Source of the DNA: Symbiobacterium thermophilum IAM 14863
Lineage (GTDB): Bacteria; Bacillota; Sulfobacillia; Symbiobacteriales; Symbiobacteriaceae
DNA length: 64,000 nt
Reading direction: 5' to 3'
Assembly (NCBI RefSeq): GCF_000009905.1
Contig: NC_006177.1
Location: 2,294,001 to 2,358,000 of the forward strand
The position numbers were made by a program, and so were the translations under genes. Shown here piece by piece: positions 1-64,000 of the stretch (position 1 is the stretch's first letter; each line of letters opens with the position of its first letter). The notes beneath the pieces were generated by a model. It saw nothing but the letters and a program-made list of their open reading frames with translations, ran no database searches and was not told where the DNA came from.

Positions 1-93
1 GGCAATTTCTCCCGCCGCCAGGTCGCTTTGCGCCAGCAGGTCCAGGATGCGGCGGCGGGTCGGGTCGGCCAGGGCCTGCAGCACCCGCTCCAT
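1..93 (-). CDS. ArsR-family transcriptional regulator (N-terminal fragment)
   Basis: Only the first 31 codons are in the window; the gene runs off the left edge. The start of the product, MERVLQALADPTRRRILDLL, is the classic opening of an ArsR/SmtB winged-helix repressor (helix 1 and the ADPTRRRIL signature). The ATG at 93 is preferred over an in-frame ATG at 108 because a GGGGGTGAGG ribosome binding site lies just upstream of 93. The promoter has a palindrome over its start site, as expected for autoregulation. The inducer (metal, metalloid or other) cannot be judged because the sensor part is missing. Confidence 0.85.
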   Translation of the reverse strand, partial: MERVLQALADPTRRRILDLLAQSDLAAGEIA

Positions 94-106
94 CCGCCTC
101 ACCCCC

Positions 107-162
107 ATATGTAAGTCGATACTTACGTATCAGAGTGTATAAGACACCGAATCCTCTGTCAA
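107..162 (-). promoter_or_regulatory. Promoter and palindromic operator of the ArsR-family gene
   Basis: Read on the minus strand there is a perfect -35 box TTGACA (162-157), a 17-bp spacer and a -10 box TACACT (139-134). Immediately downstream lies a near-perfect inverted repeat, GTAAGT-cgat-ACTTAC (111-126), which extends to 107-130 with one mismatch. A dimeric ArsR repressor bound there would cover the transcription start. Boxes and symmetry are read from the sequence; the identity of the bound protein is inference. Confidence 0.75.
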
Positions 163-242
163 CATGCATTCGCGTCAACACGTTGGGCAAGGGCAGGCGT
201 GAGACCGGGGCCGGGGTGATACCCCGCAGGCACGACGGGAAC

Positions 243-1043
243 GAATGTGCACTTTCTTCGAGTCCTTGCGCAGCGGGCGTTTCCGGGCGCGCGGGACGGG
301 AAAAGCCCAGGAGGCGCGGGCTTCACGAAAGTGCACATTCGCATCAACGGCGGGGTTCATGGCCCCTGCGTGAACGTGTTCGAGGACCGCGCTTCGATCG
401 GGGTCGTGCCGCGGCAACGAATGTGCACGTTCTTCGTGTCCTTGTGCAACAAGCGTTTCCGGGCTCGCGGGACGGGAAGAGCCCATGGGGCGCGGGCTTC
501 ACGAAAGTGCACATTCGCATCAACGGCGGGGTTCAGGACCCCTGGGTGAAGGTGTTCGGGGCCCGAGCTTTGGCCGGGGGCGTGCCGCAGCAACGAATGT
601 GCACTTTCTTCGAGTCCTTGCGCAGCGGGCGTTTCCGGGCGCGCGGGGCGGGAAAAGCCCAGGAGGCGCGGGATTCACGAAAGTGCACATTCGCGTCAAC
701 GGCGGGGTTCATGGCCCCTGCGTGAACGTGTCGAGGACCGCGCTTCGATCGGGGTCGTGCCGCGGCAACGAATGTGCACTTTCGTCGAGTCCTTACGCAG
801 CAAGCGTGTCCGGGCTCGCGGGGCGGGAGAAGCCCATGGGGCGCGGGCTTCACGAAAGTGCACATTCGCATCAACGGCGGGGTTCACGGCCCCCGCGGGA
901 ACGTATTCGAGGACCGAGCTTCGGTCCGGGTCGTGCCGCAGCAACGAATGTGCACTTTCTTCGGATCCTTGCGCAGCAAGCGTGTCCAGGCTCGCGGGAC
1001 GGGAAAAGCCCATGGGGCGCGGGTTTCACGAAAGTGCACATTC
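243..1043. repeat. Array A: five tandem 176-bp units, each with an inverted pair of 14-bp arms
   Basis: The left arm GAATGTGCACTTTC starts at 243, 419, 595, 770 and 946. The right arm GAAAGTGCACATTC starts at 327, 503, 679, 854 and 1030. Both series have a 175-176 bp period. In each unit the arms are exact reverse complements (the second unit's left arm has one change, GAATGTGCACGTTC) and are separated by about 70 bp. The sequence between arms is also conserved from unit to unit. Each arm is itself almost palindromic around GTGCAC. The period is not a multiple of three and all frames stay open only because stops are rare, so this is not coding. Flanks 163-242 and 1044-1215 hold nothing recognisable. 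Confidence 0.95.
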
Positions 1044-1215
1044 GCATCAACGGCAGGGCGGGAAAAGCCGGAATCAGGTATCCGCGCAGCGTGCACGAGG
1101 GAAATGCACGAAACCGGCGCCGAGCCCGCGCGGCCCCGGCCGCCCCTTGCAAACCGGCGTTCCGTGGGGTAGTCCTAGATAGAGAGGATCACAGTCGCGG
1201 CAAGGGGGCAGCCCG

Positions 1216-1659
1216 TTGAACCAGGCAGTACCACAGATCGACGTGGTCGGCGCGGTCATCGAAAACGAATCGGGCGAGGTGCTCTGCGCCCGCCGGGCTC
1301 CCGGATCGGCCCGGGGCGGTCTCTGGGAGTTCCCCGGCGGAAAAATTGAACCCGGCGAGCGCCCCGAAGAGGCGCTGCGCCGGGAGATTCGCGAAGAATT
1401 GGGGTGCGACATCGTCGTCGGCGAGCCAGTCGCGGAGGCCACGCACCGCTACCCGGAGGTGGTGGTGCGGCTGCTGACATTCCGGGCGCGCCTCGTCCGC
1501 GGCCGGCCCGTATCCCGGGAGCACGCGGAGCTGCGCTGGGTGCCCGTCGCCGCACTGGGCCGGCTCGACTGGGCCCCCGCCGATCTGCCGACGGTCGCCC
1601 GGCTCCAGGCCGAAGCCGGAGCCCCGGGCGAGGGCCGCCCCGTCAGCCCAGGTGAATGA
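1216..1659 (+). CDS. mutT: MutT-type (8-oxo-dGTP diphosphatase family) Nudix hydrolase
   Basis: The 147-residue protein carries a complete Nudix box at about residues 42-64 (GG-x4-GE...REIREELG), preceded by GLWEFPGG. This arrangement is typical of MutT/CTP pyrophosphohydrolase-like proteins that remove oxidised nucleotides such as 8-oxo-dGTP. The EF-PGGK-E pattern around the box and the C-terminal RWVPVAAL segment also match MutT. The start is a TTG at 1216 with a GGGGG purine tract upstream. The 3' end overlaps the convergent Nudix gene by 17 bp. The exact substrate is not provable from sequence; the family assignment is firm. Confidence 0.88.
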   Translation: MNQAVPQIDVVGAVIENESGEVLCARRAPGSARGGLWEFPGGKIEPGERPEEALRREIREELGCDIVVGEPVAEATHRYPEVVVRLLTFRARLVRGRPVSREHAELRWVPVAALGRLDWAPADLPTVARLQAEAGAPGEGRPVSPGE

Positions 1660-2158
1660 GCCCCAGGTGGACGGCGCCGCCGTCCTCCCAGAGCGCGTCC
1701 CGAAGCTCCTCTGGGTAGACCGGCTCCGAGAGCGCGGCCACCTCGGCCCGGGTGAACCAGCGGCACTCCCGCACCGGCCCGTCCGGGTCCTGGATGCGCC
1801 AGCCCTGCCAGGGCCGGTCGGCCGGACCGGCCGGCTCGGCCGCCCGCCCGGCGAGTGCGGCGCCGGACGGATGGCCGGTGGGCGCCGCCGCCCGGAAGAC
1901 GATCTCGACCACGTGCTCCGACCGGCGCGCGGAACGGAACTCCTGCACGTAGGCTAACGGTCCCACCTCTGCGGCGACCCCGGCCTCCTCCGCCGCCTCC
2001 CGGACGGCGGCGGTACGCAGGTCCTCCCCCGGGTCCAGCGTGCCGCCGGGCAGCACCCACGCTGACCCGTCCCGGCTGCGGCAGAGGAGCAGTTCGCCGC
2101 CGGCGTTGAACACCATCACCCGGGCGACGACCCGGATGCCGGTCACCTGCTCGCCCAT
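1643..2158 (-). CDS. Nudix hydrolase, unknown substrate
   Basis: The 171-residue protein has an intact Nudix box at about residues 39-61 (GGTLDPGE...REAAEEAGV), which binds the metal and cleaves nucleoside diphosphates linked to another moiety. The N-terminal strand VRVVARVMVFNAGGELLLCR and the late ECRWFTRAEVAAL segment are normal for the superfamily. An Ala/Pro-rich stretch in the second half is an insertion relative to minimal members. The ATG at 2158 has an AAGGAAGTGG site upstream. It converges on and overlaps mutT by 17 bp, so transcription of the two may interfere. Substrate unknown. Confidence 0.85.
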   Translation of the reverse strand: MGEQVTGIRVVARVMVFNAGGELLLCRSRDGSAWVLPGGTLDPGEDLRTAAVREAAEEAGVAAEVGPLAYVQEFRSARRSEHVVEIVFRAAAPTGHPSGAALAGRAAEPAGPADRPWQGWRIQDPDGPVRECRWFTRAEVAALSEPVYPEELRDALWEDGGAVHLGLIHLG

Positions 2159-2273
2159 CCGATTCCACTTCCTTTCGCAGTGATGATTTCAACAGCGCCA
2201 TCTTACCGCATTCGCCGGCGCCATTCCCAGCGCCCCGGCGACGGAAGGAGGGATCCGCCTGAACCCCGTTCCC

Positions 2274-3437
2274 ATGCCCGACCTCCAACGGCTGAAGGCC
2301 GAGATGAAGGACCGTGCGCGGGAGATCGGCATCGACCTGGTCGGCGTGGCACCGGCGGAGCCCTTCCTGCGGGAACGGCAGATCCTGGAGGAGCGCATCG
2401 CCCGCGGGCGCGGCCCCAACCCTTACGAGCACCCGGTGGTCGAGGAGCGGGTCTACCCCGAGCGGCTGCTCCCCGGCGTGAAGGCCATCATTGCCTGCGG
2501 GATCGCCTACTACCACCCCGACGCCCCGCGCCCGCCCGAGGACCGCGTCGCCCTGCGGGGCTGGCTCTCCCGCTACTGCCGGGGCCGCGACTACCACCAG
2601 ATCCTGAAGGACCGGATCCTGGCGCTCGCCGCCTGGCTGGAGCGCCGCGCCCCGGGCCACCGGCACGTGGCCTATGTGGACACCGGGCCGCCCCTGGACC
2701 GGGCGGTGGCCGAACGGGCGGGCATCGGCAAGTTCGGCAAGCACACCAACCTCATCACCCGGGAGTACGGCACCTGGGTCTTCCTCGGCGAGCTGCTGAC
2801 GACCCTGCCGCTGCCGCCCGACGAGCCGCAGCCGCCTGCCTGCGGCGCCTGCACCCTCTGCATCGACGCCTGCCCCACCGGGGCGCTCAGCGAATGGCGG
2901 CTGGAGTGGGACCGCTGCCTCTCCCACATCACCCAGATGAAGGGCATCATCCCCGCCGAGTACCGGGAGGTCATGGGCAACCGGCTCTTCGGCTGCGACG
3001 ACTGCCAGGATGTCTGCCCTTACAACCGCCGGGCCCGCCCCTCCCGCCACCCCGAGTTCGCCCCGTCCCCCGACCTGGATGGGGGCGAACCGGACCTGCT
3101 GCGGCTCATGGCCATGACCAAGGGCGACTTCCGCCGCTGGTTCGAGCCGACGGCCGCGGGCTGGCGGGGAAAGACCACCATCCAGCGCAACGCGCTCATC
3201 GCCCTGGGCAACAGCGGCGACCCGGCCGCCCTACCGGCGCTCACCGCCGCCCTGGAAAGCGAGAGCGCGATCCTGCGCGCCCACGCGGCCTGGGCCCTGG
3301 GCCGGCTCGGCCGACTGGCCCCGGACGCCAGGGATGCCGCGCGCTCCGCCCTCGCCCGGCGGGCCACATGCGAGACCGACCCCGCCGTCCGGCTGGAGCT
3401 CGGCGCCGCGCTGGAATCGCTGGGAGGCGGCGAATAG
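2274..3437 (+). CDS. queG: Epoxyqueuosine reductase QueG
   Basis: QueG performs the last step of queuosine biosynthesis, reducing epoxyqueuosine in tRNA to queuosine with a cobalamin and two [4Fe-4S] clusters. The 387-residue product has the family N-terminus, the ferredoxin motif CGACTLCIDACPTGAL (about residues 196-211), the second cluster motif CDDCQDVCPYN (about 242-252), and HEAT-like alpha repeats at the C-terminus (NALIALGNSGDPAALPAL and following). The first ATG is at 2274, but the best ribosome site, AAGGAGGG at 2245-2252, is 22 nt away. It sits about 6 nt before an in-frame CTG at 2259, so translation may begin there and add five residues. Confidence 0.93.
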   Translation: MPDLQRLKAEMKDRAREIGIDLVGVAPAEPFLRERQILEERIARGRGPNPYEHPVVEERVYPERLLPGVKAIIACGIAYYHPDAPRPPEDRVALRGWLSRYCRGRDYHQILKDRILALAAWLERRAPGHRHVAYVDTGPPLDRAVAERAGIGKFGKHTNLITREYGTWVFLGELLTTLPLPPDEPQPPACGACTLCIDACPTGALSEWRLEWDRCLSHITQMKGIIPAEYREVMGNRLFGCDDCQDVCPYNRRARPSRHPEFAPSPDLDGGEPDLLRLMAMTKGDFRRWFEPTAAGWRGKTTIQRNALIALGNSGDPAALPALTAALESESAILRAHAAWALGRLGRLAPDARDAARSALARRATCETDPAVRLELGAALESLGGGE

Positions 3438-3464
3438 CGGCGGCAGGTTGCGGCCAGAATAGCA

Positions 3465-3497
3465 AGCAGAGGCAGCCCCTATTTCGGCGCCTCTGCT
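3465..3497 (+). terminator. Stem-loop downstream of queG
   Basis: AGCAGAGGC (3465-3473) pairs with GCCTCTGCT (3489-3497) across a 15-nt loop, 28 nt after the queG stop codon. An outer pairing of CAGAAT with ATTCTTG extends it. No U-run follows, so termination is plausible but not certain. Confidence 0.5.
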
Positions 3498-3515
3498 ATG
3501 CCCATTCTTGGTAGC

Positions 3516-3547
3516 GGGGGCCGTCCCGGCGGTGAGGGACGGCCCCC
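3516..3547. terminator. Strong hairpin between convergent queG and lipA
   Basis: GGGGGCCGTCCC (3516-3527) pairs perfectly with GGGACGGCCCCC (3536-3547) over an 8-nt loop. It lies 11 bp beyond the lipA stop codon and between two converging genes, so it likely serves as a bidirectional terminator. There is no T-tract on either side. Confidence 0.6.
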
Positions 3548-3557
3548 TGTCATGCCC

Positions 3558-4520
3558 TCAGTCCCCGGTCTGCGCCGCGCGCCCGGCACCCGTGCGCCGG
3601 GCGACGGCCTGCGCCGACTGCTCGTCGGCGTGGTAGGAGGAACGTACCAGGGGACCCGACTCGCAATGGGCGAACCCCCGCTTCAGGGCCTCCTCCCGCA
3701 GGTGTTCGAACTCGGCCGGGGTGTAGAACTTCTCCACCGCCAGATGGCGGGCCGTGGGCCGCAGGTACTGGCCGAAGGTCACGATGTCGACGCCCGCCGC
3801 GCGCAGGTCGTCCATCGCCTCGTACAGCTCCTGCATGGTCTCGCCCAGGCCGACCATGATCGAGGACTTCGTGCTGACGTGGGGCTTCATCTCCTTCGCC
3901 CGGCGGAGCAGCTCCAGCGACCGGTCGTACTTCGCCCGGGACCGCACCCGGTCCGAAAGCCGGCGCACCGTCTCGATGTTGTGGTTGAGGACGTCGGGCT
4001 CCGCGTCCATGACGACGGCCAGGGCGTCCCAGTTGCCGCCGAAGTCGGGGATGAGCACCTCCACGCCGGTGAAGGGGTTCTTGCGCCGGATGGCCCGGAT
4101 GGTCTCGGCGAAGATGGACGCACCGCCGTCGCTCAGGTCGTCCCGGGCCACCGAGGTGACCACCACGTGCCGCAGGCCCAGCTGCACGCAGGCGTCCGCC
4201 ACCCGTTCAGGCTCCGCCAGGTCCAGCCCGGTGGGCACGCCCGACCGCACGGCGCAGAACCCGCAGTTGCGGGTGCAGATGTCGCCCAGGATCATGAACG
4301 TCGCCGTCCGCCGGTTCCAGCACTCGAAGATGTTGGGGCAGCGGGCCTCCTCGCAGACCGTGTGCAGCCCCTGGCCGCGCATCAGCCGCTTCAGCTCGAC
4401 GAACTCCGCATCCGTACGCAGGTTGATCTTCAGCCACTCGGGTTTCCGGCTCACGTCCGCCCGGGCGCGGCTGGGCAGGACGGGCAGCTCCATCTCGGGG
4501 TCGATCCGGAACTCGGCCAT
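3558..4520 (-). CDS. lipA: Lipoyl synthase LipA
   Basis: LipA is a radical-SAM enzyme that inserts two sulfurs into protein-bound octanoyl groups to make lipoyl cofactor. The 320-residue product has both iron-sulfur motifs: auxiliary cluster C56-x4-C61-x5-C67 ([12 protein letters not shown]) and radical-SAM C82-x3-C86-x2-C89 (CTRNCGFC). The C-terminal RSSYHADE contains the RSSY serine that ligates the auxiliary cluster. The length is normal. GAGGTGAG precedes the ATG at 4520. Its clients probably include the lipoyl domain of the E2 encoded at 9.4 kb. Confidence 0.97.
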
Positions 4521-4583
4521 GTTCTCACCTCGTCTGCCCCAAGTCTACCCGCTTTCGGGCCCGGACGCAACGTGCCCCGGGCG

Positions 4584-5120
4584 TCACGGCCGCCGCTCCC
4601 ACGGGCGCACCACGCCCACCACGTGGTACTCGGCGTCGTCCGCGATGGCCTGGAGCACCCCCTGGCTGATCTCGCCGTGGGTGAGCCAGCGGGAGCGCTC
4701 GCCCTCGATCTGGAAGCCCAGGATGACCTGCCGATACGCGACATTGGGCGGCAGGGCCTCCAGGGCCGGCCGCGGCAGCCGGGTGGGGTCGGCGGCGGCG
4801 CTCCCCCGCACGTGAAACAGCCGGCAGGGCTCGCCGCTGCGGCCGATCTCCGCCGCCACGACCCCCAGGGCCTCCGGCGCCGTGCTGTGGATCCAGCAGA
4901 CGGCCAGCCGGACCGGTCCGTGCTGCCCGATCGCCCGCCGGAGGGCCTGCGCCAGGGCCCCGGTGTCGTGGTAGTCCACCGGCACCGGGTTAATTCCTGC
5001 CGGTCTGCCCGGCATCGCGTCCGCCCGCCTGGCCACCACGCTGACGGTGGCGAAGCGCCGGGTCAGCGCCAGCGTCGCTTCCCGGAGCATGCCGGTCCCG
5101 CCCACGACCAGTGCGTGCAT
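4584..5120 (-). CDS. Small Rossmann-fold dehydrogenase/reductase (SDR or NAD-binding type)
   Basis: The frame is open much further upstream, but MHALVVGGTGML with a GAGGGGGAAC ribosome site at 5120 marks the real start and gives 178 residues. The N-terminal VVGGTGM is a dinucleotide-binding loop of short-chain dehydrogenase/NmrA-like proteins, followed by a basic VVARR at the end of beta-2 that would fit NADP. No canonical YxxxK catalytic pair is evident, so it may be an atypical reductase or a dinucleotide sensor. It is short compared with classical SDRs (about 250 residues). It is downstream of and divergent from the uridine phosphorylase gene. Substrate unknown. Confidence 0.75.
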   Translation of the reverse strand: MHALVVGGTGMLREATLALTRRFATVSVVARRADAMPGRPAGINPVPVDYHDTGALAQALRRAIGQHGPVRLAVCWIHSTAPEALGVVAAEIGRSGEPCRLFHVRGSAAADPTRLPRPALEALPPNVAYRQVILGFQIEGERSRWLTHGEISQGVLQAIADDAEYHVVGVVRPWERRP

Positions 5121-5340
5121 GTTCCCCCTCCTCCCACCCCGGGTCCCCGACGAAGGGCGCGTCGCCCGCGTCGGGAACCCGGGTGCCACTCGCCGCAAGT
5201 TTCGGCGGATTACGGACAGTCTACCATACGCGCGGCCTCTGTGCAGCCGGTGCCGCCGGATCCGGTCCGGGGACGGTCCGGGTCCGGGGGATTGGCCCGC
5301 GACAGGGCTCCACATGCCGCGACACGCGCACGGTAAAGTG

Positions 5341-5349
5341 TGGTACAAT
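5341..5349 (+). promoter_or_regulatory. Extended -10 promoter of the uridine phosphorylase/ECF operon
   Basis: TGG-TACAAT at 5341-5349 is an extended -10 element (TGn plus 5/6 match to TATAAT), 44 bp before the GTG start at 5393. The -35 region (about 5320-5326, CGACACG) is weak, as is common when the TG extension is present. A short inverted repeat GAAG-gtaatt-CTTC follows immediately and could be an operator. Confidence 0.55.
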
Positions 5350-5392
5350 TACGAAGGTAATTCTTCACAATCCGTGTCGGGGAGGAACCGCC

Positions 5393-6142
5393 GTGGTCGA
5401 ACGCCAGCCACACATCCAGTGCCGTCCGGGCGACGTCGCCCCCTTCGTCCTGCTGCCCGGCGACCCGGGCCGTATCCACGCGATCGCCGCCCAGCTGGAC
5501 CGCTGGGAACAGATCGCCTGCAACCGGGAATACCGCACCATCACCGGCACCTTCCGGGGCATGCCCGTCTCCGCCACCTCCACCGGCATCGGCGGCCCGT
5601 CGACCGCCATCGCGGTGGAGGAGCTGATCCGGGTGGGCGCGCGGGTCCTGATCCGCGTGGGGAGCGCCGGGGCGCTGCAGCCGGGGATCCGGGTCGGCGA
5701 CCTGCTGGTCGCTGTCGGAGCTGTACGGGAGGAAGGCGCCAGCGCCATGTACGTGCCCCCGGCGTACCCCGCCGTGAGCGACCATGCGGTCCTGGCCGCG
5801 CTGCTGAAGGCGGCCGGGGACCTGGGGGTCACCGCCCACGCCGGCCTGGTGCGCAGCCACGACAGCTTCTACACCGACCGGGAGGACGAGCTGACCCGCT
5901 TCTGGGCGGGCAAGGGCGTCCTCGGCTCCGACATGGAGACGGCCACCCTCCTTACCCTCGCCCGCCTGCGGGGCGCCCGGGCCGCCAGCGTGCTCAACGT
6001 GGTGGTTCCGGCGGACGGCGGGCTGGAGGAAGGGATCAACGACCTGGTGGCAGGAAAGGAGGCGGCGCGGCAAGGCGAAACGGCGGAGATCCGGGTGGCG
6101 CTGCAGGCGCTTCACGCGCTGTGGACCGAAGAATCTGGCTAG
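5393..6142 (+). CDS. udp: Uridine phosphorylase (nucleoside phosphorylase family)
   Basis: The predicted reaction is phosphorolysis of uridine to uracil and ribose 1-phosphate. The 249-residue protein has the trimeric/hexameric NP-I fold signature: LLPGDPGRIHAIAAQL at the N-terminus (phosphate loop), STGIGGPSTAIAVEEL, GSAGALQPGIRVGDLLVA, and the late SDMETATLLTLA that contacts ribose. The GTG at 5393 has GGGGAGGA upstream; the frame extends further 5' but lacks a ribosome site there. The gene is followed 11 bp later by the ECF substrate-binding component, suggesting uptake and cleavage of one nucleoside. Purine-specific activity cannot be ruled out, but the motifs look most like Udp. Confidence 0.88.
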   Translation: MVERQPHIQCRPGDVAPFVLLPGDPGRIHAIAAQLDRWEQIACNREYRTITGTFRGMPVSATSTGIGGPSTAIAVEELIRVGARVLIRVGSAGALQPGIRVGDLLVAVGAVREEGASAMYVPPAYPAVSDHAVLAALLKAAGDLGVTAHAGLVRSHDSFYTDREDELTRFWAGKGVLGSDMETATLLTLARLRGARAASVLNVVVPADGGLEEGINDLVAGKEAARQGETAEIRVALQALHALWTEESG

Positions 6143-6153
6143 GAGGTGCGCTT

Positions 6154-6765
6154 ATGGCTGCGCAGCAGAAGAAGAATGTCTGGGCTTTCCGGTTCACGAC
6201 CCTCTCCCTGGTGTTGATTCCGGTCGCCGTGGGCATCAACTACGTCGGCAAGCTCTTCGCCGCTGCCCTGAAGCTCCCCCTGTGGCTGGACTCCATCGGC
6301 ACCGTCCTCGCCGGCATGCTGGCCGGCCCCTGGATCGGCGCCATCTCCGGCGGGGTCAACAACATCATCTTCGGCATCACCGCTGACCCGGTCTCATTCT
6401 GGTACCTGATCACCTCGATCGTCATCGGCCTGCTGGTCGGTTACCTGGCCATGACCGGCTGGATCCGGGACTTCCCCCGGGCCGTGGTGCTGGGCCTCAT
6501 CGTCGCCCTGGCGGCGGCGGTGGTCTCCACGCCCATCAACGTCATCCTGTGGGAGGGCACCACCGGCAACGTCTGGGGCGACGCCCTGTACACGGTGCTC
6601 CGGAACGGGGGCACGCCGGTCTGGATCGCCTCGTTCATCGACGAGCTGGTCGTCGACCTCCTGGACAAGGTGGCGACCGTCATCATCTCCTTCCTCATCT
6701 TCAAGGCGCTGCCGCAGCGGCTCGTGGGGCTGTTCGCGGGCGAAGGCCAGGTGGAGAAGCTGTAG
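6154..6765 (+). CDS. ECF transporter S component (substrate-binding membrane subunit)
   Basis: The 203-residue, strongly hydrophobic protein has about six membrane segments and no ATPase motifs. It precedes genes for the T component and two ATPases, which identifies it as the substrate-specific S subunit of an energy-coupling-factor importer. Its N-terminal part (KLPLWLDSIGTVLAGMLAGP, then GGVNNIIFGI) resembles the CD3073-like S-component group. The start ATG at 6154 has AGGAGGTG eleven bases upstream and follows the udp stop by 11 bp. Linkage to uridine phosphorylase suggests a nucleoside or nucleobase substrate; this is inference. Confidence 0.85.
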   Translation: MAAQQKKNVWAFRFTTLSLVLIPVAVGINYVGKLFAAALKLPLWLDSIGTVLAGMLAGPWIGAISGGVNNIIFGITADPVSFWYLITSIVIGLLVGYLAMTGWIRDFPRAVVLGLIVALAAAVVSTPINVILWEGTTGNVWGDALYTVLRNGGTPVWIASFIDELVVDLLDKVATVIISFLIFKALPQRLVGLFAGEGQVEKL

Positions 6766-6859
6766 CCGCTCCTCCCTGCGGGCCATCCACATCGCAGACC
6801 GGCGCCGGGGCTGCCTCTCTGCCAGCCCCGGCGCCGCAGTGACAGGCAGGTGACCCTCC

Positions 6860-7627
6860 GTGCAGTTCACCCTCTACGTGCCCGGCGACTCCTGGGTCCA
6901 CCGACTGGACCCCGTCTCCAAGCTCCTCCTCGCCGCCGTCGGCCTGGCCCTGACCTTCGTCCTGCCCGGCCACCTGGCCCCGGCCCTCCTGCTGGCGGCC
7001 GCGCTCGCCATCCTGGCCACGGCCCGGGTGCTGCGCCGGTCAGGAGCCGTCTTCGCCGGCGTCCTCCTCATCGCCGTCACCTTCTTCATCGTCCAGGGGC
7101 TGGTCTACGCGGGCAACGCCACCCCGGCGCTGACGCTGGGTCCCGTCACCTTCTACCGGGAAGGGCTGCTGCTGGGGCTCCGGCTGACCCTGCGGCTCTA
7201 TAACATCCTGGCCTCGAGCCTCATCCTCATCCTGACCACCCGGCCCTCGGACCTGGTGGAATCCCTGATGCGCCGGGGGCTCCCCTCCCGGTTCGGCTAC
7301 GTCATCATCGCGGTGCTGCAGGTCATCCCCGTCATGGTGGAGGCCGCCGGCCGGATCACCGACGCACAGCGGTCCCGGGGCATGGAGACCGAGGGCAGCC
7401 TCTGGGTGCGCCTGCGCGCCTTCATCCCGCTGATGGGGCCGCTGGTCACCTCCTCCCTCATCGCCACGGAGGAGCGGGCCCTGGCCCTGGAGGTGCGGGG
7501 CTTCGCCTCCAACCGGAAGCTCACGTTCCTGAGGGACGAGATCATCCCGGGCTACGCCTGGCCGGTGCGCATCGCCGCCCTGGCCGCGCTGGCGCTGGGC
7601 ATCGCAGGGCGGGTGATGCTGTCATGA
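6860..7627 (+). CDS. ecfT: ECF transporter T component EcfT
   Basis: EcfT couples ATP hydrolysis by the two EcfA subunits to the S component. The 255-residue protein has N-terminal and central membrane segments. Its long cytoplasmic coupling helices carry the two expected Arg-Gly coupling motifs: QRSRGM (about residues 172-177) and LEVRGF (about 213-218). The opening VPGDSWVHRLDPVSKLL is typical of the family. The start is a GTG at 6860 with GGCAGGTGA upstream. Its stop overlaps the ATG of the first ATPase gene by 4 bp (ATGA), indicating translational coupling. Confidence 0.92.
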   Translation: MQFTLYVPGDSWVHRLDPVSKLLLAAVGLALTFVLPGHLAPALLLAAALAILATARVLRRSGAVFAGVLLIAVTFFIVQGLVYAGNATPALTLGPVTFYREGLLLGLRLTLRLYNILASSLILILTTRPSDLVESLMRRGLPSRFGYVIIAVLQVIPVMVEAAGRITDAQRSRGMETEGSLWVRLRAFIPLMGPLVTSSLIATEERALALEVRGFASNRKLTFLRDEIIPGYAWPVRIAALAALALGIAGRVMLS

Positions 7628-8478
7628 GCGTGATCGTGGTGGAAAACCTGCGCTACCGCTACCCCCGGCAGACGCACCTGGCTCTGGACGGCGTCAGTTT
7701 TCGGGTGGAACCGGGGGAGTTCGTGGGCATCGTCGGCCCCAACAAGGCGGGCAAGTCCACCCTCTGCCAGGCGCTGGTAGGGCTGGTGCCCCACTTCTAC
7801 AAGGGCGCCATCGGCGGCCGGGTGGAGGTGGCCGGCCTGGACGTGCACGCCAGCACCGTGGCCGAGGTCAGCCGCAGGGCCGGACTCGTCTTCCAGAGCC
7901 CGTTCACCCAGATGTCGGGGGCCAAGTTCACGGTGTACGAAGAGGTGGCCTTCGGGCTGGAGCACACCGGAATCCCCCGGGATGAGATGGTCCGGCGGAT
8001 CGAATGGGCCCTGCGTCTTCTGGGGCTGTGGGAGCTGCGGGACCGGAACCCCTTCGCCCTCTCCGGCGGCCAGATGCAGCGGCTGGCCATCGCTTCGGTG
8101 CTGGTGATGCAGCCCGAGGTCCTCATCCTGGACGAGCCCACGTCCCAGCTGGACCCGGCGGGCACCAGCGAGGTGTTCGCCGCGGTGGCCGATCTCTGCC
8201 GGCAGGGCATGACCGTGGTGATGGCCGAGCACAAGGTGGACCGCATCGCCGCCCAGGCCGACAAGGTGCTGGTGCTGGACCGGGGGCAGGTGGTGGCCTG
8301 GGGCCCGCCGGGCGAGGTGTTCAGCCTGGACGGCCTCACGGCGCGCGGGGTGGCGGTGCCCGCCGTGACCGCCGCCGCCCGGGAGCTGGGCTGGCAGGAG
8401 CCCGACGGCACCTACCCGGTCACGGTGGAGCAGGCGGTGCGGATTGGGGGTGAGCGGCTTGGCCGAGATCATCGTTAG
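7624..8478 (+). CDS. ecfA1: ECF transporter ATP-binding protein (first ATPase)
   Basis: The 284-residue ABC ATPase has Walker A GPNKAGKST (about residues 39-47), Q-loop VFQSPFTQM, a complete signature LSGGQMQR, Walker B VLILDEPTS and an H-loop in VVMAEHKVDR. The lysine in GPNKAGKS replaces the usual glycine of GxNGAGKS but keeps the essential GKS. It overlaps ecfT by 4 bp and the second ATPase by about 20 bp. The two ATPases are expected to form a heterodimer in which this subunit supplies the canonical signature motif. Confidence 0.93.
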   Translation: MSVIVVENLRYRYPRQTHLALDGVSFRVEPGEFVGIVGPNKAGKSTLCQALVGLVPHFYKGAIGGRVEVAGLDVHASTVAEVSRRAGLVFQSPFTQMSGAKFTVYEEVAFGLEHTGIPRDEMVRRIEWALRLLGLWELRDRNPFALSGGQMQRLAIASVLVMQPEVLILDEPTSQLDPAGTSEVFAAVADLCRQGMTVVMAEHKVDRIAAQADKVLVLDRGQVVAWGPPGEVFSLDGLTARGVAVPAVTAAARELGWQEPDGTYPVTVEQAVRIGGERLGRDHR

Positions 8479-9274
8479 GGACCTCCGCTTCCACTACACC
8501 CCGGGCGTGGAGGTGCTGCGGGGCATCGACCTGACGCTGACGCCCGGCTCGGTGGCCATCATCGGGCAGAACGGCGCCGGCAAGTCCACCTTCGTCCGGC
8601 TGCTCAACGGCCTCCTGAAGCCGACCGGGGGCGAGGTCCTGGTGGACGGCGTCTCCACCCGCTCCACCACCGTCGCCACCATGGCCCGGAAGGTAGGGCT
8701 GGTCTTCCAGAACCCCTCCGACCAGCTCTTCAAGAGCCGGGTGCTGGACGAGGTCATGTTCGGCCCCCTCAACCTGGGGCTGAGCCCGGAGGAGGCGCGC
8801 CGGCGCGCCGAGCAGGCCCTGGAGCGGGTGGGCCTCACCGGGGTCGAACAGCACAACCCCTACGATCTGGGGCTGGCGGAGCGGAAGCTGGTCACCATCG
8901 CCGGCGTGCTGGCCATGGACACGCCGGTGGTGATCCTGGACGAGCCGACCATCGCCCAGGACGTGAACGGCGTGCGCCAGATCGGCGAGATCGTCACGTG
9001 GCTGCAGGCGCAGGGGCGCACGGTGATCACCATCACCCACGACATGGACTTCGTCGCGCGGTACTTCCAGCGGGTCCTGGTGTTCCAGGACGGGCAGGTG
9101 CTGGCCGACGGCACCGCGCAGGAGATCTTCGCCCAGCCCGACCTGCTGCGGAAGGCGGGCCTGGAGCCGCCGCCGATCACCCTGCTGGGGCAGGGGCTGG
9201 GCCTCCCCGACCCGCCGCTGACCGTCGAGGCGTTCGTGGCGCGGGTGCGGGCGCTGCAGGCACGAAAGTCGTGA
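8459..9274 (+). CDS. ecfA2: ECF transporter ATP-binding protein with degenerate signature motif (second ATPase)
   Basis: The 271-residue ABC ATPase has Walker A GQNGAGKST, Q-loop VFQNPSDQL, Walker B VVILDEPT and an H-loop THDMDF. Where LSGGQ should be, it reads DLGLAERKLV, so the signature motif is missing. This makes the heterodimer asymmetric, with one composite site lacking a normal LSGGQ. The TTG at 8459 is chosen because GGGGGTGAG lies about 5 nt upstream; an in-frame TTG at 8444 is the alternative. It overlaps the first ATPase gene by about 20 bp. Confidence 0.9.
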   Translation: MAEIIVRDLRFHYTPGVEVLRGIDLTLTPGSVAIIGQNGAGKSTFVRLLNGLLKPTGGEVLVDGVSTRSTTVATMARKVGLVFQNPSDQLFKSRVLDEVMFGPLNLGLSPEEARRRAEQALERVGLTGVEQHNPYDLGLAERKLVTIAGVLAMDTPVVILDEPTIAQDVNGVRQIGEIVTWLQAQGRTVITITHDMDFVARYFQRVLVFQDGQVLADGTAQEIFAQPDLLRKAGLEPPPITLLGQGLGLPDPPLTVEAFVARVRALQARKS

Positions 9275-9286
9275 ACGCCCAAGTGC

Positions 9287-9316
9287 ATCGGACCCGGGCA
9301 GGTGCCCGGGTCCGAT
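9287..9316 (+). terminator. Terminator after the ECF operon
   Basis: ATCGGACCCGGGCA (9287-9300) pairs with TGCCCGGGTCCGAT (9303-9316), a 14-bp perfect stem followed by TTCCTCT. It lies 12 bp after the ecfA2 stop codon and before the convergent E2 gene. Confidence 0.85.
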
Positions 9317-9355
9317 TTCCTCTGTGATGGTCCCTCGCACAGGCGCGTCGGCAGC

Positions 9356-10735
9356 CTAGTACAGGCTGACGGTGCCCGGCCCGTACGACTCCAGCCGCCG
9401 CTTCACCGCCTGCAGGAAGCGGCCGCAGACCAGCCCGTCCAGGATGCGGTGGTCCAGCGACAGGCAGATGTTCATCATCGACCGGATGGCGATGGCGTCG
9501 TTCTCCAGCACCACCGGCATCTTCGTGATCTTCTCGAAGGAGAGGATCGCCGCCTGCGGGTAGTTGATGATCGGCGCCGAGAGGAACGAACCGAAGGCCC
9601 CGGTGTTGTTCACCGTGAAGGTGCCGCCGGTCACGTCGTCGAGAGTCAGCCGGCCGGCCCGGGCCCGCTCGGCCAGATCCGCCACCGCCTCGTTCAGGCC
9701 TGCGATGGAGAGCCGGTCGGCGTGCTTGATCACCGGCACCGCCAGGGCGTCCTCGGTCGCCACGGCGACGGAGATGTTGATGTCCTGCCGGATCACGATC
9801 TCATCGCCGTTCCACTGGGAGTTGAGGATCGGGTACTCCCGCAGCGACTCCACCACCGCCTTGATGAAGAAGGGCACGTACGACAGCGGCCGTCCGGTCC
9901 GCGCCCGGAACTCGGGCCCCGCCTGCTCCCGCAGCTTCACCAGGTTGGTGACGTCCACCTGCATCATCGTCCAGGCATGCGGGGCCTCGTGCTTGGCCTG
10001 GACCATCTTGGCGGCGATGCGCCGGCGCACCGGGTCGACGGGGATGACCCGGTCGCCGGGCGCCGGCTGGACGGGTGCTGCCGCAGGGGCCGACGGCGTC
10101 GGCGCCGCGACGGACGGCGCCGAAGTCGCAGCCACGGCCACCCCGCTTGCCGGCGCCGCCGGGGCCGAAGCTGCCACCCCCGCCGGGGCCGGAGCTGCCA
10201 CCCCCGCCGGGGCCGCCGCAGCGGCCGGAGGCGCCGCCGGCGCGCCCGCGGCGCGCGCGGCGATGAACGCCTCCACGTCCTTGCGGGTGATCCGGCCGCC
10301 GAGGCCGGTGCCCCGCACCTGGCTCAGGTCAACGCCGTGCTCCTGGGCGAGGCGCAGGACCGCAGGGCTGTACCGGCCGCGGCTCGCCCGATCCGGCGCC
10401 CCGCTGCCTCCGCCGACCGCCGGCGCACCCTGGGGGGCGGCCGCCTGCGATGCTGCCTGCGCCGAAGCGCCCACCGGCGCGGGCGCCTGCCCCGCGTCCT
10501 CTCCCGCAACCTCCATGGTGGCGATGCGGGCGCCCACCGGCACCGTGCTCCCCTCCGGCACGTCCAGCGTCAGAATCCGTCCGTCCGCGGGCGCGGGGAT
10601 CTCCGCGTTCACCTTGTCGGTGATGACCTCGGCGATGGGCTGGTACCGCTTCACCACATCCCCGGGGGCCACCAGCCACCGGTTGATCGTCCCTTCCGTC
10701 ACCGACTCGCCCAGCTGCGGCATGGTGATCTCCAT
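9356..10735 (-). CDS. bkdB: Dihydrolipoamide acyltransferase (E2) of a 2-oxoacid dehydrogenase complex
   Basis: E2 carries acyl groups on a swinging lipoyl arm and transfers them to CoA. In the 459 residues there is one N-terminal lipoyl domain with the modified lysine in TDKVNAE (K41), then an Ala/Pro-rich linker and a peripheral-subunit binding domain (YSPAVLRLAQEHGVDL, about residues 123-160). A second long Ala/Pro linker leads to the catalytic domain, ending in LSLDHRILDG with the catalytic histidine and aspartate. The one-lipoyl design and gene order (lpd, E1alpha, E1beta, E2) fit branched-chain 2-oxoacid dehydrogenase, although pyruvate or acetoin specificity cannot be excluded. Confidence 0.9.
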   Translation of the reverse strand: MEITMPQLGESVTEGTINRWLVAPGDVVKRYQPIAEVITDKVNAEIPAPADGRILTLDVPEGSTVPVGARIATMEVAGEDAGQAPAPVGASAQAASQAAAPQGAPAVGGGSGAPDRASRGRYSPAVLRLAQEHGVDLSQVRGTGLGGRITRKDVEAFIAARAAGAPAAPPAAAAAPAGVAAPAPAGVAASAPAAPASGVAVAATSAPSVAAPTPSAPAAAPVQPAPGDRVIPVDPVRRRIAAKMVQAKHEAPHAWTMMQVDVTNLVKLREQAGPEFRARTGRPLSYVPFFIKAVVESLREYPILNSQWNGDEIVIRQDINISVAVATEDALAVPVIKHADRLSIAGLNEAVADLAERARAGRLTLDDVTGGTFTVNNTGAFGSFLSAPIINYPQAAILSFEKITKMPVVLENDAIAIRSMMNICLSLDHRILDGLVCGRFLQAVKRRLESYGPGTVSLY

Positions 10736-10753
10736 TGCGCGTTCCCCCCTCGC

Positions 10754-11737
10754 CTAGAACTGGGCCAGCTCCCGCATGGCCGCGAGGCACTTCTCCGTCG
10801 ACAGCATGTAGAACTTCTCCATCGGCCCGGCGTAGGGCATGGCGGGGACATCCGGGCCGCAGAGCCGCTTGATCGGCGCGTCCAGGTCGAAGAGGCACTC
10901 CTCGGCGATGATCGCCGCGACCTCGGCGCCGACGCCGTGGGTCTTGCCCGCCTCATGAGCGATCAGCACCTTGCCGGTCTTGCGGGCGGCGGCGACGATC
11001 GCCTCCCGGTCCAGGGGCAGGAGGGTTCTGAGGTCCAGCACCAGGGCCTCGTACCCCTCCCGGGCAAGCAGCTCGGCGGCCTCCAGGCAGAAGTGGACCA
11101 CCTTGCCGTAGGTGATCACGGTGATGTCGGTGCCGTCCCGCTTCACCTCGGCCTTGCCGATGGGGATGGTATAGTCCCCCTCGGGGACCTCGCCCTTCAC
11201 CGCGCGGTAGAGCCCCTTATGTTCGAAGAAGAGCACCGGGTCGGGATCCCGGATGGCCGAGATGAGCAGCCCCTTGGCGTCGTACGGGGTGGACGGCACC
11301 ACCACCTTCAGGCCGGCGGTGTTGGTGAAGTACTGCTCCACGGACTGGGAGTGGTACAGCCCGCCGTGCACCCCGCCGCCGAAGGGCGCCCGGATCACCA
11401 TCGGCACCGTCCAGGCGCTGTTGGAGCGGTAGCGCATCTTGGCCGCCTCGGAGACGATCTGGTTCATCGCCGGGAAGATGAAGTCGGCGAACTGGATCTC
11501 GCAGACGGGCTTGGTGCCGTAGAGCGCCGCCCCGATGCCCACGCCGACGATGGCCGACTCGGTGAGCGGCGAGTCCATCACCCGCTGGGGGCCGAACTCG
11601 TCGTAGAGCCCCAGCGTCGCCCCGAAGACGCCGCCCTTCTTCCCGACGTCCTCCCCCACGATCCAGACGTCGGGGTCGCGGCGCATCTCGGTGCGCAGCG
11701 CGTCGCGCACGGCCTCCACCAGGTTCATCACCGGCAT
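10754..11737 (-). CDS. bkdAB: 2-oxoacid dehydrogenase E1 beta subunit
   Basis: With E1alpha this 327-residue subunit forms the thiamine-diphosphate-dependent decarboxylase that acylates the E2 lipoyl group. It has the conserved opening MNLVEAVRDAL, GEDVGKKGGVFGAT, the substrate-channel segment DSPLTESAIVGVGIGAA, and RAPFGGGVHGGLYHSQSVE, all typical of branched-chain and pyruvate E1beta chains. The C-terminal transketolase-C domain contains KTGKVLIAHEAGKTHGVGAE. It begins 4 bp after the E1alpha stop codon, so the two are translated together. Branched-chain specificity is preferred by overall similarity but not proven. Confidence 0.92.
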   Translation of the reverse strand: MPVMNLVEAVRDALRTEMRRDPDVWIVGEDVGKKGGVFGATLGLYDEFGPQRVMDSPLTESAIVGVGIGAALYGTKPVCEIQFADFIFPAMNQIVSEAAKMRYRSNSAWTVPMVIRAPFGGGVHGGLYHSQSVEQYFTNTAGLKVVVPSTPYDAKGLLISAIRDPDPVLFFEHKGLYRAVKGEVPEGDYTIPIGKAEVKRDGTDITVITYGKVVHFCLEAAELLAREGYEALVLDLRTLLPLDREAIVAAARKTGKVLIAHEAGKTHGVGAEVAAIIAEECLFDLDAPIKRLCGPDVPAMPYAGPMEKFYMLSTEKCLAAMRELAQF

Positions 11738-11741
11738 CGGC

Positions 11742-12746
11742 TCATCCCTCCTTGTACACGTGGCGCAGGGCCTCTTCCGGGGCGGCGTACGGCTGGGCCT
11801 CCGCCCAGTCGGTCGCGTCGTCCACGATGGCCGCCACCTTCCGCTCCAGCTCCTGCTCGGCCGCTTCGTCCATCAGCCCGTGTTCGAACAGGTACTGGCG
11901 CGCCTTCCGGATGGGGTCCCGGACCTGCACGGCCGCGATCTCCTCCGGGTCCCGGTAGCGCCGCTGGTCGTCGTCCGAGGAGTGGGACGTGATCCGGATG
12001 CAGCGGGCCTCGATCAGCGTCGGCCCCTCGCCCCGCCGGGCGCGCTCGTGGGCCTCCTTCACGACCTCGTAGACCGCCAGCACGTCCGTCCCGTCCACCT
12101 CCACCCCGGGCATACCGTACCCCCGCCCGCGGGCCGCCACCGAGCCGCCCGCCACCTGCTGGCTCAGGGGCACGGAGATCGCGTACTCGTTGTTCTGGAC
12201 CATGAAGATCACCGGCAGCTTGTGCAGCCCCGCCCAGTTCAGGGCCTCGTGGAAGTCGCCCTGGTTGGACGAGCCCTCGCCGCAGGCGGTGTAGACCACC
12301 ACGTCGTCGCCCCGCATCCTGGCCGCCTGGGCGATCCCCACCGCGTGCAGGACCTGGGTCGTCACCGGGCTGGAGCCGGACACGATGTTGAGCGGCCGGT
12401 TCCCCCAGTGGGACGGCATCTGCTTGCCGCCGGACGCCGGGTCGGCGCCCCGGGCAAAGGCGCTCAGCATCACTTCCCGGGGCGTCACCCCCACCACCAG
12501 GTTGACCCCCAGATCCCGGTAGTAGGGCGTGAACCAGTCCTGCCGCCGGCGGAAGGCGAACGCCGCCCCCACCTGGGCCGCCTCCTGCCCCTGCGGCGAG
12601 ATGACGAACGGGATCTTGCCCCCCCGCTGCAAGAGCCACAGCCGCTCGTCCAGCCGGCGGGTGAGCAGCATGTAGTAGTACATCTCCCGCACCTGGTCCG
12701 CCGTCAGCCCCAGGGCCTCATGCCGGGCCATGGTCGCTTCCTTCAT
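11742..12746 (-). CDS. bkdAA: 2-oxoacid dehydrogenase E1 alpha subunit
   Basis: The 334-residue product contains the thiamine diphosphate motif: GEGSSNQGDFHEALN followed 26 residues on by the NN pair in MVQNNEYAIS. The GDG of most members is GEG here. The phosphorylation-loop region reads ITSHSSDDDQRRYRD. The frame is open far upstream, but the ATG at 12746 is chosen for the GGGAGGGGGAG ribosome site and because the protein then begins with the usual short N-terminus. It is followed 4 bp later by E1beta. Confidence 0.92.
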   Translation of the reverse strand: MKEATMARHEALGLTADQVREMYYYMLLTRRLDERLWLLQRGGKIPFVISPQGQEAAQVGAAFAFRRRQDWFTPYYRDLGVNLVVGVTPREVMLSAFARGADPASGGKQMPSHWGNRPLNIVSGSSPVTTQVLHAVGIAQAARMRGDDVVVYTACGEGSSNQGDFHEALNWAGLHKLPVIFMVQNNEYAISVPLSQQVAGGSVAARGRGYGMPGVEVDGTDVLAVYEVVKEAHERARRGEGPTLIEARCIRITSHSSDDDQRRYRDPEEIAAVQVRDPIRKARQYLFEHGLMDEAAEQELERKVAAIVDDATDWAEAQPYAAPEEALRHVYKEG

Positions 12747-12868
12747 CGCTCTCCCCCTCCCGTCTCGATGCTCACTCACCTGGAAATCCACCGCCTGCAC
12801 GGGAGCGGACGGCCGGTCCGTCACCAGCCTTCCACCGCCTGCAGGCCGGTCTTCTGCAGGAGAATCGC

Positions 12869-14284
12869 CTACATGTGGATCGCGCGCCCCTCCACCGCGA
12901 GGGCGGCCTCCCCGAAGATCTCGGCGAGGGTCGGGTGCGGGTGGATCACCTGGCCCAGCTCCCAGGCCGAAGCGTTCAGCGTCAGGGCCAGGCCCGCCTC
13001 GGCGATGAGGTTGGTCGCGTCGGGCCCGATCAGGTGAACACCCAGCACGTCGCCCGTCGCGGCGTCGGCCACGATCTTCGCGAAGCCGTCCACCGAACCG
13101 TGGACCAGCGCCTTCCCGATCCCCCGCCAGGGGAAGGTGCCGACCCGGACCTCCCGGCCCTGCTCCCGGGCCTGCGCCTCGGTGAGGCCCACCGAGGCCA
13201 CCTCCGGCCGGGTGTAGACGCACCGCGGCACCCGGACCGGGGCGAAGGGCTCCGGGTTCAGGCCGGCGATGTGCTCCATCGCAATGATCCCCTGGTGCGA
13301 CGCGACGTGGGCCAGCCCACCGCCGGCCACGTCGCCGATGGCGTAGATCGCCGGGTCTCCGGTCCGGCCGAAGCCGTCCACCTGGATGAACCCGCCCGGT
13401 CCGTAGGTCACCCGCTCCCGGTTCTCCAGACCGAAGCCCCGGGTCACCGGCTCACGCCCCACCGCGATCAGCAGCGCCTCGGCCTGGAACTCCCGGACCT
13501 GCTCGCCCACGCGGGCCTGCACCCGCACCTGCCCGCCCTCCGCCTGCACCGACTCGGGCAGCACCGCGGCGCCGGTCACGATCTCCACCTTGCGGCGGGT
13601 CATCAGCTTATGCAGCTCGGCCGCCACCGCCTCATCCTCCGTGGGCAGGATGCGATCCAGGAACTCCAGCACGGTCACCCTGACGCCGAAGTCCGCGTAG
13701 AGGCTCGCCCACTCCATGCCGATCACCCCGGCGCCGATGATGATCACCGACGCGGGCAGGTCCGGCCGGGCCAGGGCCTCGTCGGACGTCATCACGTGCG
13801 CGCCGTCCACGGGGATGCCCAGGGTCTTGGGCCGGGAACCCGTGGCGATGATGACCTTGTTGAACTCCAGGAGCTCCTGCTGGTCGCCGACCATGACGGA
13901 GACCAGCCCGTTGGGCGAGAAGATCGAAGGCGGAACCAGCGCCCCCCGCCCCTGGAACACGGCGACGCCGTTCTTCTTCAGCAACCCCTGGATGCCCTTG
14001 TGAAGGTTGCTCACGACCTTGTCCTTGCGCGACCGGACGGCGGCGAAGTCGAGGTCGACGCCGCCCGTCAGCACCCCGTACTCCCGGGACTGGCGCAGCG
14101 TGTGCAGCACCTCCGCACTGCGCAGGTAGGCCTTGGTCGGGATGCAGCCCCGGTGCAGGCAGGTGCCGCCCACCTTGTCCTGCTCCACCAGGGCGACCCG
14201 GAGCCCCAGCTGCGCGCCGCGGATGGCGGCGACGTATCCGCCGGGGCCGCCGCCGATGACGACGACGTCGAAGGAGTGGCTCAT
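12869..14284 (-). CDS. lpdA: Dihydrolipoamide dehydrogenase (E3)
   Basis: E3 reoxidises the dihydrolipoyl group of E2 using FAD and NAD. The 471-residue protein has the N-terminal FAD motif GGGPGG, the redox disulfide C42-x4-C47 in GGTCLHRGCIPTK, a second dinucleotide motif (IIGAGVIGMEWASL), and the C-terminal catalytic HPHPTLAEIFGEA with the His-Glu dyad. It is the first gene of the dehydrogenase operon; about 120 bp without a gene separate it from E1alpha. GGGGGCGCGAG precedes the start. Confidence 0.95.
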   Translation of the reverse strand: MSHSFDVVVIGGGPGGYVAAIRGAQLGLRVALVEQDKVGGTCLHRGCIPTKAYLRSAEVLHTLRQSREYGVLTGGVDLDFAAVRSRKDKVVSNLHKGIQGLLKKNGVAVFQGRGALVPPSIFSPNGLVSVMVGDQQELLEFNKVIIATGSRPKTLGIPVDGAHVMTSDEALARPDLPASVIIIGAGVIGMEWASLYADFGVRVTVLEFLDRILPTEDEAVAAELHKLMTRRKVEIVTGAAVLPESVQAEGGQVRVQARVGEQVREFQAEALLIAVGREPVTRGFGLENRERVTYGPGGFIQVDGFGRTGDPAIYAIGDVAGGGLAHVASHQGIIAMEHIAGLNPEPFAPVRVPRCVYTRPEVASVGLTEAQAREQGREVRVGTFPWRGIGKALVHGSVDGFAKIVADAATGDVLGVHLIGPDATNLIAEAGLALTLNASAWELGQVIHPHPTLAEIFGEAALAVEGRAIHM

Positions 14285-14418
14285 GCAGCTCGCGCCCCCT
14301 TTTGCGGCCGCGCGGGCCCGGGGCCCGCGCGCACCGAGGTGCTATACAGTGGATGCAACTTTTGTGCCAGTGATGTAGCCCTTTCGGACCAGCCGGCCCC
14401 TTTGAAGTTCTGCACAGA

Positions 14419-14436
14419 CTTGCAGTGACGTGCAAG
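14419..14436. promoter_or_regulatory. Inverted repeat in the lpdA/gapB divergent region
   Basis: CTTGCA-gtgacg-TGCAAG is a perfect 6-bp inverted repeat with a 6-bp spacer, in the 331-bp region between divergent lpdA and gapB. It sits upstream of a possible lpdA promoter on the minus strand (TGGCAC, 17 bp, TATAGC; about 14372-14344). It could be an operator for an activator or repressor of the dehydrogenase operon. No binding protein can be named. Confidence 0.4.
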
Positions 14437-14503
14437 AGACTGCAGGCATTTCGGTGCACGATCCCCCTGTCCCGTGCTGCCCCCGGTCTATAGACCTAGT
14501 CAA

Positions 14504-14537
14504 TTGGTTGCATCAGCATGATCGATTAGCATGATCG
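14504..14537 (+). promoter_or_regulatory. Putative gapB promoter overlapped by a direct repeat
   Basis: TTGGTT (14504-14509), a 17-bp spacer and TAGCAT (14527-14532) form a weak promoter. The decamer AGCATGATCG occurs twice, at 14515-14524 and 14528-14537, a 13-bp offset that spans the spacer and -10 box. Such a direct repeat is a plausible repressor site for a gene of central glycolysis/gluconeogenesis. Promoter assignment is tentative; the repeat itself is exact. Confidence 0.4.
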
Positions 14538-14615
14538 GAGTTTGGATGCTATGGTGAAATCGATGGCACTTATGGACTACGGGGCCCCGGGCCCCGCGGC
14601 GGGAGGTTTGTCGAA

Positions 14616-15653
14616 GTGAAGGCGAATGTGGCGATCAACGGCTTCGGACGCATCGGCCGCATGGTCTGCCGCAGGCTGCTCCGTCACCCCGACCTCAACC
14701 TGGTCGCCGTCAACGCGTCATACCCGGCCGAGACCCTGGCCCACCTGTTGAAGTACGACACCGTACACGGCCGGCTGGATGCCCAGGTGGTCGCCGGCGA
14801 CGGCGAGATCGTGGTCGACGGCCACGTCGTCCGCCTGGTGTCCGAGCGGGATGCCTCCAGGCTGCCCTGGCGGGAACTGGGCATCGATATCGTCATCGAC
14901 GCGACCGGCAAGCACAAGGAGCGGGAGCGCGCCGCGCTGCACCTGCACTCCGGCGCCCGGAAGGTGATCATCACCACCGCCACCAAGGATCCGGACGTCA
15001 CGGTGGTCATGGGCGTCAACGAGGGCGCGTACCGCCCGGCAGAGCACCACATCATCGCGGCGGCCTCCTGCACCACCAACTGCCTGGCGCCCGTCGCCAA
15101 GGTGCTGCACGAAACGTTCGGCATCCGCACCGGCCTCATGACCACCGTCCACGCGTACACCAACGACCAGAACATGCTGGATAACCCCCACCGCGACCTG
15201 CGGCGGGCCCGTGCGGCCACCGCGTCCATCATCCCCACCACCACCGGCGCGGCGAAAGCCGTCGCCCAGGTGCTGCCCGAGCTGAAGGGCCGGCTGAACG
15301 GCTTCGCCCTGCGGGTGCCCACCCCCGACGTGTCCGTGGTCGATCTGGTGGTCCAGCTGGAGCGGCCGGCCACCCGGGAGGAGATCAACGACGCCCTGCG
15401 CAGCGCCGCCCAGGGGCCGCTCAGGGGCATCCTGGCATACAGCGACGAACCGCTGGTCTCAGCCGACTTCATCGGCGACCCGCACTCGGCGATCGTCGAC
15501 GGCACCCTGACCATGGTCGGACCCGACAACCTGGCCAAGGTCATCGCCTGGTACGACAACGAGTGGGGGTACTCGTGCCGGGTCGTCGACCTCGCGGCGC
15601 TGGTCGCCCGGCAGCTGGCGCTGGAGCCGCCGCTGGAGGGCGTCGCGGACTGA
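14616..15653 (+). CDS. gapB: Glyceraldehyde-3-phosphate dehydrogenase, GapB type
   Basis: The enzyme interconverts glyceraldehyde 3-phosphate and 1,3-bisphosphoglycerate. The 345-residue chain has the N-terminal NAD(P) motif INGFGRIGRMV, the catalytic SCTTNC with C152, the histidine in TTVHAYTND, and the C-terminal WYDNEWGYSCR. At the nucleotide-specificity loop it reads VAVNASYPAETLAHLLKYD; NASY replaces the ND-L of glycolytic GapA and matches Bacillus GapB, which works in the gluconeogenic direction with NADP(H). The GTG at 14616 has GGGAGGT upstream. Pyruvate carboxylase in the same window fits a gluconeogenic setting. Confidence 0.93.
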   Translation: MKANVAINGFGRIGRMVCRRLLRHPDLNLVAVNASYPAETLAHLLKYDTVHGRLDAQVVAGDGEIVVDGHVVRLVSERDASRLPWRELGIDIVIDATGKHKERERAALHLHSGARKVIITTATKDPDVTVVMGVNEGAYRPAEHHIIAAASCTTNCLAPVAKVLHETFGIRTGLMTTVHAYTNDQNMLDNPHRDLRRARAATASIIPTTTGAAKAVAQVLPELKGRLNGFALRVPTPDVSVVDLVVQLERPATREEINDALRSAAQGPLRGILAYSDEPLVSADFIGDPHSAIVDGTLTMVGPDNLAKVIAWYDNEWGYSCRVVDLAALVARQLALEPPLEGVAD

Positions 15654-15706
15654 GGGCCGGTGCCCCCGCGGCGCTCCGCGCAGACTATCCCCGGGAGGTG
15701 ATCGGC

Positions 15707-15892
15707 GTGGGCCACGGACAACCGCCGCGGGGCCGGACGGGCGAGAAGGTCACCGAGTCCGGCACGTACCAGTGCGAGGACCAGACGCGCTGGACATACC
15801 AGGCCGGGGAGCGTTTCCGGGAGTGCCCGTCCACCGGCAAGCCCACCGTGTGGGAGAAGACCAGCGAACCCGAGCATGCAGACAGCCGCTGA
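15707..15892 (+). CDS. YjzC-like small protein, unknown function
   Basis: The 61-residue product begins at GTG 15707, 4 nt after GGGAGGTGAT. It has the pattern RTGEKVTESGTYQC...GERFRECPSTGKPTVWEK. The RxGEKVPESGxY opening and the closing GKPTxWE recall the YjzC-like small proteins of Firmicutes, whose role is not established. Two cysteines are present but there is no full zinc ribbon. It follows gapB by 53 bp and is closed by a strong terminator, so co-transcription with gapB is likely. Confidence 0.7.
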   Translation: MGHGQPPRGRTGEKVTESGTYQCEDQTRWTYQAGERFRECPSTGKPTVWEKTSEPEHADSR

Positions 15893-15906
15893 CCGGGTAG
15901 ATACAG

Positions 15907-15944
15907 GGCGGCCGTGGGGAGCCCGCCGGCTCCCCACGGCCGCC
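15907..15944. terminator. Terminator after gapB/YjzC-like gene
   Basis: A 17-bp perfect stem, GGCGGCCGTGGGGAGCC (15907-15923) with its complement (15928-15944), has a 4-nt loop and is followed by TTGCCTTG. It lies between converging genes and may act in both directions. Confidence 0.85.
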
Positions 15945-15996
15945 TTGCCTTGCGTCGCCGGCGCGGCGCCTGGCTCGCGCTGTGCCCGGGTTGCGA

Positions 15997-16932
15997 TCAA
16001 TACCCGCGGGCCAGATCCACCACGCCGCGCAGGGGCTCGCCCCGCTCGAACCGGCGCAGGTTCTCCGCGCAGTAGGCGGCGATCGCATCGGGCCGGTTCA
16101 GCCCGCTCATGTGCGGCGTGACGGTGATGCCCGGCTCCGTCCAGAAGAGGTGGTCCCCGGGCAGCGGCTCCACGGCGAAGACGTCCAGCACCGCCCGGAT
16201 GCGGCCGCTGCGCACCGCCCGCAGGAGCGCGCCCTCGTCCAGCGTCGCGCCGCGGCCCACGTTGATCAGCAGCGCCCCCTCCTTCATCCCCTCGGGGTCG
16301 ATGAGCCCGCGGGTCTCGGGCGTGTCCGGCAGGGTGCTGACCAGGAAGTCGACCCCGGCGGTGAACTCCCGGACCTGATCAGGGGTGAAGACCCGGTCGA
16401 CATGCGGCCGCGGCCCGGGCGTGCGTGCGAGGCCCCAGACCTCCATGCCGAAGGCCTTGCCCCTGACGGCGACTTCCAGGCCGATGGACCCGATGCCCGC
16501 CACCCCCAGCCGCTTTCCCGCCAGCGTCTCCGCCCGGAACGGATCCCAGCGGCGCTCCGCCTGCGCGGCGTAGACCCGGCGCAGCTGCTGGGCGTAGGCC
16601 AGCATGTGGGCGAAGGCGTACTCGCTCATGGGCGTGCCGAACAGCCCCTCGATGCGGGTCAGCAGCACGCCCGGCGGCAGCGGCGCTGCGACCAGGTCAT
16701 CCACCCCGGCCGCCATCGCCTGGATCCAGCGCAGCCGGTGCGCCCCCTGCAGCAGATCCGCGGGGAACCGGAAGCAGAAGAGGATCTCCGCCTCGCCGAT
16801 GGCGCGCTCGGCCTCCTCCCGGCTGGTGCAGGGGATCAGCCGGTAATCGGCCGGATTAGGGATCGCACGCTCCAGCAGGTCCGCATACGTACCGGCCCGC
16901 TTGGGCTCGTAGACTAGAATCACCCTGGCCAT
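15997..16932 (-). CDS. D-2-hydroxyacid dehydrogenase family protein
   Basis: The 311-residue NAD-dependent oxidoreductase has the central dinucleotide motif GVAGIGSIGLEVA. The conserved catalytic arginine, glutamate and histidine regions of D-isomer-specific dehydrogenases follow: LINVGRGATLDE, then DVFAVEPLPGDHLFW and TPHMSG. Relatives act on glyoxylate, hydroxypyruvate, phosphoglycerate or other 2-oxoacids; the substrate cannot be fixed. The ATG at 16932 is preceded by AAGGAGGAG. Its start overlaps the 3' end of the upstream small membrane-protein gene by 13 bp, so the two are probably cotranscribed. Confidence 0.87.
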   Translation of the reverse strand: MARVILVYEPKRAGTYADLLERAIPNPADYRLIPCTSREEAERAIGEAEILFCFRFPADLLQGAHRLRWIQAMAAGVDDLVAAPLPPGVLLTRIEGLFGTPMSEYAFAHMLAYAQQLRRVYAAQAERRWDPFRAETLAGKRLGVAGIGSIGLEVAVRGKAFGMEVWGLARTPGPRPHVDRVFTPDQVREFTAGVDFLVSTLPDTPETRGLIDPEGMKEGALLINVGRGATLDEGALLRAVRSGRIRAVLDVFAVEPLPGDHLFWTEPGITVTPHMSGLNRPDAIAAYCAENLRRFERGEPLRGVVDLARGY

Positions 16933-17186
16933 GCAGACTCCTCCTTTCCACCGGCGGCGCCGGCGGCCTGCGCGGCGCGACGACGCACCCGGTCGGAGGC
17001 GACGCCGATGGCCGTCCCCAAGGCCAGCACGACGGCCACCGTGATCGCGATGTACCGCGCCCGCGGCTCCCGGGCGAACATCGCCAGGGGGCTGCGCCCG
17101 CCGATCCACTCGATGGTCATGTGGGTCAGCGTCAGAAACACCCATATCCCCAGCGTGATCAGGAATCCACGCACTCCCCCATGCAC
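16920..17186 (-). CDS. Small membrane protein, unknown function
   Basis: The 88-residue protein has two hydrophobic helices (about residues 7-24, FLITLGIWVFLTLTHMTI, and 44-62, YIAITVAVVLALGTAIGVA) and a basic C-terminal tail, so it should sit in the cytoplasmic membrane. The GTG start at 17186 follows AGGAGGG by 8 nt. The 3' end overlaps the 2-hydroxyacid dehydrogenase start. I do not recognise the family. Confidence 0.65.
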   Translation of the reverse strand: MHGGVRGFLITLGIWVFLTLTHMTIEWIGGRSPLAMFAREPRARYIAITVAVVLALGTAIGVASDRVRRRAAQAAGAAGGKEESAWPG

Positions 17187-17279
17187 CGGTCATCCCTCCT
17201 GGAGACAGAAAATTCGCCAAAGAAGAGGTCCTCTCCTGTCTTCCCAGGGACGATCATCCCGCGTGAGGGGGGGACGGGT

Positions 17280-18041
17280 GTGCCCGATCCGATGACCCTG
17301 CTCCTGCTCACCCTCTTCGGCTACACCGGTCTGCCCACCCTGCTGGCGCGGACCGGTTTCCGCCGCGCGCTCACGGGGCTGCCGGCCGTGCCGCCACAGG
17401 TCGCGCTCACCTTCGACGACGGTCCGGATCCGGTGTGGACCCCGCGGATCCTGGAGATCCTGGACCGCTTCGGGGTACGGGCGACCTTTTTCATGCTGGG
17501 CAGCCGGGCGGAGGCTCATCCCGACCTGGTGCGGCAGGTGGCCGCCGCGGGGCACGAAGTGGGCGTGCACGGATACCGGCACCGGCCGGCGGCCCTGCAG
17601 GGGCTGCGGTCCACCCTGGCGGACGTGGAGGCCACCGTGCGGGTCCTGACCGGGATCCTGCAGCGCCGGCCCCGCTACTACCGGCCGCCGTGGGGCATCT
17701 TCAACCTCTGGACGGGGATCGCCGCGAAGCGGCACCGGCTCATCCCGGTGGTCTGGTCGTTGCACGTGGCCGAGTGGTCCCGGGCGACCACGGCCCACTC
17801 CATCTACCTGGACGCCATGCGCCGCGCGAAGCCCGGCACCGTCCTGCTGCTGCACGACGCGGCCGGACCGGGTTCACGGCCCGACGCCCCGGCGGTCGTG
17901 GCCCGGGCGCTGCCCCGGGTGATCGCCGGGCTCAGGCGCCGGGGGCTCACGCCGGTCAGCCTGTCGGAGCTGCTGGAGCCGGCGGAAAGGAGGGTGACGG
18001 ATGCGCCGCCTGGTCCGGACATGGGATCGCCTCGTCCGTAG
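17280..18041 (+). CDS. Polysaccharide deacetylase (NodB domain)
   Basis: The 253-residue protein is a carbohydrate esterase family 4 enzyme that removes acetyl groups from peptidoglycan or another polysaccharide. It has motif 1 TFDDGPD with the catalytic aspartate, the metal-binding histidines in motif 2 HGYRHR, motif 3 YYRPPWG, and the late LLLHDA motif. A hydrophobic N-terminal stretch (MTLLLLTLFGYTG) may anchor it in the membrane. The GTG at 17280 follows GAGGGGG. It overlaps the next gene by 41 bp. Confidence 0.9.
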   Translation: MPDPMTLLLLTLFGYTGLPTLLARTGFRRALTGLPAVPPQVALTFDDGPDPVWTPRILEILDRFGVRATFFMLGSRAEAHPDLVRQVAAAGHEVGVHGYRHRPAALQGLRSTLADVEATVRVLTGILQRRPRYYRPPWGIFNLWTGIAAKRHRLIPVVWSLHVAEWSRATTAHSIYLDAMRRAKPGTVLLLHDAAGPGSRPDAPAVVARALPRVIAGLRRRGLTPVSLSELLEPAERRVTDAPPGPDMGSPRP

Positions 18042-18642
18042 GTTCCTCGGCATCCGGCCGGCCCGCCCGGACGGCGTCCTGGGTTACGCCGTGCGCCGCT
18101 ACCGGGGCCGGGGCATCGCCGTGGAAGGCGGGGCGTCGCTCCGCCGGGGCGACCTGGTGCTGGAGCTGCACCTGGACAGCCGCCGCCTGGCCGAGAAGAC
18201 CGCAGGCCAGAGCCCGCACCGGCGCATCCTGTGGCTCCGGCGAACCCTGCTGGCCGACCTGCGCGCCCTGGCCCGGGCGGTGGAGTCGGACCCCGCCCTG
18301 GCCGGGGCCGCGGGTCTCTGGGGGATGACCGTGCTCCACCGCGGGGTCGATGCCCTCGGCTTCGCCGTGGCCGAGCCGGCAGCCGGCTTCGTCGGCCGGC
18401 TGGCCACCTGGTACATGCGCGGGCTGCTCGCCGCCTACCACCCCGAGGCAACAGATCGGGTGCAGCACCGCGCCGAGGCGCTCGTCGCGCGGGAAATCTT
18501 CCTCCCGATGGACAGGCTCCGTGCCTTAATCGGGCCCGCGCCGGCAGACGGGGAGGAGGCGTTCCAAACGGTAGGGCCCGCCCGGCCGGGACGGTCCTCC
18601 GGACCAGGAGGGCCCACCGCATCGTCGGAGCCGCCTACCTGA
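18001..18642 (+). CDS. YkoP-like protein
   Basis: The 213-residue protein has no catalytic motifs I can name. Its pattern (LGYAVRRYRGRGIAVEGG, RRGDLVLELHLDS, then a helical region and a basic C-terminus) resembles YkoP-like proteins that are often encoded next to polysaccharide deacetylases in Firmicutes. It starts with ATG at 18001 inside the deacetylase gene, preceded by AAAGGAGGGTGACGG, so translation is coupled. A role in envelope polysaccharide modification is inferred from the neighbour only. Confidence 0.65.
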   Translation: MRRLVRTWDRLVRRFLGIRPARPDGVLGYAVRRYRGRGIAVEGGASLRRGDLVLELHLDSRRLAEKTAGQSPHRRILWLRRTLLADLRALARAVESDPALAGAAGLWGMTVLHRGVDALGFAVAEPAAGFVGRLATWYMRGLLAAYHPEATDRVQHRAEALVAREIFLPMDRLRALIGPAPADGEEAFQTVGPARPGRSSGPGGPTASSEPPT

Positions 18643-18937
18643 GGCGTCAACACGACCTTGACTACCGTTGTTGCCGAGCAAACCGTCGCGTACACCCACG
18701 GCTCCAGGGCGAACAAGGCAAGGGGGCTCCGCCACCCGCCCCATGTCCGCTTGCGCCAGCGCTGAATGGTGAGTGTAACCGCCCGAGTCGCGCCTTCACA
18801 CCCTTGCTATATGCGGAGTCCTTGAGAGTTGCCGAAACATCCCCATTCACCTGAGTATTACTTCGACTCCCCTGAACGATAGTTAGATCAGGCTTTGGCC
18901 CTCTTGAAGGGACAGACTGACGGTGCGATCACAGCGG
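18643..18937. other. Gap at the left edge of the AT-richer island
   Basis: About 295 bp without a supportable gene. Base composition shifts here: the first ~130 bp are GC-rich like the left neighbours, and from about 18,780 the sequence becomes visibly richer in A+T. Short open frames have no ribosome sites. No transposase, tRNA or direct repeat bounding the island was seen. Confidence 0.5.
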
Positions 18938-19609
18938 CTAAGCCATTCTCTTGTCAAGAGCGCTTCCTCGTAAATACCATCGATTCTCACAATATGCTTC
19001 GACCATACGCTTCATGTATTCCAAGCAATCAATAACAAGCTCATGTAATTCCCGGTACTCGTCCAAGGTAACCTCACGCCTCTCGCCGTGAGCGATACCA
19101 TTTCGGAGGCCCAAGAGTGAACGGTCAATCTTCACAGCCTTGGCTCTCCAATATTCATCGTAAGGAAGTCCAATAGTGCAAAGAACGTTGCTGAGTACCT
19201 CACTATTAAGGTTTGAAGCTGTGTCAATTATGCCTTCTGTAGGAATCCGTGCCTGCTCTGTGTCAAATCGGATGAAAGACTCAACGAGTTGTACATGCTT
19301 TTCAGCCTGCTTTGTACGAGCAGCTTGCTGTATGTCCCCTAAACGAGCAACAGCCACAAAGTTGAACTGGAGATCGCAGTAACGGAGACCCTTCGAAGCA
19401 ACATATGCAAGATAGGCCTGGGCTGCCAGTTTTATGTAACCTTCCCAGTGGGCATACAATATCGGCACAGCAGCTCTAAGCCAAAGCTTTCGTAGATGGT
19501 CCCTCTTGCAGGCTTCCACCTCAAGCTTGAAAGTCGTGAGTTCCCGCTTACGCCAGGCCAACTCGCTGTCCAAGAATGACACCAACTCGTCAACTGAACG
19601 AATCTTCAT
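18938..19609 (-). CDS. HEPN-domain putative RNase (MAE_28990/MAE_18760-like)
   Basis: The 223-residue all-helical protein opens with MKIRSVDELVSFLDSELAWR and has LYAHWEGYIK at about residues 51-60. It contains the HEPN active-site motif R-x4-H in RNGIAHGE (R169, H174). HEPN proteins with this motif are metal-independent RNases used in toxin and abortive-infection systems. The start ATG at 19609 overlaps the TGA of the upstream DUF262 gene (ATGA), so the two proteins are made together. Family name is from recognition of the N-terminal pattern; RNase activity is inference. Gene composition is AT-richer than the surroundings. Confidence 0.82.
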   Translation of the reverse strand: MKIRSVDELVSFLDSELAWRKRELTTFKLEVEACKRDHLRKLWLRAAVPILYAHWEGYIKLAAQAYLAYVASKGLRYCDLQFNFVAVARLGDIQQAARTKQAEKHVQLVESFIRFDTEQARIPTEGIIDTASNLNSEVLSNVLCTIGLPYDEYWRAKAVKIDRSLLGLRNGIAHGERREVTLDEYRELHELVIDCLEYMKRMVEAYCENRWYLRGSALDKRMA

Positions 19610-20715
19610 GGGGCATAGATCGTCCTTCCAAGCGGAATCGTTAAAGGAATGCGTGAGGACGCGCGTACCCCCGAACCTGTACCACTGGTAAACCTCGGAT
19701 TCTCCCAAATTTTCATATGATTTTCGACAAGTTGCTCATAGGACTTTGAGTAGCCAGGAGTGAGGCAGTGGTACCCTATTCCTAAAGCCACAATTTCGAA
19801 CATTGAAATAAGAAATGGGCCAACTGGACGATTCTTTTCAAGGTCGAATCTCTTAAAGCTGTCCTCACCTAGAGTCGATGCTAAAAGACTGAAGGTTTTC
19901 TCGAACGCAGCTTTCGCCTCGTCTCTGTCAAAGGTGGGGTCCTCTGCTATCTTGATAATCTCATCCGTGAGGAAACTTCCGACCTCCTCGATCTTGGACA
20001 AACCGTCAAGCTCTATACGTCGTAACACAATAAACCTAGTTGCTAGTTCCATGTCATACTGCTCACTGAGTTGGCGATCAGTCAGGGGAAGACAGGCTTG
20101 GAAATCTTTATTGTTACGCAATTCGTTGAGCCAGTGATAAAACTCACGGTTAACCATGATCAGGATGCAGTTCCGTACCTCCTGATCAGTCGCGATGGAT
20201 CCACCTGTATTGAGGCGTTGGAAAAGTTCGTATTTACTCTTGGTATCGCTTGTGTTTAGAATAATCTTTATGTCAAACCGCGCCCGCTTAATCTTGAGCT
20301 TCGCGACTTGCGGAAGCTCAATGTCTCCTTCCTTCTCAGCTGTCCATACCATGCCCTGAAGGCTGGGAAGATATCGAGTTGCCCGCAACCTTAGAGGTGG
20401 GACTCTGTTGCCATCCTGATCCTTCAGCTCACCCATCAACTGGAGAACCGTTGAAATTCGCTGAAGTCCATCGATAACGTCCCACGTGCCTGAGCTTGTC
20501 TCAGCAACGAATATGGAGGGAATCGGTATACCTAGCAAGAGGGACTCAATAAAAGCGGTCTTCTGAGCATCAGTCCAGCGAAAGAAGCGTTGGAACTCGG
20601 GATGGATGTCGAGTTCCCCATCACGGTACATGGAAACAAGTTCACCAACCGACATGGCATAGGCGTCGGTGGATATTTCTTGGCTCCTGTCCGCAATCTC
20701 CTTCTCGAGAGACAA
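19606..20715 (-). CDS. DUF262 (GmrS/ParB-like NTPase-nuclease) domain protein
   Basis: The protein has about 369 residues. Its N-terminal half is a DUF262/GmrSD-type domain with PEFQRFFRW (about residues 39-47), DGLQRIST (82-89, the DGQQR-like motif) and FQRLNTGG (about 165-172). DUF262 domains share a ParB/Srx-like fold, and in GmrSD and related systems bind or hydrolyse nucleotides and act with a nuclease. The C-terminal part is helical and unrecognised. The TTG at 20715 is chosen because AAGGGGAGG ends 6 nt before it; an in-frame TTG at 20721 abuts the ribosome site. It overlaps the HEPN gene by 4 bp. Likely the sensor or partner of a two-gene defence module. Confidence 0.82.
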   Translation of the reverse strand: MSLEKEIADRSQEISTDAYAMSVGELVSMYRDGELDIHPEFQRFFRWTDAQKTAFIESLLLGIPIPSIFVAETSSGTWDVIDGLQRISTVLQLMGELKDQDGNRVPPLRLRATRYLPSLQGMVWTAEKEGDIELPQVAKLKIKRARFDIKIILNTSDTKSKYELFQRLNTGGSIATDQEVRNCILIMVNREFYHWLNELRNNKDFQACLPLTDRQLSEQYDMELATRFIVLRRIELDGLSKIEEVGSFLTDEIIKIAEDPTFDRDEAKAAFEKTFSLLASTLGEDSFKRFDLEKNRPVGPFLISMFEIVALGIGYHCLTPGYSKSYEQLVENHMKIWENPRFTSGTGSGVRASSRIPLTIPLGRTIYAP

Positions 20716-20927
20716 CTCCAACCTCCCCTTTCAGTAGGCATAGTATTTCTGCGACCTGCAGACGCAATACCAAACACACCTGGACATTCAGGGTCGACAC
20801 ACGTCATCGGAGGCTATATTCAAACACGACAGGACACGAGTTCTATATAACGCTTACATGTTCCTGCCAGGACTTACCTGTACTCGCACGCTGCAGGTGT
20901 ACATGATCCCATTGTAAGCCACGTCTG

Positions 20928-22574
20928 TTACGTTAATACCGCAATTATCACCGGCGCCAGGACAATCTTCACCACCATCGCCATCGGGTACACCATCGCG
21001 TAGCCCACCGTAGGCAGGTCGTTGCCGGCCTGGTCCAGGGCAAAGCCCAGCGTGGCCGACTGGGTCTGCATCCCGGCGACCATGCCCGTCAGCAGCCCCA
21101 TGGGGATGCGCAGCCAGCGGTAGCCCACGTAGAGCATCACCCACGAGAGCAGCACGATGATCGCCGCGCTCGCGCCGAGGATCGCCCAGCCCCGCGGTTG
21201 GGTCAGCATCTGCGCGAACTCGTAACCCGACCGGGTGCCCACCGCGGCCAGGAAGATGGTCAGCCCCATCTGCCGCAGCAGCATGTTCGCAGAGTAGGGC
21301 AGCACCCAGACCAGCGATCCGGTCCGCTGCCGGGCCCCCAGGAAGAGGGCGACGATCAGCGGGCCGCCGGCCAGCCCCAGCCGCACCGTGATGCCGCCGG
21401 GCAGCGGGATCGGCACCAGCCCCAGGCCGATGCCCAGCGCCATGCCCAGGCCCAGCACCGCGATGTCGATCTCGGAAATCGCCCGGTAGGAGTCCCCGAG
21501 GTACGCGGCCACCTCCTGCTGCCGCTCCCGGCGGGACAGGACCCGCACCCGGTCGCCCAGCTCCAGCGGCATGTCCGCGTACGGGAGGAGCTGCAGGTCG
21601 CCGCGCCAGACCCGCGACACCACGGCCCCGAACCGGTTGGGCAGGTTCAGCTCCCGGAGGGTGCGGCCGGCGACTTCGGGGTTGGAGACGAAGACCTCCC
21701 GCATGTCCACCTCGGACCGGTCGAGGTCCGCCTGGACCTCGCTGACGCAGCCGATGACCTGCGCGGCCCGCTCCAGCTCCTCCACCGGGCCGACGGCGGT
21801 GACCAGGTCGCCCTCCTCCAGGTGGGTCTCCCAGCTCACCACGTCGGCGTGGTCACCCCGCCGGATCCGGCCGAACACCACCTGGAGCCGGTGCTCCGCC
21901 ACCAGGTCCCGCACCGTGCGTCCGAACGCCTTGGGCCGGCACACCCGCAGGGTCCAGCACGTGATCTCGGGCGAGACGCCCGGCACGTCCTTCAGCGTGC
22001 GGGCCTCCGCCCGGTAGTCGATGCGGAAGCAGCGCTCGGCCAGGTAGATCGCCAGGATGACCCCCAGGACGCTGGCCGGGTAGGCGATGGAGTAGCCCAC
22101 CACCGGGTCGGAGAGCTGCCCGGCGGCCCCGGCTCGGGTCAGGTACTCCACCGCCGCCGCCAGCGCCGGGGTGGACGTGAGCAGGCCGGCGAAGACGCCC
22201 GCCGTCTCGCCGGGCCGGAGCGACAGCAGGTAATGCGGGATGAGCAGCAGCGCCGCGGCCAGGAGGATCACGCCCAAGGTCAGCAGGTTATAGATCACGC
22301 CCTTCCCCCGGAACGACCGGAGGAACCCGTGGCCGCTGCTCAGGCCCACGCAGTAGACGAACAGGGCCAGTCCGAACTGGTACACGATCTCCGGCAACTT
22401 CAGGCTGGGATCCAACGCGCCGAAGGCCAGACCGACGAAAAGCACCGCCGCCACGCCCAGGTGGATCCCGCCGATCCGGACGCGGCCCAGCGGGTACCCG
22501 ATGCCCGCGACGATGAAGAGGAGCAGAAGCGGGTTGTCGCGCAGGATGTCTAGCACGTTCCGGGCAGCCTCCAC
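20928..22574 (-). CDS. AspT/YidE-type aspartate:alanine exchanger family transporter
   Basis: The 548-residue integral membrane protein has an N-terminal block of about five membrane helices (NPLLLLFIVAGIGYPLGRVR, then LFVYCVGLSSG), a cytoplasmic middle with two TrkA-C (RCK-C) domains, and a C-terminal helix block containing TRSGYEFAQML and GMQTQSATLGFA. This is the layout of the aspartate-alanine exchanger family. Substrate is unknown; the family includes true Asp/Ala antiporters and YidE-type orphans. The frame begins with GTG 22574, which lacks a ribosome site; GTG 22556 has GGAGG 11 nt upstream and may be the true start. It marks the return to high-GC sequence after the island. Confidence 0.87.
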   Translation of the reverse strand: MEAARNVLDILRDNPLLLLFIVAGIGYPLGRVRIGGIHLGVAAVLFVGLAFGALDPSLKLPEIVYQFGLALFVYCVGLSSGHGFLRSFRGKGVIYNLLTLGVILLAAALLLIPHYLLSLRPGETAGVFAGLLTSTPALAAAVEYLTRAGAAGQLSDPVVGYSIAYPASVLGVILAIYLAERCFRIDYRAEARTLKDVPGVSPEITCWTLRVCRPKAFGRTVRDLVAEHRLQVVFGRIRRGDHADVVSWETHLEEGDLVTAVGPVEELERAAQVIGCVSEVQADLDRSEVDMREVFVSNPEVAGRTLRELNLPNRFGAVVSRVWRGDLQLLPYADMPLELGDRVRVLSRRERQQEVAAYLGDSYRAISEIDIAVLGLGMALGIGLGLVPIPLPGGITVRLGLAGGPLIVALFLGARQRTGSLVWVLPYSANMLLRQMGLTIFLAAVGTRSGYEFAQMLTQPRGWAILGASAAIIVLLSWVMLYVGYRWLRIPMGLLTGMVAGMQTQSATLGFALDQAGNDLPTVGYAMVYPMAMVVKIVLAPVIIAVLT

Positions 22575-23254
22575 AGGAGTACTTGGGAGTGAGTCCCTCT
22601 CTTTGAGTTTAAACGCCCGCCTGTATCCTCCTGTCTCAGACCTGCCGCACTGTTCCGGCGTCAGGCCGCCCGTTCCGCCCCGTCCCGGCGGAACTCCGCC
22701 TCCGTGCGGGCGCCCCGGGTGCCTGCCGCCTAGTCTTTCCCGGAGAAGGACGGGCTAGCCCCGGCTGCCGGGGCGCTGCCTCTGTCGCCATGAACAGCCG
22801 TCCGACGCGCACGTGCTTCCCGGCCGCAGTACGAACGTCGTGGAACGCCGGCACCGCACCGCCCACCGGGCCGGCGGTCGCGAGCGATAGGCCTCTGAGA
22901 GAGGGCGGGCCCCTGACGGTGATGAGCCCCTGAAGGACGACGAATCGGAGCTGGGGTGCACCGGAGGCGCGGGCGGACGGGCAACGGAACGCCTGCCAGA
23001 CGGGTGAACAGCGGAACGAGTGTCAGCCAGGGCACGAGCGAACGGACGGCAGACGGACGGGCGACCGCTTTCCGGTCGCCCGTTTCCTGATTGCGCGCCA
23101 TCTGCAGTTGCGAAGCCTGCGGGTACACGTCGCCGGACACGACCGGGTGTGCCGGCCAGCGTGGCGGCACCTGCACACAGGCGGCGTCCTGACACGCGGC
23201 CGTCCAGGCCGGGACCGGCGCTCGCCCCGGCCTGGAACCCGGCGCAGATCGTGC
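22575..23254. other. 680-bp gap between addA and the transporter gene
   Basis: No supportable gene. Short GC-driven open frames lack ribosome sites and similarity. Just upstream of the transporter (22,575-22,630) the sequence is less GC-rich, with GTTTAAAC and a GGGA-ctcac-TCCC stem on the minus strand, so its promoter and leader probably lie here. I looked for RNase P RNA, tmRNA, SRP RNA, T-box and cobalamin-box signatures on both strands and found none convincing. Confidence 0.5.
23057..23083 (-). terminator. Putative terminator downstream of addA
   Basis: ACGGGCGACCG (23057-23067) pairs with CGGTCGCCCGT (23073-23083) over a 5-nt loop. It lies about 170 bp beyond the addA stop. On the plus strand it is followed by TTCC; no long U-run on either strand. 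Confidence 0.5.
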
Positions 23255-26200
23255 TCACACGGCGATCGATCTGCGGCTGGCCAGGAAGTGCAGGTAGGCC
23301 TCCTTCACGGGCCGGCCCAGGATCTCCTCCACGGCCCGCCGGTAGAAGCGGATCTGGGTGGTGTAGCGCTGTGCCGCCTGCACGGGGTCGCGCCGGTCGG
23401 TCTTGTAGTCCACCAGGACGTATCCGTCCTCCTCCTCCAGCAGCAGGTCGATCATCCCCTGCACGATGACCACGTCGCCGGCGGCCGCCTCCGGGGGCAG
23501 GTCGCCGTAGACCTCCGCCGCGGGAACGGCCAGCGTGAAGGAGAGCTCCTGGCTGACCCGGTCCCGGGACTGAAGGATCCGCAGGCCCAGGGGCGAGGCG
23601 AAGAAATCCGCGATCGCCTCCGCGTCCACCGCCGCCGCCTGCTGCGGTGTGAGCAGCTCCCGCTCCACCATCTCCGCCAGTTGGCGCCCCACCCCCTCCG
23701 CGTCCAGCGGGCGGCTGAGATCCAGGTGCTGCATCACCACGTGCACCGCGGTACCCCGCTCGGTGGGCGAGAGCGCGCGGCGGTCCTGCTGCAGGAACCG
23801 GGGCCGGGCCGCGAAGGTGCTGGATGACGGCTCCGTGGACGGCGCCGGTTCCTCAACCGGCGGCGCAGACCCCTCGGCCGGCGGCGCCATCTCCTCGGCC
23901 GGCGGCGCCATCTCCTCGGCCGGCGGCGCCATCTCCTCGGCCGGCGCCTCGGCATCCGGATCGAAGTAGCCCTTCAGCTCCGTCACCGACAGCTTGCCGA
24001 AGCGGCGTACCACCGGCTCGAAGGGATAGCGCCAGCCGAAGCGCGCCCGCAGCCGTGCGTGGAGGGCCTCGTCCAGGGGCCGGTCGAGGGGCTCGGCCGC
24101 GCCGATGCGGGCCCAGTCCACCGCCGGCGGGGCTGCCTCAGGCCGCGGCTGCAGAATCTGCTGCAGCGACGCGGGATCCCAGATCGTCACCTCCCAGCGG
24201 GAGGGATCGCCCGCCAAGGCGGGATCCGGGCCGCTCCCGGGGGCCGTCCCGCCCTCGCCCGCCAGTTCCCTGAGCGGGGCGCCGTCCGCGTGGCGCAGCA
24301 CCGCCGGGCCGATCCAGTCCAGATAGCTCCGGGCGGAGAGCAGCAGCGACTCGGGCAGGGGCCAGCCCGGCGCTCCGGCCCCGCGGGACCAGCGCGCACA
24401 CGCCGCCCGCAGGCTCTTCACGCTGCCGACCAGCACCAGCCGCTCCCGGGCCCGGGTCAGGGCCACGTACAGCACCCGCAGTTCCTCCGCCAGATTGGCC
24501 AGCCGCGTGACCTCCCGCACCGCATGGTAGGCCAGGGTCGGGTACTTCAGCCGCGTCCCGGGGTCCACCACCTGCGGGCCGAATCCCAGGTCCCGGTTGA
24601 GGAGCAGGTCGCCGCGCAGGTCCCGGTCGGAGAACGAACTGCCCAGGCCGGCCACGAAGACCACCGGGAACTCGAGCCCCTTGCTCTTGTGGATGGACAT
24701 GATGCGGACCACGTCCTCGCCCTCGCCCAGCGCGGGGGCGGTGCCCATGTCGGACTGTTCCGCCTGCAGCCGCTCGATGAAGCGCAGGAACCGGAACAGC
24801 CCCTGGCGGGCGAACTGGTCAAACTCCCGGGCCCGCTCGTACAGGGCCAGCAGGTTGGCCTGCCGCTGCGCTCCGCCGGGCATGCCGCCCACGTAGTGCA
24901 GATAGCCGGTCTCCTGCAGGATCTGCCAGACCACCTGGCTGAGGGGCCTGCGGCGGGCCAGGGTGCGCCAGCGGTCCAAACACTCCAGGAACCGAACGAG
25001 GACGCCCTCCAGCCCCGGCGCCGTCGACGTCGTCGCTCCGGCCTCCGCCGGGTCCGCCGCCGCGGCCGCCTCGGCCATCGCCGCCCCGCTCGCGGGCGCC
25101 GGGGCCGCCTCCGCCATCGCCGCCTCGCTCGCGGGCGCCGCGGCCGCCTCCGCCATCGCCGCCCCGCTCGCGGGCGCCGCCGCCGCGACCAGGGCGTCGT
25201 AGAAGGAGCCCCGGGGGTTCGCCAGCCGGATGCGGGCAAGGTCGGCGGCGGAGAGGCCGACGATGGGCGAGTGCAGGACCGCCGCCAGCGGGATGTCCTG
25301 CAGGGGGTTGTCCAGCACCTGCAGGAGGCTCAGGAACACCTGCACCTCGGTGGCCTGGAAGTAGCCGGTCGATACCTGGCCGTAAGCGGGGATCCCGGAC
25401 TGGCTCAGCACCTCGATGATCGTGTTGATCCGCCCGGTCGTGGCCCGGAGCAGGATGGCGATGTCCCGGTACTGCAGGGGCCGGTAGGTCTTCAGCTTCC
25501 GGTCCCAGACCTGCACGGGCGGCTGGTCGGCGGTGCCGTCCACCATCGCCCGGATGCGGGCGGCGATAAGCCGGGCCTCCCGCTCCATGGCCGTCAGGTC
25601 GGCCAGCTCGGCCAGCGCCGGGTCTTCCTCCTCGCCGTCGGCCTCGCCGGCGACGCCGTCCCCCGACGCCGCCTCGGGGCCGGATGCAGCCGGGGCCTGG
25701 CCCGATCCGGCGCCGTCCGCGGGCCCCTGCTCCTCCCCGTCCAGGAGGTGCAGCTCCACCGGTGGCTCCGCCGCCTCCTCCCCGGGCAGGGGCGGATAGC
25801 CGGCCCGGTACACCAGCTCGGCGTCCCGGTCGTAGTCCAGCTCGCCCGCCCGTGCGCTCATGATCTGCCGGAAGAGGAAGTTGACGGCGTTCACCACGCC
25901 CTCCCGGCTGCGGAAGTTGGCCCCCAGCACGATGCGGGCGCCGGCCGCGCCGGGTTCGGGCGCGCCGGCCCAGGGCCGGTACGCGCCGTACTTGGCCAGG
26001 AACAGGCCGGGGTCCGCGTGCCGGAACCGGTAGATGGACTGCTTCACGTCGCCCACCATGAACCGGTTGGGCGGGCCCTCCTGCCCGTCCCGGGCGACCA
26101 GGGTCAGGATCGCGTCCTGCACGCCGTTGATGTCCTGGTACTCGTCCACCAGGATCTCCCGGTAGCGGGCCCGGAGGTCCCGGGCCACATCCGAGGGAAC

Positions 26201-27361
26201 GAGCCGGTCGGGCGTGGAGGTCGAGTCTCGGAGGAGCTGCAGGGCGAGCCGCTCCAGGTCGTTGAAGTCGATGGCGGACTGAGCGGCCTTGGCCTCCCGG
26301 AAGGCCTCGGCGAACTCCCGCACCACACCGCCCAGGGTGCGTAGGTGGGGGGCGATGGCCTGCAGGTCCGCCAGCCACTCGTCGGCGGTGCGGCAGAACC
26401 ACTGCTCCTGCACCGCGCGCACGGCCTTCTTGGCCCGCTCCCGCAGCTTCCCCACCGCCTCCTTCAGCCCTTCGTCCACCTCGCCCTTCTTGGTCCCGGG
26501 CAGCCGGCCGAAGGCCACCGCGGCCACCGCCTCCGCCAGGTCGGCGTAGGATCCGGTCTCGGTCCGCGCGGCAGCCGCCCGGACCGCCGCCTCCTCCGCC
26601 GCCAGCACGTCGAGGTAGGCTGCAGGACCGCCAGGACGGGCGGCCAGCGCCCGGGCGGAGGCCAGGGCTTCAGCCGCGAGCTCCAGCTCCAGCCGGATCT
26701 GCCGCCGGAGCGGCGGCCACCACGGCAGGTCCTCGATGGCCGCGCCTTCCGGCACGTCGAACCGGGCCAGACTCTCCTCCAGCCACTGGTCAGGCCACGG
26801 CAGGGCCTGCATGTGGTCATAGATGGCCAGCACCAAGTTCCGCAGCCCCTCGTCGTCCCGGCCCCCGCCGTAGCGGTCCACCAGGGCGTGGAAGGGCCCG
26901 TCCTCCTCCTCGTCGAACCGGCGGGCGAAGAGCTGGTCCAGCACCTCATGGCGCAGGAGCAGGGCCTCGTGCTCCCCCATCACCGAAACCGCGGGGTCCA
27001 GCCCCAGCCGGTAGAAGTACTGGCGCACGAGGCTGAGGCAGAAGCTGTGCAGGGTGCTGATGGACGCCCGGCCCAGCAGCGCCAGCTGCCGCTGCAGCCG
27101 CTCGTTCTCCGGATTCCCTGCGAGGGCGGCCTGCAGCGCGGCGCCGATCCGGTCCCGCATCTCCGTCGCGGCCGCCTCGGTGAAGGTCACCACCAGCAGT
27201 TGGTCCACGTCCAGCGGGTCCCGCTCGTCCACCAGCCGCCGGATGATCCGCTCCACCAGGACGGCGGTCTTGCCCGACCCGGCCGCGGCCGCCACCAGGA
27301 CGTCCGCACCCCGGGCGGTGATCGCCTGCTCCTGCTCGGGCGTCCAGCGCACGTCAGACAT
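23255..27361 (-). CDS. addA: ATP-dependent helicase/nuclease subunit A (AddA)
   Basis: AddA is the UvrD-type 3'-5' helicase and nuclease subunit of AddAB, which processes double-strand breaks for RecA. The 1,368-residue chain has Walker A AAAGSGKT at about residues 26-33, helicase motif II VDEYQD near residue 405, and the C-terminal RecB-family nuclease motif VDYKTDR near residue 1317. The ATG at 27361 follows GGAGGTGA. It overlaps addB by 8 bp. Two low-complexity insertions with exact internal repeats interrupt the chain: a 13-residue Ala-rich repeat and a 7-residue EEMAPPA repeat. Both look like recent expansions in surface loops. Confidence 0.96.
23876..23945. repeat. 21-bp tandem repeat inside addA (EEMAPPA x3)
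   Basis: The element containing GGCGCCATCTCCTCGGCC recurs at a 21-bp period three times, encoding EEMAPPA repeats just before the C-terminal nuclease domain of AddA. It is in frame and likely a flexible linker. Confidence 0.85.
25074..25190. repeat. 39-bp tandem repeat inside addA (13-residue Ala-rich unit x3)
   Basis: GCCATCGCCGCC begins at 25074, 25113 and 25152, an exact 39-bp period. The encoded unit is close to [13 protein letters not shown], repeated three times. It sits in the region following helicase motifs, where other AddA proteins have a short loop. Confidence 0.9.
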
Positions 27362-30300
27362 CGCCCTCACCTCCTGCAGCCGCCACCCGCTGCCAGACGT
27401 CGGGGGCGTCCATCTTCTCCAGCCGCCGGTATCCTTGGGGCTCCACCGCCGGATCGAACTGGCAGACCGGGCGGTAGGCGCAGTACTGACAGGCCGTGTG
27501 CGGGCCGAGCCGGTACGGGGCGATCGCCGCCTCGCCCTGCAGGATCTGCTCGCCGCAGGCCCGCACCACCCGCCGCAGGTGCGCGAACAGCTGCCGGAAC
27601 TGGTCCGGGCTGGCCACCGGCGCGCCCTTGTACACGGTACCGTCCTTCTTCAGCTTCGCCTGGATGAGCCCCAGTCCGGCGGCGTCCATGGCCTGGATGA
27701 CGGCCGGGTCGTCGCTCACCAGCCCCCGGGCCTGATACCGCTTCCGCCGCAGCGGGCGCACCTCGTCCGGCGGGACAGGGGCGTTCACCGGCTCGACCGG
27801 GTCGTAGACCGGCAGGTAGAGCGCCCCGGCGGGCACCCGCGTCCCGGGCAGCAGCGGCTCGCCCCCCTCCACCACAGCCATCAGGTAGAGCAGGAGCTGC
27901 AGGGTCAGGCCGTGGTAGAAGTCGCCCAGCCGCAGGTCCCGCCGGCCGGACTTGTAGTCGATGACCCGCACGTACCAGCGGCCGTCGCGCCCCTCCAGGG
28001 CATCCACCCGGTCGATGCGGCCCCGCAGCAGCACCCGCCCTCCGCCCGGCAGGTCCACCTCCACCGGCGGCAGGCCGTCCATCTCCTCACCGAAGGGCAC
28101 CTCCACGGCCACCGGCCGGAACTCCCCGTGGAGCACGTGCTCGCTGAGGTAGTCCAACGAGGACTGCAGGGTCCGACGGATGACCCGGAGCAGGTACCGG
28201 TGCTGCGGGCTGGACAGCAGGATCTCGCTCTGCAGCCTCGGCGCCAGCCGGTCGATGATGCTGTCCATCCGCCGCCAGGCCTCGTCAGGGGTCAGCGTGT
28301 CCCACGCAAGCCCGTCCCGTTCCAGTTCCCGCACGAACAGGGAGAGCGCGGCGTGGTAGAAGAGGCCGAACTCGGGTGCGCTGACGGTGAACTCGGCCCG
28401 CCCCTGCAGTCGCAGGGCGTAGCCCGCGAAGTGGCGGAACGGGCAGGACAGGAACGCCTCCAGCCGGCTGACGCTGGTCACCAGCCGGTCGCCGTAGAGC
28501 AGCCGGGCCAGCTCCCGCCCCACCGGCGTGCCCCGGCGGCGCAGCCACTCCTCGTAGCCCACCGCGGCCAGGACCGCCGCGCCCTCCCGGTGCAGGTCGG
28601 GGTCCAGGACGATGCACTGGTAGAGGTCCAGCCAGTGGGGCTCGACAGCGTACCCAGACCGGGCCCGGCGCAGCGCCCGGGCCACCGCAGCCGCCAGCTG
28701 CCGGGGGGTGGCCACCTGCGCCACGGCAGCCTCGGCATCCGGCGCCGGCGGCGCGGCCGGACGGGGCTTCAGTTCGGGGAAGAGCCGGCGCATCCGGCCG
28801 ACCACCGGCGAGGGCGCCGCGGCCCGGCCGGACTCGTCGGCCAGGGGGTAGCTGATCCAGAGGAAGTCGGAGCCGCGGGTGAGCGCCACGTAGGTGAGGA
28901 ACTGCTCCTGGAAGAGCCGCTCCAGGCTGGTGGGGCCCACGTCCAGCCCCGACTGCTTCAGCCGCTCCCGCTCCCGGTCGGTGAAGATCGCGTCTTCGGC
29001 GGGCTGGGGCGGGAAGTCCTTCTCCGTGGCGCCGAGGATCAGGGTGGCCCGCACGCCGGCGTGGCGGCTCCGCTCCACCGTGCCGACGATGACCTGGTCC
29101 AGCCCGGGCGGGATGAGTCCCAGCTTCAGCCCGTCCAGGCCGGCGCTCAGCACCTGCAGGTAGACCTTGGGGCTCAGGACCTGGTCCCCCAGCCCCTCGA
29201 CGATCTGGTCGAACAGCTCCAGCACCCGGGTCCAGACCTGCTCGTGCTCCCGGGCCGTCTCCAGGTCGCCCCGCTGTTCAGCCTCCGCCTTCCACGCCTC
29301 CAGCTGCCGGGCAACCTTCAGGTCGTCCAGGAGCTGGAACAGGTAGGTGGTGATCTCCCGCACCGTGGGCCCCGGCCGTCCCCGGCGCTGGAGGCGCCGC
29401 TGGAAGGCCAGGAGCGGCGCCGTCGCCCGGCGGCGGATGCGGTGAATCTCGTCCAGCAGCGCCTGCTGGGCCGGCCCGGCCGGGACGGCGTCCTCCTCCA
29501 GCGTGTAGCGGCGCAGGTACTGCCAGGGCTCCTGCTGCTGCCAGGCCCGGCCGCGGATGCCGTGCTCGATCACGTAGTTCTCCAGGAGGTCGATCTCGGC
29601 GCGGGAGACGCCGGTCAGGTCGGTCTTCAGGTACCGGAAGACGGGGCCGTAGGCCCAGTCCTGCACCACCACCTCCAGCGCCGCTCGCAGGAGCTCCACC
29701 AGCGGGTGGTGCGCCACGGTGCGCCGCCGGTCGATGAACGCCGGGATGCCGTGCTCGGCGAAGAGGGTGGCCGCAAGGTCGCCGTAGCCCTCCAGATCCC
29801 GGGCGACGACGGCGATCTCCCGGAAGCGCAGCCCCTCCTCCCGCACCAGCCGCAGGATCTCCCGGGCCGCCGCGGCCACCTCCTCCCGCCGGTTCTGCGC
29901 CTCCACCAGGGCGATGCGCTCGGGGGCGCCGGGCCAGGCCGGGGCGGACTGGCGGAACAGGTACCGCTCGACATGGGCCAGTTCGGGGGCGCCGCGGAAC
30001 CGGAGCGGCTCGTTCAGGTACAGGGGCGGGTCCACGGCGACGCCGCTCTCTGCCGCCAGCTGCATCAGCTGGTCGTAGGTCGAAAGCACCGGGTGGAAGA
30101 GGTCCGACGGCGAGTGGTGGCCCCCGGCCTTGTAGAGCTGGCCGGGCGGGATGCAGAGGCTGATGTGCACCTGGCGCGCCGACCGCATGACGGCCCCGAG
30201 CACCGCCAGCTCCTGCGGCGTGAAGCCGTTGAAGCCATCCACCCAGACCTCGGCCCCCTCCAGCAGCCGGCTCTCCTCCAGCCGGGCCGCGAGGACGGTC

Positions 30301-30857
30301 AGGTACTCGTCGGGATCCGTGAACCTTCCTTCGATATAACTACGCAGCTCGTCCATCACCAGGGCCAGGTCGTGCAGCTTGGCCCCCAGGCTGGTCTCGC
30401 CCAGCCCTTCGGCCTCCAGCTGCGACAGCTGCCGCCGCAGGCTCTCCGGTCCCTGCCGGTAACTGCGCAGCTCCCGGATGGAGCCCGCCACCCGCTCGAT
30501 GAAGCCGGGCTTGTCCGCCACCTGATGGAAGAGGCGGAGGTCATCCCGCTTCTTCTCCAGCAGCGCGCGCAGCACCATCTGCTTGCCCAGGTCGCTGAGC
30601 GGCGGCAGCGCAAGGCCGCCGGCCTTCAGGGAGACTCGCCAGGCCAGCCGCTGAAACGACAGCACCTGCGCCCGGATGATGCCCTTCAGCCGCCCGCTCC
30701 CCAGCAGCGCCTGCTCCACCTGGAAGGTGGCCTGTTCGGGCACCAGCAGGATGAGCGGCGGGCCGGCGGGTGCCGCCTGCGCGGCCTGGGTCAGCTCGTC
30801 CAGGCAGCGCTGGCTCTTGCCCGAGCCGGCGCCGCCGATGATGAAGCGCACGCCCAT
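27354..30857 (-). CDS. addB: ATP-dependent nuclease subunit B (AddB)
   Basis: AddB pairs with AddA, scans for Chi and supplies the second nuclease. The 1,167-residue protein has an N-terminal Walker A GGAGSGKS (about residues 7-14) and a C-terminal RecB-type nuclease domain with [11 protein letters not shown] and VIDYKSG. The cysteines expected for the [4Fe-4S] cluster are present: [13 protein letters not shown], and later [10 protein letters not shown]. The ATG at 30857 is used because AAGGAGGTC lies 9 nt upstream; an open frame continues 45 bp further. The gene follows sbcC on the same strand, separated by hairpin array B, and overlaps addA by 8 bp. Confidence 0.96.
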
Positions 30858-30948
30858 GTGTCGGACCTCCTTCATATGCGCGGCCTTGCGCCTCACGGGC
30901 ACAGGGCGGTGGTGCGCGATTGCTGAAGCTGGGCTTCGTGCCGGGCTT

Positions 30949-31559
30949 CAGGTTTTGCGCGAGAGGGGTTGTCTCGCGAGCGGGACACGCGCAGAATCTG
31001 GGGTCTGGCCTCAACAGCCGGTTCAGGTTCTGCGCGCAATCCGTGCCCCACGAGCCCTTCGACGCGCAGAATCTGAAGTTCGACTCGGGCCGGGGGTCCA
31101 GGTTTTGCGCGAGTGGGGGCATCCCACGGCCAGACACGCGCAGAATCTGGGGTCTGGCCTCAGGAGCCCGTGCAGATTTTGCGCGCCACCCGTGCCCCAC
31201 CAGCCCCTCGACGCGCAGAATCTGAAGTTCGACTCGGGCCGTGGGTCCAGGTTTTGCGCGAGTGGGGGCATCCCACGGCCGAACACGCGCAGAATCTGGG
31301 GTCTGGCCTCAGGAGCCCGTGCAGATTTTGCGCGCCACCCGTGCCCCACGAGCCCCGCGACGCGCAGAATCTGAAGTTCGACTCGGGCCGGGGGTCCAGG
31401 TTTTGCGCGAGTGGGGTCCCCCCGCGGGCGGGACACGCGCAGAATCTGGGGTCAGGCCTCAACCGCCGGTTAAGGTTTTGCGCGCCACCCGTGCCCCACG
31501 AGCCCCGCGACGCGCAGAATCTGAAGTTCGACCCGAGCCGTGGGTGCAGGTTCTGCGCG
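30949..31559. repeat. Array B: eight and a half 74.5-bp units with inverted 13-bp arms
   Basis: Left arms (CAGGTTTTGCGCG, CAGATTTTGCGCG or CAGGTTCTGCGCG) start at 30949, 31024, 31099, 31173, 31248, 31322, 31397, 31472 and 31547. Spacing is always 74 or 75 bp. Right arms (CGCGCAGAATCTG, invariant) start at 30988, 31063, 31137, 31212, 31286, 31361, 31436 and 31511. The last left arm has no partner. Arms differ from perfect complementarity only by transitions at positions 4 and 7. Loops of about 25 nt and spacers of about 23 nt alternate between two types, giving a 149-bp super-repeat. The array fills the space between the sbcC stop and the addB start. It is not coding: the 149-bp period changes frame at each repeat. 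Confidence 0.96.
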
Positions 31560-31641
31560 GGAGGAGTCAGTACGCCCGCCTGCCGAGGAGCTCATACCGC
31601 TTCAGGGGGGCCGGAGCACCGATCCCCACTGCACGGATGCC

Positions 31642-34600
31642 TCACGCCCGTTCCAGCCGCAGCCGGCTGCCGCGCCCGCCTGGCTCAGCCGGCTCCACGA
31701 TGACCCGGCGGTGGAGCCGGTTCCTGAGCTCGGCCACGTGGCTGATCACCCCGACGTTCAGCCGGTCGAAGTGCAGCCGCTCCAGCGTGGAGATCACCAC
31801 GTCCAGCAGCTCCGGGTCCAGGGTGCCGAAGCCCTCGTCCAGGAAGAAGAACTCCAGGGGATAGTGCCCGTGCAGCTGGATCTGCGCCGAGAGCGCCAGG
31901 GCCAGCGACAGAGAGGCCAGGAACGTCTCGCCGCCGGAGAGCGTGTTCACCGAGCGCAGGGTCCCGCCGTTGGTCTCGTCCCGCACCAGGAAGCTGCCGT
32001 CCGGCGCCGCCTCCAGCGTGTACCGGTCCCGGGTGAGCTGGCGCAGCCGCCGGGAGGCGTCGGCCGCCACCCGCGCCATCTGCTCCTGGGCGATGAAATT
32101 GACGAAGGCGTTGCCCCGCAGGACCTTCTGCAGCTCATCCAGGTGGTCGAGCCGTGCAGCCAGCCCCAGCCGCTGCTCCTCCAGCTCCTGCCAGCGCCGC
32201 TGCTTGGCCAGCAGGTCGTCGCGGACCTGCATCGCCCGGGCCCGCTCCTCCCGCCGCTCGGCGGCGCTCCGGCGGGCCTGCTCCAGCCTGTCCACCCACG
32301 CCCGCCACTCCTCGGCGCTGATGCTCCGGCCGGCCAGCTGCTGCTCCAGGGCCGCCTGCCGACCCTTCAGCCGCTCGCCCTCCTGGTCGTGGCGCCGGAT
32401 CTCCTCGTCCAGCGCAGCCTGCCGCGCCGCGAGCCGCAGCGCCCCACGCGCCGCCTCCGCGCTCTCAAAGCCGGCAACCGTCAGGGCTTCCGCCAGTGCG
32501 GCTTCCGCCTCTGCCACGTGCCGGTGCGCCACCTCCAGCTCCCGCACGGCGGCGGCGCGGGCAGCCTCAGCCTGTCCATGCGCACGCTCGGCCCGCTCCT
32601 TCGCCGCGGCGGCCTGCTCCTCCTCCTGGGCCAGCCTGGTGAGTCGGGACTCCACCGCGGTCAGCTGCGGCCTCGCCGGCTCGCCGCCGGAGAGGCGGCG
32701 CCACTGGTCTGCGACCTCCTCGTACCGCTGCACCGCCTGCGCGTGGCGCACCCGGGCCTCCTGCAGTTCGTCGGCGCAGCGTTTCTCCTCGGTTCGCAGG
32801 GCACCCAGCCGGCTCTCCAGCTCCTGCTGGCCGGTGCGGACCTCCGCCAGCGATCGGCGCAGGTCCGCCACCCGCTCGTCCGCGTCCCGGATGCGCCGCA
32901 GCGCAGCCTCCACGCCTGCGGCGTCCAGGTCGTCCCGGACCGCATCAAACTGTGCAGCGCACTCCGCCGCAGCGGACCGCCGCGCGTCGGCCTCGGCCCG
33001 GGCGTCGGCCAGGGCCTGCTCGGCATGTGCGACCGCGGCCTGCCGCTCCCGGGCGTCTCCCGCCGCCGCGAACAGCGCCCGCGTGCGCTCCTCGCGCGCC
33101 TGCTGCAAGGCGGCGACCTGCTCGCGCCACCCCGCAAACCGGCGGGCCCGTTCCTCGTGTTCCGCCGCCTCCCGGGCCAGCGCTTCCTCGAGCTGCGGCC
33201 CGGCCAGCGACCGCCACGCCGCAGGAAGCCGCTCCCGGGCGGCCTCCAGGGCCAACCGGGCCTCCTCCAGCGCCCGTTCGGCCTCAGCCTGCCGCCGACG
33301 GGCGGATTCCGCCTGCTCCCGGGCTGCGGCCGTGCGCTCCTGCGCCCTGCCCAGCGCCGATCCGGCCGCGCGCAGCCGCGCCTCGGCCTGCTCCAGCCGG
33401 GCCTCCTCCGCCTCCAGGTTGACGGCCTCCCCCACCACGGCAGGCTGAGGGTGTTCCCGCGATCCGCAGACGGGGCAGGGCTCTCCCGGCGTCAGGGCCT
33501 GCGCCAGGGCGGCCGCGTGGGCCCGCCTGCGGGCCGCGGCAACGGCCGCCCGCACGGCCTCCCGTTCCTGTTCTGCGGCTTCCACAGCCTGCTGCTGCTG
33601 CGCCTCTTCCAGGAGGGCCTGTTCGATGCGGGCCGCAGCCTCCTCCCACTCCCGGCGGCGGGCATCCGCCTCGGCCTGCCGCTGGGCGTACTGCGCCGCC
33701 AGCCCCGCTACGGTGCGAATCTGCTCGCCCGCCCGTCCGAGCCACGCCTCCTGTGCGCGCAGGTCGGCCTCGTCCGCTGGCGGCTCGGTCTCCAGCCGCT
33801 GCAGGGCGGACTCCACCTCCTGCAACCGCCGCTCCGCCTCCAGGCGGAGCGCTTCCGCCTGCTCTGCCGCCCTCCGGGCGTGCTCCAGCTCTTGCTCACG
33901 CTGCCGGACCCGCTGCTCCGCCTGCAGCAGGGCGCGCTCGGCTTCCCTCAGCCGGTCCAACGCCCGCTGGGCATCGGTGATCCGGTTGCGCTCCTCGGGG
34001 GAGACCTCCAGCCGGGCGATCTCCTCCTGGAGCCCGGTCTCCCGGGCGCGCAGCGCAGCCGCCCGCTTCTCGGCCTCCCCGATCTGCCGCACGACGGCAT
34101 CGTGCTTCTCCCGCAGCGCAGCCACCTGCTCCTCCACCTCGCCGGCCTGCCGCCGGGCCTCCTCGAGCCGGTCCTCCAGCTCGACGGCCCGCTGCAGATC
34201 CGCCTGCCGCCGGGTCAGGGCGGGAGCCTGCTCCATGCGGTTCGTGCGGGCCTCGGCGTACGCCTGCGCGGCGCGGGCGACCTCCGCCTCTGCGTCCCGC
34301 ACCGCCTGCTCCGCGAGCGCAACCGCCCGCTCGGCCCGCGCCGCGGCGGCTGCCGCCTGATCCCGCGCCGTCAGATGGGGCCGCACCGCATCCGCCCGCC
34401 GGGCCGCGTCCAGCTCGGCCCGGGCGGCGTCCACGGCCTGCGCCTGCGCTTCCCAGCGGGCCAGCTCATCGGTTATCCCTGCCAGCTCCTGCTGCAGCTG
34501 CCACACCCGCTCCCATTCCTTGAACCGGGACTCGGTGTCAGCCAGCTGCCGCTCGGCCTCGGCCAGGGCCGCCGTGACCTGCCGGAGGGCCTCCTCCGCC

Positions 34601-35244
34601 GCGGACACCGCCTCGGCCGAGGCATCGCCCAGGCCCCGCTGCTCGCCCGCCACCGCGTCCAGCTGCCGCTCGACGGCCTCCTTCCGCCGCTTCAGCCGCT
34701 CGTTCAGCACGTCGCCGTACTGGGAGAGCGCGAAGATGCGCTGGAGCATCTCCGTCCGCTTGCTCCCGGTCAGCTTCAGGAACTCGGCGAACTGCCCCTG
34801 GGGCAGGACCACGGCGCGGGTGAAATCGTCAATCTCCAGCCCCAACAGGTCCGTGACCTGCTGGGTCACTTCCCGTTCCCGGTCGGCCAGCACCTCGTCC
34901 CCTTCGGGCAGCACCCGGACCAGCCGGGCGTGCTCGCTGCGGATGGACGGGGTATCCTTCTCCCGGCGGTAGCTCCGCTCCACCCGGTACTCGGTCCCGC
35001 CGAGGGCAAACGTGAACTTCACCCACAGCCGGTTTTCGTTGAGGTTCATGATCCCCATGGTGCCCCGGGTCCGCTCCACGCGGCCGTACAGGGCCAGGGT
35101 GATGGCGTCCAGGATGGTGGACTTGCCCGCCCCCGTGGGCCCGAAGATGCCGAAGAGGCCGGCGCCCATCAGCTCGCGGAAGTCGATCTCCTGGGGCTCC
35201 CGGTAGCTCTGCAGCCCCGCAAACGCCAGCCGGATGGGCCTCAT
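31642..35244 (-). CDS. sbcC: Exonuclease subunit SbcC (Rad50-like)
   Basis: With SbcD this SMC-like ATPase opens DNA hairpins and blocked ends. The 1,200-residue chain has Walker A GPTGAGKST at about residues 35-43, long coiled-coil arms rich in Ala, Arg, Glu and Gln, a zinc hook CPVC near residue 590, the signature LSGGETFLASLSLALAL and Walker B FFLDEGFGTLD at the C-terminus. Its start overlaps sbcD by 4 bp. The next gene on the strand is addB, after array B. All parts expected of an active enzyme are present. Confidence 0.97.
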   Translation of the reverse strand: MRPIRLAFAGLQSYREPQEIDFRELMGAGLFGIFGPTGAGKSTILDAITLALYGRVERTRGTMGIMNLNENRLWVKFTFALGGTEYRVERSYRREKDTPSIRSEHARLVRVLPEGDEVLADREREVTQQVTDLLGLEIDDFTRAVVLPQGQFAEFLKLTGSKRTEMLQRIFALSQYGDVLNERLKRRKEAVERQLDAVAGEQRGLGDASAEAVSAAEEALRQVTAALAEAERQLADTESRFKEWERVWQLQQELAGITDELARWEAQAQAVDAARAELDAARRADAVRPHLTARDQAAAAAARAERAVALAEQAVRDAEAEVARAAQAYAEARTNRMEQAPALTRRQADLQRAVELEDRLEEARRQAGEVEEQVAALREKHDAVVRQIGEAEKRAAALRARETGLQEEIARLEVSPEERNRITDAQRALDRLREAERALLQAEQRVRQREQELEHARRAAEQAEALRLEAERRLQEVESALQRLETEPPADEADLRAQEAWLGRAGEQIRTVAGLAAQYAQRQAEADARRREWEEAAARIEQALLEEAQQQQAVEAAEQEREAVRAAVAAARRRAHAAALAQALTPGEPCPVCGSREHPQPAVVGEAVNLEAEEARLEQAEARLRAAGSALGRAQERTAAAREQAESARRRQAEAERALEEARLALEAARERLPAAWRSLAGPQLEEALAREAAEHEERARRFAGWREQVAALQQAREERTRALFAAAGDARERQAAVAHAEQALADARAEADARRSAAAECAAQFDAVRDDLDAAGVEAALRRIRDADERVADLRRSLAEVRTGQQELESRLGALRTEEKRCADELQEARVRHAQAVQRYEEVADQWRRLSGGEPARPQLTAVESRLTRLAQEEEQAAAAKERAERAHGQAEAARAAAVRELEVAHRHVAEAEAALAEALTVAGFESAEAARGALRLAARQAALDEEIRRHDQEGERLKGRQAALEQQLAGRSISAEEWRAWVDRLEQARRSAAERREERARAMQVRDDLLAKQRRWQELEEQRLGLAARLDHLDELQKVLRGNAFVNFIAQEQMARVAADASRRLRQLTRDRYTLEAAPDGSFLVRDETNGGTLRSVNTLSGGETFLASLSLALALSAQIQLHGHYPLEFFFLDEGFGTLDPELLDVVISTLERLHFDRLNVGVISHVAELRNRLHRRVIVEPAEPGGRGSRLRLERA

Positions 35245-36476
35245 GCGTCCACCTCCTCGTCCCGGGCGTTGACCAGCTCCAGGAAGAGCCGGACCAGCTC
35301 AGGGGCGGGCGGGCCGCCCCGCACCTGGGAGTAGAACCGGACGAACTGCTCGTCCACCCCCAGCCGCTGCGGCTCCGCGGTCGCGGCGGCCTCGGCCTCG
35401 GCCGGGAGGACGGCCCGGATGTGCACGAACTCCGGCCGCATCGCCCGCAGCCGGTGCACCTGCTCCAGGGTAAGCGGATGCTCCGTGTGGACCTCCAGCG
35501 AGATCCAGGCCGTCGGATCCTTCCCCTCCGCCACCCAGCGCTCCACCTGGGCCAGGCCGTCCTCGGCGACCCAGCGCACCAGGGGCCGCCCGGCGGAGAT
35601 GGGCACGTGCCGCACCCGGGGCGCGGGATCCCGGGGCTCCACCTCGACGACGGTCACGCCCTTGACGTAACCGGTCTCGTTGAAGGAGAAGGAGATCGGG
35701 GAGCCCGAGTAGCGGGTGACCGCCGCCGTCCCGTGGATCTCCTGGGGACGGTGCAGGTGGCCGAGGGCCACGTACTGGGCGGTCTCCGGCACGGCGCAGG
35801 GGTGCACCGTGTACGCGCCGCCCATCTGGATCGGCCGCTCGACCACGTCGGACTCGACGCCGCCGGCCATGTACAGGTGGCTCGTGACCAGCCGCACCGC
35901 ATCCGGCCGGAAACGGCCTGCCGCCGCCGCCAGCCAGCCCTTCACCTGGTCGGAGTAGGAGCGCTGCAGCTCCTCCTCCCCCAGGGTGTCGGCGATGAGC
36001 TTCCGGAGCCGGGACTCCGAAGGGTACGGGAGGGCCAGGACCACGGCGGAGTGGTCCACGCCGGGGACGGTCAGCTCGGCCCAGCCGGGGCCGGCCGCCA
36101 CCCGCTGCACCCGGTCCGGCCCGGGGGTGTAGACGCCCGGGTCGTCGTAGGGATAGCCGAACATCGTGGCCCCGTGCCGCTGGGCCAGCGCCTGGACGGC
36201 GGTCAGCCGGTCGGGGGAGTCGTGGTTGCCGGCGATGACCACCACGGCCCGCCGGCCGTTCTCGCCCAACCGGGCCAGGGCGTCGCAGTAAAGCTCCTCG
36301 GCCGCCGCCGAGGGGTTGCCCGTGTCAAACACGTCGCCGGCGATGAGCACCAGGTCGATCCGCTCCTCGCGCACCATGGCGCAGAGCTCGTCCACGAACG
36401 CTTCGTGCTCTTCCTGCCGGCTGCGGCCTTCCAAGGTGCGGCCGAGGTGCCAGTCGGCGGTATGGAGGATGCGCAC
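35241..36476 (-). CDS. sbcD: Exonuclease subunit SbcD (Mre11-like)
   Basis: SbcD is the manganese-dependent nuclease partner of SbcC. The 411-residue protein has the phosphodiesterase motifs in order: ADWHLG (residues 7-12), IAGDVFDTGNP, VIAGNHDSPDR, TSHLYMAGG and ALGHLHRPQ. The C-terminal part is the usual capping domain. The ATG at 36476 is preceded by GAGGAGGAGAA. Its stop overlaps the sbcC ATG by 4 bp, so the subunits are coupled. The divergent lipoprotein gene starts 184 bp away. Confidence 0.97.
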   Translation of the reverse strand: MRILHTADWHLGRTLEGRSRQEEHEAFVDELCAMVREERIDLVLIAGDVFDTGNPSAAAEELYCDALARLGENGRRAVVVIAGNHDSPDRLTAVQALAQRHGATMFGYPYDDPGVYTPGPDRVQRVAAGPGWAELTVPGVDHSAVVLALPYPSESRLRKLIADTLGEEELQRSYSDQVKGWLAAAAGRFRPDAVRLVTSHLYMAGGVESDVVERPIQMGGAYTVHPCAVPETAQYVALGHLHRPQEIHGTAAVTRYSGSPISFSFNETGYVKGVTVVEVEPRDPAPRVRHVPISAGRPLVRWVAEDGLAQVERWVAEGKDPTAWISLEVHTEHPLTLEQVHRLRAMRPEFVHIRAVLPAEAEAAATAEPQRLGVDEQFVRFYSQVRGGPPAPELVRLFLELVNARDEEVDA

Positions 36477-36660
36477 GCGTTCTCCTCCTCATCTTCTGGT
36501 AAGCTTGGCAGAGAGGTTCGAGGCGGAACGGGTGTTCTCCTTCCTCCTCGCGGGCGACTTGAGGATGGAAACCGGCCGGCGGACTCCGGTGGGCGGCGAT
36601 CCCTGCCGGAAACGGGCGGACCCGGAGCCCCCGTCTATCCCGCGACGAGGAGGATAGACC

Positions 36661-37269
36661 ATGCGCAAGGTGATTGCCCTATGGCTGCTGGGGCCGGGGC
36701 TGGTCCTGCTGGCCGGGTGCAGGGGTGCCGCCGACGGCCCTCCCTCGGAGACGGCCGCAGCGCCGCATCCACAGGTTGACGCCGTCCTCCCTGCTGCGTC
36801 GGCTGAGGGGAAGCCCCCGGTGCACAGCGAACTGATGGAGGTGCGGCAGGCCCCGGAGCCCGCTGACCCGGAGCCGGGTGATTCCCTGCCCGGCGATCTG
36901 CGGGGTAATGCGGAGGATGAGGTCCTCATCCTGGAAGTCACCGCCGTGCGGGAGGATGACGGCAGGTATCGGGCGACGGCCTCGCTCACCAACAAGAGCG
37001 GCGCCGGGGTCGAGTTGCTCTACGACTGTGGCTCCCTGCTGCACCTCTGGTACCCGGACGCGAGGCTGCAGTTGGATTCCGGGCAGATCTGCCCGGCCGT
37101 CCACTCCATGCTGTTCCCCGCAGGGGAGACGATGCAGCGGGAGTTCGTCTTCGATGCCCGGGAGCAGGGTTTCCCTGACGTCGTCGTGGTCTACTCGCGC
37201 TCCCTCAACGGATCGCACCGACACGCGCTGCGGGCGGTGCTGGAGCCGATACGGGAGAACGATCACTGA
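36661..37269 (+). CDS. Lipoprotein with BsuPI-like beta-sandwich, unknown function
   Basis: The 202-residue protein has a clear lipoprotein signal: basic MRK start, hydrophobic WLLGPGLVLL, and lipobox LLAGC with the lipidated cysteine at residue 20. An Ala/Pro-rich linker leads to a folded domain of about 110 residues with VTAVREDDGRYRATASLTNKSG and FPAGETMQREFVFD. This arrangement recalls BsuPI-type (intracellular proteinase inhibitor-like) beta domains; the match is by pattern only. Two cysteines in the domain could form a disulfide. AGGAGGATAG precedes the ATG. It is alone between sbcD and a terminator. Confidence 0.75.
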   Translation: MRKVIALWLLGPGLVLLAGCRGAADGPPSETAAAPHPQVDAVLPAASAEGKPPVHSELMEVRQAPEPADPEPGDSLPGDLRGNAEDEVLILEVTAVREDDGRYRATASLTNKSGAGVELLYDCGSLLHLWYPDARLQLDSGQICPAVHSMLFPAGETMQREFVFDAREQGFPDVVVVYSRSLNGSHRHALRAVLEPIRENDH

Positions 37270-37293
37270 CCCCCATGTCGGGTCTGTAACGCA

Positions 37294-37325
37294 GGTGACC
37301 GGAGGCGCCACCGCTTCCGGTCACC
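37294..37325 (+). terminator. Terminator after the lipoprotein gene
   Basis: GGTGACCGGA (37294-37303) pairs with TCCGGTCACC (37316-37325), with a 12-nt loop and TTCAC following. It lies 25 bp after the stop codon. Confidence 0.7.
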
Positions 37326-37528
37326 TTCACGCCTGATCTCCAAGGGCCATTATCCAGACAGGCTCCCAGGATGAACCGACCGGCGGGAAGCCCGACACCC
37401 ATTCTCTGAAGCGAGCCTGGACAGAAACCCTCGCCGGCCACCCCTTGCAACCGTCGAGGCCTCCCCTGGCGCATACGAGCCATCGCCTTCGGGTCGATCT
37501 CGCTGACAGATAGTCATCAAGTCGCGAC

Positions 37529-37558
37529 GGGAGCCCGGGCGCGACCGCCCGGGCTCCC
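37529..37558 (-). terminator. Terminator after the Ugp-like operon
   Basis: GGGAGCCCGGGC (37529-37540) pairs perfectly with GCCCGGGCTCCC (37547-37558) over a 6-nt loop, 16 bp beyond the substrate-binding protein stop on the minus strand. There is no U-run. The 37,326-37,528 interval holds no gene. Confidence 0.7.
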
Positions 37559-37573
37559 CCTATGCGCGTTCAC

Positions 37574-38944
37574 CTACTGGGTGGTCCGGTTGTAGTCCTC
37601 GATGCCCTTGGTGATCTCCGCCGCTGCGGCGTTCAGCGCCTCCGCCGCCGTGGCCTGGCCCAGCACCACCGACTCCATCGCGGCCTCCACGATCTGCCGG
37701 GCCTGCGGGAAGGTGCCGATCACGGCGCCCTGGGTCACCGTGCTCAGCGGCGACGCCCGGAGCTGCTCGATGGCGGTGGTGAACTGGGGCCGCTGGGCGT
37801 GCCAGTCCTTCAGGATCTGCTGGTCGTACGCCGCCTTGCGGACCGGGAAGTAGCCGGTGGCGATGGACCACTCGGCCTGGACCTCCGGCGTCGTCAGCCA
37901 CTTCACGAACTCCCAGGCAGCCCACTGCTCCTTCAACGGCTTGGTGTTGGTGATCCACAGCGAGGCGCCGCCGATGATCACGCCGCCCTCGGCGGCCCCC
38001 TCCGGCCGCGGCAGGAAGGCGGTGCCGATCTCAAACTTGTCGCCCACGCCGTTCAGGATGTTGCCCAGCGCCGCGGTGGAGTCCAGGGTCATCGCGACCT
38101 GCCCGGAGGAGAAGGCCGCCTGGGTATCCGCCGTGCGCCGGCCCAGGTTGATGGCCACGCCCTCGTCCACCATCTCCTTCAGCCAGGTGACGAACCGCTC
38201 ACCCTCCGGCGAGTTGATGATGGCCTTGGTGGCCCGGGCGCTGCGGCCGTTGTCGTTGTCCACGTAGTGGGCGCCCTGCACCGCCAGGAACTGCTCGAAG
38301 AACCAGCCGTACAGTGCGATGCTGGCGCCGTAGCGGGTCTCGCCGCCCTGGGTGACCGTCAGCTTCCGGGCGTACTCCTTGAACTCCTCAAAGGTGCGGG
38401 GCGGCCGCTCGGGGTCGAGTCCCGCCTCCCGGAAGGCGTCCTTGTTGTAGTACACGATGGGCGTGGAGGTGTTGAACGGCATCGAGTAGAGCCGCCCGTC
38501 GAAGGTGTAGTAGCCCAGGATGTTGGGCTCGAAGTCGTCGATGGAGAAGCCGTCGGCGTCGACGAAGTTCTGCATCGGCGTGATCATGCCGGAGTCGATC
38601 ATGAACCGGCTGCCGATCTCGTACACCTGCATGATCGTCGGGCCGTCGGAACCTGCCGCCCTCAGCTTCTGCAGGGCGTCGTCATAGGTGCCCTGGTAGA
38701 CCGCCTCCACCTCCACCTTGTCCTGGGAGCTGTTGAACTGGTCTACCAGCCGCTGCACCGCCTCGCCGGCGACCCCGCCCATGGCGTGCCAGAAGGTGAC
38801 CTTCACCCGCTCGCCGGGCTGGATCTCCACCTTCTGGAACTCCCCGTCCGAGGCGGTGCCGCCCCCGCGGGCGCAGCCGGCCAGCAGGGCGGCGATCAGA
38901 ACCAGGGCCCATACCATTAACACCGGTCGTCTCGTTGTGCGCAC
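37574..38944 (-). CDS. ABC transporter substrate-binding lipoprotein, UgpB-like
   Basis: The 456-residue protein has a signal peptide ending in the lipobox LLAGC. A family 1 solute-binding domain begins KVTFWHAMGGVAGEAVQRLV, which strongly resembles glycerol-3-phosphate binding protein UgpB, followed by TYDDALQKLRAA and the late WEFVKWLTTPEVQAEW. The substrate is probably glycerol 3-phosphate, a glycerophosphodiester or a sugar. The GTG at 38944 is chosen because GGAGGAGG lies 9 nt upstream; the frame is open further. It is the last gene of a three-gene operon whose two permeases lie upstream. Confidence 0.87.
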   Translation of the reverse strand: MRTTRRPVLMVWALVLIAALLAGCARGGGTASDGEFQKVEIQPGERVKVTFWHAMGGVAGEAVQRLVDQFNSSQDKVEVEAVYQGTYDDALQKLRAAGSDGPTIMQVYEIGSRFMIDSGMITPMQNFVDADGFSIDDFEPNILGYYTFDGRLYSMPFNTSTPIVYYNKDAFREAGLDPERPPRTFEEFKEYARKLTVTQGGETRYGASIALYGWFFEQFLAVQGAHYVDNDNGRSARATKAIINSPEGERFVTWLKEMVDEGVAINLGRRTADTQAAFSSGQVAMTLDSTAALGNILNGVGDKFEIGTAFLPRPEGAAEGGVIIGGASLWITNTKPLKEQWAAWEFVKWLTTPEVQAEWSIATGYFPVRKAAYDQQILKDWHAQRPQFTTAIEQLRASPLSTVTQGAVIGTFPQARQIVEAAMESVVLGQATAAEALNAAAAEITKGIEDYNRTTQ

Positions 38945-39054
38945 GTGGTGAATCCTCCTCCGTACGAGTGTTGCGGCCGCGCCGGCACAAGTACGCCGGG
39001 GCACGCCCAAGGGACCGTCCGCACCGGGGCGACCGCTTGTTGCCCAAAAAGCCG

Positions 39055-39882
39055 CTAGCCCTTGAGGCCGCCGGCCATCAGGCCCCGCACCAAGTAGCGC
39101 TGCCCCAGCACCAGGACCACCAGGGCCGGCGCCATGCACAGCACCACGCCGGCCATCACCCGGTGGTACTGCAGCCCCTCCTCGTTCATCAGGAAGCGCA
39201 CCCCGATCTGCACCGTCCGCATGAGACGCGTGTTGGTGACCAGGAGCGGCCACAGGTACTGGTTCCAGGTGCTGAGGAACGTGTACGCCCCCAGCGTCAG
39301 GAGGCCCGGCCGGGCCAGGGGCAGGGCGATGGACCAGAAGAACCGGAACCGGCCGCAGCCGTCAATCCGGGCCGCCTCCTCCAGCTCCCTCGGGATCTGC
39401 AGGAAGAACTGCCTGAGCAGGAACGTGCCGAAAGCGGTGGCCAGGAACGGAAGGACCAGCCCGGTGTACGAATCCAGCAGCCGGAGCGAACGGATCGTGA
39501 GGTAGTTGGGGATCAGCGTGACCTCCCAGGGCACCATCATGGTGGACATGAACAGGGCGAACAGGGCCGCCTTGCCCCGGAAGTTCATGAAGGCGAAGGC
39601 GTAGGCGGACAGGCTGGCGGTGGCGATCTGGCCGAGGGTCACGGCCGAGGAGACCACCAGGGAGTTCAGCAGGTAGCGCCCCACCGGCACCGACCGGGCC
39701 ACCTCGGCGTAATTGGCCCAGCGGGGTGAGCTGGGCAGGAAGCGGGGCGGGAAGGTGTTGACCTCCGCCGGCGGCATGAGGCTGATGGACACCGCGTAGA
39801 GGATGGGGAACACCATGAAGAGGGCCGCCAGGCAGAGGGCCGCATACAGCAGCAGCCGGGTGAGACGGGACTGGACGCTCAC
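39055..39882 (-). CDS. ABC transporter permease, UgpE-like
   Basis: The 275-residue membrane protein has about six membrane helices and the EAA-loop EAARIDGCGRFRFFWSIALPLARP (split here only by wording) that docks on the ATPase. The sequence MVPWEVTLIPNYL and STWNQYLWPLLV are typical of the second permease of CUT1 sugar importers such as UgpE. The GTG start at 39882 overlaps the UgpA-like stop by 4 bp. Confidence 0.9.
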   Translation of the reverse strand: MSVQSRLTRLLLYAALCLAALFMVFPILYAVSISLMPPAEVNTFPPRFLPSSPRWANYAEVARSVPVGRYLLNSLVVSSAVTLGQIATASLSAYAFAFMNFRGKAALFALFMSTMMVPWEVTLIPNYLTIRSLRLLDSYTGLVLPFLATAFGTFLLRQFFLQIPRELEEAARIDGCGRFRFFWSIALPLARPGLLTLGAYTFLSTWNQYLWPLLVTNTRLMRTVQIGVRFLMNEEGLQYHRVMAGVVLCMAPALVVLVLGQRYLVRGLMAGGLKG

Positions 39883-40808
39883 TGGTAGTGCACCCGCCTT
39901 TCGCCGAGCCGGAACTGGAGGTAGGTCAGGACGACCATCACGATGAACAGCAGCATCGCCTGCGCGCTGGCGGCGCCGAACTCGTATTGCCGGAAGGCCA
40001 CCTGGTAGATGCGGTAGACCACCGTGTTGGTGGCGTCGGACGGTCCGCCGGCGGTCATGATTTCGATCTCAGCGAACACCTGGAAAGCGTGAATCACCCC
40101 GACCACGGCGGCGAAGAAGAGCGTCGGCGAAAGCATCGGCAGGGTGATGTGCCACGTCTTCGCCCAGAAGCCGGCGCCGTCCACCAGGGCGGCTTCGTGC
40201 AGCTCCTCCGGGACGTTCTGGAGGCCGCTGAGCAGCAGGACGAAGTTGAAGCCAAGCCGCAGCCAGATGCTGACCATGCCCACGGCCAGCAGGGCCCAGC
40301 GCGGATCGGTGAGCCAGTGCACCGGTGCGATGCCGACCAGGCTGAGCAGGTAGTTGACCATGCCGGACACCGGGTTGAGCATCATGACCCAGATCGTGCT
40401 GCCGATGGCGGCCGAGATGGCCAGCGGCGAGGAGAAGATCAGCTGGAAGATCCGGGTTCCCTTCAGGGGCTGGTAGGCGAGGAGAGCCAGGACCAGGCCG
40501 AGCAATAGCCCGGCGGGCACGGTGTAGAGGACGAAGAGGACCGTCACGCCCAGGCTCTGCAGGAACGTGGACTGCAGGGCGTTCACGTAGTGCTCAAGCC
40601 CGACGAAGACCCTGGGCTCGCCCCGCGGATTGGTCAGGAACAGGCTGAGGTAGATCGAGCGCACGATCGGGTAGAAGGTGAAGATGGTGAGCAGCGCCAG
40701 GCTGGGGGTAAGGTACAGGTACGGCTCCAACCGCTCCGCCCTGCGGAAGCCTGGACGTGCCGGAGCCCGCGGTCGGGCCCGGGTCGCCGGCGCAGGTTGG
40801 CTGGCCAA
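39879..40808 (-). CDS. ABC transporter permease, UgpA-like
   Basis: The 309-residue protein starts with a basic Ala/Pro/Arg-rich tail, then has about six membrane helices. It carries the EAA-loop region VPEELHEAALVDGAGFW and the GGPSDATNT segment found in UgpA/MalF-type permeases. The TTG at 40808 is preceded by AAGGGAGGAA. It is the first gene of the operon. No ATPase gene is present, so an ATPase encoded elsewhere, as with the shared MsmX/UgpC type, must serve it; this is inference. Confidence 0.9.
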   Translation of the reverse strand: MASQPAPATRARPRAPARPGFRRAERLEPYLYLTPSLALLTIFTFYPIVRSIYLSLFLTNPRGEPRVFVGLEHYVNALQSTFLQSLGVTVLFVLYTVPAGLLLGLVLALLAYQPLKGTRIFQLIFSSPLAISAAIGSTIWVMMLNPVSGMVNYLLSLVGIAPVHWLTDPRWALLAVGMVSIWLRLGFNFVLLLSGLQNVPEELHEAALVDGAGFWAKTWHITLPMLSPTLFFAAVVGVIHAFQVFAEIEIMTAGGPSDATNTVVYRIYQVAFRQYEFGAASAQAMLLFIVMVVLTYLQFRLGERRVHYQ

Positions 40809-40988
40809 ACGCGTTCCTCCCTTCGCAGTGGTGCTCCGAGTATATTTCCTCCTGCGCGTCCAGACTCCTCCTCGGTACTTCGAATCTTAACTCAACATAC
40901 ACTAAACATTAATCCGACTAACATTCCGCAAATGAATTTTATCGCCGCAGGGAGGAGGAATCCCTCAGCTTAGGGCGAATAGCAGCAT

Positions 40989-41002
40989 TTTAATATATTA
41001 AA
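40989..41002 (+). promoter_or_regulatory. AT-rich palindrome upstream of pyc
   Basis: TTTAATATATTAAA is a perfect 14-bp palindrome directly before the ribosome binding site (AAGGGGTGAT) of pyc. The wider interval 40,860-41,000 is the most A+T-rich part of this neighbourhood and must hold the divergent promoters of pyc and the Ugp-like operon. The palindrome could be a -10 region or a repressor site; the sequence alone does not decide. Confidence 0.4.
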
Positions 41003-41014
41003 GGGGTGATGCCC

Positions 41015-44000
41015 ATGCCGGCTTTTCGGCGCGTGCTTGTCGCCAACCGGGGCGAGATCGCCATCCGCATCTTCCGCGCGTGCACGGAACTGGGCAAACA
41101 GACCGTGGCCGTGTACTCCGAACAGGACAGCCTCTCGCTCCACCGGTACAAGGCCGACGAAGCCTACCTCATCGGCGAGGGCAAGGGCCCCGTGGAGGCT
41201 TACCTCGACGTGGAGGGGATCATCCGGCTGGCCCGGGAGCACGAGGTGGACGCCATCCACCCCGGCTACGGCTTCCTGGCAGAGAACGCCGCGTTCGCCC
41301 GCCGCTGCCGGGAAGAGGGGATCGCCTTCATCGGCCCGGACCCCGAGCACCTGGAGATGTTCGGCGACAAGGTGGCGGCACGCCGGATCGCCCGGGAGGC
41401 GGGGCTGCCCCTCCCCCGCGGCACCGAGGCGCCGGTCGCCTCGGTGAAGGAGGCCCTCGCCTTCGCCCGGGAGGTGGGCTACCCGATCATCGTCAAGGCC
41501 GTGCTGGGCGGCGGCGGCCGGGGCATGCGGGTGGTCCGCTCCGACGCCGAGCTGAAGGACGCGCTGGAGCGGGCCCGCTCCGAGGCCCAGGCGGCCTTCG
41601 GCTCGGGCGAAGTCTACCTGGAAGAGTACGTGGAGCGGCCCCGCCACATCGAGGTCCAGGTGATGGCCGACCGATACGGAAACGTGGTCCACCTGTACGA
41701 GCGGGACTGCTCCATCCAGCGCCGGCACCAGAAGGTGGTGGAAATTGCCCCCTCGCTGGCCCTGACCGAACCCCAGCGGCAGGAGATCTGCGGTGCGGCC
41801 GTCCGGCTGATGGCCCGGGTGGGCTACGTGGGCGCCGGCACCGTCGAGTTCCTGGTCGCGCCCGACGGCCGCTACTACTTCATGGAGGTCAACCCGCGCA
41901 TCCAGGTGGAGCACACGGTGACCGAGGAGATCACCGGGCTGGACATCGTCCAGGCCCAGATCCGCATCGCCGAGGGAGCGCGCCTGGACGAGGCGCTGGG
42001 GGTCGCCTCCCAGGCGCAGATCGCCCGGCACGGTTACGCCATCCAGTGCCGGGTGACCGCCGAGGACCCGGCCAACGACTTCCTGCCCGACACCGGCCGC
42101 ATCCTGGTCTACCGCTCCCCCGGCGGACCCGGCGTCCGGCTGGACGGCGACAACGGGTTCGTCGGCGCGGAGATCACGCCGTACTACGACTCGCTGCTGG
42201 TGAAGGCCACCACCTGGGGACTCACCTTCGAGGCGGCGGCCGCCAAGATGAGCCGGGTGCTCCAGGAGTTCCGCATCCGCGGGGTGAAGACCAACATCCC
42301 GTTCCTCCTGAACGTCATCCGCCACCCCCGGTTCCTCGCCGGCGACGTGGACACCAACTTCATCCACGACTCGCCCGAGCTGTTCCAGTTTCCGCCCCGC
42401 CGGGACCGGGGCACCAAGGTGCTCCGCTACATCGGCCACGTGGTGGTCAACGGCGGCCCGGGGGTGCCTCCCGGGGCCAAGCCGCCCGCCCGGTCCCAGC
42501 CGCCCATCCCGAAGGCGGAGGGGCCGGTTCCCCCCGGCGTCCGGCAGGTCCTGCTGGAGCGGGGCGCCGAGGGGCTGGTGGAGTGGATCCGGACCCAGAA
42601 GCGACTGCTGGTGACCGACACTACGATGCGGGACGGCCACCAGTCGCTGCTGGCCACCCGGGTGCGTACCCGGGACATGCTGACCATCGCCCCGGCCACG
42701 GCGCGCCTCGCCTCGGGGCTCTTCTCCCTGGAGATGTGGGGCGGCGCGACGTTCGACACGGCCCTGCGGTTCCTGAAGGAGGACCCCTGGGAGCGGCTGG
42801 ACCTGCTCCGCCGGGCCATCCCCAACATCCCCTTCCAGATGCTGCTGCGCGGCGCCAACGCCGTCGGCTACGCCAACTACCCCGACAACCTGGTCCACGC
42901 CTTCGTCCGGGAGGCCGCGGCGGCGGGCATCGACATCTTCCGCATCTTCGACGCGCTCAACTGGCTGCCCAACATGCGGCCCGCGATCGAGGCGGTGCGC
43001 AGCGCCGGCAAGGTGGCCGAGGTGGCCATCTGCTACACGGGGGACATCACGGACCCCGCCCGCACCAAGTACAACCTGCGGTACTACGTGGACCTGGCGA
43101 AGGAGCTGGAGAAGGCCGGCGCGCAGATCCTCGCGATCAAGGACATGTCGGGCCTCCTGAAGCCCCGGGCGGCCAAGATGCTGATCTCCGCTCTGAAGCA
43201 GGAGGTCGGCGTGCCGCTGCACCTGCACACCCACGACACCGCCGGCACGGGGCTGGCGACGCTGCTGGCCGCGGCCGAGGCCGGGGTGGACATCGTCGAC
43301 GCCGCCCTCTCCTCCCTCTCCGGGCTGACGTCCCAGCCGTCGCTCAACACGCTGGTGGCGGCGCTGCAGGGCAGCGACCGGGATACGGGGCTGGACCTGG
43401 CGGCGCTGCAGCAGCTGGCCGACTACTGGCAGGAGGTCCGCCGCTGGTACGCCCCCTGGGAGTCCGGGCTCCTGGCCACTTCCGCTGAGACGTACCTGCA
43501 CGAGATGCCCGGCGGGCAGGTCTCGAACCTGCGCCAGCAGGCCGTCGCCCTGGGGCTCGGCGGTCGCTGGCATGAGGTGGTCGAGGCCTACCGCACGGCC
43601 AACCTGGCCCTGGGGGACATCGTCAAGGTCACCCCGTCCTCCAAGGCCGTCGGCGACCTGGCGCTGTTCATGGTGCAGAACGGCATCCGCACGACCGAGG
43701 AGCTGGTCCGGCGGGGCGAGGGCCTGGCCTTCCCCGAGTCGGTGGTGCAGATGCTGGCCGGCTATATGGGGCAGCCCCCCGGCGGGTGGCCGGAGGAGCT
43801 GCAGCGGGTGGTGCTGAAGGGCCGGGAGGCGATTACGGTCCGCCCGGGGGAGCTGCTGCCGCCCATCGACTTCGAGGCGAAGCAGAGGGAGCTCTCGGCG
43901 AAGCTCGGGCGGCCCGCGGCCCAGCGGGAGGTCTTGTCGGAGGTGCTCTTCCCCGGCCTGCTGGAGCAGCTGGCCCGGCACCAGGAGGAGTACGGGAACA

Positions 44001-44452
44001 CGGCGGTGGTCGACACGCCCACCTTCTTCTACGGCCTGCGCCCCGGCGAGGAGACCCGGGTGGAGATCGAGAAGGGCAAGACGCTGATCATCAAGCTGGT
44101 GGACGTGCGGGATCCCAAGCCCAACGGCATGCGGGAAGTCCTGTTCGAGCTGAACGGTTCCCAGCGGGAGGTCGAGGTGCCCGACCAGCGGCTGGTGGAC
44201 GCCGGCGCCCGCCGGCCCAAGGCGGACAAGGGCGATCCGTGCCATCTGGGCGCCTCCATGCCGGGCAAGGTCCTGAAAGTCCTGGTCGCCCCCGGCGACC
44301 AGGTCGCCAAGGGCGTGCAGCTGGTGGTGACCGAGGCGATGAAGATGGAGAACGTGCTCACCGCGCCCCGGGACTGCCGGATCAAGGACGTGCTGGTGAA
44401 GGAGGGCGACCGGGTCGAGGCCGGGGACCTGGTGGTGGTGCTCGAAGAGTGA
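41015..44452 (+). CDS. pyc: Pyruvate carboxylase
   Basis: The enzyme carboxylates pyruvate to oxaloacetate, replenishing the TCA cycle and feeding gluconeogenesis. The 1,145-residue chain has all three parts: the biotin carboxylase domain (FRRVLVANRGEIAIRI start, glycine-rich KAVLGGGGRGMRVV, MEVNPRIQVEHTVTEE), the carboxyltransferase domain (TDTTMRDGHQSLLATRVR, metal-binding HLHTHDTAG) and the C-terminal biotinyl domain with the modified lysine in TEAMKMENV. The ATG at 41015 is best placed after AAGGGGTGAT; in-frame GTG 41006 and ATG 41009 lie within that site. Confidence 0.98.
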   Translation: MPAFRRVLVANRGEIAIRIFRACTELGKQTVAVYSEQDSLSLHRYKADEAYLIGEGKGPVEAYLDVEGIIRLAREHEVDAIHPGYGFLAENAAFARRCREEGIAFIGPDPEHLEMFGDKVAARRIAREAGLPLPRGTEAPVASVKEALAFAREVGYPIIVKAVLGGGGRGMRVVRSDAELKDALERARSEAQAAFGSGEVYLEEYVERPRHIEVQVMADRYGNVVHLYERDCSIQRRHQKVVEIAPSLALTEPQRQEICGAAVRLMARVGYVGAGTVEFLVAPDGRYYFMEVNPRIQVEHTVTEEITGLDIVQAQIRIAEGARLDEALGVASQAQIARHGYAIQCRVTAEDPANDFLPDTGRILVYRSPGGPGVRLDGDNGFVGAEITPYYDSLLVKATTWGLTFEAAAAKMSRVLQEFRIRGVKTNIPFLLNVIRHPRFLAGDVDTNFIHDSPELFQFPPRRDRGTKVLRYIGHVVVNGGPGVPPGAKPPARSQPPIPKAEGPVPPGVRQVLLERGAEGLVEWIRTQKRLLVTDTTMRDGHQSLLATRVRTRDMLTIAPATARLASGLFSLEMWGGATFDTALRFLKEDPWERLDLLRRAIPNIPFQMLLRGANAVGYANYPDNLVHAFVREAAAAGIDIFRIFDALNWLPNMRPAIEAVRSAGKVAEVAICYTGDITDPARTKYNLRYYVDLAKELEKAGAQILAIKDMSGLLKPRAAKMLISALKQEVGVPLHLHTHDTAGTGLATLLAAAEAGVDIVDAALSSLSGLTSQPSLNTLVAALQGSDRDTGLDLAALQQLADYWQEVRRWYAPWESGLLATSAETYLHEMPGGQVSNLRQQAVALGLGGRWHEVVEAYRTANLALGDIVKVTPSSKAVGDLALFMVQNGIRTTEELVRRGEGLAFPESVVQMLAGYMGQPPGGWPEELQRVVLKGREAITVRPGELLPPIDFEAKQRELSAKLGRPAAQREVLSEVLFPGLLEQLARHQEEYGNTAVVDTPTFFYGLRPGEETRVEIEKGKTLIIKLVDVRDPKPNGMREVLFELNGSQREVEVPDQRLVDAGARRPKADKGDPCHLGASMPGKVLKVLVAPGDQVAKGVQLVVTEAMKMENVLTAPRDCRIKDVLVKEGDRVEAGDLVVVLEE

Positions 44453-44601
44453 TCGGGCTTCACCTCTGCACGCGGGCGCAGATCAACCGGAGGGCGCGTC
44501 CGGCGGCCTCCGGCGCAAGTTTCGCGGCGTGGCTGACCGGGCTCTCCGTGGGCCAGCCCTCTGATGACCCGGTCGGCGCGGACGGGGTCCCGTGGGACCC
44601 G

Positions 44602-45654
44602 CCGGTTCTCCTGTGCGGGCGGCAGCGCCCGGCGCAGCCGCGCAGAAGTTCAAGTGTCGGATCAGGCGGTGTCTCAGGTTCTGCGCGTGGGCGAGGTCCA
44701 GGAACTCTCTCGCGCGCAAAACCTGAAGTGGCACTCGGGACTGAACCGCAGGTTCTGCGCGCCAACGACGCCCCCAGCCGCTTCAGCCGCGCAGAACCTG
44801 AAGTGATGGCCCGAGCCGAACTGCAGATTTTACGCGTGGGCAACGTACCGCATCCCGCTTGCGCGCAAAACGTGAACCGGTGGTCCAGGCCCAACTGCAG
44901 ATTCTGCGCGTCAGCCAGGTTCCAGAGGCCCCATGCGCGCAGAACCTGAAGTGGCTCTCGGGATCGAACCGTAGGTTGTTCGCGTGCACGACGCCCCCAC
45001 CCGCTTCACCCGCGCAGAACCTGTAGTGATAGCCCGAGCCGAACTCCAGATTCTGCGCGTGGACGAGGCTCCGGAGCCCTCTTGCGCGCAAAACCTGAAG
45101 TGATAGCCCGAACCGAACTGCAGATTCTGCGCGTGGGCGAGGTTCCGGAGCTTTCTTGCGCGCAGAACCTGAAGTGGTGCTCGGGAACGAACCGCAGGTT
45201 TTGCGCGCGGCCGGCCTCTTCAGCAGCCTCACCCGCGCAGAACCTGAGGTGATAGCCCGAGCCGAACCGCAGATTTTGCGCGTGGACGAGGTTCCGGAGC
45301 CCTCCTGCGCGCAGAACCAGAAGTGGCACTCGCGAACGAACCTCAGGTTTTGCGCGCAGCCGGCCTCTCCACCCGCTTCACCCGCGCAGAACCTGTAGTG
45401 ATAGCCCGAGCCGAACTCCAGATTCTGCGCGTGGACGAGGCTCCGGAGCCCGCTTGCGCGCAGAACCTGAAGTGGCACTCGCGAACGAACCGCAGGTTTT
45501 GCGCGCAGCCGTCCTCTCCAGCCGCCTCACCCGCGCAGAACCTGTAGTGATAGCCCGAGCGGAACTCCAGATTCTGCGCGTGGACGAGGTTCCGGAGCCC
45601 GCTTGCGCGCAGAACCTGAAGTGGCGCTCGGGAACGAACCGCAGGTTTTGCGCG
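44602..45654. repeat. Array C: thirteen complete 74.5-bp hairpin units, same family as array B
   Basis: Left arms (CAGGTTCTGCGCG and variants such as CAGATTCTGCGCG, CAGGTTTTGCGCG) start at 44675, 44749, 44824, 44898, 44972, 45047, 45121, 45195, 45270, 45344, 45419, 45493, 45568 and 45642. Every interval is 74 or 75 bp. Right arms (CGCGCAGAACCTG or close variants) follow each of the first thirteen at 38-39 bp; the last is unpaired. A decayed unit is visible one period earlier (about 44602-44651). CAGGTT and CAGATT units mostly alternate, with two loop and two spacer types. Arms and period match array B; spacers share AAGT-n-ACTCG-type sequence. It lies between pyc and the MerR gene. The interval 44,453-44,601 holds no gene. 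Confidence 0.96.
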
Positions 45655-45713
45655 CTGACGGCCCCTCCGGCCGGTGCACGCACGTCAGGTTCAAATAAGG
45701 CGAGACCAGAAGA

Positions 45714-45741
45714 CCGGCGATCACCCCTGCGTGATCGCCGG
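45714..45741. terminator. Hairpin downstream of the MerR-family gene
   Basis: CCGGCGATCAC (45714-45724) pairs with GTGATCGCCGG (45731-45741) over 6 nt, and AGAAG/CTTCT just outside extends the stem. It is about 150 bp beyond the MerR stop on the minus strand and just past array C, so it could separate the two. The rest of 45,655-45,888 holds no gene. Confidence 0.6.
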
Positions 45742-45888
45742 CTTCTCCATTCACTGCCACCAGGCAGCGAACCGCCCGAACCCGGCAGCCGTGCCTCCAG
45801 GAGCCGCCTGCGCGACGCCCGGATCGGTCGTGCAGCCGGGGTCACCTCCATGCTGGCCCCCACCCCCTCGCCCGGGCCGCCTTCCCAT

Positions 45889-46617
45889 TTACACGCGCGA
45901 AGCCGCCTGCTTGATGTAGCGGTACAAGTCGACGTCCATGCCGTAGAGCAGCCCGGCGTCAGGGTTGTCCCGATAATACTGCTCGGCGGCCTGCGTCAGC
46001 GGTTCACCGGCGGGCAGGAGCGCGCCGGTGACCTCCTTCCAGCGCCGCGCCAGGGCGGTGACAGCGGGGGCGTCAGGAGCGATCCCCGCGTCGAAGTACC
46101 GGCGGAACTCGGCCACCAGCCGCCGGCCGGTCTCGAACAGCTCCCGCCGGACCGCGGGATCCAATCCCAGGTACTTCTGACGCACCTGTTCGACCTCATC
46201 CCGGCGGAAATGCGGGCTCCCGGTCAGCGTCAGCGCATGGGCCACGGCCATCAGCTCCTCGATGGCCACCGACCCGCCGACCTCCAGGTGATCGTGCAGG
46301 CGCTGCACGTGCGCGCGCACCTCCGTCAGCGCCGCGATCTGCTCGTCCAGCCGGGCCAGCTGGACCTGCAGCATCGCCCGGGGATCCTCGGCGGCATCGC
46401 TGAGCAGCACCTTGATCTCGCGCAGCGAGAACCCCAGCCGCTTCAGCGAGATGATGGAAAGCAGCCTGCGCACGTCGGCGTCCGAGTAGACCCGGTGTCC
46501 CGCCTCGGTACTGGAGGAAGGCGACAGCAGGCCGATGTGATCGTAGTGGTGGAGAGTCCGCACCGTGATGCCGACCCGCCGGGCCAGCTCACCGATCTTC
46601 CAGCCACGCCGGTTCAA
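45889..46617 (-). CDS. MerR-family regulator with TipAS-like effector domain
   Basis: The 242-residue protein has an N-terminal MerR winged helix (WKIGELARRVGITVRTLHHYDHIGLL, given here in part as IGELARRVGI and LHHYDHIGLL), a dimerising coiled coil, and a C-terminal domain with YLGLDPAVRREL and ALARRWKEVTGALL. That domain resembles the TipAS ligand-binding fold, which binds thiopeptides or other hydrophobic drugs. The TTG at 46617 follows AAAGGGGGCAGGG; the frame is open further. It is divergent from hslO, and the intergenic region contains a perfect MerR-type operator/promoter. Confidence 0.88.
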   Translation of the reverse strand: MNRRGWKIGELARRVGITVRTLHHYDHIGLLSPSSSTEAGHRVYSDADVRRLLSIISLKRLGFSLREIKVLLSDAAEDPRAMLQVQLARLDEQIAALTEVRAHVQRLHDHLEVGGSVAIEELMAVAHALTLTGSPHFRRDEVEQVRQKYLGLDPAVRRELFETGRRLVAEFRRYFDAGIAPDAPAVTALARRWKEVTGALLPAGEPLTQAAEQYYRDNPDAGLLYGMDVDLYRYIKQAASRV

Positions 46618-46680
46618 GAACCCTGCCCCCTTTCGGTCTGCCCCGGCCTCCCTTCCGGTGCGCGCCCGTGCGGACGGGGC

Positions 46681-46711
46681 TTGAACCTGACGCAACGTCA
46701 GGTTCTATACT
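46681..46711 (+). promoter_or_regulatory. MerR-type hslO promoter with 19-bp spacer and palindromic operator
   Basis: -35 TTGAAC (46681-46686) and -10 TATACT (46706-46711) are separated by 19 bp, the over-long spacing characteristic of promoters activated by DNA distortion from MerR proteins. A perfect 10-bp inverted repeat, GAACCTGACG-caa-CGTCAGGTTC (46683-46705), fills the spacer. The start codon of hslO is 43 bp downstream. The MerR-family gene starts 64 bp to the left, so it is very likely the regulator. Confidence 0.85.
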
Positions 46712-46753
46712 CGGTGGCAACGACCCTGAGGGAGAGCGAGGGGACCTTCCCAC

Positions 46754-47614
46754 ATGGAGAACTATATCATCAAATCCTTGGGCTTCCATCGAAATGTCCG
46801 AATCCTGTTCGCGGAGACCACCGGGATCGCCCGGGCGGTCTGCCGGCAGGGCCAGGTGGACGGAGCCGCGCTGCGCAAGGCTCTGGCCACCACGGTAACG
46901 GCGGCCGGACTGCTCTGCGGCACGCTGAAGGACCGGCAGCGGCTGACCCTGAAGGTCGGAACCAGCCGGCCGGGCTGCCGGATCTTCGCCGAGGTCGACG
47001 CCGACGGGAACGTCCGCGGATACCTCAGCGACGAATGGCGCTCGGTGCCGGCCGAGGAGGCGGCCGGTGCGCCGCTGCAGCGGCTGATCGGCGACCGCGG
47101 GCAACTCCAGGTGATCAGGGACCTGGGCATGTACCGGGGGTTCAGCGGGATCACCGACATGCCGTACGGGAACATCGTGGATGACCTCGCCCACTACTTC
47201 CGGCAGAGCGAGCAGACGACGACGCGGTTTGTGGTGCATGTGGCACTGGCCGAAGGCGGCGAGGTCGCGGCCTGCCGCGGGGCGATGGCGCAACTGCTGC
47301 CGGGAGCGGACCATGCGTTGCTCGGGGAGATCGAGCAGGTGCTGTGTGACCCGCGAATGGCGGACCCGGGAAACCCGGTGACGGCGTGGCCGAAGCTTCT
47401 GCCCGGCGACGCGGCGGTGCTGGGCATGGCCCCCCTCCGCGCATCCTGCGGCTGCTCCCGAGAGATGTTCCTCCCCATGCTGCGCAGCCTCAGCCCGGCC
47501 GACCTGCGGGAAGCAGTCGCGACCAACCGCAGCCTCGAAGTCGTCTGCCATGCCTGCGGCTGTCGGTACTCGTTCTCCCCCGATGAGATGGCCGCGTGGG
47601 TTCCCGAGCGCTGA
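46754..47614 (+). CDS. hslO: Redox-regulated chaperone Hsp33
   Basis: Hsp33 is a cytoplasmic holdase switched on by oxidation and unfolding of its zinc centre. The 286-residue protein has the conserved N-terminal fold (YIIKSLGFHRNVRILFAETT) and the C-terminal zinc/redox switch CxC-x30-CxxC: C232, C234, C265 and C268. The middle segment GRGQLQVIRDLG-like GDRGQLQVIRDLG and the YFRQSEQTTT loop are family hallmarks. It is transcribed from a MerR-type promoter facing a TipAS-like regulator gene, which is an unusual control for hslO. The stop is followed by the truncated cadherin-like gene on the opposite strand. Confidence 0.95.
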   Translation: MENYIIKSLGFHRNVRILFAETTGIARAVCRQGQVDGAALRKALATTVTAAGLLCGTLKDRQRLTLKVGTSRPGCRIFAEVDADGNVRGYLSDEWRSVPAEEAAGAPLQRLIGDRGQLQVIRDLGMYRGFSGITDMPYGNIVDDLAHYFRQSEQTTTRFVVHVALAEGGEVAACRGAMAQLLPGADHALLGEIEQVLCDPRMADPGNPVTAWPKLLPGDAAVLGMAPLRASCGCSREMFLPMLRSLSPADLREAVATNRSLEVVCHACGCRYSFSPDEMAAWVPER

Positions 47615-47679
47615 CGGAGGCACAGAACGCGGCACCGGTTCGGCCCACAGAACGTGAAACAGCCCGTCGCCTTTCCAGG

Positions 47680-48015
47680 GCGCAAGGTCTTCTCCTCCGA
47701 GGTATCGCTGCCGCCGTTCGCAGTGCCGCCGTCGTCGACGGCCCACACCCGCACCGTGGTCGAGCCGTTGGCGTCCTGCGCGGGCGTGAAGCTGAGGTGG
47801 CCCACCAGCCCGTCGTGGGTGCGGGTCTGGGGGCCTGCGTCCTCCAGGACGGTGATGTCGCCTCCCGGCGTGAAGTCGGGCGGGGCGTTGACGGCGGCGC
47901 TGATGGTGACATCGCCGTACGCCATCGCGGGTGCGTCCCTCCCCCAGGGGCCAGGACCGAACAGGCAGACCAGGAAGTAGGAGAACAGCGGCGGAAACCC
48001 TCGCTTCGCCTTCAT
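47680..48015 (-). pseudogene. Truncated secreted cadherin-like protein, N-terminal remnant
   Basis: From the ATG at 48015 the minus strand encodes a basic start MKAKRG, a hydrophobic signal segment (LFSYFLVCLFG) and about 75 residues of one cadherin-like repeat, ending VWAVDDGGTANGGSDTSEEK. This last part closely matches IWLVDDGGTANGGEDTS in the giant protein at 59-64 kb. After about 47,680 the frame leaves any recognisable repeat and continues antisense through hslO without the expected VNDPP linker. The gene therefore looks like the 5' end of a surface-protein gene cut off by deletion or recombination. A short functional secreted peptide cannot be excluded. Confidence 0.65.
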
Positions 48016-48564
48016 AGGCGTCGGTGAACCCCCCGATCTGATGTCGTGTGTCCTGCGCAAGGAACCCGCTGCCACATGCCGGGCGATGTGTGCCTGCCCT
48101 CTTGCGCGCCAACACGAAAGGCCGCCATCCCAGGGAAGCCGAAGACCTATCCGCCCCGTACAGTACAGCCCGGAAGTAGCCGGAGCTTGAAACCAAACGG
48201 ATGTACCTTCGGCCGCTGTGGTGGCGGCCTTCGACCAGCGGCGTGGCGCCGTCGTTCGCTCAGCAGGCGGGCCCGTCAGGCCTGCAAGGCAGACTGCCAT
48301 GACCATGTATGCGGCACGTTTTCCGTGCCGTAATATTTTGATAGTCTTACGTCAAAGAAAACTGGAGCAAATAGTTGTAATGCGCAACTGACCCCGGGCC
48401 TTCCCGCCATCCCGGTCCAGCCCGTCTGGATCCCCTTAGCCACACGGAGCTAACACCACTATCCCTACATGTTTTCACTACTCGCCTTTTCGGCTCGGGA
48501 AACGCCCCCGCCCGGCCGGCGAACGTCATCGGACCGGCCGCCCACCCCGGGGCGGCCGGTCCGG
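48016..48564. other. 550-bp gap with a small hairpin
   Basis: No gene is supportable. The sequence becomes less GC-rich around 48,320-48,380. CGGCACG (48312-48318) pairs with CGTGCCG (48324-48330) over 5 nt and is followed on the plus strand by TAATATTTTG, giving a terminator-like shape with no obvious upstream gene. On the minus strand TTGACG lies near 48,353, which might be a -35 box for the truncated gene, but the spacing to an AT-rich -10 is poor. Confidence 0.45.
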
Positions 48565-49857
48565 TCATGCTCTCAGCCTCGCTTCCAACTCGTCCACGAA
48601 GTGCCGCGCGGTCCGGCCCGACAGCCCGTTCTGCCACAGGGCCCACCGACGGGCAGCCTCCCGCAGCTCCTCCCGCCCGACGGGCAGGCCCCTGCGGGCG
48701 GCCAGATGCTCGACGATCCGCAAGTACTCCTCCTGGTCCGGGCGCAGGAACAGGATGGTCCGCCCGAACCGGTCGGCCAGCGACAGACGCTCCTCCAGGG
48801 CATCCTGGCCGTGCACCTCCGCCTCCTCCGGGCCGTTCCGGTCGGACCAGCGCTCGGGCACCATATGGCGGCGATTGGTCGTCACGTACAGCACCAGGTT
48901 GGGCGGGCGCCGCGCCAGTGCGCCCTCCAGCAGCGATTTGAACGCCCGGTAACCGGCGTCGTCGGCCTCGAACGTGAGGTCGTCCAGGAAGAGCACAAAC
49001 CGCTGCGGATACCGGCGCACGGTGCGGTACAGGTCGCCCAGGCTGCCGAGCCTGTCCCGGCTCACCTCCACCAGGCGGAGTCCGGCTTCCCCGTACCGCA
49101 GCGCCAGCGCGCGCACCAGCGACGACTTCCCCGTTCCCCGCGGCCCGTAGAGCAGCAGATTCTGGCCGACGCCCCCCCGCAGGAAGGCCTCCGTGTTCTC
49201 CCGGATGGCCGCCTTCTGCTCCTCCAGACCGGCCAGGTCGTCCAGGTCCACCAGGTCGGGCTCCTCCACGGGCAGCAGGGTGGCGCCATCCCACGCCAGG
49301 AACCAGGTGCGGGCCACCGGGCCGAATCCCTGTGCGCGGTGGAAGGCCGCCAGATCGTCCACCAGCTCCGCCCACGCCTCCGCGCGGGCCAGCCTGTGCG
49401 CCATGGACCGGAAGGCGGGAGAGGCGAACGGTCCGGCCCCATCCGCCTCGGGCCGGCCTGCCCAGGTGGGCAGCTGTTCGTCCGCCACGCCGCCCCCCAG
49501 AAGCGCCCGAGTCCGAAGTCGGGAGAGCCGAAAACACCGCTGCAGGTGCATCAGGTCCCACGCAGCCGCGTCCCGGAGCGGTCCGCTGACGGTTCCGGCC
49601 GCGGCAGCCCGGGTGAAGGCGTTGTCGGCACACAGGACGCCGTGGATCACGTAATCCTGCCAGGCGTCGCCGGTCGGCCCCGGCAGGTCGCCCGCCCGGT
49701 ACAGCGCCCGCACCAGATCCAGATAGGCCCCCCGTGCGGCCTCACCCCCTTGGGGCAGCGCCCGCAGGAAGGCCGCCATCGCCGCGCCGGGGCCGCCGGC
49801 GAACAGGTCCTGGTACAGCACCAGGGAGTCCGGCTGCGGCCACACCGAGTCATCCAT
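48565..49857 (-). CDS. DUF815-family AAA+ ATPase
   Basis: The 430-residue protein has an unrecognised helical N-terminal half and a C-terminal AAA+ module: Walker A YGPRGTGKSS, Walker B FVLFLDDLTFE, sensor 1 VTTNRRHMVPE and an arginine-rich sensor region. This matches DUF815 ATPases, conserved but of unknown function. The ATG at 49857 is preferred (AGGGGGG 8 nt upstream); ATG 49863 and a TTG at 49917 that overlaps the upstream stop are alternatives. It is downstream of the coiled-coil gene on the same strand, probably one transcript. Confidence 0.87.
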   Translation of the reverse strand: MDDSVWPQPDSLVLYQDLFAGGPGAAMAAFLRALPQGGEAARGAYLDLVRALYRAGDLPGPTGDAWQDYVIHGVLCADNAFTRAAAAGTVSGPLRDAAAWDLMHLQRCFRLSRLRTRALLGGGVADEQLPTWAGRPEADGAGPFASPAFRSMAHRLARAEAWAELVDDLAAFHRAQGFGPVARTWFLAWDGATLLPVEEPDLVDLDDLAGLEEQKAAIRENTEAFLRGGVGQNLLLYGPRGTGKSSLVRALALRYGEAGLRLVEVSRDRLGSLGDLYRTVRRYPQRFVLFLDDLTFEADDAGYRAFKSLLEGALARRPPNLVLYVTTNRRHMVPERWSDRNGPEEAEVHGQDALEERLSLADRFGRTILFLRPDQEEYLRIVEHLAARRGLPVGREELREAARRWALWQNGLSGRTARHFVDELEARLRA

Positions 49858-49913
49858 CGCCATTTCCCCCCCTGAGGGGGGATTGGCCGGGGACGGGTCC
49901 GATTCCTCTTCCC

Positions 49914-50306
49914 TCAACCGGTCGTCGAGCCCAGTCGCTTCTGCAGGCGGAAGAGCTTCTCATCCAGTTCGAGCCACTTGCTGGCCAGGTAGTCGAGCCG
50001 CTGTTCGATCCTGCGCAGCCGCTCTTCGAATGCGCTGTCCCCAGGACCAGCCTTCGCGCCCGCGGCAGCGGACCCGGACTCGCCCGGTTCGGAGCCCGTG
50101 CCGTCCGACCGGGCCGCGGCGGACGGCTCCCCCTCCGCGCTCCCGGACGGTTCCGCGTTTCCGTTTCCGCCTCCGCCCAGGGCCGCCCGCAACGACTCCA
50201 CGTCGCCCTGCACGCTCTTGATCTTGTACCGCAGGTCCCTCACCTCGCCAATCAGTCCCTCCAGCCGGCTGAAGCTGGCCCTGAGAAGTTCCTCTGTCCT
50301 GTCCAT
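49914..50306 (-). CDS. Coiled-coil protein of unknown function
   Basis: The 130-residue protein has two helical heptad-rich segments: residues 3-45 (ELLRASFSRLEGLIGEVRDL and following) and 90-125 (LRRIEQRLDYLASKWLEL). They are joined by a Gly/Ser/Ala/Glu-rich low-complexity linker of about 45 residues. No signal peptide or catalytic motif is present. The ATG at 50306 has GGGGGTG upstream. Its stop nearly abuts the DUF815 gene, so the two may work together; this is inference from position only. Confidence 0.65.
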   Translation of the reverse strand: MDRTEELLRASFSRLEGLIGEVRDLRYKIKSVQGDVESLRAALGGGGNGNAEPSGSAEGEPSAAARSDGTGSEPGESGSAAAGAKAGPGDSAFEERLRRIEQRLDYLASKWLELDEKLFRLQKRLGSTTG

Positions 50307-50380
50307 CCCTGACACCCCCGCGCCGGTAGTATTCCCCATGGCGCCGGCGAGTTGGGACAGTGCCGTGACCGGGCCGGAGG

Positions 50381-50399
50381 GACACGCGTCACGCGTGTC
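50381..50399. promoter_or_regulatory. Perfect 19-bp palindrome in the divergent regulatory region
   Basis: GACACGCGT-c-ACGCGTGTC is a perfect 9-bp inverted repeat around one base, 75 bp upstream of the coiled-coil gene start. It is a good candidate operator for the minus-strand promoter (an AATTAAT -10-like element lies next to it at about 50,401-50,408). The cognate protein is unknown. Confidence 0.5.
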
Positions 50400-50534
50400 G
50401 ATTAATTCTTGATTTCACATTCATTTCGTTAGAAGGAAAAGCCGCAATCGCGGCGTAAATCTGTGACAGCTTGGTGACGACTGAGTCAGGAGTCAGTACA
50501 TAAACGCGACAGAAGGCTGTGATACCGCAGGATT

Positions 50535-50549
50535 TCACATGACATGTGA
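50535..50549 (+). promoter_or_regulatory. Palindromic operator upstream of the TetR-family gene
   Basis: TCACATG-a-CATGTGA is a perfect 7-bp inverted repeat, 48 bp before the GTG start of the TetR gene. Its place and symmetry fit autoregulation by the TetR protein, as in fatty-acid (FadR/PsrA-like) regulators. The rest of the 50,400-50,534 interval is AT-richer and should hold the promoter. Confidence 0.55.
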
Positions 50550-50596
50550 TTCAGGCGTCAGTTTCACAGCCCGTCGCCGCAGGGGAGGGAGCGCAC

Positions 50597-51355
50597 GTGC
50601 TGCAGTCGCAAAACCGAGCCGAACCATCGTCTCAGCGCCGGCCCGCGGGCGCGCGGGAACGGGGCGAGCTCACCCGGGACCGGCTGCTGGAGGCCGCCGA
50701 GGAGGTGTTCGCGGAGCAGGGGTTCTTCCGCGCTTCCATCGCCGAGATCACCCGTCGGGCGGGCGTGGCCCAGGGCACCTTCTACCTCTACTTCCCGGCG
50801 AAGGAGGAGATCTTCCGCGAGCTGGTGCGGAAGATGAGCCACGACCTGCGCCGGACCCTGCAGGAGGCGGTGGCCCCCATCATCGACCGGCGGGACGCCG
50901 AGCGGGTGGGCCTGGAGACCTTCCTGAAGTTCGTCCTGGAGCGGCGGAACCTGTACACCGTCATGCGGGAGTGCGAGTTCGTCGACCCGGAGCTGCACCG
51001 CTGGTACTACCGGCGGCTGGCCGAGGGCTACGTGCGGGGGCTGCGGCAGGCCATGGCCCGGGGCCAGGTGCGGCAGCTGGACCCCGAGGCCCTGGCCTAC
51101 TTCCTCATGGGCGCGGCCCAGATGATCGGCATGCGCTGGACCTTCTGGGAGAACACCCTGCCGCCGCGCGAGGTCATCGAGACCGTCGTCTCCGTCATCC
51201 TGCACGGCATCGACCCGGCAGGCCTTCCCCGGGAGCCCCGTGCGACGCCCGGGACATCGGAGGGCCACTCCCCCGGTGCGCCGGATGCCGACCCGCCCGC
51301 CGCCCCGGGTGCAGACGCCCCCGGGCCTGAGCCGGAGGCCGGGCCCCGGGCCTAG
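50597..51355 (+). CDS. TetR-family transcriptional regulator
   Basis: The 252-residue protein has a TetR DNA-binding domain (TRDRLLEAAEEVFAEQGFF, then ITRRAGVAQGTFYLYFPAK) at about residues 27-75. A helical ligand domain follows, then a Pro/Ala/Gly-rich C-terminal tail of about 40 residues that is likely disordered. The GTG at 50597 follows AGGGGAGGGA; upstream in-frame codons lack a ribosome site. It is the first gene of a cluster with an acyl-CoA synthetase and a Liv-type importer, so an acyl-CoA or carboxylic acid is a reasonable ligand guess. Confidence 0.9.
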   Translation: MLQSQNRAEPSSQRRPAGARERGELTRDRLLEAAEEVFAEQGFFRASIAEITRRAGVAQGTFYLYFPAKEEIFRELVRKMSHDLRRTLQEAVAPIIDRRDAERVGLETFLKFVLERRNLYTVMRECEFVDPELHRWYYRRLAEGYVRGLRQAMARGQVRQLDPEALAYFLMGAAQMIGMRWTFWENTLPPREVIETVVSVILHGIDPAGLPREPRATPGTSEGHSPGAPDADPPAAPGADAPGPEPEAGPRA

Positions 51356-51460
51356 CCCAACTCCCGGCCCCACACCGAGTCGCCAACCGGGCCGGGCCCA
51401 GGTCCCCGGCCCCGCAGCCCGGCCCGGATGACCATCCCAACCGAATGCGAGGTGAGCGGT

Positions 51461-52999
51461 GTGTACGAGATCAGCTACTGGGTCGAGGCGCAGGCGTGGA
51501 TGCGCCCCGACAAGGTCGCCCTGGTGGGCAGCCGGGAGCTGTGGACCTACCGGGACCTGCACGACCGGGTCGTGCGCCTCAGCCGGGCCTTCCGGAACCG
51601 GCTGGGGCTGGAGCCCGGCGGCCGGATTGCCATCTACAGCGGCAACTGCCTGGAGTACCTCCTGGTGCTGCTGGCGGCGTCCCGGGCGGGGCTCGTCCTG
51701 GTCCCCCTCAACTGGCGGCTGACGCCGGGCGAACTGGAGTATCAACTGCGGGACAGCGGCACCAGGCGGATCCTGTGCAGCGCGGAGTACGCGGCCGCGG
51801 CCGCCGAGCTGACCGGCCGCATCGGCCTGGAGCCGCCCGTGCGGATCACGCCCGCGGCCGAGCCGGACTCGCTGCCGGACCTGGCCGGGCTGCTGGACGC
51901 CGAACCGAGCGGGCTGGAGCCGCCGGGCGAGCGGGACCCCCAGCCCTGGGACCGGCCGCTCCTGATCTGCTACACCTCCGGCACCACCGGCCGGCCCAAG
52001 GGCGCGGTGCTGAACTCCGTCAACATGTTCTTCAACGCCATCAACAACCTGCTGACCATCGACCTGCGGGCGGATGACGTCTGCATCACCCTGTTGCCCC
52101 TGTTCCACATCGGCGGGATCAACCTCTTCACCCTGCCGGCGCTCTTCGCGGGCGGCCGGGTGGTGGTACCCGACCGGTTCGACCCGGATCAGGCCGTACG
52201 GCTGATTCAGGAGGAGAAGGTGACCGTGGTCTTCGGCGTGCCCACCGTACACCAGCGGCTGCTGGAGGCCATCGACCGGCTGAAGCCCGACCTCTCCCAC
52301 GTCCGGATGTTCTACAGCGGCGGCGCCCCGTGCCCCGTTCCGCTGATCCGGGCCTTCCAGGAGCGGGGCTACCGGTTCGGCCAGGGCTACGGGCTTACGG
52401 AGACCGCACCCACCGTCTTCATGCTGCTGGAGGACGACTTCGCCCGGAAGCCCGGCAGCATCGGGCGGCCGGCGCCGTTCAACCGGGTGCGGGTCATCGA
52501 CCCGGCCACCGGGCAGCCCGTGCCGCCGGGCGGCGTGGGCGAGATCACGGTCCGGGGGCCCAACGTCTTCACCGCCTACTGGCAGAACGAAAAGGCCACG
52601 GCCGAAGCCATCCGGAACGGCTGGTTCCACACCGGGGACCTCGCCCGGATCGACGAGGAGGGCTTCGTCACCATCGCCGGACGGCTGAAGGAGATGATCA
52701 TCTCCGGCGGCGAGAACATCTACCCGGTCGAGGTGGAACAGGCGATCCAGACCCATCCGGCCGTGGTGGAGGCGGCCGTCTTCGGCGTGCCGCACCCGGA
52801 GTGGGGCGAGGTGCCCCATGCGGCCGTTCTGCTGGAGCCCGGCGCGTCGGTCACCGAGGAGGAGCTCAGGGCCCACTGCCTCGCCCGGCTCGGCAAGTAC
52901 AAGATCCCCAGGCGGTTCTTCATCCTGGATGAACTGCCCCGCAACGCGGCGGGCAAGGTGGTCAAGAGCCGCCTGGCCGAGATCACCCGCGACATGTGA
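51461..52999 (+). CDS. Acyl-CoA synthetase (AMP-forming, fatty-acid/aromatic acid type)
   Basis: The 512-residue enzyme activates a carboxylic acid to its acyl-CoA through an acyl-adenylate. It has the ATP-binding P-loop YTSGTTGRPKGA, the adenylate motif GYGLTETAP, HTGDLARIDEEGF, the hinge GRLKEMIISGGENIYPVEVE, and the catalytic C-terminal lysine in NAAGKVVKSRL. The GTG at 51461 follows GAGGTGA; an in-frame ATG at 51428 would add 11 residues. It is followed 22 bp later by the KAS III-like gene. Substrate chain length is not readable from the sequence. Confidence 0.9.
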   Translation: MYEISYWVEAQAWMRPDKVALVGSRELWTYRDLHDRVVRLSRAFRNRLGLEPGGRIAIYSGNCLEYLLVLLAASRAGLVLVPLNWRLTPGELEYQLRDSGTRRILCSAEYAAAAAELTGRIGLEPPVRITPAAEPDSLPDLAGLLDAEPSGLEPPGERDPQPWDRPLLICYTSGTTGRPKGAVLNSVNMFFNAINNLLTIDLRADDVCITLLPLFHIGGINLFTLPALFAGGRVVVPDRFDPDQAVRLIQEEKVTVVFGVPTVHQRLLEAIDRLKPDLSHVRMFYSGGAPCPVPLIRAFQERGYRFGQGYGLTETAPTVFMLLEDDFARKPGSIGRPAPFNRVRVIDPATGQPVPPGGVGEITVRGPNVFTAYWQNEKATAEAIRNGWFHTGDLARIDEEGFVTIAGRLKEMIISGGENIYPVEVEQAIQTHPAVVEAAVFGVPHPEWGEVPHAAVLLEPGASVTEEELRAHCLARLGKYKIPRRFFILDELPRNAAGKVVKSRLAEITRDM

Positions 53000-53021
53000 A
53001 CGACGAAGGAGGACGCGACCC

Positions 53022-54056
53022 GTGGACAGACAGACCACAGCTTCCGCCGGGCCGCCGGCGGTGAGCCTGCTGGGCGTCAGCGTCTACATGCCCGACCGGG
53101 TGGAACCGGCGGAGGCCATCGCCGAGCAGGCGGGGCTGCCCCGGGAGGTCGTCGAGGCCAAGTTCGGCCTGAAGGCCAAGCGGCGGGCCGCGCCCGACGA
53201 GCACGTCTCCGACATGGCCGTCAGGGCGGCGCGCCCCCTCCTGGACCTGGTGGACCCGGCGGCCATCGATGCCGTGATCTACTTCGGCAGCCCGCACAAG
53301 GACTACTACGTCTGGATGGCGGCGCCCAAGATCCAGCATGAGCTGGGGCTCTCCTCCGCCACCGCGTTCGAGGTGGCAGCCGTCAGCGCCGGCTGCCCCA
53401 TCGCCCTCAACGTCGCCCGGTCGCTGCTCATCGCCAACCCCGCCCTGCGCAACGTCCTGCTGGTGGGGGCCAGCCGGGAGTCCTACCTGATCGACTACGG
53501 CAACGTCCGCTCCCGCTTCATGTTCAACTTCGGCGACGGCGCGGCGGCGGCGCTGGTCGGCCGGGGACCGGGCAAGGCCCGGGTGCTGGCCACCGCGGCC
53601 GTCACGGACGGTTCGTTCCACGATTTCGTGCGGGTGCCCGCGGGCGGCTCCCGCCACCCGGCCAGCCACGAGACCGTGGCCGGCCGCATGCACTGCTTCG
53701 ACGTGACCGACCCCGCCGCCATGAAGGAGCGGCTGGATCCGGTGTCGGCGCAGCGGTTCATCGGGGTCGCGCGGGCCGCCGCCGAGCAGAGCGGCTTCCG
53801 ACCCGAGGAGATCCGCTTCGTCGGCATGCTGCACACCAAGCGCTCCCTCTTCGACCAGGTGATGGCCGCCCTCGGCATCCCGCCCGAGCGGCAGGTCTAT
53901 CTGGACGAGTACGGCCACATGTCGGCCATCGACCCGCTGGTCGCCCTCTACGAGGCCGAACGAAGGGCGCTGCTCGCCCCGGGCGACCTGGCGGTGCTCC
54001 TGAGCGCTGGAACCGGCTACACCTGGGCGGCCACCGCCATCCGGTGGGGCCCGTAG
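53022..54056 (+). CDS. 3-oxoacyl-ACP synthase III-like (thiolase-fold condensing) enzyme
   Basis: The 344-residue thiolase-fold protein has the nucleophile cysteine in VSAGCPIAL (C125) and conserved FGDGAAAALVG. At the positions of the FabH histidine and asparagine it reads GMLHTKRSLFD and YGHMSAIDPL, so the histidine is present but the usual GNTSAAS asparagine is a histidine. It may therefore not carry out standard decarboxylative condensation, and a HMG-CoA synthase-like or acyl transfer reaction is possible. The GTG at 53022 has AAGGAGGA upstream. It lies between the acyl-CoA synthetase and the Liv-type importer. Confidence 0.8.
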   Translation: MDRQTTASAGPPAVSLLGVSVYMPDRVEPAEAIAEQAGLPREVVEAKFGLKAKRRAAPDEHVSDMAVRAARPLLDLVDPAAIDAVIYFGSPHKDYYVWMAAPKIQHELGLSSATAFEVAAVSAGCPIALNVARSLLIANPALRNVLLVGASRESYLIDYGNVRSRFMFNFGDGAAAALVGRGPGKARVLATAAVTDGSFHDFVRVPAGGSRHPASHETVAGRMHCFDVTDPAAMKERLDPVSAQRFIGVARAAAEQSGFRPEEIRFVGMLHTKRSLFDQVMAALGIPPERQVYLDEYGHMSAIDPLVALYEAERRALLAPGDLAVLLSAGTGYTWAATAIRWGP

Positions 54057-54093
54057 TCATCCCTTTCACTCGCTTCGCGGAGGTGGATCTCTC

Positions 54094-55419
54094 ATGCGCA
54101 AGTCCCGGTTTGCCCTGGGAGCGCTGGCCCTCGTCCTCGCGCTCCTGGTATCGGCCTGCGGCTCGACCGGCTCCTCGGGAAACGGCGGCGGGGGCGGTCC
54201 TGGCCCGACCAGCGCCGCCGGCTCCGAAGGCGGCTCCGGCAGTGGCCAGGGCGTCGGTTCGGACGGCAGCGGCGGCTCCGGCGGCGGGGCGCAGCCGCCG
54301 GCCGAGCCCATCAAGATCGGCGTGATCACCTCGGTCACCGGGCCCCTCGCCGGGTACGCCGACCAGGAGATCAAGGGGCTGAGGCTGGGCCTCGAGTACG
54401 CGACCGGCGGGACCATGGAGGTGCTCGGCCGGCCCATCGAGGTCATCGTGGAGGACGACACCGGCAGTCCCGACGTCGGCAAGCAGAAGGCCATCAAGCT
54501 GCTGGAGCAGGATGGCGTGCACATCCTGCAGGGGTCCGCCTCCACCCCGGTGGCCCTGGCCGTCGCCGAGCAGGCCAAGCTCTACGAGGTCATCTACATG
54601 ATCGACCCGGCCGCCGGCGACCAGCTGACCACCACCGACTTCAACCCGTACATCTTCCGCACCGGCGGCAACACCACCCAGGACGCCCTGACCGGCGGCA
54701 AGGCCACGGTGGAGAACCTGGGCAGGACCATCGTCCACCTGGCGCCGGACAACGCCTTCGGCACCTCCTCCCAGGACGCCTGGAACCCCATCTTCGAGCA
54801 GTACGGCGGCACCGTGATCCGCAACATCAACGCCCCGCTGGATGCCAAGGACTTCGCCACCTACCTGCAGCAGGTGATCGAGCTGAACCCGGAGGTGCTC
54901 ATGGTCACCTGGTCCGGCGGCAACGCCCTGAAGCTCTTCCAGCAGATCGGCGAGCTGGGGCTCTTCGACCGGATGAAGGTCACCACCAGCATCGGCGACC
55001 GGGCGAGCCTGATCGGCATGGGCGACGCGGCCGTGGGCATGAACGGCGTCATCCGCTACTTCTATACCCTGCCTGACAACCCCGTCAACGACTGGCTGGT
55101 GCGGGAGCACATCGCCCGCCACGGCGAGCCGCCCGATCTCTTCACCGCCGGCGGAATGGCCGCGGGGATCGCCATCGTCGAGGGCATCAAGAAGGCCGGC
55201 TCCACCGATGCCAGGGACCTGATCCCGGCCCTGGAGGGCATGAGCTTCGAGGGGCCCAAGGGCACCTACACCTTCCGGCCCGAGGACCACCAGGCCCTGC
55301 AGCCCATGTACTTCGTCGAGCTGGTGAAGGACCCGGACCACGACTATCCCATCCCGAAGCTGATCGCCGAGCTCAGCCCGGAAGAGACGGCGCCTCCCGT
55401 CAACGTGCCGGGGCGGTAG
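54094..55419 (+). CDS. ABC transporter substrate-binding lipoprotein, branched-chain amino-acid (LivJ) type
   Basis: The 441-residue protein has a lipoprotein signal with lipobox LVSAC (C22), a Gly/Ser-rich linker of about 40 residues, then a type I periplasmic-binding fold starting IKIGVITSVTGPLAGYADQEIKG (shortened here to IKIGVITSVTGPLAGY). Such receptors of the hydrophobic amino-acid uptake class bind amino acids, amides, urea or aromatic and aliphatic acids. With the adjacent acyl-CoA synthetase a carboxylic acid is a fair guess. AGGTGGA precedes the ATG. Confidence 0.9.
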   Translation: MRKSRFALGALALVLALLVSACGSTGSSGNGGGGGPGPTSAAGSEGGSGSGQGVGSDGSGGSGGGAQPPAEPIKIGVITSVTGPLAGYADQEIKGLRLGLEYATGGTMEVLGRPIEVIVEDDTGSPDVGKQKAIKLLEQDGVHILQGSASTPVALAVAEQAKLYEVIYMIDPAAGDQLTTTDFNPYIFRTGGNTTQDALTGGKATVENLGRTIVHLAPDNAFGTSSQDAWNPIFEQYGGTVIRNINAPLDAKDFATYLQQVIELNPEVLMVTWSGGNALKLFQQIGELGLFDRMKVTTSIGDRASLIGMGDAAVGMNGVIRYFYTLPDNPVNDWLVREHIARHGEPPDLFTAGGMAAGIAIVEGIKKAGSTDARDLIPALEGMSFEGPKGTYTFRPEDHQALQPMYFVELVKDPDHDYPIPKLIAELSPEETAPPVNVPGR

Positions 55420-55436
55420 CGCAAGCAGGATGCGCG

Positions 55437-56282
55437 GTGGAGCCTGAGATCATCCTGGAGACCGTGGACGTGGCGAAGTCCTTCGGCGGGCTCGCCGCCA
55501 ATGCGGGGATCTCCATCAAGGTGCCGGCCCGGACCCTGCGCACGGTGATCGGACCCAACGGGGCGGGCAAGACCACCCTGTTCAACCTGATCAGCGGCAT
55601 CTACAAGCCCACCGCGGGGCGGATCCTGTTCCGGGGGGAGGACATCACGGGCCTCCCCCCGCACCGGATCGCCCGCAAGGGCATCGGCCGGTCGTTTCAG
55701 ATCACCAACCTCTTCCCCGAACTGACGGTGCTGGAAAACGTCCGGCTGGCCGCCCAGGCCCGCGGGCGGCACAGCTGGCACCTGTGGCGCTCCGCCGAGG
55801 CGCTGCGCGAGTACGCGGAGAAGGCCGAGGAGGCGCTGCGAACGGTGGGGCTTCTGCACCGCGCCCGGGCCCTTGCCCGCGAACTCGCCCACGGCGAAAA
55901 GCGGAAGCTGGAGATCGCCATCCTCCTGGCCACCGATCCCGTGGTGATGCTGCTGGACGAACCCACGGCCGGCATGAGCCGGGAAGAAGTGCCGGGCATC
56001 ATCGAGGTCATCGAGCGGATCAAGGCGCAGCGGAGCCGCACGATCCTCATGGTGGAGCACAAGATGGACATCGTGCTGGGCATCTCCGACGCCATCACGG
56101 TCCTGGCGCAGGGGGAGGTCATCGCCGAGGGCACCCCCGCCGAAATCGTCGCCAACGAGGCGGTGCAGGCAGCCTACCTGGGGACCACCCACGGATACAC
56201 CCTGGCAGGCTCCCGGGGTCGGCAGGGCGCCGACCCCGGACGGGAGGCGCCGGACATTCCCGCCGCGCAGGCCAGGTCATGA
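55437..56282 (+). CDS. livG: ABC transporter ATP-binding protein, LivG type
   Basis: The 281-residue ATPase has Walker A GPNGAGKTT, the LivG-type Q-loop SFQITNLFPELTV, signature LAHGEKRKLEIA in place of LSYGQ, and Walker B VMLLDEPTAGMS. An extended C-terminal tail of about 30 residues is Gly/Arg/Ala rich. The GTG at 55437 lies 18 bp after the binding-protein stop. It is one half of the ATPase pair with the next gene. Confidence 0.92.
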   Translation: MEPEIILETVDVAKSFGGLAANAGISIKVPARTLRTVIGPNGAGKTTLFNLISGIYKPTAGRILFRGEDITGLPPHRIARKGIGRSFQITNLFPELTVLENVRLAAQARGRHSWHLWRSAEALREYAEKAEEALRTVGLLHRARALARELAHGEKRKLEIAILLATDPVVMLLDEPTAGMSREEVPGIIEVIERIKAQRSRTILMVEHKMDIVLGISDAITVLAQGEVIAEGTPAEIVANEAVQAAYLGTTHGYTLAGSRGRQGADPGREAPDIPAAQARS

Positions 56283-56295
56283 GGAGGTGAAGCCC

Positions 56296-57030
56296 GTGTC
56301 GCTCCTGGAACTGGAAGGCGTCGAGACGTACATCGGCGAGTACCACATCCTGCAGGGCGTCTCCTTCGCGGTGAGGCCCGGCGCCATCACCGTGCTGCTC
56401 GGGCGCAACGGCGCCGGCAAGACGACCACCCTGCGCACCATCATGGGGCTCAATCCCGCCCGCCGCGGGCGCATCCGGTACAAGGGGAAGGACATCACCA
56501 GGCTGCCGCCCCACGAGGTGGCCCGCCTGGGGATCGGCTACGTGCCGGAGGACCGGGGGCTGTTCGGCAGCCTCACCGTGGCCGAGAACCTGCGGGTGGC
56601 CGTGCGGGGCGGCGACCTGGACCGGCAGGTCCGCCGCCGCGGTCCCGGGGCAGCCACCGGCCGCCTGGCCGAGGTGCTGGAGCTGTTCCCGGACCTGAAG
56701 CGGGCCTGGAACCGACCCGCGGGCACGTTGTCGGGCGGGCAGCAGCAGATGCTCGCCATCGGCCGGGTACTGCTGAGCGACAACGACCTGCTGCTCATCG
56801 ACGAGCCCAGCAAGGGGTTGGCGCCGGTGGTCGTCGAGCACCTGGGCGAGGCGCTGCGCAAGATCGCCGCCCGGACCACGGTGCTCCTGGTCGAGCAGAA
56901 CTTCGGCCTGGCTCAGGCGGTGGCCGAGCACTGCGTGGTGATCGACGACGGCCGCACGGTACACCAGGGGTCCATGGCCGACCTGCTGGACGACCCGGTG
57001 CTGCGGCAGCGCTACCTGGGGGTGGCATGA
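56296..57030 (+). CDS. livF: ABC transporter ATP-binding protein, LivF type
   Basis: The 244-residue ATPase has Walker A GRNGAGKTTTL, Q-loop YVPEDRGLFGSLTV, full signature LSGGQQQMLAIG and Walker B LLLIDEPSKGLAP, all diagnostic of LivF. The GTG at 56296 is chosen over the in-frame GTG at 56287, because AGGAGGTGA spans 56282-56290. It precedes the permease gene by 1 bp. Confidence 0.92.
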   Translation: MSLLELEGVETYIGEYHILQGVSFAVRPGAITVLLGRNGAGKTTTLRTIMGLNPARRGRIRYKGKDITRLPPHEVARLGIGYVPEDRGLFGSLTVAENLRVAVRGGDLDRQVRRRGPGAATGRLAEVLELFPDLKRAWNRPAGTLSGGQQQMLAIGRVLLSDNDLLLIDEPSKGLAPVVVEHLGEALRKIAARTTVLLVEQNFGLAQAVAEHCVVIDDGRTVHQGSMADLLDDPVLRQRYLGVA

Positions 57031-57031
57031 C

Positions 57032-57892
57032 ATGGGTCTGATCGCGTGGCTCACGCTCCAGGGGCTGACCGTCGGGATGCTCTGGTTCCTGATCGCCTCG
57101 GGGCTCAGCCTCATCTTCGGCCTCATGAACGTCCTCAACTTCGCCCACGGCGGGCTCTACATGCTGGGCACCTACGGGGCCCTCACCCTCTACCGGGCCA
57201 CCGGCAGCTTCCCCCTGGCCCTGGTGGGCGGCGCGCTCCTGGGAGCGCTGCTCGGGGCCGCCATCGAGCTGCTGGCAATCCGCCCGCTCTACGGCCGGCA
57301 GCTCTTCCAGGTGCTCATGACCCTGGGCGTGATGCTCATCTTCGACGAGGCGGTGGAGGCGATCTGGGGGCCCCACCCGCTGCCCTTCCAGACGCCGGCC
57401 CTGCTCTCGGGCACGCTGCAGGTCTTTGACCGGCCGTTCCCCGTCTACCGGCTGTTCATCATCGCCGTGGGTCTGCTTGTCTACCTCGCGGTCCACCTGT
57501 TCCTCACCCGCACCCGGCTTGGCGTCATCGTCCGGGCGGGGGTGGAGAACCGGGAGATGGTCCAGACCCTGGGCGTGGACATCCGGAAGGTCTTCACCGG
57601 AGTCTTCGCCCTGGGCGGTACGCTGGCGGCCCTGGGCGGCGCCGTGGCCGGTCCTTTCGAGGGGGCGCATCCGACGCTGGCGGCGGAGAACCTGCTGCCC
57701 GCCTTCATCGTGGTGGTCGTGGGCGGGCTGGGCAGCTTCACCGGCTCGCTGCTGGCGGCGATCCTCGTCGGGCTGCTGCAGGCCTTCGTGGGGTTCTACG
57801 CGCCCCAGCTCGCGCTGGCGGTCAACATCGCCCTGATGGCCGTGGTGCTGGTGCTCCGGCCCCAGGGCCTGCTGGGCGAGCAGAGGGGGTGA
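57032..57892 (+). CDS. livH: Branched-chain amino-acid type ABC permease, LivH type
   Basis: The 286-residue protein has about eight membrane helices, the LivH opening LTLQGLTVGMLWFLIASGLSL, the conserved FGLMNVLNFAHG and, near the C-terminus, GGLGSFTGSLLAA with RPQGLLGEQ. It forms the membrane channel with the LivM-type subunit encoded next. The ATG overlaps the end of livF by only 1 bp of spacing, so translation is coupled. Confidence 0.92.
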   Translation: MGLIAWLTLQGLTVGMLWFLIASGLSLIFGLMNVLNFAHGGLYMLGTYGALTLYRATGSFPLALVGGALLGALLGAAIELLAIRPLYGRQLFQVLMTLGVMLIFDEAVEAIWGPHPLPFQTPALLSGTLQVFDRPFPVYRLFIIAVGLLVYLAVHLFLTRTRLGVIVRAGVENREMVQTLGVDIRKVFTGVFALGGTLAALGGAVAGPFEGAHPTLAAENLLPAFIVVVVGGLGSFTGSLLAAILVGLLQAFVGFYAPQLALAVNIALMAVVLVLRPQGLLGEQRG

Positions 57893-57899
57893 CGCGGGG

Positions 57900-58919
57900 A
57901 TGCAGGAGACGCCTGTCACGCGGACGCAGGCCCACCCGAGCGCGCGGTTCGGCTGGATCCTCCCCCTCCTGGTCATCGCCGCGCTCTACGCCCTCCCCTT
58001 CCTTCCCGGCCTCGGCCAGAACCGGTACCTGCTCTCGCTGCTCATCGGCGCCTTCGTCTTCGCCGTCTTTGCGATGTCCTTCGACCTGCTGCTCGGGTAC
58101 ACCGGCATCGTCTCGTTCGGTCATGCGCTCTTCTTCGGCGCCGGGACCTACGCCGCGGCGCTGCTGGCCAAGTACCACGGCGTCGGCTTCTGGGCGTCGC
58201 TGGCCCTGGCGCCGGCCATCGCGGCGGTGCTGGCCCTGGTGATCGGCGCCCTCTCGCTCCGGGTGCGGGGGGTCTACTTCGCGATGGTCAGCATGGCCTT
58301 CGCCGAGTTCTTCCGGGTGGCGGCGGAGAAGTTCAGCAGCGTCACCGGGGGCAGCGACGGCCTCAGCGTGCAGGTGGCGCCGGACTGGGCCTACGGCCCC
58401 CGCCACCGCATCGAGCTCTACCTGCTCACGCTGACGTTGGCGGCGGTGGTCTACCTGGCGCTGCGGCGCATCATCCACTCGCCCTTCGGTCGGGTCCTGG
58501 TGGCCATCCGGGAGAACGAGCAGCGAGCCGCCGCCATCGGCTACAACGTGTTTGCGTTCAAGCTGGGCGCCATCGTGCTGGCCGGCGCCGTCGCCGCCGT
58601 GGCCGGGGTGATGTACGCGGCCACCGAGAACTTCGTGGTGCCCACCGTTCTCTCCACCGAGACCACCATCAACGTGCTGCTCATGACCATCATCGGCGGC
58701 GCCGGCACCCTCGGCGGGCCGGCGCTGGGCGCCGGCGTGGTTCGGCTGGCGGGCACGCTGCTCTCCAGCTACACGGATCGCTGGCGGCTGGCGCTGGGGC
58801 TGCTCTACGCCCTGATCGTGCTCTTCCTGCCCCACGGCATCGCGGGCCTGGCCCGCAGCCTCCGGCGCATCGCTGCGGCCCGGGCCGGAGCCCGGGCGGA
58901 GGTGCGGGCGGCGCGCTAG
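57900..58919 (+). CDS. livM: Branched-chain amino-acid type ABC permease, LivM type
   Basis: The 339-residue permease has about nine to ten membrane helices, the LivM hallmark GYTGIVSFGHALFFGAGTY, the EAA-like loop RVLVAIRENEQRAAAIGYNV, and the late GGAGTLGGPALGA. The C-terminus is basic and Ala/Arg rich. The ATG at 57900 is preceded by GAGGGGGTGA. It is the last gene of the cluster and is followed by a strong terminator. Confidence 0.92.
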   Translation: MQETPVTRTQAHPSARFGWILPLLVIAALYALPFLPGLGQNRYLLSLLIGAFVFAVFAMSFDLLLGYTGIVSFGHALFFGAGTYAAALLAKYHGVGFWASLALAPAIAAVLALVIGALSLRVRGVYFAMVSMAFAEFFRVAAEKFSSVTGGSDGLSVQVAPDWAYGPRHRIELYLLTLTLAAVVYLALRRIIHSPFGRVLVAIRENEQRAAAIGYNVFAFKLGAIVLAGAVAAVAGVMYAATENFVVPTVLSTETTINVLLMTIIGGAGTLGGPALGAGVVRLAGTLLSSYTDRWRLALGLLYALIVLFLPHGIAGLARSLRRIAAARAGARAEVRAAR

Positions 58920-58983
58920 GACAGCGCTGGGGCAGGTCCCGATGGGCCCCGGTCGGGTCGGGCGCGGCCGCCCGGAGACAGAG

Positions 58984-59015
58984 GAACCCGGACGCTGCTG
59001 TCAGCGTCCGGGTTC
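58984..59015. terminator. Bidirectional terminator between livM and the SLH protein gene
   Basis: GAACCCGGACGCTG (58984-58997) pairs with CAGCGTCCGGGTTC (59002-59015) over a 4-nt loop and is followed by TTCGTC on the plus strand. It lies 65 bp after livM and 14 bp beyond the stop of the convergent SLH protein gene. Confidence 0.9.
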
Positions 59016-59028
59016 TTCGTCATCATGC

Positions 59029-62000
59029 TCACCGCCACTCGCCGGGGGCCACCTTGTCCAGCAGCCGCTTGATCACCGTCGCGGCCTCGGCACGGGTGGT
59101 CAGCTCCAGCGGGGCGAAGGTCGTCGCCGAACGTCCGGTCATCAGCCCCTCCGCGACCGCGTAGCGCACGCCGTCCTGTGCCCAGGAGGCGACGTCGTTC
59201 CAGTCGGCCAACAGGGCCAGCCGCTCCGCCACCTCACGGTCGATGGAGCCGGCCAGGTTCAGCCGGTCCGCCATGCGGCTCAGGACCACGGCCAGTTCCT
59301 GGCGGGTAACCGAGGCGTTGGGCCGGAACGTGCCGTCCGGGTACCCCATCATGATGCCGGAGCGGATGGCGCCGCCGATCTCGGGGGCCAGGGCGTCATA
59401 GGGCGAGATGTCGTAGTAGACCCGGGCAAACCGGTCATCCTCGCCCAGCTGCAGGGCCCGCACCAGGATGGCGGCCAGCTGCCCCCGGGTGATGGGCTGC
59501 TCCGGGGCAAACCGGGTCTGCGTGACGCCCCGCAGGACCTGGCGGGCGGCCATCTCGTGCACGATCCGGTGGGCCCAGTGCGTGGGCGGCACGTCGGTGA
59601 ACCGGTGGTCGTAGGTCAGGAGCACCGTGCTCCCCGGCGCGGACTGGGCGACCTCGATCCGGTCGCCGTCCGGCGACAGCCGGCCGCCCAGGGGCTCCAG
59701 CTGCGTCCTGCCGGGCGCCTTGGCGAAGACCGCCGTCGTAGCGGCCTCGGTCTCGTTCGCCGCCCGGACGGGATGGCTCACCACCAGCGGGGCCGGCCAG
59801 GTCGTGAGAGACCGGGTCACACCGGACGCATCGACCCGGGCGAGGGAGACCGCCATCGGCTCACCCGCCAGCCGGTATCCGCCCACCCCCAGCCAGGGTT
59901 CCAGGTAGAGGGGGTCGATCTCTCCCTCCGTAATCGCCACCACCAGCCGCTCGCCCTGGGCGAGGCCGAGGTTGGCGATGAAGGTGGGCGTCAGCGTCAC
60001 GCTGCCCAGGGGGGACTCCACCGTCACGCCGATCCCCCATCCGGCCGCCCGCTGCAGCGCCTGGGCCTCCAGCAGGGCGGCGCCGTACCGGTCGCTGTCC
60101 AGCCACACCGAGACCGTCGGAGTGCCGTGGGCGTCATCCGTCCCCTCGGCCAGGGCCGCGGCCACCGCGGCGCCCATGTCCAGATCCGAGACGCTCACCA
60201 CCGCCGCCTGGTCGGGGGCTGCCCCGTCCGGCAGCGCAACCACCGCCCAGGACCGCTCCTGCGGCGTGGCCGGGCAGATCAGGCTGCCGTCGAACCCCAC
60301 CTCGCAGCGACCGGTGGCTTCGGGTGCCTGCGTCCGGAAGGAGCTGATCAGCTCGGCGCCGGGGCCGTTGCTGCGGGTGGCCTGGATCCGGAAGGTGTAC
60401 CGGGTCGCGGGCCGGAGTCCGGTCAGCGTCACCACGTGACGGTAGCCCCGGCCCGCGGGCCGGCTCAGCTCAGCACCGCCGTCGGGACGGTAGTAGACGA
60501 TGACGTCCGCCGAGTCGTCGGTTTCGAACCGCAACGTGGCCCAGTCGGCGCCGGTCTCGACCTCGACCTCGCTGATCTGCATGGGCCCGGCCTCGCGGGT
60601 GAGGTTGATGGTGTAGACCCGCTTATCGCCGCTCTCCGCCAACACGGTGACGGTGATGCGATTGGTGCCGACCTTCAGGTCCTTGTTGCCCTCCACGGTC
60701 ACCTTGGCCCACGCGTCGCCGGCCTGGTACTCCACGGCGACCTCCGTGACCTCATGGGGAACCGTCGCCGAGTAGGTCGTCCGGTCCGGCCGGAACTCGG
60801 GCTGCAGCCGGCCTGGGTTGATGGAGAGGTCCACCAGCTCGGCCACGGTGGACTTGGACCGCACGAAGGTGAGCAGGTAGGACTTGGAGATGCCGGTGAC
60901 GGGCGAGTACACCTCCACCTCCACGGCGCCGCCGCTCTCCCCCAGGGTGATGGGCGGGGACAGCTTGCCGCTCTCGGCGTCGTGCCAGGTGTCCGGCGCA
61001 TCCGCCCGACGGACCCGGATCCGGACGCCGTCATCCTGGGCGGTCGCCGTCACGTGCACCCGGGGCAGCCAGCCGGAGTACACCACCGTGTAGCCCAGCA
61101 CCCGGGAGCTGAACTGCGGCGTCATGGTGCCGTCCGAGGGGACCAGGCTGCTCAGCCACAGGTTGTTGACGACCAGGTCGAACTGCAGCCGGCTCATATC
61201 CCCCTCGGGGTCGGTGGCCGTAACGGTGATCTTCGCCGTCCCGATCTTCCCGTCCACCGGCTTCAGCCGCAGCTTCCACTGGCCCGGGCCCGCCGGGGTG
61301 ACGATGATGTGTTCCGCGTCGTTGGGCACCAGGCTGGGGTTCTCCGAATGGACGGTCAGCACGACGCGGGAAACGTCGGAGTCGACATCGGTGACCGTAA
61401 TGAGGATCTCGTCGGACATCTGCCCGATCTCGGTGCCGATGGGCGGGATCGGGGCGATCACCGGCGGGTCGTTGACGGGCAGGATGTTGATGAAGAACTT
61501 CTGCCGGGGAGAGGTGTCCTCACCGCCGTTGGCCGTGCCGCCGTCGTCCACCAGCCAGATCTCCACCTCCGCCGTGCCGAACTTGTCCGGCGCGGGGGTG
61601 TAGATCAGGGTGCCGTCGGCCGTCACCTCCGGACCCTCGGCGAACAGCTCAGCCCCGGAGAGGACGTCCACCTCAAACCGCAGCTGCTGATGGTCCTCGT
61701 AGGGCCCCGGCGTGATGTCGGTGGCCCACCGGGCCACCCGCTGCGGGGGCGCGTCCTCCTCCACCGTCTGGTCCGGCCCCTTCACGAAGGAGGGCGGGTC
61801 GTTCACCGGCTCCACCGTCAGGCGGAAGAACCGGCTGGAGGAGTCCTGTCCATCCGAGATCGTGAGCGTGACGGTGGCGGTGCCCCAGCGGTCCTTGGCC
61901 GGGATCACGGAGACATCCGCCCTGCCGTTGCTCAGGATGACGGACATGCTGCCGTCCGGCAGGAGCTCCTTGTTGTCCGCGCTGATGGTGGCCGTCAGGT

Positions 62001-64000
62001 TGCTGAGGGGCGAGTCAACGTCCATGTAGGTCAGGGACATGCCCGTCAGCGACTGGTCCTCCAGGATCGTCCGGTGGGAGTAATTGAACTCGCTGAGCTC
62101 GGGCGGATCGTTGACCGGCCGGACCGTCAGCGGGATCCGGATGAGGTCCTCGGCGTTGTCATCGCGGCTGCGGGTGCGGATGTTGATGGTCGCCGTGCCG
62201 CTCTGGTCCTTCTCCGGTTCCACGACCAGCCGCCGCGACTTGCCCGTCCCCTCCAGCCGGACGCCGTTGGCCGCCAGCAGCCCCGGGTTGGCGGGATCGA
62301 CGTCGAAGGTGAGGTCGATCTCCACCTCGCTCATCGGGGAGTCGGGATCATAGACCTCGACTTCGCGGACGAACCGCTCATCCTCATTGATGATGATCTC
62401 GGAGCCGAGGCCCAGGAGCCGGGGCGCGTCCGGCACGGAGATGACCACCACGTGAATCGGCGGATCGGAGCTGACGCTGGCGGCGCCGTCGCTCAGGGTC
62501 ACCACCACGTTGGCCTCGCCGAACTGGTCCTCCGCCGGGGTGATGATCAGCTCACGCTGGGTGCCGGTACCCACAAAACGGAAGCTGGTGGGCGGCAGCA
62601 GGGTCGGGTTGTCGGAGACGGCCGTGAGGCTGAGCCGGTCCAGGGGCGTCTCGACGTCGAAGACCGCGAGGCTGACGCTGGCCGGCTGGTCCTCATATGT
62701 CTCCACACGTCCCGCGTACACCGTGAGTTCGGGCGGGTCGTTGATCTCCCGGACGTGCACCGTGAGCACGGCCGAGGCCACCTGCGCGGAGCCGCTCCGG
62801 ACGACCAGGTTCACCGGGATCGGCCCGCTCCGGTCCTTCTGCGGGGTGACCTGGAGGCTGTAGGTGTCGATCCACCCTTCGCTCTTCACCAGGGTGGCGC
62901 GCACGGTGGCGTAGGGAGACGTGGCGTCCAGCTGGGTGCCGCCGGGCCCGTCCACGTCCTCGACCACGATCTCGAAGAAGGCCGTGGTGTCCTCGTCCAT
63001 GGTGGCCGAGCTGGGCAGCCTGATCACGGGGGGATCGTCCACCGGGTCGACGATCAGCTCAAACGTCGTGCTGGCGGTGGCCTTGCCGGAGTCCTCCACG
63101 GTCATGGTGATCACGGTGGAACCGTACGCGTCCTTGAACGGGAGGATGTGGAGCACCCAGTTGGTGCCCGAGCCCTCCACCGTCAGGTACGGGCTGAAGG
63201 GCGGCACCACGTGGTCGTTGCTGGACGTGAAGTGGAAGGTGAAGCGGTCAAACGGGTCCGGATCATACAGGTAGAAGGGTATACTGAGCCGTACGTCCTC
63301 CTGCGTGCGCTGGGGCGACGCGATCGGGTTCAGGACGGGGGGATCGTTGACCGGGTTCACCGTCAGGGTCAGGTAGTGGGTGGTCGGCATGTCGTAGAGG
63401 TTCTTGCCCTCCACCACCACGACCACCTTGCCGAACTGGTCCGGCGCCGGCTCCAACTCCAGCCGGTACCGGCCCGGGGTCAGTTGGCTCAGGGTGATCC
63501 GGTTGTCGGGCAGGAGCGTCGTGTCCCGGGAGGTCGCGGTCACGCTCTGGATCTTGTCGGCCGGGGAAACCTCGAACTCGAAGACCGCCGTCCCGTCCTC
63601 GTCCACCACGGCCTGGTCCGGCAGGCCGGTGAACTTCAGCCGCTGGGCGATGCCCACCGTGAACGACTTGGTCACGGTCTTGTCGCCGTCGCTGGCCTGG
63701 ACGACCACCTGCGTGCTGCCTTCCTGCCCGGCCCGGGGGATGAGCGTGATCCGCCAGTGCTCGGGGCCGATGTTCTGCGTCAGCACGTCCGCGATGAGCA
63801 GGGGGTTCAAGGCATTCGCCGTGACCGTGAGACCGCTCGCGGTGCTCTCCACGTCGGTCACGCGCACGGTGACGTCGATCTGGGTCACGCCGAGCTCACG
63901 GAACACGTCGGGGATGTCATCAATCACCGGCTCGTCGTTGACCGGGTCCACCGTCAGCACGAAGCGGTGCTCGGCGAACTCGCCCGCGCGGTCCACGACC
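59029..64000 (-). CDS. Giant S-layer-anchored surface protein with cadherin-like repeats (5' end beyond window)
   Basis: The frame is open to the right edge, so the N-terminus is missing; about 1,656 residues are visible. From the visible start there are about eight tandem cadherin/Ig-like domains of roughly 100 residues joined by VNDPPV-type linkers. Next come two cadherin-like beta-sandwich domains (LSSLVPSDGTMTPQFSS and LVDLSINPGRLQPEFRPD, residues about 1000-1180) and a fibronectin III-like domain (LTGLRPATRYTFRIQA). A non-repeat region follows, then three C-terminal SLH domains (FTDVPPTHWAHRIVHEMAA; GGAIRSGIMMGYPDGTFRP; VRYAVAEGLMTG), which bind cell-wall polysaccharide. It is likely an adhesin or S-layer-associated protein. 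Confidence 0.93.
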   Translation of the reverse strand, partial: VVDRAGEFAEHRFVLTVDPVNDEPVIDDIPDVFRELGVTQIDVTVRVTDVESTASGLTVTANALNPLLIADVLTQNIGPEHWRITLIPRAGQEGSTQVVVQASDGDKTVTKSFTVGIAQRLKFTGLPDQAVVDEDGTAVFEFEVSPADKIQSVTATSRDTTLLPDNRITLSQLTPGRYRLELEPAPDQFGKVVVVVEGKNLYDMPTTHYLTLTVNPVNDPPVLNPIASPQRTQEDVRLSIPFYLYDPDPFDRFTFHFTSSNDHVVPPFSPYLTVEGSGTNWVLHILPFKDAYGSTVITMTVEDSGKATASTTFELIVDPVDDPPVIRLPSSATMDEDTTAFFEIVVEDVDGPGGTQLDATSPYATVRATLVKSEGWIDTYSLQVTPQKDRSGPIPVNLVVRSGSAQVASAVLTVHVREINDPPELTVYAGRVETYEDQPASVSLAVFDVETPLDRLSLTAVSDNPTLLPPTSFRFVGTGTQRELIITPAEDQFGEANVVVTLSDGAASVSSDPPIHVVVISVPDAPRLLGLGSEIIINEDERFVREVEVYDPDSPMSEVEIDLTFDVDPANPGLLAANGVRLEGTGKSRRLVVEPEKDQSGTATINIRTRSRDDNAEDLIRIPLTVRPVNDPPELSEFNYSHRTILEDQSLTGMSLTYMDVDSPLSNLTATISADNKELLPDGSMSVILSNGRADVSVIPAKDRWGTATVTLTISDGQDSSSRFFRLTVEPVNDPPSFVKGPDQTVEEDAPPQRVARWATDITPGPYEDHQQLRFEVDVLSGAELFAEGPEVTADGTLIYTPAPDKFGTAEVEIWLVDDGGTANGGEDTSPRQKFFINILPVNDPPVIAPIPPIGTEIGQMSDEILITVTDVDSDVSRVVLTVHSENPSLVPNDAEHIIVTPAGPGQWKLRLKPVDGKIGTAKITVTATDPEGDMSRLQFDLVVNNLWLSSLVPSDGTMTPQFSSRVLGYTVVYSGWLPRVHVTATAQDDGVRIRVRRADAPDTWHDAESGKLSPPITLGESGGAVEVEVYSPVTGISKSYLLTFVRSKSTVAELVDLSINPGRLQPEFRPDRTTYSATVPHEVTEVAVEYQAGDAWAKVTVEGNKDLKVGTNRITVTVLAESGDKRVYTINLTREAGPMQISEVEVETGADWATLRFETDDSADVIVYYRPDGGAELSRPAGRGYRHVVTLTGLRPATRYTFRIQATRSNGPGAELISSFRTQAPEATGRCEVGFDGSLICPATPQERSWAVVALPDGAAPDQAAVVSVSDLDMGAAVAAALAEGTDDAHGTPTVSVWLDSDRYGAALLEAQALQRAAGWGIGVTVESPLGSVTLTPTFIANLGLAQGERLVVAITEGEIDPLYLEPWLGVGGYRLAGEPMAVSLARVDASGVTRSLTTWPAPLVVSHPVRAANETEAATTAVFAKAPGRTQLEPLGGRLSPDGDRIEVAQSAPGSTVLLTYDHRFTDVPPTHWAHRIVHEMAARQVLRGVTQTRFAPEQPITRGQLAAILVRALQLGEDDRFARVYYDISPYDALAPEIGGAIRSGIMMGYPDGTFRPNASVTRQELAVVLSRMADRLNLAGSIDREVAERLALLADWNDVASWAQDGVRYAVAEGLMTGRSATTFAPLELTTRAEAATVIKRLLDKVAPGEWR

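What the first reader, a model, noticed from the sequence alone, without database searches (positions are those of the whole stretch)
44602..45654. Array C: a second, longer array of the same family after pyc
Thirteen complete hairpins plus a decayed first unit and an unpaired last arm continue the same 74.5-bp period and the same arm core as array B, 13 kb away, with diverged loops. Both arrays end on an unpaired left arm. This suggests the array is copied or extended as a unit by a defined process, and that the arm sequence and the spacing are both under constraint while loops drift.
Basis: seen in the sequence. Interest (0 to 1): 0.75.

Follow-up and report, generated by a model that had tools for sequence, protein, structure and literature searches.

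The report
Helix-phased inverted-site arrays between genes
Array C is one of about 19 loci in this bacterium's chromosome that carry paired, mirror-image 13-letter DNA sites, mostly as tandem arrays spaced by exactly 6, 7 or 8 turns of the double helix, which suggests an unidentified protein binds side by side along one face of the DNA; such arrays appear and disappear between sister species.

Summary
The array is real. Window 44639-45654 holds 14 inverted pairs (dyads) CGCGCARAAYCTG-N23-CAGRTTYTGCGCG at a 74/75-bp period. The host is probably Symbiobacterium thermophilum. Its genome has 11 loci with this arm (F1) and about 8 with a second arm (F2, GCRRAATGTGC) and the same internal spacing; 397 other genomes of the phylum have none. 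Sister species G002 has a variant arm with the same spacing. Start-to-start spacings of 64, 74.6 and 85.3 bp equal 6.00, 7.00 and 8.00 turns at 10.66 bp/turn; unrelated tandem repeats of the genus are not phased. Fixed arm positions are 96% identical between arrays, loops 41%; loops are homogenised within arrays. The arms do not covary, which argues against an RNA or hairpin role. Array B is missing from G002 and C from G001. Best reading: cooperative binding arrays for an unknown protein, spread as satellites. Binder and function are not shown.

The parts
44639..45654 (.). Array C: 14 inverted dyads CGCGCARAAYCTG-N23-CAGRTTYTGCGCG, starts 44639 (left arm decayed), 44713, 44788, 44862, 44936, 45011, 45085, 45159, 45234, 45308, 45383, 45457, 45532, 45606
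45606..45654 (.). last dyad of C, both arms intact (no unpaired terminal arm)
44639..44687 (.). first, decayed dyad of C (left arm CGCGCAGAAGTTC, right arm intact)
30988..31559 (.). Array B: 8 complete dyads of the same family in the sbcC-addB junction; loops alternate in a 149-bp two-unit period
30913..30961 (.). decayed dyad at the edge of B (only the right arm at 30949 intact)
41006..44452 (+). pyruvate carboxylase (pyc), whose 3' end faces array C
45889..46695 (-). MerR/TipAS-type regulator, convergent with pyc; its 3' end faces array C
45709..45745 (.). terminator-like hairpin GAAGACCGGCGATCAC...GTGATCGCCGGCTTC between array C and merR; a hairpin lies at the same place in sister species G001, which has no array
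   Evidence: seen in sequence
31642..35244 (-). SbcC-like SMC/Rad50 ATPase, upstream of array B
27354..30902 (-). AddB, downstream of array B

Best explanation
Array C is a cluster of double-stranded DNA binding sites. Each unit is a dyad of two inverted 13-bp half-sites whose offset (36 bp) is fixed to the base, as expected if one protein dimer or dimer of dimers binds both. Successive dyads are an integer number of helical turns apart (6, 7 or 8), so bound complexes sit on the same face and can touch, forming a cooperative nucleoprotein stack of about 5-14 units at gene ends. The likely consequence is local architecture: a barrier to supercoils or read-through, or an anchor, at the gene boundary (inference). 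New arrays are seeded in gene-end spacers by copying one or a few units from another array. They then grow and homogenise in place by unequal exchange, mostly in 1- or 2-unit steps, and are lost again; selection on binding keeps the arms and the phasing while loops and linkers drift. Shown: dyad, fixed offset, phasing, arm constraint, homogenisation, presence/absence between species. Inferred: the binder, cooperativity, the architectural role and the copying route.
For: Arm offset 36 bp in 100 of 101 F1 dyads in 11 loci. All 24 exact F2 matches in about 8 G000 and 3 G002 loci have one total length although gaps of 13-43 were allowed; the sister-species matches show the same with gaps of 16-46 allowed. 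Spacings of 64, 74.6 and 85.3 bp are 6.00, 7.00 and 8.00 turns at 10.66 bp/turn; with the rarer 126, 138, 139, 171 and 182 bp, p is about 2e-4 after optimising the helical repeat. Control tandem repeats of the same genus give mean cosine -0.21 against 0.99. Between arrays: arm fixed positions 0.96, R/Y positions 0.48, loops 0.41; 22 of 26 arm columns agree in essentially all 11 array consensuses. No covariation between arms. Flanking genes are unrelated and 3' ends face nearly all arrays. Sister species have empty sites.
Against: No binding protein was identified, and no gene is consistently next to the arrays. The three tight spacing classes are few, and arrays of one class may share descent, so the phasing statistic rests on eight distinct spacing values that I selected. 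One decayed unit pair in the 1.938-Mb array (143 bp, from about 68 + 75) is out of phase and was left out, and the 126-bp pair of G002 is 0.18 turn off. The fixed offset could partly reflect common descent of F1 and F2. No binding or expression data.
Confidence: 0.5

Rival explanations
1. A REP/BIME-like non-autonomous mobile element: palindromic units in alternating orientation, processed as single-stranded hairpins by a tyrosine (HUH) transposase and amplified by rolling replication.
For: Alternating orientation, regular spacing, intergenic, species-specific, clusters of up to 14 units; BIMEs are described as regularly spaced REPs in alternating orientation (PMC2817692).
Against: No Y1/RAYT transposase (PF01797) in the genome, while the control search rings in E. 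coli. No GTAG tag on the units and the single arm is not itself a REP-type hairpin. No covariation between the arms, whereas REP palindromes are reported to be kept by complementary changes (PMC2817692).
Confidence: 0.13
2. Neutral dispersed satellite: a repeat unit copied to new places and amplified by slippage and unequal exchange, with no bound protein and no function; arms look conserved because copying is recent or because hairpin-prone arms drive copying.
For: In-place homogenisation, gain and loss between species, unrelated tandem repeats also abundant in the genus, one of them in the same sbcC-addB junction of G001.
Against: Does not predict arms at 96% against loops at 41% between arrays, one invariant offset in two arm families, or integer helical spacing.
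Confidence: 0.22
3. An RNA element: arrays are transcribed and the dyads act as chains of RNA hairpins (terminators, mRNA stabilisers, structured ncRNA).
For: The dyads are inverted repeats; array B sits between genes that are 35 bp apart in a sister species and so may be transcribed.
Against: No Rfam match in the arrays (the only hits are group II introns beside some arrays). Arm positions 7/43 and 10/40 are unpaired in 28 and 25 of 66 units; covariation no better than shuffles. Strand preference of G-U-compatible changes is mixed in array C. Helical phasing is not expected for RNA.
Confidence: 0.08
4. A guide-RNA type array (CRISPR or TIGR-like).
For: Regular palindromic units of about 75 bp in arrays of 7-14.
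Against: Loops and linkers are near-identical within an array, so there are no unique spacers; no cas-type gene was seen in the flanks examined.
Confidence: 0.02

Closest known systems
BIMEs (bacterial interspersed mosaic elements) made of REP units, as in E. coli BIME-2
   Same: Regularly spaced palindromic motifs in alternating orientation, intergenic, in arrays, species-specific; BIMEs bind proteins (gyrase, IHF, Pol I) (PMC2817692)
   Different: Here each inverted arm is a plain 13-bp site, not a REP hairpin; no GTAG tag, no RAYT; spacing quantised in helical turns; arms do not covary
Dispersed non-coding satellite families of prokaryotes (e.g. Leptospira interrogans; PMC6749651)
   Same: Non-coding tandem repeats over 30 nt with related repeats at several places in one genome; that survey found only a few such cases
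   Different: About 19 loci in two arm families here; dyad architecture with invariant offset and helical phasing is not described for those families in the parts of the survey I read
Arrays of operator or centromere sites (ParB-parS, plasmid sopC), from own knowledge
   Same: Tandem or clustered inverted binding sites on which a protein assembles cooperatively
   Different: Many dispersed arrays with a novel site; no partition genes alongside; binder unknown

Membership tests
REP/BIME (GTAG-tagged REPs with RAYT) | Regularly spaced units in alternating orientation, intergenic | tested here: met
REP/BIME (GTAG-tagged REPs with RAYT) | Cognate RAYT (Y1 tyrosine transposase) in the genome | tested here: not met
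   no PF01797 match in the genome; control positive in E. coli
REP/BIME (GTAG-tagged REPs with RAYT) | Palindrome kept by complementary changes | tested here: not met
REP/BIME (GTAG-tagged REPs with RAYT) | GTAG or CGTC tag at one end of the unit | tested here: not met
   no conserved tag at the ends of the 66 aligned units or in the listed linkers
Dispersed non-coding satellite family | Tandem non-coding repeat over 30 nt with similar repeats at several loci of one genome | tested here: met
Dispersed non-coding satellite family | Homogenisation within arrays | tested here: met
CRISPR array | Unique spacers between conserved repeats, cas genes nearby | tested here: not met
   linkers and loops repeat within arrays; no cas-type gene in the flanks examined
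Structured RNA family in Rfam | Match to a covariance model | tested here: not met
Cooperative protein-binding array | Helically phased, conserved sites | tested here: met
Cooperative protein-binding array | A protein that binds the sites | not testable with these tools
   needs pull-down, ChIP or footprint

The most novel reading that the evidence does not exclude
Symbiobacterium chromosomes carry a bacterial satellite system: dispersed arrays of inverted sites, phased to whole helical turns, on which a fast-evolving host protein assembles filaments at gene ends, with arm sequences changing between sister species together with that protein.
Probability: 0.3. Interest if true: 0.85.

Novelty: new variant of a known kind. 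Interest (0 to 1): 0.62.

Why it matters
Long non-coding satellite families dispersed through a bacterial genome are rarely reported. This one combines three measurable constraints: invariant arm offset, integer helical spacing and arm conservation. That makes a direct test possible (find the binder, shift the phase by half a turn), and turnover between sister species gives a natural experiment on how such arrays are born and spread.

Tried and rejected
RNA hairpin role: covariation and G-U strand consistency tested, not supported. REP/RAYT: no Y1 transposase. Wide occurrence: the exact pattern in genome contigs and viral contigs gave only isolated palindromes or different dense repeats of other bacteria, no arrays of this layout; 0 of 60 relatives and 0 of 397 phylum genomes. 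A sigma-54-like GG-N10-GC in some arms was considered and dropped because the GG is not conserved between arrays. A link to group II introns was considered (2 of 25 full introns lie within about 330 bp of an array, and a third array adjoins an intron-type RT gene); both prefer gene-end spacers, so I do not claim it. The genome paper of S. thermophilum could not be opened in the library.

Full report
What is there. Window 44639-45654 holds 14 copies of an inverted dyad, CGCGCARAAYCTG-N23-CAGRTTYTGCGCG, at steps of 74 or 75 bp. The arm core is found 47 times in the window at one mismatch or less, against 1.3 expected from dinucleotide shuffles. The true register is the other one: '>' to '<' is 36 bp in 100 of 101 dyads genome-wide, while '<' to '>' is about 28, 38/39 or 49/50 bp depending on the array. 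In the true register C ends on a complete dyad, and the "unpaired last arm" vanishes.

Genome and distribution. The window lies at 2294001-2358000 of a 3,566,135-bp single-contig genome. From memory this is the size of Symbiobacterium thermophilum IAM 14863; gene content (AddAB, SbcCD, group II introns, high G+C) agrees, but the name is an inference. The exact F1 core occurs 68 times, all in 11 loci: 676.6 kb (11 dyads), 828.3 kb (7), 1.938 Mb (7), 2.029 Mb (9), B 2.325 Mb (8), C 2.339 Mb (14), 2.512 Mb (2, not at unit spacing), 2.541 Mb (9), 2.849 Mb (7, period 64), 2.927 Mb (13) and 2.961 Mb (14) (dyad counts include decayed units). A 400-kb sample revealed a second arm family, F2: GCRRAATGTGC...GCACATTYYGC, in most arrays with an AGTTCGAG extension on one side. 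A pattern search then gave about eight F2 loci (1.206, 2.105, 2.369, 2.553, 2.572, 2.741, 3.365 and 3.441 Mb), some with only one or two dyads. A pattern covering both families has 94 matches here and none in 397 other genomes of the phylum.

Geometry. All 24 exact F2 matches (20 here, 4 in sister species G002) have the same dyad length although the gap was free over 31 values, and it corresponds to the F1 offset. Between dyads the linker (counted between the F1 13-mers or their F2 equivalents) is 15, 25-26 or 36-37 bp. Start-to-start spacings of 64, 74.6 and 85.3 bp are 6.00, 7.00 and 8.00 turns at 10.66 bp/turn. Adding the wider spacings (126, 138, 139, 171, 182) gives 11.82, 12.95, 13.04, 16.04 and 17.07 turns, p about 2e-4 after choosing the best helical repeat between 10.3 and 10.8. 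Ten unrelated tandem repeats of the genus give mean cosine -0.21. Caveats: few distinct spacings, possible shared descent, and a decayed 143-bp step at 1.938 Mb that is out of phase and was not included.

Constraint. Between arrays the fixed arm positions are 96% identical, the R and Y positions 48%, the loops 41% (29% for shuffled letters). In C itself loops have drifted to 63% while fixed arm positions stay at 96%. The two arms do not covary: pairs 7/43 and 10/40 fail in 28 and 25 of 66 units, and paired cells are no more frequent than in shuffles. Each arm is therefore constrained as a site in its own right, not as half of a stem.

Evolution. The nearest loop is in the same array for 96 of 100 units. 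All 14 C units form one clade (0.99), and label changes on the tree are 9 against a minimum of 7 and a shuffled mean of 58. Several arrays alternate two unit types (lag-2 identity 0.88 against lag-1 0.39 in B), so growth often went by two-unit steps. In sister G001 the pyc-merR spacer is short, has a terminator-like hairpin and no array. In sister G002 the sbcC-addB spacer is 35 bp with no array, while G001 has an unrelated tandem repeat in that same junction. Array B has therefore been gained (or lost) within the genus, inside what looks like an operon. G002 has dyads with the variant arm GCARAATGTGC; G001 has other tandem arrays, several with a TCAACAG...GAACAGAACG motif.

Surroundings. Flanking genes are unrelated (threonine exporter, LigD polymerase domain, transporters, aconitase-like, LuxR-type regulator and so on). 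Nearly all arrays sit some 10-480 bp beyond a stop codon; for the 2.927-Mb array the neighbouring gene ends are less clear. No tyrosine (Y1) transposase is present and Rfam finds nothing in the arrays.

Conclusion. The anatomy fits cooperative protein-binding arrays that spread and homogenise as satellites. Dyad, offset, phasing, arm constraint and turnover are shown; binder, function and copying route are inferred. It works like a BIME or an operator array but fails the tested REP/BIME criteria; it meets the criteria of a dispersed non-coding satellite family, of which only few are described in prokaryotes (PMC6749651).

Noticed in passing
window 236-1058: Array A: about 5 copies of a 98-bp inverted element (GAATGTGCACTTTC-N70-GAAAGTGCACATTC), period about 176; further exact copies at genome 2647111 and 2705089 and one in sister species G002. 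Its arm resembles F2, but its period is not helically phased (16.5 turns).
   Followed up: partly
L081:11686-12082 (genome 2011686) and L055:1016-1360 (G002): Further inverted-repeat array types (AAGTGAAAGTTCG in G000, GCGGCCGATTTCGACTTCGC in G002), period 114-115.
   Followed up: no
G001 loci L092, L097:15512-16070, L103:17284-18270, L106:9044-9843: Sister species G001 has several tandem arrays; those in L092, L097 and L103 share a bipartite motif TCAACAG-N8-AGAACAGAACG, not found as an F1/F2 dyad.
   Followed up: partly
genome 829092-829261 (+), 1937416-1937585 (-), L023:491-1771 (-): 25 group II introns matching RF02001, almost all oriented with replication (switch near 1.81-1.9 Mb); two lie within about 330 bp of an F1 array and a third array adjoins a group II intron RT gene and a truncated transposase-like reading frame.
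   Followed up: partly
L119 (G001), downstream of sbcC: The sbcC-addB junction carries an unrelated tandem repeat in G001, so this junction gained repeats independently in two species.
   Followed up: partly
L035, L041, L042: Solirubrobacteraceae MAG and viral contigs with dense short repeats CCCCGCAGAATCTGCRCCCC, resembling the F1/F2 arm core but without the dyad layout.
   Followed up: no
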